NCBI GenBank assembly: GCA_002897715.1
Contig: BDUA01000047.1
Location: 1 to 46,409, forward strand
DNA from: a bacterium BMS3Abin01
GTDB taxonomy: Bacteria > Actinomycetota > Thermoleophilia > BMS3ABIN01
Direction of reading: 5' to 3'
Length of the DNA stretch: 46,409 nt
In this document: positions 1 to 46,409 of the stretch, one piece after another
Layout of the letters: every line of letters begins with the position of its first letter
Numbering within the stretch: position 1 is the stretch's first letter
The notes under the pieces: model-generated
What the model was told of the DNA's origin: nothing
What the model saw: the letters and a program-made list of their open reading frames with translations, nothing else
The model's database searches: none
Made by a program: the position numbers and the translations under genes

Positions 1-750
1 GACCCAGCCATAAGTCGTCAGGGCATTGTCAGCGGCGCAGCGTACCAGCTCGGAGGCTGGTGTCACGCCGGCGCAGGCTGCGCTGGTAGCCAGCGGGCTT
101 GACGTTGGCGTAGCCAGGCTGGACGTATAGCTCTTGGTATTGGCATAGACCGGGTCGCCGGCGTTGCCACCCCATCCCAGACGACCCCACTTGAGGTCGA
201 CTACCCTGGGATTGGGACTGCCGAAGTAGCCGGCGGCGCTCATGGAACCATAAGCCATGGCGGCGGGGCTCTCGGTGTGTCCGGTGACGCAGTAAGAGAC
301 GATGTCGGTGCTGAATCCGGCTGTCCGGTGGTCGGTAACCTTACCGGCCACGGCGGGACCGTTGGTGGCATCGGCTGCAGTCGTGAAGCCGCCCACCAGA
401 CGGTATGACGTACCCGGTATGAAGGTGGTGAACGGGCTGTAGATGTCGACCAGTACCGGTGCATCAGCCGCGTCGTCGCCCTCACCCAGGATCACGCCGT
501 CGTTGTTGGAGTCGATCCTGTCCTTCAGGGTAGTACCCGTTATCAGGAATCCGGCCTCTCCGTCGTCAGCCGCTACGTACTGATTACCGATATACGTGTC
601 GATGGCGCCGGCGACGGTGGCCCACTCGGTGGGGTCCATCGCGTTTGCCTTCTGAGTTGCGCCGTCAATAGCCAGGAACACACCCAGTACCATTAGCACA
701 CTCAGGAGCATAATTGCTGTTTTATACAGCATTTTTGAACTTATTTGCAT
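1..750 (-). CDS. Secreted rhodanese-like protein, C-terminus cut by window edge
   Basis: The frame is open for 250 codons from an ATG at 750-748 to the window edge, so the C-terminus is missing. A good ribosome site (AAAGGAGG) lies 8-9 nt before the start. Residues 5-35 form a signal peptide or membrane anchor. Residues 98-120 (PVLVDIYSPFT) and 150-185 (SYCVTGHTE, Cys154) resemble the Asp and catalytic-loop segments of the rhodanese domains encoded at 16.4-18.7 kb, where the loop reads CYTGHTAAE. Residues 80-90 (DSNNDGVILGE) look like a calcium-binding EF-hand or dockerin-type loop inserted in the domain. The gene lies 142 nt downstream of the HprK-like kinase gene on the same strand. The rhodanese call rests on short motif similarity only; sulfurtransferase activity is unproven. 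Confidence 0.55.
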   Translation of the reverse strand, partial: MQISSKMLYKTAIMLLSVLMVLGVFLAIDGATQKANAMDPTEWATVAGAIDTYIGNQYVAADDGEAGFLITGTTLKDRIDSNNDGVILGEGDDAADAPVLVDIYSPFTTFIPGTSYRLVGGFTTAADATNGPAVAGKVTDHRTAGFSTDIVSYCVTGHTESPAAMAYGSMSAAGYFGSPNPRVVDLKWGRLGWGGNAGDPVYANTKSYTSSLATPTSSPLATSAACAGVTPASELVRCAADNALTTYGWV

Positions 751-786
751 AATTGTTAACCTCCTTTCATCATTTTATAGTCGTCC

Positions 787-805
787 GGTCCGCCTTGCGC
801 GGACC
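787..805 (-). terminator. Hairpin between kinase and rhodanese-like genes
   Basis: A perfect 7-bp stem (GGTCCGC/GCGGACC) with a 5-nt loop sits between two co-directional genes. No T-run follows. A TATAAA-like box (774-779) lies just downstream, so the spacer could hold a weak terminator and then a new promoter for the rhodanese-like gene. Confidence 0.3.
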
Positions 806-892
806 ACTTTCCCTATACACGGCTCGGGCTTCCTCCATCCCTCGCCGGTTATGGGCGTTCAAACGCTCACCGCCACCGCGTTCCGCTGCTTC

Positions 893-1918
893 TCAGACGG
901 CGGCGGCCATTTCGTCGACGGCCCCGGCGAGCTCTGAGCCGTCGCGTCCCATGTACAGGCGGTAACTTTTCACCGTCTGCACCAGTTCGGCAAGGATAGC
1001 GAAGTTCTCCTTGCTGGTCCGGGGATCCATGAATAGAAAAGCGTAAAGAATCAGTTCCGCCAACGCTTCGGTGGGGTTAACCTGCTCGTAGCGGGTTTTA
1101 CCGTCCTCGGCGATGACCGGGAACACCAGCAGCCGGGCCGGTGAAGACTCCACCACAGCATTAGGCCCGATCTCATTGAGATTAACCCGTGCTTTCGGCT
1201 GCCAACGATCCTCCGTCAGGTTCCGCGCCAAAGCCAGCTGAGGATAGAGGTCGACCGTCTCGTCACAGACATCCACTTCTTCCGGAAAGAAGAGCAACTC
1301 CGTCCCGGACTCACCGCGCCGGACAAAGACGGTATCGTCGCCCAACAGCTTGTACCCGTTCCTCAGGAGATGTAATGAAAGCGTCGACTTGCCGCAGTTG
1401 CTCTTGCCGGGGAACAGGATGCCCATCCCGTCACGCTCAAGCCCGGCGGCATGGACCGGAAAAACACCGCGCTCCTTGAGCATCTGCGCCCAGATGGGGA
1501 AGAAGATCACATGAGCGATCGACCAGGAGCAGGCGGTTATGGCCTCGTCGACAAAAGCTACAGCCAGCCCCCCCTCGGGGTCGGCAATAACAGAACCGCC
1601 CCCCGGCACCTCCTGATAGCGGAGCTGGCCCTCGCTCCGGTATCGAAGTACCTGCCAGTCATACAGGAGTTCCCCTCTTCCCTTATGGTCACCCGGTCCG
1701 TATTCCGCGCCGGGCTCTTTGGTCAACAGGTAGAACTCGATATCCGGGCTGTCTCCCGGCAGGTCCCGGAAAGACCGGAGGAAGTCCTGGATAGCCAGGG
1801 CCAGCAGATGGTTATCGGCATATACCCTTGTTTCCAGGCCATGGACACTGTAGGTGGCAGCATTCAACCTGGCGCCGTCAAGGCGCTGCACGATCCCTTT
1901 ACCCAGACTGTTCGACAT
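893..1918 (-). CDS. HPr kinase-like P-loop protein (HprK-related kinase)
   Basis: This protein of about 341 residues has the C-terminal core of the HPr kinase/phosphorylase family. VHAA is followed by the Walker A loop GKSNCGKST (residues 171-179 from the chosen start) and then LLGDDTVF, the usual order in HprK-related kinases. The N-terminal 150 residues are not the HprK receptor domain, and no HPr gene is visible. An ATG six codons upstream (1936) is in frame, but AAGGGA lies at good spacing only before 1918. The gene follows the Gly-rich lipoprotein gene and precedes a secreted rhodanese-like gene. Relatives of this fold occur in RiPP clusters, where some phosphorylate a precursor peptide. 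The substrate here is unknown; the 44-residue peptide at 3962-4096 or the neighbouring lipoprotein are candidates by inference only. Confidence 0.7.
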   Translation of the reverse strand: MSNSLGKGIVQRLDGARLNAATYSVHGLETRVYADNHLLALAIQDFLRSFRDLPGDSPDIEFYLLTKEPGAEYGPGDHKGRGELLYDWQVLRYRSEGQLRYQEVPGGGSVIADPEGGLAVAFVDEAITACSWSIAHVIFFPIWAQMLKERGVFPVHAAGLERDGMGILFPGKSNCGKSTLSLHLLRNGYKLLGDDTVFVRRGESGTELLFFPEEVDVCDETVDLYPQLALARNLTEDRWQPKARVNLNEIGPNAVVESSPARLLVFPVIAEDGKTRYEQVNPTEALAELILYAFLFMDPRTSKENFAILAELVQTVKSYRLYMGRDGSELAGAVDEMAAAV

Positions 1919-1957
1919 CTGTTCCCTTATCCCCATTTTCGACAGAGACCCCGGCGT

Positions 1958-2509
1958 TTAAGGCGCCGGTGGCACTTCTATCTGTATCTCACCCCAGCCG
2001 CCGCCACCGCTGTTGCCGCCGGTGCCGCCGCCACTATTGCCGCCGGAGCCGGTACTTGTCTGGCCCGAATCTCCGGATGTGCCTCCACCCTGGTCGGCGG
2101 TGACATTCTCCTTGGTTTCCACTGTCGGCAGAATAGTTTCCAGCTCGGCCTCCTGCCGATCACCGTAGTCGGTCCTGATCGAGTTACATACCCTGTTTGC
2201 TGCGTCTTCGTCCGCATAGCGGAATGTCATGTCGGCCATACACTCATCCCAGGTGTAATCAACCATAACGTCTTCCTGATTCACCCCGTTCGTCGACGCT
2301 CCACCCGCTGAACCAACATCGGCGACACTCCCCGTGCCGCCCGTGGTCCCCGTCTCATCCAGCTGCGAGCCTATAGTCCCTTCTTCCTTAGTGCTGTCTC
2401 CGCATCCGCCTGCCAAGAGAGCCACTGCCATTAACAGAACCATAACCCCGGCTATTGCCATCCATTGCCTTCCCCATGGCCCGCTACCGAGAGAGCTTAC
2501 AGCTTTCAT
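1958..2509 (-). CDS. Secreted Gly-rich protein, possible lipoprotein, with VPPAP tail
   Basis: This 183-residue protein is not recognised as a known family. Residues 15-36 form a hydrophobic export signal ending in a weak lipobox (LAGGC), so it may be a lipoprotein. Residues 37-80 are Ser/Thr/Gly-rich linker. Residues 80-135 form a small acidic domain with two Cys (DECMADM and RVCNS). Residues 138-175 are Gly/Ser repeats, and the last residues are GWGEIQIEVPPAP. That tail resembles the end of the 44-residue peptide at 3962-4096 (W, then V-P-P-rich). The AAGGAG site is 9-10 nt before the ATG. The gene is 39 nt upstream of the HprK-like gene, most likely in one operon. Confidence 0.6.
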   Translation of the reverse strand: MKAVSSLGSGPWGRQWMAIAGVMVLLMAVALLAGGCGDSTKEEGTIGSQLDETGTTGGTGSVADVGSAGGASTNGVNQEDVMVDYTWDECMADMTFRYADEDAANRVCNSIRTDYGDRQEAELETILPTVETKENVTADQGGGTSGDSGQTSTGSGGNSGGGTGGNSGGGGWGEIQIEVPPAP

Positions 2510-2904
2510 CTTGTATGTACTCCTTGCTTGCTTATGTTTGCAGAAACCTCGACCTCTATATCAATTGTACGAAGTTTCCGCGTCAGTTTCACGCCTTCAT
2601 CCACCAAAAAGTGAAACCCGGTCAGGTCGACATCCTGGTCCTTGTCTATAAGTCACCTCCTGGATGGCTTTTACCTGGGGAATACCCGGAGTCCCAAAAA
2701 ACGGGACACAAAAGAGATGGTCTTCAGGCAGATGGCTTCGATAAAGAAGAAAGACCGCTGTTTCCGCTTTAGGCTACCGCTTCCGCTACAGCCGGTCCCT
2801 GTGGCTCATGCCTGGTACCCAACGCTCTCTTTTTCGTTTTCCCCGAACCCCTGTTCGCTGCTCAAGATACTAACAATGTAAGTAGTTTACTCCAAATTGA
2901 GTTT

Positions 2905-2950
2905 ATTGCATGATGTATTCTTACTATATTATTGATTATTTATGATTATT
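2905..2950 (-). promoter_or_regulatory. AT-rich upstream region with words shared with 5977-6062
   Basis: The region contains TATTGATTAT (from 2930) and TTATGATTA (2940-2948) plus a CATGAT word. The same two words occur at 6031-6040 and 6054-6062 upstream of the beta-propeller/peptide operon. Both regions lie upstream of leftward genes for exported products, which suggests a shared promoter or regulator. Confidence 0.4.
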
Positions 2951-2952
2951 TG

Positions 2953-3007
2953 ATGTCACCACAAAACCCTGCGGGGTATATGAACCGGTGACATTTTTTC
3001 TTTTTTT
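2953..3007 (+). terminator. Terminator-like stem with T-tract ahead of cooC
   Basis: ATGTCACC (2953-2960) pairs with GGTGACAT (2987-2994), with an inner CCCTGCGGGG loop helix. A T-rich run with one C follows on the plus strand (2994-3007). No plus-strand gene lies upstream. It either stops stray transcription entering cooC or acts as an attenuator in a longer cooC leader. Confidence 0.45.
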
Positions 3008-3020
3008 CCCCGTTATGGTT

Positions 3021-3037
3021 TATGGATATAATCCATA
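3021..3037 (+). promoter_or_regulatory. -10 box inside an inverted repeat, cooC promoter/operator
   Basis: TATGGAT-ATA-ATCCATA is a perfect 7-bp inverted repeat that contains a consensus TATAAT (3027-3032). A dimeric repressor bound here would cover the -10 box. No clear -35 box is visible. Confidence 0.4.
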
Positions 3038-3096
3038 ACTGAAAGGAAATGCTGGCAGGGGTACTCCCTGAGTTAACAACACCCTTATTTGAGATG

Positions 3097-3870
3097 ATGA
3101 AACTAGCGATCACCGGCAAGGGCGGCGTGGGCAAGACCACCGTCGCCGGAACGATGGCCCGGATACTTGCGGCCCGGGGGAACCGGGTCTATGCCGTGGA
3201 TGCGGACCCGGATGCCAACCTTGCCACCGCGGTGGGCCTTGATCCCGGAGCGGCCCGGTCCGTACGCCCCATAGCCGATATGGCTCATCTGGTGGAAGAG
3301 CGGACCGGTGCGGCGCCCGGCAGCCAGGCGCCGGTGTTCAGGATGAACCCCCGGGTCGACGACATCCCCGCAGAGCTGTCCGTGGAAGCCCACGGTGTGC
3401 ACCTGCTCCGGCTGGGCACGGTGAAGAAGGGCGGCGGCGGATGTATCTGTCCGGAATCGGCCCTGTTGAGGTCGCTGCTTTCGCACCTGATGCTCTATGA
3501 GGGCGACGCGGTCATCGTCGATATGGAGGCCGGCATCGAACACCTGGGGCGTGCCACCGCCAGAGGCGTGGACGCCATGCTGGTGGTGGTGGAGCCGGGA
3601 CGACGCAGCGTGCGTACAGCCGAAGCCATCAGCAAACTGGCAGGCGATATCGGCATATCGAAGCTCAGGCTGGTGGTCAATAAAGTCACCGGGGCGGATG
3701 ATGATTTCTGCAGCCGGCTTGCCGGCTCCTTCGATGTCCTGGGGTGCCTGCCTTTCAGCGAAGATGTCCGCCAGGCCGACCTTCAGGAACAGGCCCCTTA
3801 CGATACCGCGCCCCTCTTCCGGGAACAGATGGAAGGTATCCTGGATCGTCTGATCGATTCCCTGCGATAA
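3097..3870 (+). CDS. cooC: CooC-type nickel-insertion ATPase for CO dehydrogenase
   Basis: This is a MinD-type P-loop ATPase of about 257 residues. It begins KLAITGKGGVGKTT, the deviant Walker A at the extreme N-terminus that is usual for CooC, and continues with DADPDANLA. A CxC pair (GGCICPE, Cys116/Cys118) matches the metal-binding pair of CooC, which loads nickel into carbon monoxide dehydrogenase. IVDMEAG is the Walker B-like segment. In-frame ATGs occur at 3049, 3094 and 3097. 3097 fits the family N-terminus, but 3049 has the clearer AAAGGA site, though very close. The gene stands alone, with no CODH gene in the window. The CooT and nickel transporter genes at 28.7-31.9 kb serve the same chemistry. 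Confidence 0.85.
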   Translation: MKLAITGKGGVGKTTVAGTMARILAARGNRVYAVDADPDANLATAVGLDPGAARSVRPIADMAHLVEERTGAAPGSQAPVFRMNPRVDDIPAELSVEAHGVHLLRLGTVKKGGGGCICPESALLRSLLSHLMLYEGDAVIVDMEAGIEHLGRATARGVDAMLVVVEPGRRSVRTAEAISKLAGDIGISKLRLVVNKVTGADDDFCSRLAGSFDVLGCLPFSEDVRQADLQEQAPYDTAPLFREQMEGILDRLIDSLR

Positions 3871-3900
3871 GACAGCCATAAAACTGTTTCCGTAAATGAC

Positions 3901-3930
3901 GGAGGGCGGCCCCTGCAGGGGCCGCCCTCC
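3901..3930. terminator. 30-bp perfect palindrome, probable bidirectional terminator
   Basis: A 13-bp GC stem (GGAGGGCGGCCCC and its complement) with a TGCA loop lies between convergent cooC and the 44-residue peptide gene. There is no T-run on either side. Its sequence resembles the hairpins at 6173-6200 and 17572-17601. Confidence 0.6.
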
Positions 3931-3961
3931 GGTTATCAGCCTTACCGCTTGCCGCGGGCCG

Positions 3962-4096
3962 TTAAGCCGGCGGCGGCGGAACCGTTACGCTGCACTGCCA
4001 GTTAGGACACTCGAAGGTTATCTCCTTCAAGTTCTCCTTCTTAACCAGCTCAGGCTTGGCGTAGGGTTCCCGGTGGTCACTCTTGCTAGTGGCCAT
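3962..4096 (-). CDS. 44-residue RiPP-precursor-like peptide (YxxPxL leader, CPNWQC segment)
   Basis: The ATG at 4096-4094 is preceded by a strong site (GAAAGGAGAACG), and the frame ends at TAA 3964-3962 after 44 residues. The first part is charged and contains YAKPELVKKENLKEIT (residues 12-27). This matches the Y-x-x-P-x-L...L-x-x-x-T leader pattern that RRE/PqqD-type proteins recognise in lasso and related RiPP precursors. The second part has FECPNWQC (28-35), then SVTV and a terminal PPPPA. A canonical lasso core would need a Gly-like first residue and an Asp/Glu at position 7-9; neither is present, so another modification of Cys30, Trp33 and Cys35 is more likely if it is a RiPP. The gene is 65 nt downstream of the beta-propeller gene. 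No maturase is visible nearby. Too short for routine gene calls. Confidence 0.65.
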   Translation of the reverse strand: MATSKSDHREPYAKPELVKKENLKEITFECPNWQCSVTVPPPPA

Positions 4097-4161
4097 ATCG
4101 TTCTCCTTTCACCTTATCTCACTTATCTCCAGCTTGCCTTTGCGTCCTGTTACCTGACGGA

Positions 4162-5679
4162 TCAGTAGCTGTAGATAGTGGCGCCGCTCTGAGCGGTCGC
4201 GTGTACAGTGGTGCTGAACGCGATAACACCGGATGGTATATGGTACTCGACGGTGTAAGCAGCGGATCCAGCGGTAGCGATGTTCTGCGGCAGACTCGGC
4301 GTGTTCACCGAGGCTACCCCAGCGGAGTTGACCGTACCGGTGATGGTGACGTCCTTGGCGTCCGGACCGGCGTTGGCAATGCCGAAGTCAACCGAGAGGA
4401 TGCCGTTTGTGTAGTCAGCCATGGTGGCCCAGTAGACCGTGCCCATGCTGAGACTCAGGGCAGGCTGGCCGGGATTCCAGGCCGTCTTCTCCATCACGTA
4501 GATACCACACGCGGCTTCGTTCAGACCCTGTACGGAACCCTTGACCACCGGAGCGAGTGGACTGGTGATATCCAGCAGCATCACCGTGGCGCCACCCGGA
4601 TACGGGTCGGGTACCTGACGGACCATGACGTACAGGAGGTTGTCCTCACCCGGGACGATCTCCACGCCGTGGGGCTCGGCGGTTACCGAGTTGGTCAGCA
4701 ACGTCATGTCGATGGTGCCGACGGTGGCGTTGGTAGTCATGTCGACCACTTCCAGTACGCCACTGGTACCACCGGTGACGAACAGCAGGTCGCGGCTCTT
4801 GGCGGCGGTGTTCTGGTGGATTACCGCGCCCGGCAGGGCGGGGTTCTCACCGGTAGCCGTCTTGGTGCCGGCCCAGTCGATGGTCACCGAGTTGGCAGCA
4901 TCCCACATCAGGGAAGCGTAGCCGACGGTGCCGGCCGCGTTCCAGGATATTCCGCAGGTGCTGGACTCGCCGTCGCCATCGAAGTCAGTGGAGATATGGT
5001 TGGTGGCGGTGCCAGTCGAGAGACTGTTCTCCTGCCATCCACCCTGGGTCACCGGCAGCGTTCCCGGAGGCAGCGGTCCGCCGGCAGCGGGACTATACGC
5101 TGCTTCCAGACTGGCGGCCACACCGGGGCCGGCGGCCATGTCGGCGGCCACCAGGTTGTCGGAGGTGGTGTCGTTCACGTCATACTCCAGGCCGCAGTAG
5201 CCGACCAGTGAGCCGGTCATGGGTATCCTGCGGATCTCGGTGCCTGTAGCGATATCTACCTGATACAGGTCGCTGGAGTTGGCGTCGCCGGACAGGGCGC
5301 CCACAGCGTAGATGCTGGCCCTGTCATTGGACGGTACCACACCGTGGATCTCCCAGTGCATACCCAGGCCCGGAAGCAGGCCGTCGGGGGCACGGGGTAC
5401 CGGGACATAATCGACGATGTTCATGGTGCCTACATCGATGATGGCGACATTGCTGTCGTCACCGTTAGCTATATACAGCAGCTGGTCGCTGACGCCCAGA
5501 CTGGCAGACGGAGCCTGATCGCATCCGCTACCATACGCGCCACCACAACCATAGCCACCGTAAGCGGCATCGGCCGCGCCGGACATGCTGCCCGTCGCGA
5601 TGGCCAATGCCAGGATAAGAACAAGCGGCACAGCCAGCATAAGAAACTGCCACTTGTTTTCACTTATGGCAACCTTCAT
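4162..5679 (-). CDS. Secreted YVTN-type beta-propeller protein
   Basis: This 505-residue protein has an N-terminal signal or anchor (hydrophobic 13-38), then a Gly/Tyr/Cys-rich linker (YGGYGCGGAYGSGC). The rest is repeated blades of the YVTN/surface-layer propeller type: LLYIANGDDSNVAIIDV, YQVDIATG, LEVVDMTTNATVGTIDM and MLLDITSPLAP. The last 90 residues look like an Ig-like beta domain. EIHGV and EPHGVEI are reminiscent of metal- or heme-adjacent His segments in such propellers. Substrate or binding partner is unknown. The stop of an upstream basic reading frame overlaps the ATG (ATGA), and AGAGGGTGAAGG provides a site. It is probably co-transcribed with the 44-residue peptide gene downstream, which suggests a working link. 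Confidence 0.7.
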   Translation of the reverse strand: MKVAISENKWQFLMLAVPLVLILALAIATGSMSGAADAAYGGYGCGGAYGSGCDQAPSASLGVSDQLLYIANGDDSNVAIIDVGTMNIVDYVPVPRAPDGLLPGLGMHWEIHGVVPSNDRASIYAVGALSGDANSSDLYQVDIATGTEIRRIPMTGSLVGYCGLEYDVNDTTSDNLVAADMAAGPGVAASLEAAYSPAAGGPLPPGTLPVTQGGWQENSLSTGTATNHISTDFDGDGESSTCGISWNAAGTVGYASLMWDAANSVTIDWAGTKTATGENPALPGAVIHQNTAAKSRDLLFVTGGTSGVLEVVDMTTNATVGTIDMTLLTNSVTAEPHGVEIVPGEDNLLYVMVRQVPDPYPGGATVMLLDITSPLAPVVKGSVQGLNEAACGIYVMEKTAWNPGQPALSLSMGTVYWATMADYTNGILSVDFGIANAGPDAKDVTITGTVNSAGVASVNTPSLPQNIATAGSAAYTVEYHIPSGVIAFSTTVHATAQSGATIYSY

Positions 5680-5838
5680 ACCTTCACCCTCTTTCTAACG
5701 TTTACAAAACGACGCTTCTCCCGTCGGAGAAGGCTTGGTCTGGGTCTTGCAATCGAACCAAATCGTTTAGTTGTATGATTCACCTCCTCATACCCGTTGA
5801 TATCAAGCGCACGATGTTCCCGAGGGGCTTTTTCTTTG

Positions 5839-5904
5839 AATCTGGAAGATGCTAATGAGGCGGCGGCTGAGTGGAAGAAGGGTCGATCTACAATCTGGAA
5901 GATG
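5839..5904 (-). repeat. 13-nt direct repeat, two copies 53 bp apart
   Basis: AATCTGGAAGATG occurs at 5839-5851 and 5892-5904 (CATCTTCCAGATT on the transcribed strand). The spacing is 53 bp, close to five helical turns, so a protein could contact both copies on one face of the DNA. Confidence 0.5.
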
Positions 5905-5976
5905 ACCATCTCAGGCGCCCAATAACAACTTCCCGCTCTCCCCACTCACCCCCGGTGAACGGATAGATACGCTTAA

Positions 5977-6062
5977 TACATGATTTAATTGCAATAAGTC
6001 TACTCTGATTTCAAAACATTACATGATTAGTATTGATTATATTACCCCCCATTTTATGATTA
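5977..6062 (-). promoter_or_regulatory. AT-rich upstream region with repeated ATGATT words
   Basis: CATGATT occurs at about 5979 and 6022, TATTGATTAT at 6031-6040 and TTATGATTA at 6054-6062, in an otherwise GC-rich genome. The last two words recur at 2930-2948. Likely promoter or operator region for the propeller/peptide operon. Confidence 0.4.
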
Positions 6063-6106
6063 ATTTATTCTAATTTAATCAGGGAAACTCCCTATCCGGT
6101 CGAGAT

Positions 6107-6138
6107 AAAAAACCCCTTGGGGTATCTTCAGAAGGGGC
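6107..6138 (-). terminator. Intrinsic terminator after the foldase gene
   Basis: On the minus strand CCCCTT (6137-6132) pairs with AAGGGG (6118-6113) and is followed directly by TTTTTT (6112-6107). It lies about 100 nt after the stop of the leftward foldase gene. Confidence 0.7.
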
Positions 6139-6172
6139 TGAACAGGCGCTCTCTGACCTGCCTTGACAGGAA

Positions 6173-6200
6173 GGAGCGCCGCCCCTCCGGGCGGCGCTCC
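6173..6200 (-). terminator. GC-rich perfect hairpin downstream of the foldase gene
   Basis: GGAGCGCCGCCC and its complement form a 12-bp stem with a 4-nt loop and no T-run. It is the first of two consecutive stop signals after the foldase gene and resembles the hairpins at 3901 and 17572. Confidence 0.55.
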
Positions 6201-6240
6201 TGATTCACGGCCTTTTCTATGATCCAAACCGGCAGCCGGC

Positions 6241-7251
6241 TTAATTTGCCACCGGGGCTCCCGGTTTATTGGTGGTGGCCGTTGCCGTTTCCGGCGGCGA
6301 CGGCTCATAGCCTTCCGCATATTTAATATCGTAGGTTTCCCAGAGTTCGGCGGAATAGTCCTTCCAGCGCTGGGCGAACTTCTGGTTGCGCATGTAGAAG
6401 GACAGTTCGTCCTTGAGATCATCCAGGGTCTTGTTGGAAGGTGGAGTGATTATTTCCACTTTTATGACATACCAGCTTGGACCGGACTGGAACGGCTGGG
6501 ATATTTCGTCCCGGCCCAGAGAAAAAGCCACCTGGCCTACGTCGGCGGGCAGCTGCTCCTTCGATACCAGGCCGACCAGCCCGCCTTTCGACGCCGTCGC
6601 TCCGTCCCTGGATATCTCGCCGGCGACGTCGGCGAATTCCTCGCCGGCCGCCACTCTCGCCAACGCGGCCTGGGCCGCCGCCTCGTCCGCCACCACAATC
6701 TGGCGGACCTGGCGTTTCTCCGGATAGATATACTTGCCCTTGTTCTCCTCATAGAAGGCCGCGACCTCCTCGTCGGTTATGGTGGTCTCCTCGTGGACGG
6801 AGTCCAGCAGCTTCTGATGCCTGAGGTCACGCTCGATCTCGGCGCGCAGGTCATCCACGCTGATACCCTGTTCGGCGAAGGCCTCCTCCATCTTCTCCAC
6901 GTTGCCGAAATATTTGTCCTCGATATATATGGTCAGGGATTCCTCGATCTCATCAGAGGTGACGACGATACCCCGCTTCTCGGCCTCCTGCTTCTCCATC
7001 TCCTCGCTCACCAGCTGTTTGGTGACATTGTTGCGGTAATCGATGAATTCCTGGCTCTCCCGGTCCTCAGGAACCTCGGTGGGGAACAGTACCGCGGTTA
7101 TGTCGATGCGGTGCTGCACATCATCCTTGGTAATTATGACTCCCTCCACCGACGCGGCTGCGTCATCGGGAAGCCCGCACCCGGCCGATGTCAGCATCAA
7201 CACCACCCCGGCGATAGTGACCGCCGCAAGAATCAACATCTTTTTCAACAT
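6241..7251 (-). CDS. SurA/PrsA-like parvulin foldase lipoprotein
   Basis: This 336-residue lipoprotein has a signal peptide ending in a lipobox-like TSAGC (Cys25). Residues 35-150 form a SurA N-terminal-like helical chaperone domain. Residues 160-270 are a PpiC/parvulin peptidyl-prolyl isomerase domain with RQVRQIVVADEAAA and the typical GGLVGLV...AFSLGRDEISQPFQSGPSWYVIKV run split over the domain. It should help exported proteins fold outside the membrane, like PrsA. Two terminators follow, so it is probably transcribed alone. Confidence 0.85.
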   Translation of the reverse strand: MLKKMLILAAVTIAGVVLMLTSAGCGLPDDAAASVEGVIITKDDVQHRIDITAVLFPTEVPEDRESQEFIDYRNNVTKQLVSEEMEKQEAEKRGIVVTSDEIEESLTIYIEDKYFGNVEKMEEAFAEQGISVDDLRAEIERDLRHQKLLDSVHEETTITDEEVAAFYEENKGKYIYPEKRQVRQIVVADEAAAQAALARVAAGEEFADVAGEISRDGATASKGGLVGLVSKEQLPADVGQVAFSLGRDEISQPFQSGPSWYVIKVEIITPPSNKTLDDLKDELSFYMRNQKFAQRWKDYSAELWETYDIKYAEGYEPSPPETATATTNKPGAPVAN

Positions 7252-7512
7252 GTCAAACCTTTCTCCGGTTGTACATCTAATATGGCATTATAGCCAAAGC
7301 ATCCCGTTTACCCAACCACCGGCGCCGCCGCCGGCGGCTGACTTTCTTGGTTATTACTGAAGAAACCCCGACTATATATGCTATACTTTTTTCACCAGAA
7401 AATGGCACGGACCCTGCATAACACTCATGGCAGGTTTCCAGCCATCAGCAGGGCATCCCGGCCATTGTCGCCGGGGCAGACAGGAGCAGAAACGCGCAAG
7501 GAGAACCAGACC

Positions 7513-8193
7513 GTGACCCTCTCGGACCACAAAACAGTAAAAAAAGGCACCGCCCGGAGACCGCCTTCTTCAGGCAGGCTGGCGGCCATCATCACCGCCT
7601 CGGCTTTCCTGTTGCTGGCATTGCTGGCATGGACCGGCTGCTCCGGCAATTCCCAGACAGCCGACACGCCCGCATCCACACTGACCGGCAGCAAGGTGAC
7701 CCTGAAGGCGAAGGATCCGGTGACCAAGGAAGCGGTCACCAAGATGGTCACCCGCAAGGTCGGCAGTGTCGACTACGCCGGAGACCCCATCATCCGCGAC
7801 ATCAAGCTCACGCCTGATGGACAGCAGGGCACCTTCGTCGATATCAACGTCGGCCGGCCGCCCTCCTGCCATCCGGGTCAGGTCGTAGGTTACATCACCG
7901 AGATGTCCCGCGGGTTCATGAGCTCCCTGTTCCTCTATCCCGATGTCACCAAGGTGCAGGTAACGCTCTACGGCACCACCGAAGATGCCGCCAGCAAGGA
8001 TGTGATGGCGGCGCGGGCCCTGATGGTAAAGACGGACGCGGACAAGATAAGCGACTGGTTCCAGTTCGACGAGAACACCATCGGCAACCTTTGTACCGAA
8101 TACTGGGTGGAGCCCGAGATCTACGCCAACTGGCAGAAATACGGCAGCACAGCCATCACCGACCCGGCGTTGCTGGAACAGGCGAACCAGTAG
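7513..8193 (+). CDS. Lipoprotein of unknown function upstream of hemB
   Basis: I chose the GTG at 7513 because AAGGAG lies 8 nt before it. An in-frame ATG at 7378 would add 45 residues before the signal sequence and has no ribosome site. The 226-residue product has a basic N-terminus, a hydrophobic stretch (residues 24-38) and a lipobox (AWTGC, Cys41). The mature part has an alpha/beta look with GTFVDINVGRPPSC and VTKVQVTLYGTT; two further Cys are SCHPG and GNLCTEY. No family was recognised. It lies 92 nt before hemB on the same strand. Confidence 0.6.
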   Translation: MTLSDHKTVKKGTARRPPSSGRLAAIITASAFLLLALLAWTGCSGNSQTADTPASTLTGSKVTLKAKDPVTKEAVTKMVTRKVGSVDYAGDPIIRDIKLTPDGQQGTFVDINVGRPPSCHPGQVVGYITEMSRGFMSSLFLYPDVTKVQVTLYGTTEDAASKDVMAARALMVKTDADKISDWFQFDENTIGNLCTEYWVEPEIYANWQKYGSTAITDPALLEQANQ

Positions 8194-8285
8194 GGTCCTG
8201 TAGCTTTATGAACAGCCGTCACTGAGATAATATAGCTCCAGGCTGGATCATATATCAGCAAAAACCCGCCAAAGGAGCTTCCAGG

Positions 8286-9260
8286 GTGTATTTCCCCTCC
8301 TACAGAATGCGGCGCCTGAGAACCACGGAACAGGTCCGTGACCTGGTGAGCGAGACCGACCTGTCAACGGACCGCCTGATTTACCCTTTATTCGTCTCCC
8401 ACGGCAAGGATGTGCGTTCGGAGATCAAGTCGATGCCGGGCTGCTATCAGCTCTCCATCTCCAACCTGGTCGCCGAAGCCTTGGAGGTCTTCGGCCTGGG
8501 CATCCCGGCAGTGCTGCTGTTCGGCATCCCGGCAGTGAAGGACGATGCCGGCTCGGGCGCTTACGACGATGAGGGCATCATCCAGATGGCGGTGGCGGCT
8601 CTCAAGGAGAGCCTGCCGGAGCTGCTGGTAATTACCGATGTCTGCCTCTGCGAATACACCAGTCACGGACATTGCGGTATCATCAAGGACGGTTACGTCG
8701 ACAACGACATAACCCTGGAGATGCTTACGCGCATGGCCGTATCCCACGCCGAGGCCGGCGCCGATATCGTCGCCCCCTCGGACATGATGGACGGTCGCGT
8801 GGCCGCCATCAGGAGCGGGCTGGACGGCGAGGGGTTCATCAACACACCTATCATGTCCTATGCGGCCAAGTTCGCCTCGGCTTTCTATGGACCCTTCCGC
8901 GAGGCGGCGGAGTCCTCCCCCGAATTCGGTGACCGCCGTTCTTATCAGATGGACCACCGCAACAGCAATGAAGCCGTGCGTGAGGTGCTGCTGGACCTGG
9001 AGGAAGGCGCCGACATCATCATGGTCAAACCCGCTCTTCCCTACCTGGATATCATCTACCGCATCAAGCAGGAAACCCGCTTTCCCCTGGCGGCCTATAG
9101 TGTCAGCGGGGAGTACTCGATGCTGAAGGCGGCGGCGGCGCAGGGCTGGCTCGACGAGAAACGCGTGGTGCTGGAGTCACTTATGGCTATCCGCCGCGCC
9201 GGCGCCGACATGATTATCACCTATCACGCCAGGGAAGCAGCCCGATGGCTGAAGGAGTAG
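8286..9260 (+). CDS. hemB: Porphobilinogen synthase (delta-aminolevulinate dehydratase)
   Basis: This 324-residue enzyme joins two 5-aminolevulinates into porphobilinogen in heme and corrinoid synthesis. The zinc-site motif DVCLCEYTSHGHCG (Cys120, Cys122, Cys130) marks the Zn-dependent type. The two active-site lysines lie in SYAAKFASAFYGPF (Lys195) and IIMVKPALPYLD (Lys248). The GTG start at 8286 has AAAGGAG about 8 nt upstream. It is the first gene of a co-directional run with hemL 6 nt downstream, and an AT-rich ATAATAT box lies near 8228. Confidence 0.96.
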   Translation: MYFPSYRMRRLRTTEQVRDLVSETDLSTDRLIYPLFVSHGKDVRSEIKSMPGCYQLSISNLVAEALEVFGLGIPAVLLFGIPAVKDDAGSGAYDDEGIIQMAVAALKESLPELLVITDVCLCEYTSHGHCGIIKDGYVDNDITLEMLTRMAVSHAEAGADIVAPSDMMDGRVAAIRSGLDGEGFINTPIMSYAAKFASAFYGPFREAAESSPEFGDRRSYQMDHRNSNEAVREVLLDLEEGADIIMVKPALPYLDIIYRIKQETRFPLAAYSVSGEYSMLKAAAAQGWLDEKRVVLESLMAIRRAGADMIITYHAREAARWLKE

Positions 9261-9266
9261 CGGCTT

Positions 9267-10550
9267 ATGGATGTCTCTGACTCCCGGAGACTTTACAGCC
9301 GGGCCCTCGAACTCCTGCCGGGCGGCGTCAACAGCCCCGTGCGGGCCATGCGCTCCGTCGGCCTCGACCCCATCTTCATGGCACGGGGCGAGGGCAGCCG
9401 CCTGTACGATGTGGATGGCAATGAATACATCGATTACGTGGGCTCCTGGGGCCCGCTGATCCTGGGCCACTCCCACCCGGCGGTACGCGACGCGCTGGAG
9501 AAGACGCTGAGGGACGGCACCAGTTTCGGCGCGCCCAGCCCTCTGGAGGTGGAGCTGGCGGAGAGGATCGTGGGCGCGGTCCCCTCCATCGAGATGATAC
9601 GCATGACCAATTCCGGCACCGAAGCCACCATGAGCGCCCTGAGGGTGGCCCGCGGTTATACCGGGCGCGAGAAGATCATCAAGTTCATCGGCTGTTACCA
9701 CGGCGCCGTGGACAGCCTGCTGGTACAGGCAGGCTCCGGGGTGGCCACCCTCTCCCTGCCGGACAGCCCCGGCGTGACCGCCGGTACCTCCGCTGACACC
9801 ATCCTGGCGGACTACAACGACCTTGGCGGCGTCAGGGGGATAATGAGCCGGGAAGGGGAGCAGGTGGCGGCTATCATCGTCGAGCCCGTCGCCGGCAACA
9901 TGGGAACGGTACCGCCCGCTGAGGGCTTCCTGGAAGGCCTGCGGTCCCTGGCCGGCGAGTACGGCTCGGTCCTCATATTCGACGAAGTGATGTGCGGGTT
10001 TCGCGTGGCTTTCGGCGGTGCCCAGGAGCGATACGGCATCACCGCCGATATGACCTGCCTGGGCAAGATAATCGGCGGCGGCCTGCCGGTAGGCGCTTTC
10101 GGCGGCGGCAGGGACATCATGGAGACGGTGGCGCCGGCGGGAGACACTTACCAGGCGGGAACCCTCTCCGGCAACCCCCTGGCCATGGCGGCGGGGGTCA
10201 GCACCCTCGACCAGCTGTCCAGGCCCGGTACCTATGACCGGCTGGAGGAGAAGTCCGCGCGCCTGGCGTCCCGGATGGAGGCGATCGTGCGTGCTTCCGG
10301 CTATCCTCTCAGTCTTAACCGTGTCGGCTCCATGATGACGCTCTTTTTCAGCGACGAGCCCGTGACCGACTTCTCCTCGGCCAAAGCCTGCGATACCGAC
10401 CTCTACGCCGATTATTTCAAGCATATGCTCGACCAGGGCATCTACCTGGCGCCGTCACAGTTCGAAGCGGCCTTCGTCTCCCTGGCCCACAGCGACGATG
10501 ACCTGGACCGTACCGCCGAGGCGGCGGCATCTTTCCTCCTGAACCCCTGA
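9267..10550 (+). CDS. hemL: Glutamate-1-semialdehyde 2,1-aminomutase
   Basis: This 427-residue class III PLP aminotransferase converts glutamate-1-semialdehyde to 5-aminolevulinate, the substrate of hemB next door. Family marks are [12 protein letters not shown] at the N-terminus, [29 protein letters not shown] and the PLP-lysine segment [17 protein letters not shown]. Length is normal for the family. It starts 6 nt after hemB and ends 21 nt before rex. The C5 pathway partner hemA is not in this window. Confidence 0.96.
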
Positions 10551-10571
10551 GATCAGAAGGAAACGGTTGCC

Positions 10572-11210
10572 ATGAGTCCGTCCAGGCGAAACGATTCCAT
10601 TCCGGAAGCCACCGTACCGCGCCTTTCCCGCTACCTGCGCAAACTGCAGGAGATGCAGGAGCGGGGGAAGAAGACCGTCTCCTCGCGACAGCTGGCCGAG
10701 GCCGTAGGCGCCAACCCGGCCCAGATACGTAAAGATCTTTCCTATTTCGGCGAGTTCGGTACCAGGGGCGTAGGTTACGATGTAAAAACCCTGGTGGAAG
10801 AGTTGCGCCAGCAGCTGGGACTCAACCGTTCCTGGAACGTTATCATCATCGGCTCGGGCAAGCTGGGCACCGCCCTGGCTCTCTACCGCGGTTTCGAGAA
10901 ACAGGGATTCAACCTGGTGGGCATGTTCGATTCCAACCCGGACGTCGTCGGCACCGACCGCGGCGCCGCGCCCGTTCTGTCCAGCGACCGGCTGGAACAG
11001 TTCATCGCCGACAACGACATCCAGATCGCCATGGTCACCACCCCCGCTGACGCCGCCCAGGATGTGATCGACCGCGTAGTGGCGGCCGGGGTGCCGGCGG
11101 TGCTCAATTTCGCGCCGATCGGCGCCACGGCGGACCAGCCGGTCATCCTCAGGCAGGTGGACCTTTCCACGGAACTGATGACCCTGTCCTTCTACCTGGA
11201 CAAATCATGA
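10572..11210 (+). CDS. rex: Redox-sensing transcriptional repressor Rex
   Basis: This 212-residue protein has an N-terminal winged helix (VSSRQLAEAVGANPAQIRKD, then LSYFGEFGTRGVGY) and a Rossmann NAD(H) domain (IIIGSGKLGTAL, then GMFDSNPDVVG). Rex binds DNA when NADH/NAD+ is low and releases it when NADH rises. An AGAAGGAAACG site precedes the ATG. The stop overlaps the next gene by 4 nt (ATGA), so the two are translationally coupled. Sitting between heme and quinone genes suggests control of respiratory cofactors; I saw no obvious Rex operator upstream of the run. Confidence 0.95.
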   Translation: MSPSRRNDSIPEATVPRLSRYLRKLQEMQERGKKTVSSRQLAEAVGANPAQIRKDLSYFGEFGTRGVGYDVKTLVEELRQQLGLNRSWNVIIIGSGKLGTALALYRGFEKQGFNLVGMFDSNPDVVGTDRGAAPVLSSDRLEQFIADNDIQIAMVTTPADAAQDVIDRVVAAGVPAVLNFAPIGATADQPVILRQVDLSTELMTLSFYLDKS

Positions 11211-11872
11211 GCAGCGGTCCGGGGGTATCGCTGCCGGAGACGCTGGGCGCCATCAGCAGGGAGATCGCCGCCGACAGCCCTCTTTTCGCCGAGGATCTGA
11301 CCGCAACCCCCGGTGATGGTGTGGGCGCCGGCTACTCCGAACTGTTCACGGTGGCGGCGGGTGACTGCGGCGCCGTCCGGGCAAACCGGTACCGGTTTGC
11401 CCTGGAATACATCTTCGAAGGCTACCTGCTCCACTATGGCAGCAGCCGGCTGCTCCGGTCCGGCCGGAGGGACTTCCGGCTGCTGGCCGGAGACTACATG
11501 TACGCCCGCGGGCTCGACCGCATGGCTGCGCTGGAAGACATCTTCTGTATCAAGATGCTCTCCCGCCTGATCGAGTTCTGCTCTTTCGTCCATTGCGAGG
11601 GGCTGGAACCCCGCCTGGCCCTCGACGCCTGGTCGGTGGTGACGCTATGCCTGGCCGGCCATGCCCGGGGCGGCTGCGACAGCTCCTGGCGGGACGGGTT
11701 CGAGTCCTGCCGCCGGGCGCTGTGGGAAGGCGACCCGGAAAGGGCTTCACTGTCCGGACTCCGGGACCTCATGCTGGCGGACATCGACCCCGGCCGGCAC
11801 AAGAAAACAGGCGTGATATTGACTAATATATATGCCGACTTACATCAAGAGCGGAGGCCTGATGGCGATTGA
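11207..11872 (+). CDS. HepS-like (polyprenyl diphosphate synthase small subunit-like) protein
   Basis: This 221-residue protein is mostly helical and contains LLAGDYMYARGLDRMAALED (residues 90-109), resembling the conserved GDYxxAR helix of all-alpha prenyl synthases and of HepS, the non-catalytic subunit of heptaprenyl diphosphate synthase. No DDxxD metal-binding motif is present, so it cannot catalyse alone. It overlaps rex by 4 nt and ubiD by 11 nt, and ubiA follows, which fits a role in making the menaquinone side chain. No HepT-like catalytic partner is in the window. Family assignment rests on this one motif and the context. Confidence 0.5.
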   Translation: MSSGPGVSLPETLGAISREIAADSPLFAEDLTATPGDGVGAGYSELFTVAAGDCGAVRANRYRFALEYIFEGYLLHYGSSRLLRSGRRDFRLLAGDYMYARGLDRMAALEDIFCIKMLSRLIEFCSFVHCEGLEPRLALDAWSVVTLCLAGHARGGCDSSWRDGFESCRRALWEGDPERASLSGLRDLMLADIDPGRHKKTGVILTNIYADLHQERRPDGD

Positions 11873-13301
11873 CGACCTGAGACAGTTCCTCGACGTCCTG
11901 CGACGCGAGGGTGAGTTGGTGGAGATAGAGGAAACGGTCGACCCCGAACTGGAGATATCAGAGATCACCGATCGGGTCAGCAAGGCCCATGGGCCGGCGC
12001 TGCTGTTCCGCAACCCGGCGGGCTCGGATATGCCGTTGCTCATCAATCAGTTCGGCAGCATGAAGCGGATGAGCCTGGCCCTGGGAGGAGCGGGACTGGA
12101 CGAAGTCGCCGACCGCCTGAGCCAGGTACTGCACATGCAGGTTCCCCAGGGGCTGGTAGGCAAGGTGAAGGCTCTGGGTAAACTCCGCGACCTGGCGGGC
12201 TCCGCGCCGAAGATGGTCAAATCCGGCCCATGCCAGCAGGTGGTTATGGACGAGCCCGACCTGGACGCCCTGCCCATACTCAAGACCTGGCCGGACGACG
12301 GCGGCCCCTTCATCACCCTGCCGGTGGTCTTTACACGCGACCCGGTCTCCGGACGGCGCAACGCCGGCATGTACCGTCTGCAGAAGTACGATTCACGGAC
12401 GACGGGCATGCACTGGCATATACACAAGGACGGGGCGGAGAACTTCCGGGCCGCCGCCGACCGGCTGGAAGTAGCCGTGGCCATCGGCACCGACCCCGCT
12501 ACCACCTATGCCGCCACGGCGCCGCTGCCGCGGGAACTGGACGAGATGATGCTGGCGGGGTTCCTCAAGGGCAGCCCGGTGGAGATGGTCAAGTGCCGCA
12601 GCGTCGACCTGGAGGTCCCGGCCACCGCGGAGATTATCCTGGAGGGGTTCGTGAACCACGGCGAGCTCAGGCGTGAGGGCCCCTTCGGCGACCATACCGG
12701 CTACTATTCGCTGGCGGACGACTACCCGGTCTTCCACCTGACCTGTATCACCCACCGGCGCAACCCCATTTACGCCACGACTATCGTCGGCAGGCCGCCG
12801 ATGGAGGACTGTTTCCTGGGCAAGGCCACCGAGCGCCTGTTCCTGCCGGTGCTGAAGGTGACACTGCCGGAGATGGTGGACATGAACCTGCCCCTGGAAG
12901 GCGTGTTCCACAACTGCGCCATCATCTCCATCGACAAGAGCTATCCCTCTCAGGCCAAGAAGGTCATGAGCGCCGTCTGGGGGTTGGGCATGCTCTCTCT
13001 CACCAAGTTCGTGGTTATCGTCGACGCCCGGGTGAACGTACACGATGAGAGTGAAGTGGCCTGGCGGGTGTTCAACAACGTGGACCCGCGCCGCGATATC
13101 CTCATCACCGAGGGGCCGCTGGATGTACTGGATCATTCCAGCCCCACGGCCAGTTACGGCGCCAAGATGGGTATCGACGCCACCAAGACCTGGGCCAGCG
13201 AGGGGCATCCGCGCCGGTGGCCCGACGACATAGCCATGAGCGAGGAGATTACAAAGCTGGTGGATGAGAAATGGCTTCGCTACGGCATAGACCTTCCCTG
13301 A
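11862..13301 (+). CDS. UbiD-family decarboxylase (probable MqnL of the futalosine pathway)
   Basis: This is a prenyl-FMN-dependent UbiD-family decarboxylase of 479 residues. The start at 11862 (MAIDDLRQFLDVLRREGELV) matches the family N-terminus and has GGAGG 5-6 nt upstream; an ATG at 11832 would add ten residues. Conserved parts include LLFRNPAGSDMPLLINQFGS, GMHWHIHKDGAENF, EGPFGDHTGYYS and YATTIVGRPPMEDC. Being next to ubiA fits menaquinone synthesis; in organisms with the futalosine route such pairs are MqnL/MqnP. That subtype is inferred from context. No UbiX flavin prenyltransferase gene is seen here. Confidence 0.88.
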   Translation: MAIDDLRQFLDVLRREGELVEIEETVDPELEISEITDRVSKAHGPALLFRNPAGSDMPLLINQFGSMKRMSLALGGAGLDEVADRLSQVLHMQVPQGLVGKVKALGKLRDLAGSAPKMVKSGPCQQVVMDEPDLDALPILKTWPDDGGPFITLPVVFTRDPVSGRRNAGMYRLQKYDSRTTGMHWHIHKDGAENFRAAADRLEVAVAIGTDPATTYAATAPLPRELDEMMLAGFLKGSPVEMVKCRSVDLEVPATAEIILEGFVNHGELRREGPFGDHTGYYSLADDYPVFHLTCITHRRNPIYATTIVGRPPMEDCFLGKATERLFLPVLKVTLPEMVDMNLPLEGVFHNCAIISIDKSYPSQAKKVMSAVWGLGMLSLTKFVVIVDARVNVHDESEVAWRVFNNVDPRRDILITEGPLDVLDHSSPTASYGAKMGIDATKTWASEGHPRRWPDDIAMSEEITKLVDEKWLRYGIDLP

Positions 13302-13329
13302 GGCGAACCGGAGACCTCAGGTTACAGCC

Positions 13330-14208
13330 ATGACCGCCAGCGACCGGACCTCATCGCTGCTGAGGCTGCCCGCCCTGTTCGCCGCTTTCGTCAAGTTCGA
13401 ACACAGCGTCTTCGCCCTGCCTTTCGCTTACGCCGGCGCCTTCCTGGCGCTCCATCGCTCCCCGGGTTTCTGGAAGATGTTCTGGATAACCGCGGCCATG
13501 GTAGCCGCCCGCAGCCTGGCCATGGGGCTCAACCGCATCATCGACAGAGAGATCGACGCGCGCAACCCGCGTACCGCCGGCAGGGAGCTTCCCTCGGGCA
13601 GGCTGTCCCTCAACACTGCCCTGGCGTTCCTGGCCGGTTCCCTTGCTCTGCTGGCCTGCTCGCTCTACCACCTGCCGCCCATCACCTGGTATCTGTCTCC
13701 CATCGTGGTGGCGGCCTTCCTCATCTACCCGTATACCAAGAGGTTCACCTCGCTCTGCCACCTTTTCCTGGGCGCCACCATCGGCCTGGCGCCGGTGGGA
13801 GGCTGGGTGGCTGTAAGCGGCCGGCTGGCCTGGCAGCCCTTCCTGCTGATGGGAGCGGTGACTTTCTGGATCGCCGGGTTCGACATCATCTACGCCTGCC
13901 TCGACCTGGACATCGACCGCCGCCAGGGTATCCATTCACTACCGGCGTCCATCGGCATCGCCGGCGCGCTGTGGGTCACGCGGTCCTTTCATCTGGCGGC
14001 TGTGGCGCTGCTGGTGCTGGTGGGTCAGGTCGAGGGTCTGGGGGTGGTCTATTACGCCGGCCTGGCGGTAGTGGCCCTGCTGCTGTCCTATGAGAATGCC
14101 ATCGTCTCTCCCGGCGATCTCTCCCGGGTCAATACGGCGTTCATGACCATGAACGGCGTCATCAGCGTCGTTTATGTAGCCTTCCTGGTGGCGGACCTGG
14201 CCTTATAA
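13330..14208 (+). CDS. UbiA-family prenyltransferase (probable MqnP)
   Basis: This 292-residue membrane protein has about eight to nine hydrophobic helices and the two Asp-rich motifs of UbiA enzymes: NRIIDREIDARNPRTAGREL and YACLDLDIDRRQGIHSLPA. It should attach a polyprenyl chain to an aromatic quinone precursor in the membrane. It begins 28 nt after the UbiD gene. Its TAA stop and the stop of the convergent gene sit together in TTATAA (14203-14208), so the two genes overlap by 6 bp. Confidence 0.9.
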   Translation: MTASDRTSSLLRLPALFAAFVKFEHSVFALPFAYAGAFLALHRSPGFWKMFWITAAMVAARSLAMGLNRIIDREIDARNPRTAGRELPSGRLSLNTALAFLAGSLALLACSLYHLPPITWYLSPIVVAAFLIYPYTKRFTSLCHLFLGATIGLAPVGGWVAVSGRLAWQPFLLMGAVTFWIAGFDIIYACLDLDIDRRQGIHSLPASIGIAGALWVTRSFHLAAVALLVLVGQVEGLGVVYYAGLAVVALLLSYENAIVSPGDLSRVNTAFMTMNGVISVVYVAFLVADLAL

Positions 14209-15603
14209 CGCCGGCTCCCCGCCGGACCCTTCATCATCACCCGCCTCCAGACAGGCCACTGCGACCATGAACCAGGCCGTCAGCGCCGGTATGTACCACT
14301 CCCAGTCGACCATGTTATAGATGATGAACACCAGGGACGATACCGCGAAGCTTCGTGTGACCACTCCGGGACCTGTCAGCAGGCGCCAGACGCTCAGGCC
14401 GGTGACATACAACAGGAAAGCAGCCAGCAGGACGGCGCCGATCACTCCGGTCTCCACGGCCGTCTGCAGCACGACATTATGAGCGAACTTCGTATATACA
14501 GCGATGGCGTAGCTCTGGTAAACCCGGGCGAACGATCCCAGGCCAGTACCTGCCAGCGGGTGGACATGAAAGGCGTCCTCAGCGCCGCTGTAGGTATCCA
14601 GGCGGTGGGGGAGCAGCTTGCTCAGGGCGATGCCGTAACGGAAACGCTGGTTGATGACGGAATGGAACCTGTCGCTCCAACGGGCCAGGAGGGCTAACGC
14701 CGCCAGAACGAGGAGCGGGACGGCCGCCGCCGTGGCGGCCCTGTGGGCCCGGCCCTGCATCGCCGTCGCCAGCTGCTGCCCCAGGTAAGCGGCCAGCATC
14801 AGCGCCGTCGCCGCCGCCACGGCGGCGGCCGGCCGTTGCGCCCCGGTCAAGGCGACGGCCAGCCCGGCGGCGATCGCCCCGGAGGCCAGGGATATCAGCA
14901 CCGGCAACGTCAGGCGGCGGCGAAAACCCAATATGTAAAAGATGGAGATCACCGCCAGCATCGCTACCCCCAGGCGGGAGAATGCCAGTATGATCGCCGT
15001 TACCTGCAGCGCTGCGGCGGCGGCGAACAGCGGGCGGTCACGCTCCGGAGCCCGTGCCAGCAGAGCGAATGTCAGCGGCAACGCCATCAGGCAGAAACAG
15101 CTGAGCGCGTTGGGATATTCGAAGGTGGATCCCGCCCGGTAGATATTATCCAGAAGCGTGGTATAGGGCGGCGCCCTCAGGATATAGGCGGCGACGCCCC
15201 AGGCGGCGATGAACGCCGCCGCGTATACCAGCCAGGCGGCGACGGACGCCGCTGTCCCCCGGTACCGCCGCGCCTGGCTCAGAACCACCAACAGCGTCGC
15301 CAGATAGCCGCAGAGCAGCAGCACCTCGCGTATGGTATCCGGCGGGACCACCGACCAGGCGACTCCGGCGGCGGCAAACACCGCAAAGGCGGAAAGGATC
15401 CAGAAGGCCGGCGAACGCAGCGTCCGCCGGGGACGAAACCGCAGCCATACCGCCAGCTCCCATGCTCCCGCCGCCAGTAACATGGTGATCAGTACCCATT
15501 TGGGCGCCAGGAAATAGCCGCCGCTCCAGAGGCTGCCGATCAGCAGCGCGGCATAAAGCACATACAGACTTCCTCTCTCGGCGACATAGCCCATGGCCTT
15601 CAC
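14203..15603 (-). CDS. O-antigen ligase/polymerase (Wzy/WaaL-like) membrane protein
   Basis: This 466-residue protein has about twelve hydrophobic segments. Between the late helices is a long outside loop with the Wzy_C hallmark FHVHPLAGTGLGSFARVYQSY split around HPLxGxGLG (about residues 348-357), followed by FAHNVVLQTAVETG. Such proteins ligate or polymerise surface glycans. It stands alone, pointing opposite to the neighbouring operons. The exact glycan is unknown; the LCP protein, UDP-sugar dehydrogenase and nucleotidyltransferase at 39-44 kb are possible partners. Confidence 0.78.
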   Translation of the reverse strand: MKAMGYVAERGSLYVLYAALLIGSLWSGGYFLAPKWVLITMLLAAGAWELAVWLRFRPRRTLRSPAFWILSAFAVFAAAGVAWSVVPPDTIREVLLLCGYLATLLVVLSQARRYRGTAASVAAWLVYAAAFIAAWGVAAYILRAPPYTTLLDNIYRAGSTFEYPNALSCFCLMALPLTFALLARAPERDRPLFAAAAALQVTAIILAFSRLGVAMLAVISIFYILGFRRRLTLPVLISLASGAIAAGLAVALTGAQRPAAAVAAATALMLAAYLGQQLATAMQGRAHRAATAAAVPLLVLAALALLARWSDRFHSVINQRFRYGIALSKLLPHRLDTYSGAEDAFHVHPLAGTGLGSFARVYQSYAIAVYTKFAHNVVLQTAVETGVIGAVLLAAFLLYVTGLSVWRLLTGPGVVTRSFAVSSLVFIIYNMVDWEWYIPALTAWFMVAVACLEAGDDEGSGGEPAL

Positions 15604-15700
15604 GTGTCATCTCCTGTACGAAATGGTTTTTACCGCCGGCCCGCCTGATTCTGATTTATCCCGGCCCCTCTTTCAACTTTAAACCGCGCCCGTGTCCCAT

Positions 15701-15706
15701 TAGACT
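15701..15706 (+). promoter_or_regulatory. -10 box of dtd, near-leaderless
   Basis: TAGACT ends 7 nt before the dtd ATG, which places the transcription start at or next to the start codon. No Shine-Dalgarno sequence precedes the ATG. Confidence 0.4.
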
Positions 15707-15713
15707 GGTCAAC

Positions 15714-16163
15714 ATGAAAGCTCTGGTTCAAAGAGTCGGCCGGGCCCGGGTCACCGTGGGCGGCGAGACGGTGGGGGAGATCGGCGCCGGTATGCTGGTG
15801 CTGCTGGGGGTGGCCACGGAAGACGGTGAGAGCGACGCCGACTATATCGCCGGGAAACTGGCGCGGTTGAGGATATTCGATGATAGCCGCGGCAGGATGA
15901 ACCTGGACATCTCCCGGACCGGCGGCGGCATCCTGCTGGTGAGTCAGTTCACCCTGCTGGCTGAGACCCGCCGGGGCAACCGGCCCGGTTTCACCGGCGC
16001 CGCCGAACCACGGCAGGCGGTGGCGCTCTATGAGCTGGTGGCCGGCAGCCTGCGTTCGGACGGTGTGCCGGTGAGCACCGGCGAGTTCGGGGCCACGATG
16101 TCGGTGGAGCTGGTGAACGAGGGACCGGTGACCATCATGCTGGACAGCCGGGACCGGGGTTAG
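15714..16163 (+). CDS. dtd: D-aminoacyl-tRNA deacylase
   Basis: This 149-residue enzyme hydrolyses D-amino acids from mischarged tRNA. It begins MKALVQRVGRARVTVGGE. The active-site motifs are SQFTLLAETRRGNRPGF (SQFTL) and VNEGPVTIMLDS, the cis-Pro NxGPxT motif, near the C-terminus. Length is normal for the family. A small basic protein gene follows after 5 nt. Confidence 0.95.
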   Translation: MKALVQRVGRARVTVGGETVGEIGAGMLVLLGVATEDGESDADYIAGKLARLRIFDDSRGRMNLDISRTGGGILLVSQFTLLAETRRGNRPGFTGAAEPRQAVALYELVAGSLRSDGVPVSTGEFGATMSVELVNEGPVTIMLDSRDRG

Positions 16164-16168
16164 TACGG

Positions 16169-16348
16169 ATGGCGAAAGGCAGGAAAAGGAGACGCAAGCC
16201 CACCGGGAAGACCGGGGTCCCGCGCAACCCTTTTGCCGGCAGACCGCAGTCGGGCACCGGACCGCACGAGGATAGCAAGTATGGCAAGCAGGACCGCCGC
16301 CGGGCGAAAAAGGAGACGGAGGAAGAGACCGGCGGGCGGGAAAGCTGA
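16169..16348 (+). CDS. Small highly basic protein downstream of dtd
   Basis: The ATG lies 5 nt after the dtd stop, and the frame runs 59 codons to TGA at 16346-16348. The product begins MAKGRKRRRKPTGKTGVPRN and ends with a Lys/Arg then Glu-rich stretch (DRRRAKKETEEETG). It has no hydrophobic segment and looks disordered and nucleic-acid binding, perhaps ribosome associated. The frame agrees with GC codon bias. I do not recognise a named family. Tight linkage with dtd suggests a translation-related role, by inference only. Confidence 0.5.
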   Translation: MAKGRKRRRKPTGKTGVPRNPFAGRPQSGTGPHEDSKYGKQDRRRAKKETEEETGGRES

Positions 16349-16369
16349 CCGGCCGCAGCCGGTGAGCGG

Positions 16370-17383
16370 TCAGTCGCAGCCGGTCCGATCCACGACCGGA
16401 TTGTCGGCGGACTCGATATCCTTGAGATACAGCCTGGTGGCAGGCGTCATGGTCCAGCCGACCATGCCCAGATTGAGCGCTACGGCATCCAGGCCCAGCA
16501 GACGCAAAACGGTCACCAGCTGCGCCGCCAGGTTTCCCGTGTAACAGACTACCACTATCTTCCGCTCCCGTGGCAACCTGCGGAAGTTCTCCTCGACCAT
16601 CGCCGCCGTGAAGTCCACCTGGCTGGAGCCACCGATGTGACCCACGCCCTCGAAATCCTCCTCGCGGCGCAGGTCCAGGATGAAATATTTGTCCCGGCCG
16701 CCGTTCTCCAGTTCCTCATGAAGATGGGCGGCATCGACGATGTTATAGCGGAACACGCCGCCGCGGGGGGTACGCCGGAACATGTCCCGCGCCCTGGCGG
16801 CGATGACAGCGAACTCCTCATGGGAGGGTGTCCGGAATTCCATCCCGGGGGCAGGTACATACGGCTCCGGCGGTTCTCTCTCCACCGGGAAGGCGGCTGA
16901 CTGGATATAGCCCAGCACTTCGCCGGTACGCCGGTTGCGTGACCAACCGTTCATGCCTGTCTTCACCACTATGGCATCGTACCCCAGCAGCCTGAGGCCG
17001 CAAACCACCTGCGCGGCGGCGATGCCCGTATAGCTGAGCACAACTATCTTCCTGTCCGGCGGCAGCCTGTCCAGGTTCTCCGGCTCCGCCCACCGGTAAA
17101 ATTCCATCCTCACGGCGCCGTCGATATGACCCCGTTCGAAATCCTGGCGCCGCCGGATGTCCAGCAGGAAGAAATCCTGCGCCGATTCGCCGGCGAACTT
17201 CGCCGCCAGCTCCCGTCCGAAGATGCCGTTGGCGATGAAGCCGCCCTCGCTCATGGGTGTGGACGCCAGGACAGCGTGAGCCCTTTCGCTGATGACCTGA
17301 TGATATGGCGCCAGGGCCGGCTGCCCGCTCCGTTCAGAGACGTAACCGAACCCCCTGTCCCTCGCTGTCTGTTTAGATGACAT
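16370..17383 (-). CDS. Cytosolic tandem rhodanese-domain protein, first domain lacks Cys
   Basis: This 337-residue protein has two rhodanese domains and no signal peptide. The start at 17383 follows GAAAGAA; the open frame extends upstream to 17605, but that part crosses the promoter box. Domain 1 (about 55-150) has FFLLDIRRRQDFERGHIDGA, but its active loop reads VLSYTGIAAAQ, with Ser117 where the catalytic Cys should be. Domain 2 (about 215-320) keeps it: VVCYTGNLAAQ, Cys280. One domain is probably regulatory or structural. It lies just downstream of, and is oriented like, the lipoprotein paralogue at 17629-18690, but a terminator and a promoter separate them. Confidence 0.85.
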   Translation of the reverse strand: MSSKQTARDRGFGYVSERSGQPALAPYHQVISERAHAVLASTPMSEGGFIANGIFGRELAAKFAGESAQDFFLLDIRRRQDFERGHIDGAVRMEFYRWAEPENLDRLPPDRKIVVLSYTGIAAAQVVCGLRLLGYDAIVVKTGMNGWSRNRRTGEVLGYIQSAAFPVEREPPEPYVPAPGMEFRTPSHEEFAVIAARARDMFRRTPRGGVFRYNIVDAAHLHEELENGGRDKYFILDLRREEDFEGVGHIGGSSQVDFTAAMVEENFRRLPRERKIVVVCYTGNLAAQLVTVLRLLGLDAVALNLGMVGWTMTPATRLYLKDIESADNPVVDRTGCD

Positions 17384-17491
17384 TTCTTTCAGCCGCTCTC
17401 CCGACCCTGCCGGGCCGTACCTGGCTCCGCCGCCGCAGAACCACCAATAAGGGGATGCGCGCTTCCGGGGAGCCTGCTGAACAGTGGAAAT

Positions 17492-17500
17492 ATTATAGCA
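17492..17500 (-). promoter_or_regulatory. Extended -10 promoter of the cytosolic rhodanese gene
   Basis: On the minus strand the sequence reads TTTGCTATAATATT, an extended -10 box (TGnTATAAT), about 109 nt before the chosen start codon. No good -35 box is visible, as expected for extended -10 promoters. Confidence 0.5.
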
Positions 17501-17571
17501 AACGGCTGAATCTGTTGGCTGCCGCAGCCGGGGGTGAGACCGCCCCCGGGCGGTGCGGGCGCCGGAACCAC

Positions 17572-17601
17572 AAAGGGGGCGGCCCTCGCGGGCCGCCCCC
17601 T
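17572..17601 (-). terminator. Terminator of the rhodanese lipoprotein gene
   Basis: An 11-bp GC stem (GGGGGCGGCCC and complement) with a 4-nt loop is followed on the minus strand by TTTGTGG. It lies 28 nt after the stop of the 17629-18690 gene. Confidence 0.7.
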
Positions 17602-17628
17602 GCAACTTACCGTTAACTTACCGGGTGA

Positions 17629-18690
17629 CTACTGTACCACCGGCTGGTTGGAGCTGGTGATGTAGTCCACGTAGCCCTGGGTATTGGGGGTGACGGTCCA
17701 GCCCATGGAGCCGAACTTCAGGACCGACGCATCGTATCCCAGGATCCTCAGGATCATGGTGGCCTGCGCCGCCGTGTTGCCCGTATAGCAGATCACGATG
17801 ATCTTCTTGTCCTTGGGCAGGCGGTCCAGGTTCTCCGGCACGGCCACATCGGCGAAGGGTATGTTCGTCGCCCCTTCGATATGACCGACCTTCTCGTAAT
17901 CCTCAGCGAGACGGATATCCAGAAGGAACAGCTCTTCTTTCTGCGCGGGATCGGCCAGCTTCGGCGCCAGGTTGGCGGCGGTGATCACGTTGAAGGCGAA
18001 ATCGCCGCTGGTGGGCATGCTGCTCATGTCGGTATTGGCGACCCCGGCGATGGTCTCATAGAGAGCATCGGAGGGCTGGTTCAGGGGGCCGCTGGGGCTG
18101 CTCTTCTGTGACGGTTCCGCCGCGGTGTTGACCGTAGGGTTGGCCGCCGCCAGCAGGGAGTCGGCCACCTTCTGGTTGTTACCTCCCTGGGTCCAGCCCA
18201 TCATGCCGCCCCTGAGGGCGATGGCGTCGTAGCCCAGCATACGCAGTCCGCCCACGACTTCAGCCGCCGTGTGCCCTGTGTAACAGACTACGACGATAAT
18301 CTTGTCCTTGGGAAGCGTGTCCAGATTGTCCGGCGCGGCCCATTCGGCAAAGGGAACATTCTCCGCCCCCTTGATATGGCCGGCCTCATAGTCTTTGGCG
18401 GCCCGCACATCCAGCACAAAGACCGTGTCCGCCTTGGCGGAGTCGGCCAGTATCGTCGCCAGATCGGTTCCCTTGATGGAATTGCCCGGGTAATCACCCT
18501 TGTCCGCGGCCAGGACTTCATTGGCCCTTTCCGCCAAAGCCGTCGAATTGTCAACAGTTGCGGTCTTCTCCACTGTCGTGGTAGTGGTATTGTCGCTGCC
18601 ACAACCGGTTACCACAAAAACTGTGGGTATCACCAGCCCGACTAGTAACAACGCCAGAACCAGATACTTCCAGAATCTCGACATAACCAT
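17629..18690 (-). CDS. Tandem rhodanese-domain lipoprotein
   Basis: This protein of about 353 residues has a signal peptide and lipobox (VVTGCG, Cys about 30) and a Thr-rich linker, so it should sit on the outer face of the membrane. Domain 1 (about 70-170) carries VFVLDVRAAKDYEAGHIKGA and VVVCYTGHTAAE. Domain 2 (about 232-335) carries LFLLDIRLAEDYEKVGHIEG and VICYTGNTAAQ. Both catalytic cysteines are present, unlike the cytosolic paralogue next door. The ATG at 18690 has GGGAG about 5 nt upstream; GTG at 18693 and ATG at 18684 are alternatives. Likely role is sulfur transfer or binding of reduced sulfur outside the cell; the acceptor is unknown. Confidence 0.85.
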   Translation of the reverse strand: MVMSRFWKYLVLALLLVGLVIPTVFVVTGCGSDNTTTTTVEKTATVDNSTALAERANEVLAADKGDYPGNSIKGTDLATILADSAKADTVFVLDVRAAKDYEAGHIKGAENVPFAEWAAPDNLDTLPKDKIIVVVCYTGHTAAEVVGGLRMLGYDAIALRGGMMGWTQGGNNQKVADSLLAAANPTVNTAAEPSQKSSPSGPLNQPSDALYETIAGVANTDMSSMPTSGDFAFNVITAANLAPKLADPAQKEELFLLDIRLAEDYEKVGHIEGATNIPFADVAVPENLDRLPKDKKIIVICYTGNTAAQATMILRILGYDASVLKFGSMGWTVTPNTQGYVDYITSSNQPVVQ

Positions 18691-18832
18691 CACTCTCCCA
18701 TAATCGACTTTGGATGAGGGTGCCGCCCCTGCCTATGGATACCAAAGCGGCGAAACGATTTCCCTCTGCGTGCAGACGGCGAAAGCTTAACCCCCCCGGG
18801 AGCCGGGTGTCAAGAAACGGGGGCCGGTATGG

Positions 18833-19642
18833 TTATACCGGTTCCATATGCGCCCGTCTCAGAAACCTCTCCTCCCCGACCATCTCGCCACCGGGCACCC
18901 TGGTGGTGATGATGACCGCGTCGGGGTCGATGCGGATGATATTATAAGATGGCTGCGTGAAGCCCCTGGTCCTCCAGGTCGAAGCGGTGCCGCTGCTGAT
19001 GATGAGCATATCGGCCAGTGGCCAGGTATAGGGAACGTGCCGGTGTCCGCAGAGCACCAGGTCCACCTTCACCATCCGCAGGCGCTCCAGCACGTCGCCG
19101 GCGTCCCAGACCACGTTACGTTCCCTGCCGGTGCCCGGGATGCCCACCAGGTGATGATGCAAAATGAATATCTTGTAGTCCTCGGCGGCAGGAAACTGAT
19201 CGTCAATCCAGCTGTAATGGTCCCTGCCCACTTCGCCGTCATTGAGGTCGGGCTTGTTGGAGTCCAGCGCCAGGATCCTTATCCGTTCCTGCATGCCGCT
19301 GGCAAGGGTATCGCAGCTGACATGGAAATCCAGCTCCAGCGTCTTCGAGCGCCGCGGGCCGAACATCTCCTCGAAATGGAGAAAGCCCACATTCCGGCAG
19401 TCATGGTTGCCGGCCATCACCAGCACCTGGTCACACTCCAGCTGGTCGATGTATTTCTTCGCCTCGCTGAACTGCTCCCGGTAGCCGTCGGCGGTGAGAT
19501 CACCCGCCACTACGGTAAGGTCCGGACCCAGCTGGTTTATCTCATCCACGGTCGCCCTCATCAGCTCGCTGTCGAAACGGGCATCACCACAATGGATATC
19601 GGAGAACTGGGCGATCTGGAAGTAGTCACGGGCTTCGGGCAT
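18833..19642 (-). CDS. Calcineurin-like metallophosphoesterase (CpdA-like)
   Basis: This 269-residue protein carries all blocks of the metallophosphoesterase fold in order: QFSDIHCGD, VVAGDLTADG, VMAGNHDCRN, FILHHHLVG and LCGHRHVPY. These bind two metal ions. The closest known type is the CpdA/Icc cyclic-nucleotide phosphodiesterase group, but the substrate cannot be told from sequence. I chose the start at 19642, where GGGAAAGGAATCC precedes the ATG; an ATG at 19675 is in frame with a poorer site and would bring the gene next to copA. A CCGGTAT/ATACCGG hairpin covers the stop. Confidence 0.85.
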   Translation of the reverse strand: MPEARDYFQIAQFSDIHCGDARFDSELMRATVDEINQLGPDLTVVAGDLTADGYREQFSEAKKYIDQLECDQVLVMAGNHDCRNVGFLHFEEMFGPRRSKTLELDFHVSCDTLASGMQERIRILALDSNKPDLNDGEVGRDHYSWIDDQFPAAEDYKIFILHHHLVGIPGTGRERNVVWDAGDVLERLRMVKVDLVLCGHRHVPYTWPLADMLIISSGTASTWRTRGFTQPSYNIIRIDPDAVIITTRVPGGEMVGEERFLRRAHMEPV

Positions 19643-19676
19643 CGCTGGATTCCTTTCCCTGGTCATGGTTAACAAA

Positions 19677-22130
19677 CTACCCGTCCGGCGGCGGTCGGAA
19701 ACGCCTGAGCCGGAGGGAATTGCTGACCACCGTCACCGAGGAGAGCCCCATGGCGGCGGCGGCAAACATGGGGTTGAGCGTGATGCCGAAGAACGGATAG
19801 AGGACGCCGGCGGCTACAGGTATGAGCGCTGTGTTGTAGGCGAAAGCCCAAAACAGGTTCTGCTTGATGATCTGGATGGTCCGCCGGCTGAGGGATATGG
19901 CGGTGGACACCCCCCGGAGGTCTCCCGATATCAGGGTGATGTCCCCGGCCTCGATGGCCACGTCCGCGCCGGTGCCGATGGCGATCCCCACATCCGCCTG
20001 GGCCAGCGCCGGCGCGTCATTGATGCCATCGCCGACCATGGCCGTCAGCTTGCCTCCGTCCTGAAGCCTTTTCACCTCACGCGCCTTGTCTTCCGGTAGC
20101 ACCTCGGCCAGCACCCGGTCCACGCCGGCCTCACGGCCCACGGCTTCAGCCGTCCTCCGGTTGTCGCCGGTGAGCATGACCACCTCCAGCCCCATGCGCC
20201 GCAGGTTGTCCACCGCCCGGCGCGAACTCTCCTTGAGCGTGTCCGCCACGCCGATGACCGCCACCGGGCGGTCGTCGATACCCACGAAAATGGGGGTCTT
20301 TCCCTGGCCGGACAGGTCCTCGGCGCTTCCCACCAGGCCGTCCAGCCGCTGCCCCTTGCCGGTGAACAGTGCCTGGTTGCCCACCATTACCGCGTGCCCG
20401 TCCACCTCCGCCTCGATCCCCTGACCGGCGACGGCCTGAAAGGAGCGGGCGGTGGTCAGCTCGATGCCGCGGCCGCGGGCCCCGTTGACGATCGCTTCAC
20501 CCAGCGGGTGCTCCGATCCCCTTTCCGCCGATCCCGCCAGCCACAGCAACCGTTCCTCGTCCCAGGAATCTGAGATCACATCCGTGACCGTAGGTTCGCC
20601 GCTGGTGAGGGTGCCGGTCTTGTCCAGCACCACCGTGTCCAGCTTGTGCGCGGTCTCCAGAGCGTCGCCGCTGCGTATGAGTATGCCTTCTTCCGCGCCC
20701 TTGCCCGTTCCCACCATGACGGCTGTAGGGGTAGCCAACCCCAGGGCGCAGGGACAGGCGATGATGAGCACCGCCACGAAGTTCAGCAGCGCGAAAGTAA
20801 AGGCGGGTTCGGGGCCGAAGATCATCCAGACCAAGAAGGTAAGGGAGGCGATAGCGAACACTGTGGGAACAAAGTAGCTGGCGATGACATCCGCCATGCG
20901 GGCGATAGGCGGTTTGGAACCCTGCGCTTCCTGCACCAGCCGGATAATGTTGGCCAGGGCCGTATCCTTGCCGACCCTGAGCGCCTCGAACCTGAAACTG
21001 CCCATCTTGTTGATGGTGGCGCCGATGACCTCGCTGCCGGGTTTCTTGCTCACCGGCATGCTCTCGCCGGTGATCATGGACTCGTCGACGCTGGACTCGC
21101 CCTCGACCACCACGCCGTCCACCGGCACACTCTCTCCCGGCCTGACCAGCACCAGGTCGCCGACCTGCACCTCTTCCACGGGTACGTCCTGTTCCCGCCC
21201 GTCGCGCACGATGCGCGCCGTCCGGGGGCGGAGCCCGATGAGCTTCTTTATGGCATCCGACGTCTGCCCCTTGGCCCGTGACTCCAGCATGCGGCCGAAC
21301 AGGATCAGGGTGATGATCGCCGCCGCCGTATCGAAGTAAACGGGAGCGCCCAACCCCCTGTCCGCAAAGAAGGAGGGAAACAGCACCGCCGTCACGCTGT
21401 AGAAATAGGCGGCGGATGATCCCACCGCCACCAGCGTGTTCATATTGGTTGTCCGGTGACGCGCCGCGGCGAAGGCGCCCGCGTAGAACTGCCAGCCGAC
21501 CCAGAACTGCACGGGGGTGGCCAGCGCCCACAGTACATAGGGGTTGCTCAGCGGACCCAGGTCACCGAACCACTGGAAGCTGCCGATGAAGACGAGGAAG
21601 GACAGGACCGCGCCCACCAGCACCTTGAGCTGCAGCCTTTTGTATTGCTGCCGCCGCATACGGGTCTCCACGTCCTCATCACCGACCGGCCGGTCATCCC
21701 CGGTCATGAGCACCGTATAGCCCGCCGCCTCGATAGCCCGCCGGATATCGCTGATGGTGAGTGAGCCGGCGGCGAACTCCACCGTAGCCTTCTCCGTGGC
21801 CAGGTTGACCGACGCCGAGATGACCCCGTCCACGCCCCGCAGGACTTTCTCCACCCGTTCCACGCATGAGGCGCAGGTCATGCCGCCCACGGGGACGGTC
21901 ACCTTCTCACTGATGACCGAGTAGCCGGCCTTGTCGATGATGGCGATGAGGTCGGCGGGCGACACGGCGGCCGGATCATATTCGACGGTCGCCTTCTCCG
22001 TGGCCAGATTGACATCGGCCCTAACCACACCCGGTGTCTCCCGCAACACCTTCTGGTTGCTTTCCACGCAGGTGGCGCAGGTCATGCCGCTGATGGGCAA
22101 CGTTATTTTTTTAATATCATCCGCCATCAT
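19677..22130 (-). CDS. copA: Copper-exporting P1B-type ATPase
   Basis: This is an 817-residue heavy-metal ATPase. Two N-terminal metal-binding domains carry [10 protein letters not shown] and [10 protein letters not shown]. Eight membrane helices are arranged as in CopA. Catalytic motifs are ITGESMP (actuator), [17 protein letters not shown] (the CPC metal site), [14 protein letters not shown] (phosphorylated Asp), SEHPLGEA and [16 protein letters not shown]. The late-helix segments [15 protein letters not shown] and [22 protein letters not shown] match Cu+ pumps. AAAGG precedes the ATG. No CsoR-type regulator or CopZ gene is nearby. Confidence 0.95.
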
Positions 22131-22264
22131 CAGAACCTTTATAGTTTCATTATCTTAATTCCTCTTTACAGGAAGAAGAAACATGATTCAGCGGCGGCGG
22201 ACCCTCCCGCGCCGTTCCGGCGGGGTACTGGAAACTGCGGTCCGGTAACCATTATGATGCAGCA

Positions 22265-23170
22265 ATGATCGTCGAAGCCAAATCGCTGCACAAGCGTTTC
22301 CATGATGTGGTGGCGGTAGAGTCCCTTGACCTGGCGGTCGAACGGGGCAGCTGCTACGGCCTGGTGGGCCCCAACGGCGCCGGCAAGACAACCACCATGA
22401 GGATGATCTACTGCCTGAACCGTCCCACGTCGGGAACCCTCAGCGTGTTCGGCCTGGACGTGCTGAAGGAACCCCGCCGCATCAAGGCCCGGCTGGGGGT
22501 GGTGCCCCAGGACAATAACCTCGACCCCGACCTCTCCACCTGCCGCAACCTGGAGGTATACGCCCGCTACTTCGGCATCAACCGGGCCGACGCCGGCAGC
22601 CGTTGCCACGATCTGCTTGATTTCATGCAACTGCGCGACCGGGCCGACAGCCCCATGCCGGCGCTCTCCGGGGGCATGAAGCGCCGCCTGGTCATCGCCC
22701 GCGCCCTGGTGAACAACCCGGAGCTGCTGATCCTGGATGAGCCCACCACCGGCCTCGACCCCCAGGTGCGCCACCTGATATGGGACCGGCTGCTGGATCT
22801 CAAGGAGCAGGGGGTCACCCTCATGCTCACCACCCATTACATGGAGGAAGCACAGAAGTTGTGTGACCGGGTGCTGGTCATGGACCACGCCCGGGCTGTA
22901 GCCGAAGGCAGCCCCACGGAGCTCATCCGGGAGCATGTTTCACCTTACGTGCTGGAACTGAGGGCCGACCGCTCGCTAAATGCCCATATCACATCGCGTT
23001 TCGGCCACATGGAATTCCAGTCCAGCGGCCAGAATCTTTACTTCTACGGCGGTTCCCCGGATGAGTTCGACGACCTGCTGGCGGCATATCCACAGACGGA
23101 GCGTCTGCTCAGGCCCTCATCGCTGGAGGATGTCTTTCTCAAGCTTACCGGCAGGGAGCTCCGGCTATGA
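22265..23170 (+). CDS. ABC exporter ATP-binding protein (NodI/DrrA-like)
   Basis: This 301-residue ATPase has Walker A GPNGAGKTTTM, Q-loop VVPQDNNLDPDLS, signature LSGGMKRRLVIARAL, Walker B LLILDEPTTGLDP and switch TTHYMEEAQKL, plus the C-terminal domain usual for ABC-2 exporters. The gene overlaps the permease gene by 4 nt. A TATGAT box (22253-22258) ends 6 nt before the ATG, so the mRNA may be leaderless. The exported substrate is unknown. Confidence 0.93.
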   Translation: MIVEAKSLHKRFHDVVAVESLDLAVERGSCYGLVGPNGAGKTTTMRMIYCLNRPTSGTLSVFGLDVLKEPRRIKARLGVVPQDNNLDPDLSTCRNLEVYARYFGINRADAGSRCHDLLDFMQLRDRADSPMPALSGGMKRRLVIARALVNNPELLILDEPTTGLDPQVRHLIWDRLLDLKEQGVTLMLTTHYMEEAQKLCDRVLVMDHARAVAEGSPTELIREHVSPYVLELRADRSLNAHITSRFGHMEFQSSGQNLYFYGGSPDEFDDLLAAYPQTERLLRPSSLEDVFLKLTGRELRL

Positions 23171-23943
23171 GCCAGGGCCTCCTGTCGGTCACCTCCGCCT
23201 TCTCGCGCGTCTGGCTGCGTAACGCACAGGTTTACCTGACCCTCTGGAAGTTCAATGTATTTCCGGCCCTGGCCGAACCTATCCTGTTCATCTTCGTTTT
23301 CGGCATCGGCATCGGCTCCTATATCGACCAGATGGAGGGAGTGCCCTACCTGGAGTTCGTCGCCCCCGGGATCCTGGGAATCGCCGCCATCATGCAGGCC
23401 ACCTTCGAATGCACCTACGGCTCCTATTTCCGTATGCGCATGCAGAACACCTTCGAGGGGATCATCTCCACTCCGGTGAGCGCCGCCGAGGTGGGGATGG
23501 CCGAGATCACCTGGGGCGCCACCAGGGGGTTGGTGACCTCTACCCTGGTGCTGGTCATCCTGGCCTTCTTCGGAGTCTTCCATAACCCGTCGGTGCTGCT
23601 GCTCCCCGTCATCACCTTCCTGGCGGCGTTCAATTTCGCCGCCATCGCCATCATCGTCACCAGCCGCATCGCCCAAATGGAGTACTTTCATTTCTATTTC
23701 GCCGGATTCGTGCTTCCCGCCCAGTTTCTATGCGGTACCTTCTTCCCCATATCGCGGTTCCCGGAGCCGGTCCAGGTGATCGCCTGGATCATCCCCCTGA
23801 CGAGTTTTGTCGACATCATGCGTTCGCTGACGCTGGCTCGCATCACCCCTTCGCTCATCCCCGAGACGGTCTGGGCGCTGGGTTCAACGATCATCCTGGC
23901 AGAGCTGGCGGTCAGAAGCATGCAGCACCGGCTGGTAGAATAA
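23167..23943 (+). CDS. ABC-2 type permease (NodJ-like)
   Basis: This 258-residue membrane protein with six helices starts in an ATGA overlap with the ATPase gene. Motifs AEPILFIFVFGIGIGSYI and LEFVAPGILGIAAIMQATFE, and the GTFFPISRFPEPVQVIAWIIPL segment (split in the helix 5 region), are typical of NodJ/DrrB permeases. It forms the membrane part of the exporter with the preceding ATPase. Related pairs export polyketides, lipo-oligosaccharides or drugs. Confidence 0.92.
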   Translation: MSQGLLSVTSAFSRVWLRNAQVYLTLWKFNVFPALAEPILFIFVFGIGIGSYIDQMEGVPYLEFVAPGILGIAAIMQATFECTYGSYFRMRMQNTFEGIISTPVSAAEVGMAEITWGATRGLVTSTLVLVILAFFGVFHNPSVLLLPVITFLAAFNFAAIAIIVTSRIAQMEYFHFYFAGFVLPAQFLCGTFFPISRFPEPVQVIAWIIPLTSFVDIMRSLTLARITPSLIPETVWALGSTIILAELAVRSMQHRLVE

Positions 23944-24021
23944 CCGGAGTGTCGGCGGCACGCGTCACCCGGCGTGCCTTTTAGGTTAGAATCCTTATAG
24001 CGAAAGGGCACATGAGAAACC

Positions 24022-24555
24022 ATGAACGACTCTCGAGACAGACTGGATGAACTGACGGCTTTCCACGGGCATCTCTGCCCGGGTCTGGCCATCGGCTACC
24101 GCGCCACGCTGGCGGGGCTGACGCGGCTGGGCGTGGAGCGGGCCCGCGACGAAGAACTGGTAGCCATCGTGGAGAACGACAGCTGCAGCGTGGACGCGGT
24201 GCAGTTCCTCGCGGGAGCCACCTTCGGCAAGGGCAACCTTATCTTCCGCGACTGGGGCAAGCAGGTCTTCACCTTCGCCCGCCGGGACCAGGACCGGGCC
24301 GTGCGGGTATCGCTCAAGTGGGGCGCTCTGGAGCCCGCCGGCGCGAAAGCGGCCCCGGAGGAGAGGGTCGACCATATCCTCGGCTCCCCCATCGACGATC
24401 TTTTCCACGTATCGCCGATCGACCTCCAATTGCCACCGAAGGCACGCATACTCAAGTCGGTCAGATGCGATGGCTGCGGCGAGCCGGTGATGGAATCGAG
24501 GACCGTCAACCTGAACGGCAGGGTCCTCTGCCGGGATCAATCCCGTCACGACTAA
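24022..24555 (+). CDS. FmdE-family protein with incomplete zinc ribbon
   Basis: This 177-residue protein has the FmdE signature FHGHLCPGLAIGYRA at residues 13-27 and IVENDSCSVDAVQFLAGATFGKGNL split at 49-73. The C-terminus begins a zinc ribbon (VRCDGCGEPV) but ends LCRDQSRHD, so only one Cys of the second pair is left where relatives usually have CxxC. FmdE proteins go with molybdenum/tungsten formylmethanofuran or formate-type enzymes and may bind a metal or pterin; the precise reaction is not established. A TAGAAT box (23987-23992) and GAAAGGG precede the start. The glycosyltransferase gene starts 8 nt after it. Confidence 0.85.
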   Translation: MNDSRDRLDELTAFHGHLCPGLAIGYRATLAGLTRLGVERARDEELVAIVENDSCSVDAVQFLAGATFGKGNLIFRDWGKQVFTFARRDQDRAVRVSLKWGALEPAGAKAAPEERVDHILGSPIDDLFHVSPIDLQLPPKARILKSVRCDGCGEPVMESRTVNLNGRVLCRDQSRHD

Positions 24556-24563
24556 GCGTCCGC

Positions 24564-25274
24564 ATGTTCACCATCATCCTGCCCACCTACAATGAGCGCG
24601 AGAACCTGGAGAACTTCGTCGGAGCCTTGCTGGCGGTGTTCAGGGATAACGGGCTCTCGGGAAGGATCCTGATAGTGGACGACAGCTCACCCGACGGCAC
24701 CGGCGATATCGCCGATTCGCTGGCCGGGCGGCATGACAATATATCGGTGCTGCACCGTCCGCAGAAACAGGGCCTGGGACCGGCCTATATCGCCGGCTTC
24801 AGGAAGGCCCTGGACACCGACACCCGTTTCATCTTCGAGATGGATTGCGATTTCTCCCACAACCCGGCCTATGTGCCCCGCCTCCTGGAGGCGGCCGCGG
24901 ACGCGGATCTGATCATAGGCTCCAGGTATGTTCCCGGCGGCGGAGTGGAGAACTGGGGACCGACGCGGCGGCTGATCAGTCGCGGCGGTGGACTGTACGC
25001 CAAATGGATACTGGGCGTTCCCGTCAACGACCTGACCAGCGGGCTCAAATGCTTCCGGCGCCAGGTGCTGGAGAGCCTGGACCTGGACCAGATCTCTTCA
25101 CACGGCTACGGGTTCCAGATAGAGGTTACCTACCGGGCGTTGCAGCAGAACTTCAGGGTCAAAGAGATACCGATCACCTTTTCCGACCGCCAGCGGGGCC
25201 AGTCGAAGATGTCCAACCGGATAGTCCTGGAGGCGATGTTACAGGTGTGGAAACTGCGGTTCGGCAGGGACTAG
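24564..25274 (+). CDS. Polyprenol-phosphate mannosyltransferase-like (DPM1/Ppm1) glycosyltransferase
   Basis: This 236-residue family 2 glycosyltransferase starts MFTIILPTYNERENLENFV. Other marks are ILIVDDSSPDGTGDIADSL, FEMDCDFSHNPAYVPRLL (DxD-like) and IIGSRYVPGGGVENWGPTRR. This is the soluble DPM1/Ppm1 type that moves mannose or glucose from a nucleotide sugar to a polyprenyl phosphate at the membrane. The frame extends upstream to 24318, overlapping the FmdE gene, but the family N-terminus fixes the start at 24564. Its stop shares CTAG (25271-25274) with the stop of the convergent receiver gene. Confidence 0.9.
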   Translation: MFTIILPTYNERENLENFVGALLAVFRDNGLSGRILIVDDSSPDGTGDIADSLAGRHDNISVLHRPQKQGLGPAYIAGFRKALDTDTRFIFEMDCDFSHNPAYVPRLLEAAADADLIIGSRYVPGGGVENWGPTRRLISRGGGLYAKWILGVPVNDLTSGLKCFRRQVLESLDLDQISSHGYGFQIEVTYRALQQNFRVKEIPITFSDRQRGQSKMSNRIVLEAMLQVWKLRFGRD

Positions 25275-25657
25275 CCCACCGCCGGCGGGTGCTTGCTTAA
25301 CGCCTTGCCGACGGCGGCGCTCAACTCGTCAGGCGTGAAGGGTTTTACCACGAACTCCCGGGCGCCCAGACGGTCCGACTGGGTGGCCATATCGAATGTG
25401 CCCAGGCCGGTGATTACCACCGTGCACACATCCATACTGGTACTCTTGATGACCTCCAGCAGTTCCAGCCCTGACATGTCCGGCATCATGATATCGGTGA
25501 CGACCACGTCGAAATTCTTTTCGCTCACCTCGCGAAGCGCCTCTTTACCGTTGCGCGCCGTGGTTACTTCATAGCCTTCGGCCACCAGTATCTGTGCGCA
25601 GACGTCGCGGATCACTTCCTCGTCGTCTACCACCAGCACATGGTTTTTTTCCGGCAT
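25271..25657 (-). CDS. Stand-alone response regulator receiver protein
   Basis: This 128-residue protein is only a CheY-like receiver domain: VVDDEEVIRD (acidic pair 11-12), VTDIMMPDMSG (phosphorylated Asp55), Thr83 in VITG and VKPF (Lys105). No output domain is present. It starts 24 nt after the histidine kinase gene in the same direction, so it is probably its phosphorylation partner and acts by protein contact or passes the phosphate on. Confidence 0.9.
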   Translation of the reverse strand: MPEKNHVLVVDDEEVIRDVCAQILVAEGYEVTTARNGKEALREVSEKNFDVVVTDIMMPDMSGLELLEVIKSTSMDVCTVVITGLGTFDMATQSDRLGAREFVVKPFTPDELSAAVGKALSKHPPAVG

Positions 25658-25681
25658 TTTGTTACCCCCTGATCCCCGCCC

Positions 25682-28114
25682 TCAGGCTACATGCCTGAAT
25701 TCGTCGGCAATATTGGCTGTCGGCAGCTTCACCGTGAATGTTGAGCCCCTGCCGACACGGCTCTCGACCTCGATAGTGCCTCCATGCTCCTCGACGATCC
25801 TCTTGGTGATGGACAGGCCCAGGCCGGTGCCTTCTCCCGAATCCTTGCTGGTATAGAAGGGATCGAAGATCCTGTCCAGCTCCTCCGCCGGGATGCCGTC
25901 ACCCGTATCCCGGAAGGCGATCTCCACCCAGGGGCGACTACCGTCCGGCTTTTCCGCCCTGGTGGAGATAACCAGCTTGCCGCCCCGAGGCATGGCATAG
26001 ATGGCGTTGTTGAGTATATTGATAAAAATCTGTTTCATCTGGTTGATATCCACACATACCATGGGGACGTCTTCGGCGTACTCCTGCTCGACCCTGACAT
26101 TGACCAGCTCCGCCTGCTTCCGCAGGAGGGGGAGCGTATTATTCAATACCTCCCGTATCGATACCTTTTGCTTCCTGAGACTTTCCTTCCGGGAGAAGTC
26201 CAGCAGGTTGCGCACGATGTCCCGGGCCCTGATGGTCTCGCTCTCGATGATACGCAGATGTTTTACCAGAGAGTATTCATCGGGCGCCTCGCGTAACATC
26301 AGCACGGCGTGACCCAGCACCCCGGTGAGCGGGTTGTTTATCTCGTGGGCGATGTTGGCTGCCAGCTCACCGATGGCGGCAAGTTTGGATGACTGGATCA
26401 GCTGCTCCTGGAGCTGATGCTGCTCTTTGACCTTCTGCTCCAGCATGGCCATCATGTTGTTGAACGCTTCGCCGATCTCACTGAGCATATCCGGCCGGGC
26501 CATGTGGAAGACCTCGCATTTCTCACACTGTCCGATCTTCTGGGCGAAAACACCCTGGACCTCGCCGCCGCAGTGCGTACCGGCCACCTGCCAGCAACGC
26601 CGGTTCGCTGATTTGAACGAGGGGCAATCGAACTGGTTACAGCTCTTGACCTCCCAGCATTCAACCAGGTTCGAGTTGTTGGACCTGACGGAGAAACTCC
26701 TCTCTTTCTCGGCGACCGCTATCAGGTTACTCACCTCGTCCGTCGCCAGCGCCAGTTCGGCGTTGCGAGCTGCCAGTTCCCGGGCCTTGCTCTGCGCCTC
26801 CTGAAACAGCACGGCGTTGTCCATCGCCATGGCGATCTGACTGGAGACCACGCGCATCAGGTCGATATCGGCGCGGGAGAAATGGTCAGCTTCGTTGCTT
26901 ACCAGGCCCAGCACACCTACCATCCTGCCGGTATATTTCATGGGGATGGCGGCTACGGCGGTGACCCTGTCGCCGCAGGCAACCTCCTTGATGTCTTCCG
27001 GATCATCCTGGATATTGATCAGGATCGGCGACCTCTGCGCGGCCGCCTGGCCGAAGACGGTCTCACCCAGGCGGATAAGTCCGGGGCTTTTTTTATACTC
27101 GTCACCGCTGCTCTTCCAGGCCTTCAGATCCAACTCCCGCCGGGCGGCGTCATATACGTAGATGCAGGCGCTCTCCACGCGGAGCAGCGCCACCACCTGG
27201 TCCAGGGCGGCGTTCAGCACTTCGCCCAGCTCCAGCGAATGACCCATGGCAGTGGCTACGGCGTTAAGAGCCGCCAGCTCACGGTTGCGCTCGACTACGT
27301 GCTGCTCCAGCTTCTTGCGTTCGGTCACATCCCGGGCGACACCCACCTGGGCGGAGACGCTCTCATTCTCCTGGTAGGAAGTGCTGGAGATCTCGATGAA
27401 CTTCGTCCGTCCGTCCTCGCTCTTTATCTCCACCTCATAGGGCGGTACCTCCATACCGCGCAGGACGTTCTCAAAACTGTTCACGGCGACAGCCACCGAC
27501 CCGGTAGCGACCAGCTCGATGAACTGGTGCCCGATCAGCGCCGCGGGTTCGCATCCGAGCATGTTGGCGCAGTTACCGCCGATGAACTGGAAGCGGCCGT
27601 CCGAGCCGATGACGAAGATCAGATCATTGACGCTGCTCATGATGTTCTCGTTGAAGTTCATCAGGTCGATGAGCTGCTTGTTGCGTGTCTTCATCTCCAG
27701 CTCCAGGCGCCGCGAGTAGTCGCTAAGCCTGTATCCCGCCACCACGCGATGAGCCAGGAGCGCCACCAGGGGAAAAATGATTATCAGCGAGGTGATGAAC
27801 AGGATCTCGGTAAGGTTCCCGGTGACAAGCGCCGTGATCCCTCCTGGTTTCACAAGAAACTCGAGGCCGAAATAAAAAAGATTGATGACCAGCCCCAGGC
27901 TGGCTATCAGATAGACAGGCCAGTATATCTTCTCTCGTTCCAGCTTGAAATCTTCTTCAGACTTGGAATTGAGAATACCGGGTAACAACATCCCTCCCCT
28001 TTTTCGCCGCCGCATGCCGATGCTACGCCCACCCTGCAAAGGTTTGCTGCACGTATCAGCCGTATCGGAAAAGCGCGGATTTCCTTTAGTGGCCGAACCG
28101 GCGGCGCCGTTCAT
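25682..28114 (-). CDS. PAS-GAF sensor histidine kinase with Cys cluster
   Basis: Numbered from the longest start (810 residues), the protein has two membrane helices (about 64-88 and 100-123), a PAS domain (about 150-265), a GAF domain (about 295-438) and a Cys-rich insert with Cys486, 492, 497, 507, 515, 530 and 533 (ECWEVKSCNQFDCP, RRCWQVAGTHC, CEKCEVF). The HisKA helix has His590 in NIAHEINNPLTG. The ATPase domain shows NILNNAIYAM, FRDTGDGIP and GEGTGLGLS. The Cys insert resembles the CW-type clusters of other bacterial kinases and may bind metal or sense redox. The start is uncertain: ATG 28114 has AAGGG almost touching it, and ATG 27991 with GGGGAGG is also possible. Confidence 0.9.
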   Translation of the reverse strand: MNGAAGSATKGNPRFSDTADTCSKPLQGGRSIGMRRRKRGGMLLPGILNSKSEEDFKLEREKIYWPVYLIASLGLVINLFYFGLEFLVKPGGITALVTGNLTEILFITSLIIIFPLVALLAHRVVAGYRLSDYSRRLELEMKTRNKQLIDLMNFNENIMSSVNDLIFVIGSDGRFQFIGGNCANMLGCEPAALIGHQFIELVATGSVAVAVNSFENVLRGMEVPPYEVEIKSEDGRTKFIEISSTSYQENESVSAQVGVARDVTERKKLEQHVVERNRELAALNAVATAMGHSLELGEVLNAALDQVVALLRVESACIYVYDAARRELDLKAWKSSGDEYKKSPGLIRLGETVFGQAAAQRSPILINIQDDPEDIKEVACGDRVTAVAAIPMKYTGRMVGVLGLVSNEADHFSRADIDLMRVVSSQIAMAMDNAVLFQEAQSKARELAARNAELALATDEVSNLIAVAEKERSFSVRSNNSNLVECWEVKSCNQFDCPSFKSANRRCWQVAGTHCGGEVQGVFAQKIGQCEKCEVFHMARPDMLSEIGEAFNNMMAMLEQKVKEQHQLQEQLIQSSKLAAIGELAANIAHEINNPLTGVLGHAVLMLREAPDEYSLVKHLRIIESETIRARDIVRNLLDFSRKESLRKQKVSIREVLNNTLPLLRKQAELVNVRVEQEYAEDVPMVCVDINQMKQIFINILNNAIYAMPRGGKLVISTRAEKPDGSRPWVEIAFRDTGDGIPAEELDRIFDPFYTSKDSGEGTGLGLSITKRIVEEHGGTIEVESRVGRGSTFTVKLPTANIADEFRHVA

Positions 28115-28306
28115 CCCTTGACTGTGAGCGGCGACTGGGCTATCTTGTCCCTCAGGAGGCCGAAGCCTCCTCCGGGAAGGGCCGCAGGCTCTTGGGAAAA
28201 AATCGATGAACGCCGACCTCGAAGGTCTGGGAAAGCCTGCCTGGCTTTACGGATTCTCGGGGTTTTTTTATTGGCGCCCCCTGCGGGGCAGAAAGAAGTC
28301 AGCTGA
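28115..28306 (+). promoter_or_regulatory. Structured leader upstream of the nickel module, possible riboswitch or attenuator
   Basis: The spacer is full of inverted repeats: GGAGGC-CGAA-GCCTCC (28154-28169); GCAGGCT (28186-28192) pairing with AGCCTGC (about 28234-28240) across a small GACCT/AGGTC hairpin; CGGCG pairing with CGCCG around these; and AAAGCC/GGCTTT just before a TTTTTTT run (28262-28268). A GCCCC/GGGGC hairpin follows. This layout fits a metal- or cofactor-sensing leader that ends transcription before DUF3842. It does not match riboswitch classes I can recall (cobalamin, NiCo, Moco), so the class is open. Confidence 0.4.
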
Positions 28307-28753
28307 ATGAGCGCACCGGTGATAGCAGTTATCGATGGCATGGGCGGCAATATCGGCCACCAGATCATCAGCCAGTTACGGCGGGAGCTCCCGGACGATG
28401 TGGAGATAATCGCCTTCGGCACCAACTCCGCCGCCACCGCCAACATGATGAGGGCCCGCGCCAGCCGGGGAGCCACCGGCGAGAACGCCATCAGGGTCTC
28501 CATCGGCCAGGCGGACGTTATATTGGCGCCGGCGGCAGCCGTGATCGCCAACTCCTACCTGGGCGAACTGACGCCCGGTATGGCGGAGGCGATCGCCTCC
28601 GCTGACGCGGAAAAGATATTGCTGCCCATGGGACAACGGGGAATCAGTTTCGTGGCAACGTCACGGATGCCGCTGCCACACCTGATGGAGGAGGCACTGG
28701 CCAGGCTCAGACAACTATTGGGACTGGAAGAGGAGGTGAACAAGGATGTGTGA
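28307..28753 (+). CDS. DUF3842 family protein
   Basis: This 148-residue protein starts VIAVIDGMGGNIGHQIISQL, a Gly-rich Rossmann-like loop, followed by IIAFGTNSAATANMMRA and the late motif KILLPMGQRGISFVATSRMPLPHLMEEA, all typical of DUF3842. The family's function is not known. It overlaps the CooT gene by 8 nt and precedes nickel transporter genes, which suggests a role in nickel handling. The ribosome site is weak (AGAAAG). Confidence 0.8.
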   Translation: MSAPVIAVIDGMGGNIGHQIISQLRRELPDDVEIIAFGTNSAATANMMRARASRGATGENAIRVSIGQADVILAPAAAVIANSYLGELTPGMAEAIASADAEKILLPMGQRGISFVATSRMPLPHLMEEALARLRQLLGLEEEVNKDV

Positions 28754-28931
28754 ACTGACAGTTTACCTCCTGGAGAACGACCGGGAGGAGAAACTGATGG
28801 AGGATGTAGCCACCATCACCCCGGAGGGTGAGCGGCTGGTGCTGACGGATCTGCTGGGACAGCAGCAGATAGTCGAGGCCAGGATCAAGGAGCTCCGGCT
28901 CCTGGAGCATAAGGTCTACCTCACGCGTTAG
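28746..28931 (+). CDS. cooT: CooT family nickel-binding protein
   Basis: This 61-residue protein starts MCELTVYLLENDREEKLMED, with Cys2 directly after Met as in CooT, where this Cys helps bind Ni(II). The remainder (VATITPEGERLVLTDLLG, then QQIVEARIKELRLLEHKVYL) fits the small beta-barrel of the family. In CO-oxidising bacteria CooT assists nickel insertion into carbon monoxide dehydrogenase, so it matches cooC at 3.1 kb. The start has GGAGGTGAACAAGG upstream and lies inside the end of DUF3842, so translation is coupled. Confidence 0.88.
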   Translation: MCELTVYLLENDREEKLMEDVATITPEGERLVLTDLLGQQQIVEARIKELRLLEHKVYLTR

Positions 28932-29007
28932 ACGGAAGAAAACGAGGAACTCCGGGCCACGAAGGCCCAGGCGCTGCCGGCAGGCGGCGCATGGCAAGTG
29001 GTCTAAT

Positions 29008-29036
29008 GGTTCCCGCTCCCGACCGGAGAGGGAACC
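29008..29036 (+). other. RNA hairpin just before the NikMN ribosome site
   Basis: GGTTCCC (29008-29014) pairs with GGGAACC (29030-29036), immediately before AAAGGAG (29038-29044). It sits in the 121-nt gap between cooT and nikMN and may set relative expression or mark an RNA processing point. No T-run follows. Confidence 0.4.
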
Positions 29037-29052
29037 GGAAAGGAGTCAATAA

Positions 29053-30129
29053 ATGCATATCCCCGACGGCTATCTCAGCCCCCAGACCGCCGGAGGCCTC
29101 TGGGCCTTAATGGTACCCGTATGGTACGCGGCCGGCTACAAGGTGAAGAAAACCCTCAGCGCCAGGCAGGCGCCACTGGTCGCTATCGCCGCCGCCTTCT
29201 CCTTCGTCATCATGATGTTCAACTTGCCGCTGCCCGGCGGCACCACCGGCCACGCCGTGGGCGGCACCATCATCGCCATAATCATCGGGCCCTGGGCGGC
29301 GGTCATTGCTATCTCGGTATCTCTCACCATCCAGGCCCTGTTCTTCGGCGATGGCGGTATCCTCGCCCTGGGAGCCAACTGTTTCAACATCGGTTTCGTC
29401 CTGCCGGTCACCGGTTATTACACTTACCGGCTTTTGTCTCGTGGCGCTGCCGAGGATTCACCGCGGCGCTGGTTTGCTGCCGGAATCGGCGCCTATGTGG
29501 GCTTGAACCTGGCGGCGCTGATAACGGCGGTGGAATTCGGGTTGCAGGGAGACCTGTTCAAGGCGGCGGACGGCTCGGCATTATATTCGCCCTATGGGCT
29601 ATCCACCGCCATACCGGCGATGATGATCCCCCATATGGCAGTGGTGGGCGTAATCGAAGCAGTGATGACGTCGCTGATCTTCGTGTTCCTGCTGCGGAAC
29701 AACCCCTCTCTGCTGCACAGCTATGACGGAATCAGGGCAGCCGCCACCGGGCGCCTCCAGCTGAAACCACTGCTGATCGGCATGGCCCTTTTACTGGTAT
29801 GCGTGCCCCTGGGCCTGCTGGCGACGGGGTCCGCCTGGGGTGAATGGGGCGCGGAGGAGATACAGGCTGATGTGGGCTACGTGCCCCAGGGTATGGACAG
29901 ATATCTGGGCCGGTGGAGCGGCATCCTTCCTGATTACGCTTTCCCGGCGGCGGAAGAAGCTGATACCGGAGAAGAGCCCGCGGGCGCTGTCTCATTGGAA
30001 GGTGTCAAGGAGTCGGTTCCCGGGTACATGGTCTCCGGAGTTGTGGGCCTCGCCCTGGTGGGGGGGCTCGCCTGGTTCTCGACGAGACTTCTGACGCGAA
30101 GATCCCGGAAGAAGGAACAGCTTGACTGA
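29053..30129 (+). CDS. Nickel/cobalt ECF transporter substrate-binding protein NikMN/CbiMN
   Basis: This 358-residue membrane protein begins MHIPDGYLSP, where the amino-terminal Met-His of CbiM/NikM binds Ni(II) or Co(II). The conserved GGTTGHAVGGTIIAIIIGPWAAV and LGANCFNIGFVLPVTGYYTY runs (split over helices 3-5) confirm the CbiM family. A long outside loop (about 285-325, PDYAFPAAEE) and a last helix (VSGVVGLALVGGLAWF) correspond to the fused N component. Neighbouring CooT and a His-tailed ATPase favour nickel over cobalt, by inference. AAAGGAG precedes the ATG. It overlaps the next gene by 8 nt. Confidence 0.9.
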   Translation: MHIPDGYLSPQTAGGLWALMVPVWYAAGYKVKKTLSARQAPLVAIAAAFSFVIMMFNLPLPGGTTGHAVGGTIIAIIIGPWAAVIAISVSLTIQALFFGDGGILALGANCFNIGFVLPVTGYYTYRLLSRGAAEDSPRRWFAAGIGAYVGLNLAALITAVEFGLQGDLFKAADGSALYSPYGLSTAIPAMMIPHMAVVGVIEAVMTSLIFVFLLRNNPSLLHSYDGIRAAATGRLQLKPLLIGMALLLVCVPLGLLATGSAWGEWGAEEIQADVGYVPQGMDRYLGRWSGILPDYAFPAAEEADTGEEPAGAVSLEGVKESVPGYMVSGVVGLALVGGLAWFSTRLLTRRSRKKEQLD

Positions 30130-31072
30130 AGACGCGGCATTACCGGACTGGCTGACCGGCCACGGACGGAAACGCAGCCGGGACTGGACACCCGGGGATT
30201 CGCGAAGGCAGAGCGCCATCGCCGGAACGCTCCTGGGCCTCTCCCGGCTGGTCCGCGACAGCGTCTTCTCGGAAAAGATAGCCTCCAGGCCGGGCCTGCT
30301 CCAGAACCTGGACCCGCGTATCAAGCTGGTCGGCATGCTGTCTCTGCTGGTCACAGTATCGCTGTTGAGGAACTGGTACCTGATTTTGCCCCTGTATGGC
30401 TTCACCCTGGTGATGGCCGCGGCTTCGCGCATCTCGCTGAAGCTGTATATCAGACGCGTATGGCTGTTCGTTCCCATTTTTACAGCCATCATCGTCTTTC
30501 CCAGCCTGTTTAACGTCGTCCGCCCGGGTGACCCGCTGTGGGTCATCCGGGACTTCGGCCACCAGGTCACCCTGGGGCCCTGGTCGCTGGGCACCAGTCT
30601 GGCCATCACCTACCAGGGGGTAAAGGGGGCCGTCCTGCTCATCCTCCGGGTGGTCACTTCGGTATCGCTGGGAGTCCTGCTGGCCCTGACCACCCGCTGG
30701 GCTGATCTGCTCAAATCGTTGCGGGTCTTCCACATCCCCCGCGTGTTCGTGCTCATCCTGTCCATGACCTACCGCTATATCTTCCTGCTGCTGGCGATGG
30801 CCGAGGATATCTTCACGGCCCGGACCAGCAGGATGGTGGGGCCCTCCAGCCCCCGGGAAGACCGGCGTTTCATCGCCTCCAGCATGGGGACTCTGCTGGG
30901 GAAGTCACACGCTTTCAGCGATGAGGTCTACGGCGCCATGGTCAGTCGCGGCTACAACGGCGAACCGGTGATCTCTCATTCATTCCGGACCCGCCCGGCG
31001 GACTGGTTCTGGCTGGCGTCGGTGACGCTGGCGATAGCCATTATCATAGGTGGTGACCGGCTCCTTGGCTGA
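30122..31072 (+). CDS. ECF transporter T component (CbiQ/NikQ)
   Basis: This 316-residue membrane protein starts with TTG inside the end of nikMN, with AAGGA upstream. It has an unusually long soluble N-terminus of about 60 residues, then LDPRIKLVGMLSLLVTVSLL, the common CbiQ start. SLRVFHIPRVFVLILSMTYRY and SRMVGPSS are the coupling-helix region that contacts the ATPase. It joins the substrate-binding protein to the ATPase. It overlaps the ATPase gene by 23 nt. Confidence 0.88.
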   Translation: MTEDAALPDWLTGHGRKRSRDWTPGDSRRQSAIAGTLLGLSRLVRDSVFSEKIASRPGLLQNLDPRIKLVGMLSLLVTVSLLRNWYLILPLYGFTLVMAAASRISLKLYIRRVWLFVPIFTAIIVFPSLFNVVRPGDPLWVIRDFGHQVTLGPWSLGTSLAITYQGVKGAVLLILRVVTSVSLGVLLALTTRWADLLKSLRVFHIPRVFVLILSMTYRYIFLLLAMAEDIFTARTSRMVGPSSPREDRRFIASSMGTLLGKSHAFSDEVYGAMVSRGYNGEPVISHSFRTRPADWFWLASVTLAIAIIIGGDRLLG

Positions 31073-31916
31073 CACCACAGCCGATACCGGTGCCGGCGCT
31101 CCGGTCTTCCGCGTCGATTCGGTCAGCTACCGTTACCGGGAGACGGTGGCGCTGGCCGGCGTCAGCCTCACCATCGGCGCCGGCGAACGGGTGGCGCTGC
31201 TGGGAGCCAACGGCTCCGGCAAGTCGACGCTGCTGAAGATGCTGGATGGTCTGATCTTCCCCGACCAGGGACACATCCGGGCGCTGGGGCATGAGCTGTC
31301 GGCGGAAGCGCTGAAGGACGACGGCTTTTCCAGGATGTTCCGGCAGCAGGTGGGCTTCGTGTTCCAGAACTCCGACGCCCAGCTGTTCTCTCCCAGCGTA
31401 CGTGAGGAGATAGCTTTCGGGCCGCTGCATCTGGGACTGTCGCTGGAAGAGGTCGGGCGCCGGGTCGACGATACGCTGCACATCATGGGTCTGGAGCAGC
31501 TGGCCGACCGGCCGCCATACAACCTGAGCGGGGGCGAGAAGAAGAAGGTGGCCCTGGCCTCGGTGCTGGCCATAAGTCCGGATGTGTTCCTGTTCGACGA
31601 GCCCACGGCCGGCCTCGACCCCAAGACGGTCAGCTTCCTGGAGCGCATGGTGCTTCAGCTTTCAGACGCCGGCAAGACCGTGGTCACCGCCACCCAGGAC
31701 CTGGAACTGGCCAGGGTCATCGCCGAAAGGGTCCTGGTGCTGGGTGAGGACCACCGGCTGGCGGGCGAGGGTCCGCCGGATGAGGTGCTGACAGACCGGG
31801 AGCTGCTGCTGAGCTCCAACCTGATCCACGACCACTCTCACCGCCATGATGAGCGGGGGCTGGAGCACATTCATCCCCACAGCCACCTGACTGACCACGG
31901 CCACCAGCATGGCTAG
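31050..31916 (+). CDS. ECF transporter ATPase (CbiO/NikO) with His-rich tail
   Basis: This 288-residue ATPase has Walker A GANGSGKSTLLKML, Q-loop VFQNSDAQLFSPSV (the CbiO form), signature LSGGEKKKVALASVL and Walker B VFLFDEPTAGLDPK. The last 28 residues hold eleven His (HDHSHRHDERGLEHIHPHSH and after), probably a nickel or cobalt store or sensor. The GTG start at 31050 lies inside nikQ; TTG at 31065 is an alternative. It is the last gene of the nickel module, with convergent acyP 28 nt beyond. Confidence 0.92.
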   Translation: MVTGSLADTTADTGAGAPVFRVDSVSYRYRETVALAGVSLTIGAGERVALLGANGSGKSTLLKMLDGLIFPDQGHIRALGHELSAEALKDDGFSRMFRQQVGFVFQNSDAQLFSPSVREEIAFGPLHLGLSLEEVGRRVDDTLHIMGLEQLADRPPYNLSGGEKKKVALASVLAISPDVFLFDEPTAGLDPKTVSFLERMVLQLSDAGKTVVTATQDLELARVIAERVLVLGEDHRLAGEGPPDEVLTDRELLLSSNLIHDHSHRHDERGLEHIHPHSHLTDHGHQHG

Positions 31917-31944
31917 CTGGCGGCCGGGAGCGCCGGCCGGGGAG

Positions 31945-32226
31945 TCACACCGATCCCCTGACCCGGAAGCCGGCAAGGCCTTCCGGTCTTTCGTCACCGA
32001 CATCGAGGACGGTCTCCACGTATGCGTGGGGAGGCCCCTGACGGCACCATTCCACCATCCGGGCCACAGTCCCCGGTTCCCCCTCGAACACCGCTTCCAC
32101 GCGGCCGTCCCGGCGGTTGCGCACCCAGCCGCTCAAACCCAGGCGCCGCGCTTCCTCCGCGGCAGCCATGCGGAAGCAGACGCCCTGGACACGGCCGGAG
32201 ATATAGACATGTGCGCGCTTGGCCAA
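31945..32226 (-). CDS. acyP: Acylphosphatase
   Basis: This 93-residue protein carries the family signature VYISGRVQGVCFRMAAAEEA with catalytic Arg19, and LSGWVRNRRDGRVEAVFEG with Asn37. It hydrolyses carboxyl-phosphate bonds such as acetyl phosphate. The length is normal. It is followed closely on the same strand by nothing else; the DUF4126 gene lies 21 nt upstream and is probably co-transcribed. Confidence 0.94.
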   Translation of the reverse strand: MAKRAHVYISGRVQGVCFRMAAAEEARRLGLSGWVRNRRDGRVEAVFEGEPGTVARMVEWCRQGPPHAYVETVLDVGDERPEGLAGFRVRGSV

Positions 32227-32247
32227 TTCAGGCTCCCCTCGCCGGGC

Positions 32248-32817
32248 TCAGGCCAGTATCCTTAACCCCTTGTACTTCCGGCGCTTGAGGCGGCGCACCC
32301 GGTAGGCGAGCCATATCATGAACAGCAGGAGCAGGTAGCCCGCCGGCGGCACCAGCATCATCAGCGCCGCCAGCAGCAGCACAGTTATATCGAGGACCGG
32401 TCCCGGGTCCCGTCCTTCGCTCACCTGCAGGGTGCCCCGGTGGACATAGACGCCCAGCAGCGCCAGCGCGGCCCCCGCCACCAGGCCGGCCCAGTGCCAG
32501 GGCTCCTGCACCACGGCGGCGATGGCGGCGGCCATCAGCAGACCGCCGGCGATGACCGCGGCCGGCAGGCGCAGACCACGCTCCACCGTCTCCAGGAAAG
32601 ACGCCCGGGTAAGGATAACCTCCAGCACCACCAGCGCCAGCAATACGACGATCGCCGTGTCTGTCAAAAGAAAATCCAGGGAAGCACCCTTTACCGTGAA
32701 ACCCCAGAGCCAGTCAATCCGGGCCATGAACATGAACACAGCCAGCGGCAGAAAGGCCCTCACTCCTGCCAGCGTGGCCAGACCCGCCCCGGCGCCGATA
32801 GCGAAAAAAACCTCCAT
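32248..32817 (-). CDS. DUF4126 family membrane protein
   Basis: This 189-residue protein has about five to six hydrophobic helices and a basic C-terminus (YRVRRLKRRKYKGLRIL). GAGAGLATLAGVRAFLPLAV at the N-terminus and LETVERGLRLPAAVIAGGLL are typical of the DUF4126 family. Its role is unknown. The ATG has GGAGAGG upstream in the leader. It shares its strand with acyP and diverges from the aminotransferase gene. Confidence 0.75.
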   Translation of the reverse strand: MEVFFAIGAGAGLATLAGVRAFLPLAVFMFMARIDWLWGFTVKGASLDFLLTDTAIVVLLALVVLEVILTRASFLETVERGLRLPAAVIAGGLLMAAAIAAVVQEPWHWAGLVAGAALALLGVYVHRGTLQVSEGRDPGPVLDITVLLLAALMMLVPPAGYLLLLFMIWLAYRVRRLKRRKYKGLRILA

Positions 32818-32876
32818 TACCTCTCCATTCCTGTAGTTCCGTCATAAATGCCACCGAATTCTATCACACCCTTTTA

Positions 32877-32905
32877 TTGCTATAGGATAGGGGCACGTCT
32901 AGAAT
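32877..32905 (+). promoter_or_regulatory. Promoter of the aminotransferase gene, leaderless
   Basis: TTGCTA (32877-32882) and TAGAAT (32900-32905) are 17 bp apart. The ATG follows 8 nt after the -10 box with no Shine-Dalgarno sequence, so the transcript probably begins at the start codon. Confidence 0.65.
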
Positions 32906-32913
32906 CAAGTGCC

Positions 32914-34158
32914 ATGACCCGCATCGACTTTGACAAGTACGAGGGTTTTTACGCGCGGCGTACCGAAGGCCTGCGCTCTTCGGTGATGCGCGACCTGATG
33001 GCCATTATCGCCCGGCCGGAGATAATCTCCCTTGCCGGGGGCCTTCCCAACACCGAGAGCTTCCCCGTCAAGACCCTGGTCAAGATAACCCATGATGTGG
33101 CCACGGAGAACAGCGCCGCGGCGTTGCAATACGGCCCCACCGAGGGCCTGACAGAGACCAAGCGCAACATCGCCCGCGTTATGGAGGCCGAGGGCACGCT
33201 GGTGGATACGGATGACATCATCATTACCACCGGGGGGCAGCAGGGCATCGACCTGACCACCAGAACGCTGGTAGACCCCGGAGATGTCATCATCGCCGAA
33301 GCGCCCACCTATCCCGGCGCCGTACCATCATTCTGCAGCTTCCAGGCCGATGTGGTACAGGTGCCCATGGATGATGACGGCATCCGCACCGACCTGCTGA
33401 AGGAAGAGTTGGACCGGCTGGAGAAGGCGGGCCGGCGGCCCAAGTTCATCTATGTGATTCCCAACTTCCATAACCCGGCCGGCGTTTCCATCAACCTGGA
33501 GCGGCGGCTGGAGCTGGTGACGCTGGCCCGTGAGCGCCAACTGATCATTCTTGAGGATAACCCCTACGGTCTGCTGCGTTTCGAGGGTGAGCCGCTGCCC
33601 ACACTGTATTCGCTGGATGAAGACGATAACGTCATCTACCTGAGCACTTTCTCCAAGATCATCTCGCCGGGAATCCGGCTGGGATGGATGGTGGCGCCGC
33701 AGCCGCTGCTGCAGAAGTTCAACATGGGAAAACAGGCGGCGGACCTCTGCCCTTCGACACTGGCCCAGATGATCGTAAACCGTTATTTCAAGGATTTCCG
33801 CTGGCAGGATTACGTGGAGAAGACCACCGGGATCTACCACCGGCGCCGGGACGCCATGCTGGCGGCCCTGGAAGAATACTTCCCGGAGGAGGCCGGCTGG
33901 ACCCGGCCCCGGGGCGGCTTCTATATCTGGGTGACCCTTCCGGATTATCTGGATACCACCGACCTGCTGGCCCGGGCCATCGAGCAGGAGAACGTGGCCT
34001 TCGTCCCCGGCAGCGGCTCCTATATGGACGGCAGCGGCACCAGCCAACTGCGCCTGGCCTTCTGCGCCGTCTCCGAGGAGAGGATCGACGAAGGCATCAA
34101 GAAGCTGGCCAGGGTGATCAGGGAGCAGATGGCCCTGTACAAGGCCTTGAAAGGATGA
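32914..34158 (+). CDS. PLP-dependent aminotransferase (LysN/2-aminoadipate type)
   Basis: This 414-residue fold-type I aminotransferase resembles the MocR-like LysN group. Marks are ISLAGGLPNTESFP, ALQYGPTEGLTETKRNIA, ITTGGQQGIDLTTRTLVDPG, VIPNFHNPAGVSI, LEDNPYGLLRFEG, the PLP-lysine segment YLSTFSKIISPGIRLGWM and FYIWVTLPD. Likely substrates are 2-aminoadipate, branched-chain or aromatic amino acids; sequence alone does not decide. I start at 32914, just after the promoter; an upstream in-frame ATG (32848) lies before the -10 box. Confidence 0.9.
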   Translation: MTRIDFDKYEGFYARRTEGLRSSVMRDLMAIIARPEIISLAGGLPNTESFPVKTLVKITHDVATENSAAALQYGPTEGLTETKRNIARVMEAEGTLVDTDDIIITTGGQQGIDLTTRTLVDPGDVIIAEAPTYPGAVPSFCSFQADVVQVPMDDDGIRTDLLKEELDRLEKAGRRPKFIYVIPNFHNPAGVSINLERRLELVTLARERQLIILEDNPYGLLRFEGEPLPTLYSLDEDDNVIYLSTFSKIISPGIRLGWMVAPQPLLQKFNMGKQAADLCPSTLAQMIVNRYFKDFRWQDYVEKTTGIYHRRRDAMLAALEEYFPEEAGWTRPRGGFYIWVTLPDYLDTTDLLARAIEQENVAFVPGSGSYMDGSGTSQLRLAFCAVSEERIDEGIKKLARVIREQMALYKALKG

Positions 34159-34190
34159 GCGTCAACCCACTGAATTGATGGGGGATGAAA

Positions 34191-35132
34191 ATGAGTAAAA
34201 AGAACATCGCGGTTTTAAAAGGCGGGCGCTCACTGGAGCGAAGCGTGTCGCTCAAGTCCGGCGGCCGGGTGGAGAAGGCATTGAGGGAACTGGGCTACCG
34301 GGTCGAGGCCATCGACGTGGATGCCCGCCTGGTTCGCAGGCTCAAGGAACTGAAGCCGGACGCTGCCTTCATCGCCATGCACGGCAGCGGCGGCGAAGAC
34401 GGCACCGTGCAGGAGCTGCTGGACATCCTCGGCATCCCCTACACCGGCTCCGACGTGCTTCCCTCCGTGCGCTGCATGGACAAGGTATTGACCAAGCATA
34501 TCTTCGTGGCTGACGGCGTCCCCACCCCTCCGTTCTACGCTTTCAACCGCGACGCCTTCCAGGAGCTGGGGGCTGCGGATACCCTGCCTTATATCGGCGA
34601 GGAACTGGGCTTTCCCATAGTGGTCAAGCCCTCGTCCCAGGGTTCGGCCCTGGGAATCCGTTTCGCCCACAACGTGGATGAACTGCCGGCGGCGCTGATA
34701 TCGGCCTTCAGCTTCGACAACAAGGTGTTACTGGAGAAGTATGTCAAGGGCAGGGAGCTGGCGGTGAGCATCATCGGCAAGGAGCCGCGGGCGCTGCCCA
34801 TCGTGGAAGCCATCCCCAAGTCCGAGTTCTTCGACTTCGAGTCCCGTTATACCATGGGCAAGGCCGACTATGTGGTCCCCGCCGAGATACCCGGCGAGGT
34901 TGCCGCGGCGGCGGAGGAGATATCGCTGAAGGTATTCTCGGTGCTCCAGTGCTCCGGGTTCGGACGGGTAGATATCATCATGGATGAGAACAACGGGCTG
35001 CACGTGCTGGAGATAAACACCATCCCCGGCCTTACCGAAACCAGCCTGATGCCCATGGCGGCGGAGGCGGACGGTATCGGTTTCAACGGACTGGTGGAGG
35101 AAGTTCTGGCAACGGCGCTGGAAAGCGCCTGA
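34191..35132 (+). CDS. ddl: D-alanine--D-alanine ligase
   Basis: This ATP-grasp ligase of about 313 residues joins two D-Ala for peptidoglycan. It has KGGRSLERSVSLKSG at the N-terminus, MHGSGGEDGTVQELLDILG, the ATP-binding VVKPSSQGSALGIRFAHN, FGRVDIIMDE and the end motif EINTIPGLTETSLMPMAAEA. The start at 34191 has GGGGG about 7 nt upstream; ATG 34185 is in frame two codons earlier but too close. It lies alone, 32 nt after the aminotransferase gene, away from other murein genes. Confidence 0.95.
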   Translation: MSKKNIAVLKGGRSLERSVSLKSGGRVEKALRELGYRVEAIDVDARLVRRLKELKPDAAFIAMHGSGGEDGTVQELLDILGIPYTGSDVLPSVRCMDKVLTKHIFVADGVPTPPFYAFNRDAFQELGAADTLPYIGEELGFPIVVKPSSQGSALGIRFAHNVDELPAALISAFSFDNKVLLEKYVKGRELAVSIIGKEPRALPIVEAIPKSEFFDFESRYTMGKADYVVPAEIPGEVAAAAEEISLKVFSVLQCSGFGRVDIIMDENNGLHVLEINTIPGLTETSLMPMAAEADGIGFNGLVEEVLATALESA

Positions 35133-35161
35133 ACCGCTTTCGGCGGCGCTGGTATTTCTGC

Positions 35162-35167
35162 TAGACT
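35162..35167 (+). promoter_or_regulatory. -10 box of the tRNA-Arg gene
   Basis: TAGACT lies 15 nt before the first tRNA base, in a TTTCTGCTAGACT context. The -35 box is weak (TTTCGG-like, about 18 bp upstream). Confidence 0.4.
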
Positions 35168-35182
35168 CGGACTCCGGTCCCC

Positions 35183-35259
35183 GCCCCGGTAGCTCAGGGG
35201 ATTAGAGCGAGCGCCTCCTAAGCGCTAGGTCGAAGGTTCGATTCCTTCCCGGGGCGCCA
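35183..35259 (+). tRNA. tRNA-Arg (anticodon CCT)
   Basis: The cloverleaf closes fully: acceptor GCCCCGG/CCGGGGC, D-stem GCTC/GAGC, anticodon stem AGCGC/GCGCT around loop CTCCTAA, and T-stem GAAGG/CCTTC with loop TTCGATT. The anticodon at 35217-35219 is CCT, reading AGG arginine codons. The CCA end is encoded (35257-35259). No integrase or duplicated tRNA end is seen next to it. Confidence 0.96.
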
Positions 35260-35363
35260 GCTTTGCCGGCGGCTTATTTTGCTAGAGTAATGTGCGATTA
35301 TCAATTAACCGATGGCCGACCGGTAAGGAGCGGAAACCCAGCCGGCACTGGAGGCCCTGGACG

Positions 35364-36443
35364 ATGACTCCTGAGCAGGATTCCACGCACGGCACCAGCC
35401 GAACCAACAACATCTTCGTGCGTAATGTCCGGGCCATGGACCAGCTGGAGATCTTCCTGGTCTCTGCGGTCACCACCATACTGCTCATTCGCCTGTTCCT
35501 GGAGATAACCGGTTATCCTCAACTGGGAGGCGGCAATCTCCATATCGCCCACATGCTCTGGGGCGGGTTGGGTATGCTGGTGGCGATATTGCTCAGGCTT
35601 ATGCTGATGGGGAAGTGGATCGAATATTCCAGCGCCTTCATCGGCGGCGTGGGCTTCGGCGCCTTCATCGACGAGATCGGCAAGTTCGTAACCAGGGACA
35701 ACAATTACTTCTTCGAACCCTCGTTCTCCCTGATGTATATAATCTTCGTCTTGATCTACCTGGCGGCTCACTGGGCGCTGACCTCACGGGGATATTCCCG
35801 GACCGAGTACCTGATGAACTCCCTCAATCTCCTGCAGGAATACCGTGACGACTACCTGATGGACGACCAGAAACGGACGATTCAGACGTACCTGGGCCGG
35901 TCCGACCCCGGCAACCCGCTCACCATTGCCCTCTCCGGCTTTATGGAAACGGTGAGTACCGGGGCCACCGGCGCCCCCGGGCATTACGAGCGGCTGAAGG
36001 CATTCCTGCGCCGGCATTATTATCGCTTGGTGGAAACCCGCTATTTCGCGCCGCTGCTGAATCTCTTCTTCGTCGTCCAGTTGATAATAGGCATGTCGTT
36101 CATCTTCACAGAGATCCTCTTCCCCCAGGGCCTGGGCGGCAGCCTGGCAGAGCCCGGCTTCTCCGAGATGGCCCTGCTGGCTTCCAGCATCATCTCCGGG
36201 TCCTTCGTGTTGCTGGGGGTGCTTTACCTGCACAGGTCCAAGCTCACGGCCTACAAGATGTTTGAAAGGGCCATGCTGGTAAATATCCTGCTCAGCCAGG
36301 TCTTCCTGTTCACTATCAACCAGCTGGGAGCCATCACCGGCCTGGTGTTCAGCCTGCTGGTGCTGGGCGCCCTCCGGTTTCTCATCGACGGCGAGACCGC
36401 GGAACAGATAGCGCGGCAGACGGCGAGGCGGGACGGGGCCTGA
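35364..36443 (+). CDS. Multi-helix membrane protein of unknown function
   Basis: I chose the ATG at 35364, with GGAGG 9 nt upstream; the frame extends to 35292 but without a site. The 359-residue product has a soluble N-terminus, four helices (about 25-50, 58-80, 84-105 and 118-135; AHMLWGGLGMLVAILLRLML, FIDEIGKFVTRDNNYFFEPS), a soluble middle of about 100 residues, then four more helices ending about residue 342. The FIDEIGKF/NNYFF segment with acidic residues between helices may be functional. The family is not recognised. Only tRNA-Arg lies before it. Confidence 0.65.
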   Translation: MTPEQDSTHGTSRTNNIFVRNVRAMDQLEIFLVSAVTTILLIRLFLEITGYPQLGGGNLHIAHMLWGGLGMLVAILLRLMLMGKWIEYSSAFIGGVGFGAFIDEIGKFVTRDNNYFFEPSFSLMYIIFVLIYLAAHWALTSRGYSRTEYLMNSLNLLQEYRDDYLMDDQKRTIQTYLGRSDPGNPLTIALSGFMETVSTGATGAPGHYERLKAFLRRHYYRLVETRYFAPLLNLFFVVQLIIGMSFIFTEILFPQGLGGSLAEPGFSEMALLASSIISGSFVLLGVLYLHRSKLTAYKMFERAMLVNILLSQVFLFTINQLGAITGLVFSLLVLGALRFLIDGETAEQIARQTARRDGA

Positions 36444-36563
36444 GGGGCCGCGGCAACCGCGGCGGAAGCGGTCCGGGAAGATTGCAACCGGCGGAATAAT
36501 AATCTAGGATGCTTCTGGTTCCTTGTTGGGGTGAACTGGTGGGGTATATACACTTGAGGCAGG

Positions 36564-36569
36564 TATAAT
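36564..36569 (+). promoter_or_regulatory. -10 box of the radical SAM gene, leaderless
   Basis: A consensus TATAAT ends 5 nt before the ATG at 36575, placing the transcription start on or next to the start codon. No ribosome site fits between them. The -35 region is not clear. Confidence 0.55.
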
Positions 36570-36574
36570 CTGAT

Positions 36575-37996
36575 ATGAAAGTTCTCCTGGTACAACCACC
36601 GCAGTTCGGCAAACCAGGTTTCACCAAGATAGCAAGGGTGGAGCCCCTCGGCCTGGAGATGGTGGCTGGGGCCCTGATAGACGACCACCAGGTGCGTATC
36701 CATGACATGCGCATCGACGAGAACCTCGAAAAGGCCATCAATTCCTTCCGCCCGGACGCAGTCGGCATCAGTTGCTGTTTCACCATCGATGTCTATCGCG
36801 CCCAGCGCATCGCCCGCAGGGTAAAGAACGCGGGCGTGCCGTTCGTGTTCGTCGGCGGCCTGCACGCGTCACTGAATCCCCCCGATTTCGACAACAAGGA
36901 CATCGATTGCATCGTGGTGGGTGAGGGAGAGTTCGCCAGCCGTGACCTCATAGGCACCCTGGAGGCGGGATCGGATCTGCGGAACGTCCCGGGCATCGTG
37001 CTCAACACCGACAAAGGGCAGGTCTTCACCGGCCCCCGCGAGCCGGTGAAGAACATGGACGACCTGCCCTTCGCCGCCCGGGATCTGCTGCCCCACGGCC
37101 GCGGCAACAAGTACTTTTTCAATTTCTGGAAGCCCATGGCCACCATCGAGACGGCGAGAGGGTGCCCGTACCGCTGTAACTTCTGTAGCGTCTGGGCCTT
37201 CTTCCAGGGCCGTTGCCGCACCAAGAGCCCGGAGAGGGTGGCCGAAGAGCTGTCCCGGCGGTCAGAGCCCTACATCCTTATCACCGACGACAACTTCCTG
37301 CTGAGCGTCAAACGGGCACGCGAGATAGCCGATATAATCAAAGCCCGCGGCATCAAGAAACGCTACTCCTTCCAGGCTCGCAGCGATACCATCTGCAAGC
37401 ATCCGGAGATCATCACCCAGTGGAAACAGATCGGTCTGGCCCACATCTTCATCGGCTTCGAGAGCCTCAACCAGGAAGACCTCCAGGCGATCAACAAGAA
37501 GAACAGCGTCGAGACCAACGAGCAGGCGCTGAAACTATGCCAGGACCAGGGCCTCTCGGTCACCACCGCCTTCATCATCAACCAGGACTTCGAGCACAGC
37601 GACTTCGAGAAGCTGCGCAACTATATCGTCAGCCGCCGCATCTCCCTGCCCCAGTTCACCGTACTGACACCTCTGCCCGGGACCGACCTGTTCCGCGAGA
37701 TGGAAGAGAAGATCCAGATCAGGAATTACGAACTTTACGACTTCATCCATTCCGTGCTGCCGACCAAACTGGATCCGAAGGACTTCTACAAGGAGTTCGC
37801 CAGCCTTTACAGCGCCGCCTATATCCACTCCGGCGTGATCAAGCGCCGTTCCTCACGGCTGTTAAAGGACCTGGCCGCCAGGCGCCTGAGCCTGCCGCAC
37901 ATCATCAAAGTCCTTCGCGGAGCCCGCGAATTCGCCGATGGCGCCAATTACATGCAACCGCTGAATACGGCCGGACAGTCCGGCGATAGCCATTGA
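36575..37996 (+). CDS. B12-binding-domain radical SAM protein
   Basis: This 473-residue protein has an N-terminal cobalamin-binding-type fold (residues 1-150: VLLVQPPQFG, FVFVGGLHASLNPPDF, IDCIVVGEGEF) and a radical SAM core. The iron-sulfur motif is GCPYRCNFCSVW (Cys197, Cys201, Cys204), preceded by ETAR. The usual DxHxxG cobalamin His motif is absent, so B12 may bind base-off without protein ligation or not at all. Later parts (SFQARSD, FIGFESLNQEDL, FTVLTPLPGTDLF) match the BchE/HpnJ-like group. Substrate is unknown. It stands between a membrane protein and nrnA. Confidence 0.88.
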   Translation: MKVLLVQPPQFGKPGFTKIARVEPLGLEMVAGALIDDHQVRIHDMRIDENLEKAINSFRPDAVGISCCFTIDVYRAQRIARRVKNAGVPFVFVGGLHASLNPPDFDNKDIDCIVVGEGEFASRDLIGTLEAGSDLRNVPGIVLNTDKGQVFTGPREPVKNMDDLPFAARDLLPHGRGNKYFFNFWKPMATIETARGCPYRCNFCSVWAFFQGRCRTKSPERVAEELSRRSEPYILITDDNFLLSVKRAREIADIIKARGIKKRYSFQARSDTICKHPEIITQWKQIGLAHIFIGFESLNQEDLQAINKKNSVETNEQALKLCQDQGLSVTTAFIINQDFEHSDFEKLRNYIVSRRISLPQFTVLTPLPGTDLFREMEEKIQIRNYELYDFIHSVLPTKLDPKDFYKEFASLYSAAYIHSGVIKRRSSRLLKDLAARRLSLPHIIKVLRGAREFADGANYMQPLNTAGQSGDSH

Positions 37997-38005
37997 ACCA
38001 TTGCC

Positions 38006-39058
38006 GTGGTGGCCACGCCTAACCCTATAGACAAAGGCCTCCGGGTTGTGGCCGAGGCGCTGCTCAAAGAGAAGAAGGTCCTGCTCACAACCCATATCAA
38101 GCCCGACGGCGATGCCCTGGGATGTCTCATCGCCCTTCACCAGGCAATGGTCCAGGCCGGCGCCGACAGCATCATGTACCTCTCGGAGAACCGGCCCGTG
38201 GCGCCGGAGTACGGCTTCCTGCGAGGTCTGGAAGAGGTGCATATGGGCAGCGCCCCCGGCGATGCCGTTACACGTACGCTGGTCGCGGTGGATTGCGGCA
38301 ACGCGGAGCGCATCGGCAATGATGAACTGGTACGGCAGGCTTCCCGCATAATCAACATCGACCACCACAGCGACAATCCCCGTTACGGCGAGGTCAACCT
38401 GGTCGTCGGCGACGCCAGTTCGACGGCGGAGATCATCTTTTTCATTATGGAGAAGATGGGAACGGAGATCACTCCCGTGATAGCCGAGGCGCTGTATACC
38501 GGCATCCTGGTGGACAGCGGCCGCTTCCAGTACGCGTCGACCAGCCCCACCACCTTCCGTATAGCGGCGGACCTGCTAAACGCCGGCGTGGATCATACCG
38601 CCATCTTCCGGCAGATATTCGAATCGGAGCCGCTGGCCAAAGCCCGGCTGCGCTGCCTGATGATAAACAGCATCAGCTTCGCCTGCGACGGGCGTTTGGC
38701 AGTCGGCCTGCTGGAGAATGAGGATTTCCGGTCCACCGGAGCCGGTATCGAACTCACCGACGGCCTGATCAACAGCCTCAGGGAGCTGGAGGGCGTAGAG
38801 GTGGCGGCTTTGATCTACGCCTTGCCGGCGGAGGAGGAGCCCGGCGGTACGCCCGGCTATCGCGTCAGTCTCAGGTCCTCCGGCGAGGCGGTGAACGTAC
38901 AGAAGATAGCCAGGGAAATGGGGGGAGGCGGTCACCCCCAGGCCGCCGGTTTCACCGCTTCCGGCGAAACGCCGGATGAGCTTATCCGTTTCCTCGGCGA
39001 ACAGGTGGCCACGGCTCTGCGACGCGGAAGCGCCGGGGAAAAGAGCTCTGATGGGTAG
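38006..39058 (+). CDS. nrnA: NrnA-type DHH/DHHA1 nanoRNase/pAp phosphatase
   Basis: This 350-residue phosphoesterase has HIKPDGDALGCLIAL, VAVDCGNAERIG, the DHH motif NIDHHSDNPRYGEVN, GILVDSGRFQYAST and the DHHA1 end GGGGHPQAAGFTASG. It degrades very short RNAs and 3'-phosphoadenosine-5'-phosphate. The start is a GTG at 38006, 9 nt after the radical SAM stop. In many genomes nrnA sits with rbfA and truB; that context is missing here. Confidence 0.93.
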   Translation: MVATPNPIDKGLRVVAEALLKEKKVLLTTHIKPDGDALGCLIALHQAMVQAGADSIMYLSENRPVAPEYGFLRGLEEVHMGSAPGDAVTRTLVAVDCGNAERIGNDELVRQASRIINIDHHSDNPRYGEVNLVVGDASSTAEIIFFIMEKMGTEITPVIAEALYTGILVDSGRFQYASTSPTTFRIAADLLNAGVDHTAIFRQIFESEPLAKARLRCLMINSISFACDGRLAVGLLENEDFRSTGAGIELTDGLINSLRELEGVEVAALIYALPAEEEPGGTPGYRVSLRSSGEAVNVQKIAREMGGGGHPQAAGFTASGETPDELIRFLGEQVATALRRGSAGEKSSDG

Positions 39059-39116
39059 GATTAGCCTCCCCAGCACCGAAATTAAATATTACAAGCTTTA
39101 CCGTTTTCGTGCTTTC

Positions 39117-39146
39117 TTGCTAGAAATCGAGCATCTAAGGTATAAT
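39117..39146 (+). promoter_or_regulatory. Sigma-70-type promoter of the LCP gene
   Basis: TTGCTA (39117-39122) and TATAAT (39141-39146) are 18 bp apart. The predicted start (about 39152) lies just before a terminator hairpin. The -35 box is the same as at 32877. Confidence 0.7.
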
Positions 39147-39160
39147 TAACGTCAACTTTA

Positions 39161-39183
39161 GCCTCCTGGGAGGCCATTTTTTT
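39161..39183 (+). terminator. Promoter-proximal terminator (attenuator) ahead of the LCP gene
   Basis: GCCTCC and GGAGGC form a tight stem followed by CA and TTTTTTT. It lies about 10 nt after the predicted transcription start and 30 nt before the LCP start, so transcripts must read through it to express the gene. Confidence 0.65.
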
Positions 39184-39199
39184 GCAAGCAGAAAGGATT

Positions 39200-39226
39200 A
39201 TGCCGCAAGGTTATGGGTATCTTTAA
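39200..39226 (+). CDS. Possible 8-residue leader peptide overlapping the LCP start
   Basis: ATG at 39200 is preceded by AGAAAGGATT, a better ribosome site than that of the LCP ATG (39213), and reads MPQGYGYL then TAA. It overlaps the first codons of the LCP gene in another frame. Translation of it could compete with, or couple to, LCP translation. It may also be chance. Confidence 0.3.
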   Translation: MPQGYGYL

Positions 39227-40976
39227 CAAGAAGGGGAGGCACTACCAAAAGCCTGCGCTCTGGAAGAGGATCGTCAAGTGGACACTGCTGTCCATCCTGA
39301 TAATCGTCCTCACCGTGGGACTGGCAGGCTTCATCTTCGTCTACCGTACCTTGGGCAAGATCGGCCTCAACACCGAGGTGATCTACGAGGCGAAGCAGCA
39401 GCTGGATATCCCCCTTCCCGATGAGCCGGTCAACATCCTGCTGATGGGAACGGATGAAGACCCCGACGGAAATTCCACCCGGTCCGATACGATCATGCTG
39501 GTGCGGGTCAATCCGCAGGGCGAGTGCCTCTCCATCCTTTCCATCCCGCGGGATCTCCTGGTCGACATACCCGGCGTGGGGCAGGACAAGATCAACGCCG
39601 CCTACGCCATCGGCGGCGTGTCGCTGTCCATAGAGACCGTTCGCCAACTTACCGGACTGCCCATCCATCATTTCGTCCTGATCAATTATGAGGGGTTCAA
39701 GAAGGTCGTCGATGCCATGGGCGGGGTCTATGTCGATGTAGACCGGCGGTACTTCAACGATAACAGCAACGCCCCCTGGGGCGAGGCCTACGAGCCCATC
39801 GATATCTACCCCGGCTACCAGAAGCTCAACGGGGACGATGCCCTGGCCTATGTGCGTTACCGCCACACCGACAGTGATTTCGTGCGCATCAAGCGGCAAC
39901 AGTACTTCATCCGTGACGTGAAGGCCCAGTCGCTCACCTGGGGGAACTTTACCAAGATACCTGAGCTGGCGGACGTCTTCGCCGGCAATACCACATCCGA
40001 CATCAGCCGTTCCGACGTGCTGTCGCTGACCAAGTTCATGCTTTCGGTCAACAGGGACCGCATCTATCAGGCACAGGCGCCCATACAGGAGATAGGCAGT
40101 GGGGCTGCCGGAAGCTACCTGGTCCTCTCCCGGGAACAGCTGCCGGATATCATCAAGGCCTTCCAGTCCCCCGAATTCAACCGGCCCGAGACCGTGGCTC
40201 CTGAAGAGGACGCTCCCCCGGGACCGTCTGATGACACAAAGGCTACCGTGATCGAGGTCTTGAACGGTAACGGTGTGGAGGGCGCGGCATCCGCGGCGGC
40301 GCAGCTGCTGACGAACAAGGGATGCACTTCGGTCAACATCGGCGGCAACGCGGTCAACAGCTACGAGGAAACCCGGATCTTCTATTCCGAGGGCAGCCAG
40401 ACGGCGGCGGCGGACCTGGCCAAACTGTTTGAGCCCTGTAATATCGGAACCATGCCCGCCGATACGGATACCCAGGCACAGGTGCTGGTAGTAGTAGGCA
40501 GCAGTTTCCAGGGGCAGCCTCAGCCGGCGGTTACCACTACCGGCGACAGTATCCACTTTGAAAGCGACAGCGACACCGGCGAGCTCCGCTGGAAGGCCGC
40601 CGACATGCAGCTGCCCTTCGACGTCAAGAAACCCGGCGACTTCCCGGTGGAGTTCGACTATGTCGACTTCCATCCATACGAGATCGAGACAGACAACGGG
40701 CCACAGCCGGCGCTCAAGGTCGTCGCCCAGGATGAGAAAGGTGACTACTGGGGGATCATGCAGACCACCTTCAAGGACGCCCCCCTGCTGGAAGCACCAA
40801 GCGTGGAGAGGGAGATCGACGGCAGGAAATACCGTTTCTTCTATGCCGATGACAACCTGCGCTACCTGGCCTGGGAGGATGATGACAAGGTGTTCTGGAT
40901 TACCAACTCCCTGCAGGATTCCCTCAGCGAGGATACCATGGTAAGGTTGGCCCTTTCCTTCAAGCCGGCCCAATGA
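39213..40976 (+). CDS. LytR-CpsA-Psr (LCP) family protein with LytR_C and extra C-terminal domain
   Basis: This 587-residue protein has one N-terminal helix (about residues 21-45) and an outside LCP domain (about 68-270): ILLMGTDEDPDGNSTRSDTI, LSIPRDLLVDIPG, INAAYAIGG, DALAYVRYRHTDSDFVRIKR. LCP enzymes attach glycopolymers to peptidoglycan. A LytR_C domain follows (about 345-430: IEVLNGNGVEGAASAAAQLL). The last 160 residues (YRFFYADDNLRYLAWEDDD, then VFWITNSLQDSLSEDTMVRL) look like a DUF4367-type domain, unusual for the family. Its own ribosome site is poor (GCAAGG 2 nt away). Confidence 0.9.
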   Translation: MGIFNKKGRHYQKPALWKRIVKWTLLSILIIVLTVGLAGFIFVYRTLGKIGLNTEVIYEAKQQLDIPLPDEPVNILLMGTDEDPDGNSTRSDTIMLVRVNPQGECLSILSIPRDLLVDIPGVGQDKINAAYAIGGVSLSIETVRQLTGLPIHHFVLINYEGFKKVVDAMGGVYVDVDRRYFNDNSNAPWGEAYEPIDIYPGYQKLNGDDALAYVRYRHTDSDFVRIKRQQYFIRDVKAQSLTWGNFTKIPELADVFAGNTTSDISRSDVLSLTKFMLSVNRDRIYQAQAPIQEIGSGAAGSYLVLSREQLPDIIKAFQSPEFNRPETVAPEEDAPPGPSDDTKATVIEVLNGNGVEGAASAAAQLLTNKGCTSVNIGGNAVNSYEETRIFYSEGSQTAAADLAKLFEPCNIGTMPADTDTQAQVLVVVGSSFQGQPQPAVTTTGDSIHFESDSDTGELRWKAADMQLPFDVKKPGDFPVEFDYVDFHPYEIETDNGPQPALKVVAQDEKGDYWGIMQTTFKDAPLLEAPSVEREIDGRKYRFFYADDNLRYLAWEDDDKVFWITNSLQDSLSEDTMVRLALSFKPAQ

Positions 40977-41025
40977 ACAAGGTCTCCGTCCGTCCCTTTG
41001 TCCCACACCAGAGGAGTTCATCAAC

Positions 41026-42318
41026 ATGAGAGCCGGAAAAAAAGGAGTAGGCGTAATCGGCATCGGCTACGTAGGCCTGGTGACCGGCACCTGCCTGGCG
41101 GAGCTGGGCCATCATGTCATCTGCATGGACATCGACGCCGACAAGATCGCCCGGCTCCGGAAGGGTGAGGTCCCCATCTACGAACCCGGATTACCGGAAC
41201 TGCTGAAGAAGAACCAGGAGGGGATGACTTTCACCACGTCGCTGGAGGATGTGTTCGAGAACTGCGAGATAGTATATATCGCGGTGGATACACCGCCGAC
41301 CTTTACCGGCGATGCCGACCTCAGCCGGGTGTTCCAGGTCATGTCCGCCCTTCCCGGCCTTTCCCCGGATAACCACATCATGGTGATGAAGAGCACCGTG
41401 CCGGTAGGTACCGGTAACAAGATAAGCGCCGAGCTGGCGCGGCTGGAGACCGGGAACATCGATTATATATCCAATCCCGAATTCCTGCGCGAGGGGTCGG
41501 CGCTCGGCGATTTCATGGAGCCGGACCGCATCGTCATCGGTTCGCGCAACCCGGAACCGGGCGATAAGGTAGCCGCTCTCTATGAGAAGCTTGAAGCCCC
41601 CGTGCTCCGAACCAACATACCCACCGCCGAGATGATCAAATACGCCTCCAACGCCTTCCTCGCCACCAAGATCTCCTTCATCAACGAGATAGCCAATGTA
41701 TGTGAAGAGGTGGGCGCCGATGTCACCGTCGTCGCCGATGGCATGGGTCTGGACCAGCGCATCGGTCCTCACTTCCTCAACGCCGGCATCGGCTTCGGCG
41801 GCTCCTGCTTCCCCAAGGATGTTACGGCGCTAAAGCAGATCGCCGGCAACACCGGCTATCATTTCCAGCTGCTTAACGCCGTGATCGAGGTCAACGAGCT
41901 GCAGAAGCGGCGGGTGGTTAACAAGCTAAGGAAGCACCTGGGGCTGCTGGCCGACAAGACCATCGCCCTGCTGGGCCTGGCTTTCAAGCCCAACACCAGC
42001 GACCTGAGGGAAGCTTCCTCCATCGTATTGGCCTCGCGGCTGATGGGTGACGGCGCCTACGTGAAGGCTTACGACCCCGTAGCCATCCCCTACGCGGCCA
42101 AAGCGGTCCGGGGGGTGCTGCTGTGTGACGACCTCCTGTCCGCAGTGGAGGGTTGTGACGCGGCGGTTCTGGTGACCGAGTGGGACGAGTTCGCCCAGTT
42201 GCCGCTGGAAAAGATGAAACAGGTCATGAACAATCCCCTCATCATCGACGGGCGCAACTTCCTCGATCCGCAGCAGGTACGTGCGGCCGGCTTCACATAC
42301 GAAGGTATCGGCCGCTGA
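41026..42318 (+). CDS. UDP-glucose/GDP-mannose 6-dehydrogenase
   Basis: This 430-residue enzyme oxidises a nucleotide sugar to the uronic acid in two NAD+ steps. It has the Rossmann loop GIGYVGLVTGTCLAELGH, VDTPP, STVPVGTG, NPEFLREGSALGDFMEPDRI, the active-site GFGGSCFPKDVTAL (Cys261) and LGLAFKPNTSDLREASS. Closest in pattern to UDP-glucose 6-dehydrogenase (Ugd/TuaD). It starts 49 nt after the LCP gene, with AGAGGAG in the leader. It likely supplies uronic acids for a surface polymer. Confidence 0.93.
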   Translation: MRAGKKGVGVIGIGYVGLVTGTCLAELGHHVICMDIDADKIARLRKGEVPIYEPGLPELLKKNQEGMTFTTSLEDVFENCEIVYIAVDTPPTFTGDADLSRVFQVMSALPGLSPDNHIMVMKSTVPVGTGNKISAELARLETGNIDYISNPEFLREGSALGDFMEPDRIVIGSRNPEPGDKVAALYEKLEAPVLRTNIPTAEMIKYASNAFLATKISFINEIANVCEEVGADVTVVADGMGLDQRIGPHFLNAGIGFGGSCFPKDVTALKQIAGNTGYHFQLLNAVIEVNELQKRRVVNKLRKHLGLLADKTIALLGLAFKPNTSDLREASSIVLASRLMGDGAYVKAYDPVAIPYAAKAVRGVLLCDDLLSAVEGCDAAVLVTEWDEFAQLPLEKMKQVMNNPLIIDGRNFLDPQQVRAAGFTYEGIGR

Positions 42319-42427
42319 CCGCGGCCGGCTGCTCTTCTCCCTGGCGCCCCGCCGCGCTCCCTGATGTTTAAAAAGGCCGGCGCGTATCAATAATCCAGAT
42401 TAACATTCCTTTTTTCCGGAGCAGCTG

Positions 42428-43096
42428 TTGGCGACCACCGCGTCCTTAAAGAAAGATATCAAGCAGGCCCTGGCCGTGGCGGATTACGACAGGGTGGCGC
42501 AGCTGGCGCTGGAGAATCGCAAGGTCTTCACCATCCTCATATCACTCTCCTTCAACAAGGATGACCTGGGCAGCTGGCGGGCCATCGAGGCCATGGGCGT
42601 GGCCGCCGGCCGGGTCACCCGGGAGCAGGATACCACCATGGTCAGGAACGCCATCAGGCGGATTATCTGGTCCGCGCGCGAGGAATCCGGCGGCATGGGC
42701 TGGAGCGCTCCCGAGCTGCTCGGCGAGATCGTCCGTTCCACCCCCCAACCTTACAGCGACCTGCCGACGATCCTGCTGTCCTTCCACGAAGAAGACGAGG
42801 AGGGGATCTTCCGGCGCGGAGTACTCTGGGCCCTGGGGCGCATGGCCGAGGCGGGCGTGAATGACGTCGAGGGCTCGCGTCAGCTGTTGCTGGCAAGCCT
42901 GGAAGACGGCGACCCGCGCACGCGGGGAATGGCCGCCTGGGCCGCCGTCCGGCTCGGTTACCGTGAGGCCGCCTCCGGGCTGAAAACCCTGCGTGACGAT
43001 CAGAACCGGTTCCGCGTATATGAGGACGGGGAGCTGCTGGAGAAAACCGTGGGTCAGTCGGCGGCGGCGGCGTTGCAGGTCCTGGCTAGAACTTGA
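42428..43096 (+). CDS. DVU0298-family HEAT-like protein
   Basis: This 222-residue all-helical protein has LKKDIKQALAVADYDRVAQL at the N-terminus, followed by LISLSFNKDDLGSWRAIEAM, WSAREESGGMGWSAPELLGE and FRRGVLWALGRMAEAG. The latter part looks like HEAT-type repeats. These features match DVU0298-family proteins, common in anaerobes and of unknown function. The start is TTG with GGAG upstream. Its last 11 bp overlap the end of the convergent nucleotidyltransferase gene. Confidence 0.75.
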   Translation: MATTASLKKDIKQALAVADYDRVAQLALENRKVFTILISLSFNKDDLGSWRAIEAMGVAAGRVTREQDTTMVRNAIRRIIWSAREESGGMGWSAPELLGEIVRSTPQPYSDLPTILLSFHEEDEEGIFRRGVLWALGRMAEAGVNDVEGSRQLLLASLEDGDPRTRGMAAWAAVRLGYREAASGLKTLRDDQNRFRVYEDGELLEKTVGQSAAAALQVLART

Positions 43097-44195
43097 TGCT
43101 CCCCTTTTTCACCACCGTATCGGGGTAGATGCGGATGTGGTTTATGAGGATGTTGTCGCCCTCCACGGCTGCGTTCTCGCCGACGATGGCTCCTCCGGCC
43201 ACAACCGTCCCGGGACCGATATCCGCTCCGCCGGCGATGATGCTCTGGCGAACCCTGACACCCTCCTGCAGCCTCGCGCCCTCCTGCACGACAGACTCCT
43301 CGATGGCGCAGCCGGCGGCGATGGTGCATCCCGGCCCGATGACCGCCATCCGCCCCACGCGCGCCCCGGCCTTTATGGTGGTCCCGTCACCGATGATGAC
43401 CGGCGGCACCAGTTTGGCCCCGGTCTCCAGGTTGACCTTTCCCTGCAGGCAGACGAAATCACTGTCGAGACAACCGGAGACGCTGGTCTCCACGTTCTTC
43501 TCCAGGATGTCGTAGTGGGCCTGCAGATACTTTTCCGGCGTGCCGATATCCATCCAGTAGGCGGTGCTGCTGAAACCATACAGGCCCTTGCCCACCAGGC
43601 GGGGGAAGACGCCCCGCTCGAAGGAGTACTCCACACCGGCCGGTATCATGGCCAGCACCTCGCCCTTCAGGACGTAGATGCCGGCGTTTATCAGGTTGGT
43701 GTCTATCTGGTCCCAGCTGGGCTTCTCCAGGAATCCCAGGACCTCACCCCCGTCCCCGGTGCTTACCAGCCCGTAAGCGGTGGGATCCTCCACCGGCGTC
43801 AGCGAGATGGTTCCCACCGCCTCCTTGCTTCGATGCCGCTCGATCATGGCGCGGATATCCAGGTCGGTGAGGATGTCGCCGTTGAGCACCAGGAAATCGC
43901 CGTCTCTCACGTATTCTTCCACATTCTTCACCGCGCCGGCGGTTCCCAGGGGATGGTCCTCGACCACATAGGTGAGGTTGATGCCAAAACCGCTGCCGTC
44001 GCCGAAATAGGATTTAATGCCTTCGGGCAGATAGCCCATGGAGAAGACGATATCTTCGATGCCGTTCTCCTTCAGATGTTCCAGCACATAGGAGACGAAC
44101 GGCTTGTTGGCCAGCGGCACCATCGGTTTAGGGGTAGCCAGAGTAAGGGGACGCAGCCGCGTTCCCTGTCCTCCGACAAGAATGACAGCTTTCAT
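43086..44195 (-). CDS. Sugar-1-phosphate nucleotidyltransferase with left-handed beta-helix domain
   Basis: This 369-residue enzyme has the nucleotidyltransferase core VILVGGQGTRLRPLTLATPK, then KPMVPLANKPFVSYVLEHL, FLVLNGDILTDLDI and SFERGVFPRLVGKGLYGF. Its C-terminal third is a hexapeptide-repeat helix (VIIGDGTTIKAGARVGRMAV, CTIAAGCAIEESVV, GADIGPGTVVAGGAIVGENA). This is the GDP-mannose pyrophosphorylase-like (ManC2/GMPP) arrangement; glucose-1-phosphate as substrate is possible. A GGAGGAT sequence precedes the ATG. It probably feeds the glycan pathway with the dehydrogenase. Confidence 0.9.
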   Translation of the reverse strand: MKAVILVGGQGTRLRPLTLATPKPMVPLANKPFVSYVLEHLKENGIEDIVFSMGYLPEGIKSYFGDGSGFGINLTYVVEDHPLGTAGAVKNVEEYVRDGDFLVLNGDILTDLDIRAMIERHRSKEAVGTISLTPVEDPTAYGLVSTGDGGEVLGFLEKPSWDQIDTNLINAGIYVLKGEVLAMIPAGVEYSFERGVFPRLVGKGLYGFSSTAYWMDIGTPEKYLQAHYDILEKNVETSVSGCLDSDFVCLQGKVNLETGAKLVPPVIIGDGTTIKAGARVGRMAVIGPGCTIAAGCAIEESVVQEGARLQEGVRVRQSIIAGGADIGPGTVVAGGAIVGENAAVEGDNILINHIRIYPDTVVKKGSIKF

Positions 44196-44395
44196 TTATC
44201 CTCCAGGTAAGCCCGCATCAGAATCAGCGGGATACAGCCGGCGCAATACCTATCAGCCTGCCGGGATTCGAGTCCCTGCCACGACGACAACGGGATGACC
44301 GACTCTGCATAAAACAAGATTAGACAGCGACTGAAGCCCTGTCAAACCTGACACGGCATCAGGCCGGCACCGAACCTTGCGCCGGCTGCGCGTGT

Positions 44396-44401
44396 TAGAA
44401 T
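44396..44401 (+). promoter_or_regulatory. -10 box of rarA, leaderless
   Basis: TAGAAT ends 6 nt before the rarA ATG at 44408, in the context GTTAGAATCACAGG. No fitting -35 box is clear (TTGCGC at 44377 is only 13 bp away). Confidence 0.45.
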
Positions 44402-44407
44402 CACAGG

Positions 44408-45772
44408 ATGGATAGCCGTGGAGAAGAAGCCGATCTGTTTCACCAGCAGCGGTTCGGCGGAGACGCGAGCGGCGAGGCGCCACTTGCCCACCGCATGCGC
44501 CCCCTGGATCTCGACGAATTCGTGGGCCAGGTGGAGATCCTGGCGCCGGGCGGCGCGCTGCGCTCGGCCATCGAAGCGGACCGCATCTCCTCCATGATCT
44601 TCTTCGGTCCTCCCGGCTCCGGCAAGACCAGCCTGGCGCGGGTCATCGCCCGGCGCACCCGCTGCGAATTCCGCCAGGTAAGCGCCGTCAACTCCGGGGT
44701 CGCCGACCTGAGAAAGGTGTTCGCCGCGGCCGATGACCTCCTGGCCTACCATCAGCAGCGGACCATCCTGTTCGTCGACGAGATCCACCGTTTCAGCAAG
44801 GCGCAACAGGACGCCCTGCTCCCAGTGGTGGAGAGCGGCCTGGTGATACTCATCGGCGCCACCACCGAGAACCCCTATTTCGAGGTCATCCGCCCCCTGA
44901 TCTCCCGCTGTGAGCTGTTTGAGTTCAAGCTTTTCACGCCGGGGGAGATAGGCACGCTGCTGGACCGCGCCCTCCGGGACCGGGAGCGGGGCCTGGGAAC
45001 CCGGGGCCTTGCTCTCGGCAGCTCCGGCATGGAAGCCATCGCCCGGGCCAGCACCGGCGACGCCCGGGCCGCCCTGACGATCCTGGATACCGCCGCGGCG
45101 CTGGTTGCCGCGGAACACGAGGGAATCATACCGGACGACGTGGTCGCGGAGGCGATCAACCGCAAGCCGGTCTTCTACCAGAAGGGTGGAGACCTGCACT
45201 TCGATGCCGTCTCCGCCTTTATCAAGAGCATGCGCGGTGGCGACCCGGACGCCGCCATCTACTGGATGGCGGTGATGTTGACCGGCGGCGAGGACCCCAA
45301 GTATATCGCCAGGCGGATGGTCATCTTTGCTTCGGAGGACATCGGCAACGCAGACCCCCTGGCGCTGCAGGTAGCTACGTCGGTAACGCGGGCGGTGGAG
45401 TTTGTAGGGCTGCCCGAGTGCCGGATAAACCTGGCGCAGGGAGCCGTCTACCTGTCGCTGGCCCCCCGCAGCAACGCTTCATACAATGCCATCGAAGCGG
45501 CCATGAAGGATGTGAAGGAGGAGGGAACCCGGCGGCCCCCCAAGCATCTGCGTGATGCCGGTTACTCCGGCGCCGCCGACCTGGGACACGGCGAGGGATA
45601 CAAGTACCCGCACGATTATCCAGATGGCCGCGTCAGGCAGGATTACCTCCCCCGGGACATGAAACACCGCTGCTATTACCGGCCGGTGGACCGCGGCTTC
45701 GAACAGGAGCTGTCGCGCCGCCTCCGGGAGCTGGGAGACGTTAGCAAAACGGATGAAGGGGAATCATCATAG
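44408..45772 (+). CDS. rarA: Replication-associated recombination protein RarA (MgsA)
   Basis: This 454-residue AAA+ ATPase has [16 protein letters not shown], Walker [18 protein letters not shown], Walker [20 protein letters not shown] and [18 protein letters not shown]. The C-terminal tetramerisation part has [19 protein letters not shown] and [20 protein letters not shown]. RarA acts at stalled replication forks, near single-stranded DNA-binding protein and RecA. Length is normal. It diverges from the nucleotidyltransferase gene. Confidence 0.95.
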
Positions 45773-45815
45773 GCAGCAGGGCAGGCGGACCGGGCTCCCG
45801 CGACATGTGACAAAA

Positions 45816-45840
45816 CGCCTTTGGGGCGGTCTTCCTTTTT
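45816..45840 (+). terminator. Weak terminator after rarA
   Basis: CGCC and GGCG form a short stem with a TTTGG-like loop, followed by GTCTTCCTTTTT. It is about 45 nt after the rarA stop. The stem is short, so support is modest. Confidence 0.35.
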
Positions 45841-45895
45841 GCCGAAACAGATAATAAGATGGTACTCCAGATGCAATGACCGGAAGGATTCTGTA

Positions 45896-46409
45896 ATGGC
45901 AAGGTTTACCAGGTTTATGCTGGGCGGTATCTTCGGCACCGCCCTGGGTCTATTGTTCGCCCCCAAGACGGGAAAAGAGATGCGCCGGATGCTGATGGGC
46001 GGGCGCAGGCGGGCGCTGCCTCCCGCAGCGGAATCTCCGCGTCCCGCGCCGATGACGGCGCCACCGGAGAACCTGGAGGAACGCATCGAGAAGACCAGGG
46101 AACAGGTGGAGGCCGAGATAGAGCAATCCATCATAATCATGCCGGCAGCGCTGGAGACCCCGGAGACCGTAGAGGAGGAGATGGTAGCCGAGACGGAAAC
46201 CGTAGGGGAGGAGATGACGGCGGCGGCCGAGGTAACCGCGGAGGTGGAAGTGGAGATCGAGGTGGATGTTGAGCTGGAGGCAGAGCCCGTGGCGGAGGAG
46301 CTGGAGGCAGAGCCCGTGGCGGAGGAGCTGGAGGCAGAGCCCGTGGCGGAGGAGCTGGAGGCAGAGCCCGTGGCGGAGGAGCTGGAGGCGGAGCCCGTGG
46401 CGGAGGAGC
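45896..46409 (+). CDS. YtxH-like protein with acidic repeat tail, cut by window edge
   Basis: The ATG at 45896 follows GGAAGGATT, and the frame stays open to the window end (171 codons). Residues 1-36 (FMLGGIFGTALGLLFAPKTG then KEMRRMLMG) match the short Gly-rich membrane segment and APKTGKE motif of YtxH-domain proteins. The rest is Glu/Val/Ala-rich, with a coiled-coil-like part (LEERIEKTREQVEAEIEQ) and then repeats of ELEAEPVAE. Function of the family is unclear; envelope stress roles are proposed. The C-terminus is not seen. Confidence 0.7.
   Translation, partial: MARFTRFMLGGIFGTALGLLFAPKTGKEMRRMLMGGRRRALPPAAESPRPAPMTAPPENLEERIEKTREQVEAEIEQSIIIMPAALETPETVEEEMVAETETVGEEMTAAAEVTAEVEVEIEVDVELEAEPVAEELEAEPVAEELEAEPVAEELEAEPVAEELEAEPVAEE
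46271..46405 (+). repeat. 27-nt tandem repeat in frame, five copies to the window edge
   Basis: Five direct 27-nt units begin at 46271, 46298, 46325, 46352 and 46379. Units 1-4 are identical and unit 5 has one synonymous change (GCA to GCG). Each encodes ELEAEPVAE. A sixth unit begins at 46406 and the array may continue outside the window. Confidence 0.95.

Follow-up and report, generated by a model that had tools for sequence, protein, structure and literature searches.

Organisation of the locus

The window (the whole stretch of DNA analysed, 46,409 nucleotides from contig BDUA01000047.1 of bacterium BMS3Abin01) encodes near its left end a 44-residue peptide, the ATG of which is preceded at a distance of 7 bases by AAAGGAG (Table 1). 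The same-strand gene of an exported protein of 505 aa stops 65 bp upstream of the peptide gene. Hairpins resembling the one found downstream of the peptide gene also occur downstream of two paralogues (loci L002 and L003). The leader of the peptide contains the motif YAKPEL, and its Tyr12 and Thr27 are 15 residues apart. The search of Pfam and NCBIfam matched the peptide to no family.

Table 1. Features of the window and of the putative maturation locus of the same genome (G000)
Feature	Position	Strand	Evidence and remarks
Second exported protein, N-terminal part, cut by contig end	1..750	-	Complete orthologues end in the C-terminal domain (CTD), then a second peptide copy
HprK-like kinase	893..1936	-	Motifs VHAAG, GKSNCGKS, DD; orthologues 63-75% identical, same place, 10 other loci
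Lipoprotein	1958..2509	-	Lipobox AGGC; C-terminus WGEIQIEVPPAP resembles peptide tail
CooC/MinD-like ATPase	3085..3870	+	Convergent with peptide gene; in 8 other loci the orthologue lies near the propeller, on the opposite strand
G+C-rich hairpin, probable terminator	3901..3932		Sequence; between convergent peptide and CooC-like genes
Putative peptide precursor gene, 44 aa, MATSKSDHREPYAKPELVKKENLKEITFECPNWQCSVTVPPPPA	3962..4096	-	ATG start at 4096; frame, paralogues, orthologues, conservation
Leader 1-28 and predicted core 29-44, ECPNWQCSVTVPPPPA	within 3962..4096	-	Y12=-17, P15=-14, L17=-12, N22=-7, T27=-2
Shine-Dalgarno region, GAAAGGAGAACGAT ahead of ATG	4097..4110	-	Sequence
Exported beta-propeller with C-terminal Ig-like domain (CTD ~4165-4461)	4162..5679	-	Sequence comparison, structure prediction
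B2-type transglutaminase-fold peptidase	G000:C14 (L051) 8874-9317		Trio gene
PqqD/RRE	G000:C14 (L051) 9271-9588		Trio gene
HprK-like kinase	G000:C14 (L051) 9585-10673		Trio gene

The order CTD protein, peptide, lipoprotein, HprK-like kinase, second exported CTD protein, second peptide is kept in most of ten other loci. At the end of contig C49 of the same genome there is a CTD fragment with a peptide gene after it (C49:73514-73639), and, as far as can be judged from the sequence, this end is probably the continuation of the leftmost gene of the window together with its second peptide. In all 11 syntenic copies of the lipoprotein the C-terminus reads W(x)nIxIxVPxxP, which can be compared with the peptide tail CSVxVPxxP; the lipoprotein is possibly a shared binding partner, anchor or decoy. 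The CooC/MinD-like ATPase probably lies outside the peptide system.

The HprK-like kinase of the window is located 2 kb from the peptide gene. The middle Gly of its GxxGxGKS motif is replaced by Asn, likewise in locus L084, while Walker A and DD are intact. The first-pass annotation, made from the window alone, had stated that no RRE, protease, cyclase or radical SAM maturase is adjacent to the peptide gene. This is correct for the RRE, the peptidase and the cyclase, but the kinase was overlooked, and candidate RRE and B2 genes are present in trans.

The peptide family and its conservation

A search of the own genome (1.5 Mb, 86% complete) revealed eight copies of the peptide. The seven besides that of the window are placed on six contigs and are 41-92% identical to it; the core is unchanged in six of them and divergent in one (C55), with TF followed by SSPELMCSCGMGGGHGG. 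The peptide was found in all 19 sampled genomes of the family, with 4-12 copies per genome. An alignment-based scan of genome contigs gave 54 peptide loci, all from MAGs labelled by their depositors as Thermoleophilia, Gaiellales or Actinomycetes, with one labelled "uncultured bacterium". A model built from both peptide classes described below matched none of the 380 other genomes of the class, and in the rest of the phylum there were weak matches in five genomes of other families, four of these in the leader only. By sequence comparison, the scattered copies belong to a previously unnamed peptide family that appears restricted to one family of uncultured actinobacteria.

Selection acts on the 44-aa frame, which is a genuine gene. 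Among 63 distinct DNA sequences pN/pS was 0.27, leader and core alike, and P-14, N-7, T-2, C2, C7, S8, V11 and P12 (positions counted from the predicted cleavage site) never vary despite codon changes. The first-pass annotation had proposed a small conserved peptide gene and had suggested following its Tyr, Pro, Leu, Thr, Cys and Trp positions through related genomes; homologues were indeed found and the positions have not drifted (Y 61/63, P 63/63, L 62/63, T 63/63, C2 63/63, W 61/63, C7 63/63).

Two classes of peptides can be distinguished. The core of class 1 has the consensus ECxxWxCSVxVPxxP. Class 2, detected by a profile search in nearly all genomes examined, keeps the leader Y, P, L, N and T, and its core consists of W-x-C-S and a tail rich in Asp, His, Ser and Gly (for example, TF followed by NHSSWTCSIGFDDDDDHGHDD and TA followed by EWQCSVDVHSHQ). 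Unlike the leader and T-2, C2 is not conserved in class 2. Some peptides have F, L or C in place of W. In 20 diverse members P15, N22, T27, C35 and S36 are invariant. Since it is invariant over such diverse members, the C-S dyad, mostly after W-x, is the common core element, to which class 1 adds the second Cys and the VxVPPPPA tail. In several genomes, genes for Rieske or FAD-dependent oxidoreductases and for universal stress proteins lie near class-2 peptides whose tails are rich in Asp and His (L219, L220, L224, L227, L233).

Exported partner proteins

The beta-propeller encoded next to the peptide had been regarded in the first-pass annotation as its partner. The pairing with an exported protein is real, but the constant feature is the C-terminal Ig-like (CARDB/DUF11-like) domain, and the propeller is only one of several partners. 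A CTD protein is encoded upstream on the same strand, within 350 bp, for 44 of the 60 class-1 peptides with enough flanking sequence, against about 1% expected. The CTD is about 100 aa long, carries the pattern ...VYWASYADYT...TNGV...KYNVPxGVxSF...YTYP and has weak similarity to CARDB/DUF11 in Pfam; its predicted fold is Ig-like. The parts N-terminal to it vary and include propellers, a multihaem cytochrome adjoining a molybdopterin oxidoreductase, and proteins of unknown fold. A stand-alone form of 153 aa is encoded beside a split-Soret cytochrome.

The model of the window protein comprises a propeller and an Ig domain (pLDDT 76). Its best fold match is an archaeal S-layer YVTN propeller with a PKD domain (PDB 1l0q, 15% identity), which is not a peptide partner. 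An internally duplicated propeller partner of 818 aa is encoded in two loci (L009 7496-9952 and L089 4331-6787), and upstream of it lies a diverged PqqD gene (L009 5797-6060, 87% identical in L089).

The CTD is commoner than the peptide in the genome of the window, where about five of 18 CTD proteins have a peptide and 13 do not, so the suggestion that every CTD protein has a peptide was rejected. About a quarter of the peptides have no CTD neighbour. The solo copies are syntenic too; one of them, for instance, is located opposite hemC-side genes in about ten loci. A solo peptide copy without a CTD partner has a conserved place after a helicase gene and a lysine-decarboxylase-like gene (L012, L101, L107, L108, L118, L120, L125, L133, L136).

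Candidate maturation genes in trans

Three consecutive genes encoding an HprK-like kinase, a PqqD/RRE protein and a B2-type peptidase were found on another contig of the same genome (Table 1). In 14 genomes this trio is intact and adjoins hemW, and in many of them a DUF2079 membrane protein gene comes next. PqqD was found in 19/19 family genomes and B2 (PF13471) in 16/19, nearly always in single copy; B2 was undetected in three family genomes, two of which are less than 80% complete. RRE and B2 are placed at a contig end in G006, B2 is about 20 kb away from HprK-RRE in G010, and in G014 HprK-RRE is present and B2 was undetected. Among the other genomes of the class, 46 of 380 have PF13471.

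The trio B2 scores 45.7 bits with the lasso B2 model NF033537 (cut-off 33), and its catalytic residues, Cys and His, do not vary. The H, GxxGxGKS and DD motifs known from lasso-precursor kinases are retained in the kinases. The closest solved relative of the trio PqqD is TbiB1 (PDB 5v1u/5v1v, E 4.8e-9), the RRE of a lasso cluster that includes its precursor. No precursor-like frames were found around the trio in the loci scanned, and because no precursor adjoins it, the link between enzymes and substrate rests on the match of the leader and on co-occurrence within one clade. The association of trio and peptide across genomes is strong, but rests on that one clade, and its p-values do not allow for phylogeny. 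The trio locus is rich in glycosyltransferases, and the trio could serve another substrate.

A second cluster of the same genome (G000:C18, L052, 8194-12003) is LPP-like and includes two PqqD genes, an HprK/ScmC-like kinase, a radical SAM/SPASM protein and a SipW-like peptidase, and its peptide, MIMKKEYQAPSLKSVKINEPLAYACNVNNANSNSGTWSGVNLTSDINLICD, has 51 aa. If the cluster is of the LPP kind, it has an extra radical SAM. It was considered as the maturation locus but not retained, since it contains a precursor of its own (YQAPSLKSVKINEPLAYAC...) together with a SipW-like peptidase, whereas the trio of contig C14 recurs in the family. Tandem precursors ending in INEPLAYACTIYNAACSPPEGCNGTWSGCNLATNLHFNC, Cys-rich relatives of the C18 precursor, were noted near PqqD and HprK in another genome (L277, ~6289-6652, reverse strand, G005:C29).

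Comparison with known RRE-dependent RiPPs

Lasso precursors are recognised by their residues Tyr-17, Pro-14, Leu-12 and Thr-2 (PMC10368454). If cleavage after Phe28 is assumed, the peptide matches these positions exactly. The leader of RRE-dependent precursors also has the motif [Y/W]xxPx[L/V/I/A/F/Y] (PMC13381572), which is present in the peptide family. The YxxPxL leader with a Thr 15 residues after the Tyr, recognised in the first-pass annotation, is of the RRE/B2 type. The paeninodin/Bsf-type phosphorylated lasso peptides (PMC10368454) share with the system described here the four leader residues and the set of B1 (RRE), B2 and HprK-like kinase with the same motifs, but differ in having an Asp/Glu at core positions 7-9, a dedicated cyclase and a precursor inside the cluster.

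The LPPs are known linear phosphorylated RiPPs, the precursor leader of which reads YxxPxVLxHQxIxFETxxS, in which Thr and His stand 15 and 8 residues after Tyr (PMC13381572). The leader of the present family, YxKPxLVKHxNLKEIT, has Thr and His at the same distances, and in both cases a locus rich in glycosyltransferases contains a discrete RRE and an HprK-like kinase without a cyclase; because there is no cyclase, the product would be linear, as in LPPs. Unlike LPPs, which have an SpI-like leader peptidase, the trio includes a B2 cysteine peptidase, a SipW-like peptidase being encoded in the separate C18 cluster. No NTP transferase or MsbA-type exporter was found among the Pfam-scanned genes of the G007 trio locus, the other loci having been inspected by ORF list only. 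In LPPs the phosphorylated Ser is at core position 3, which is also the position targeted by the characterised kinases (BsfK, LppK), whereas position 3 is P, S or A in the conserved W-x-C-S core and the invariant Ser is at position 8. Finally, the precursors are unlinked to the enzymes, present in 4-12 copies and adjoin exported proteins.

Peptides from other families of the phylum (L269-L273) have a near-identical leader, YxKPELxEHENLxEVT, and differ in the core, T-[KR]-G-x(n) of 8-12 residues without W-x-C-S (e.g., YQKPELIEHENLNEVTKGVPNGNSNNVG). Their short, often tandem genes are next to radical SAM and glycan genes, and maturation enzymes are absent from those contigs.

The best reading of these comparisons is that the peptide system is new within RRE-dependent RiPPs and closest to LPPs and phosphorylated lasso peptides. 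The apparent differences from both concern the peptidase, the core and, most unusually, the scattering of the precursors away from the maturation genes. A literature search, thin in subscription journals, found no precedent for unlinked RiPP precursors.

Proposed maturation and alternative explanations

It is very likely that the gene encodes a RiPP precursor, and processing by B2 and the RRE in trans is likely too. Taken as a whole, the description of the gene product as the precursor of a small linear RiPP, matured in trans by the conserved HprK-RRE(PqqD)-B2 locus and phosphorylated, is probably correct. The RRE of the trio locus would bind all scattered precursors by their leaders, the HprK-like kinase would phosphorylate the invariant Ser8 of the C-S dyad, and the B2 cysteine peptidase would cleave after Phe28, freeing ECPNWQCSVTVPPPPA. 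After export, for which no exporter was identified, a C2-C7 disulfide would form. Ser8 was chosen because it is the sole invariant hydroxyl residue of the core and the HprK-like kinases of related pathways phosphorylate Ser; against it stands the position of their sites, at core residue 3, and its phosphorylation is about as likely as not.

Modification of Cys/Trp was suggested in the first-pass annotation, and it can be formulated as a radical-SAM RiPP in which a thioether, cyclophane or Cys-Trp crosslink involves W-x-C or the Cys pair, giving a redox-active or constrained product that might serve the exported cytochromes and propellers as a peptide cofactor. C7 is invariant and W nearly so in both classes, some partners are redox proteins (the multihaem cytochrome with the Mo-oxidoreductase and the split-Soret cytochrome), and in G000 (at a distance of about 6 kb) and five other genomes a radical SAM/SPASM gene is located near the trio. 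However, this gene is missing from at least three uncut 18-kb trio loci and has glycosyltransferase genes around it, its product falls far short of the cut-off in all peptide-maturase models, and the replacements of W by F, L or C also stand against a crosslink, which makes this explanation improbable. Ser phosphorylation is better supported and is the modification with the best support, because HprK is present in the trio and in the window, whereas the radical SAM gene is near the trio in only six genomes. An analogy with quinohaemoprotein amine dehydrogenase (CTQ), prompted by Cys/Trp beside a propeller and cytochromes, was considered; no radical SAM is reliably linked. A true lasso peptide with an unlinked cyclase is barely credible, despite the lasso-like leader and B1/B2/kinase set and the asparagine-synthetase homologues found in all family genomes. 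As the first-pass annotation had correctly noted, the core does not fit a lasso ring. At positions 7-9 it has Cys, Ser and Val (C7 and S8 invariant, V/I at 9 in class 1), with no Asp/Glu in any member inspected, and without an acceptor acid or a dedicated cyclase the peptide cannot be a canonical lasso peptide. The lasso cyclase model NF033535, run on the own-genome homologues only, gave 271 and 225 bits for the two full-length ones against a cut-off of 525; these fit an XrtA-type amidotransferase or asparagine synthase better, and no RRE is nearby.

The peptide might also be a small unprocessed metal-binding or regulatory protein with a Cys pair and, in class 2, acidic/His tails, its YxxPxL likeness being coincidental. 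The Asp- and His-rich tails and a weak match to the Ogr/Delta zinc finger (E 0.01) are in keeping with this, but the match, at 16.2 bits, is below the Pfam gathering cut-off of 26.3 and was rejected. Moreover, all four leader positions fit the B1/B2 rule and are conserved beyond the needs of a Cys pair, and class 2 has lost C2 while retaining the leader and T-2, so that such a protein is very improbable. Somewhat less improbable, although still unlikely, is a secreted signal, in which many loci would yield a single conserved mature peptide and different operons would thereby report to one receptor. The near-identical class-1 core produced from many loci in varied contexts and the conserved solo copies agree with it; on the other hand, the copies have no receptor or regulator as a recurrent neighbour, what they mostly adjoin is a surface protein and not a sensor, and several diverged cores exist within one genome.

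Returning to the linear, probably phosphorylated RiPP, a role at the cell surface, where the peptide would be an accessory or ligand common to the CTD proteins and produced alongside them, may be proposed tentatively, because most copies lie directly behind exported proteins with one common C-terminal Ig-like domain. Equally speculative is the wider picture in which one trans-acting RRE/kinase/B2 locus would mature many scattered W-x-C-S precursors, each co-expressed with a surface or redox protein, the mature (phospho)peptide being a shared part or cofactor of an extracellular protein set and not an antibiotic or signal.

Biological significance

RiPP discovery tools generally seek precursors beside maturation enzymes. 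The evidence obtained here points to precursors scattered from a single maturation locus, present in many copies per genome, found throughout the family and associated with surface and redox proteins. If this is true, it would mean a house-keeping role, not a role in warfare, for a lasso/LPP-type peptide pathway, and would add a class of linear B2-processed phosphopeptides. It would also provide a testable function for the orphan HprK-PqqD-B2 loci within polysaccharide regions.
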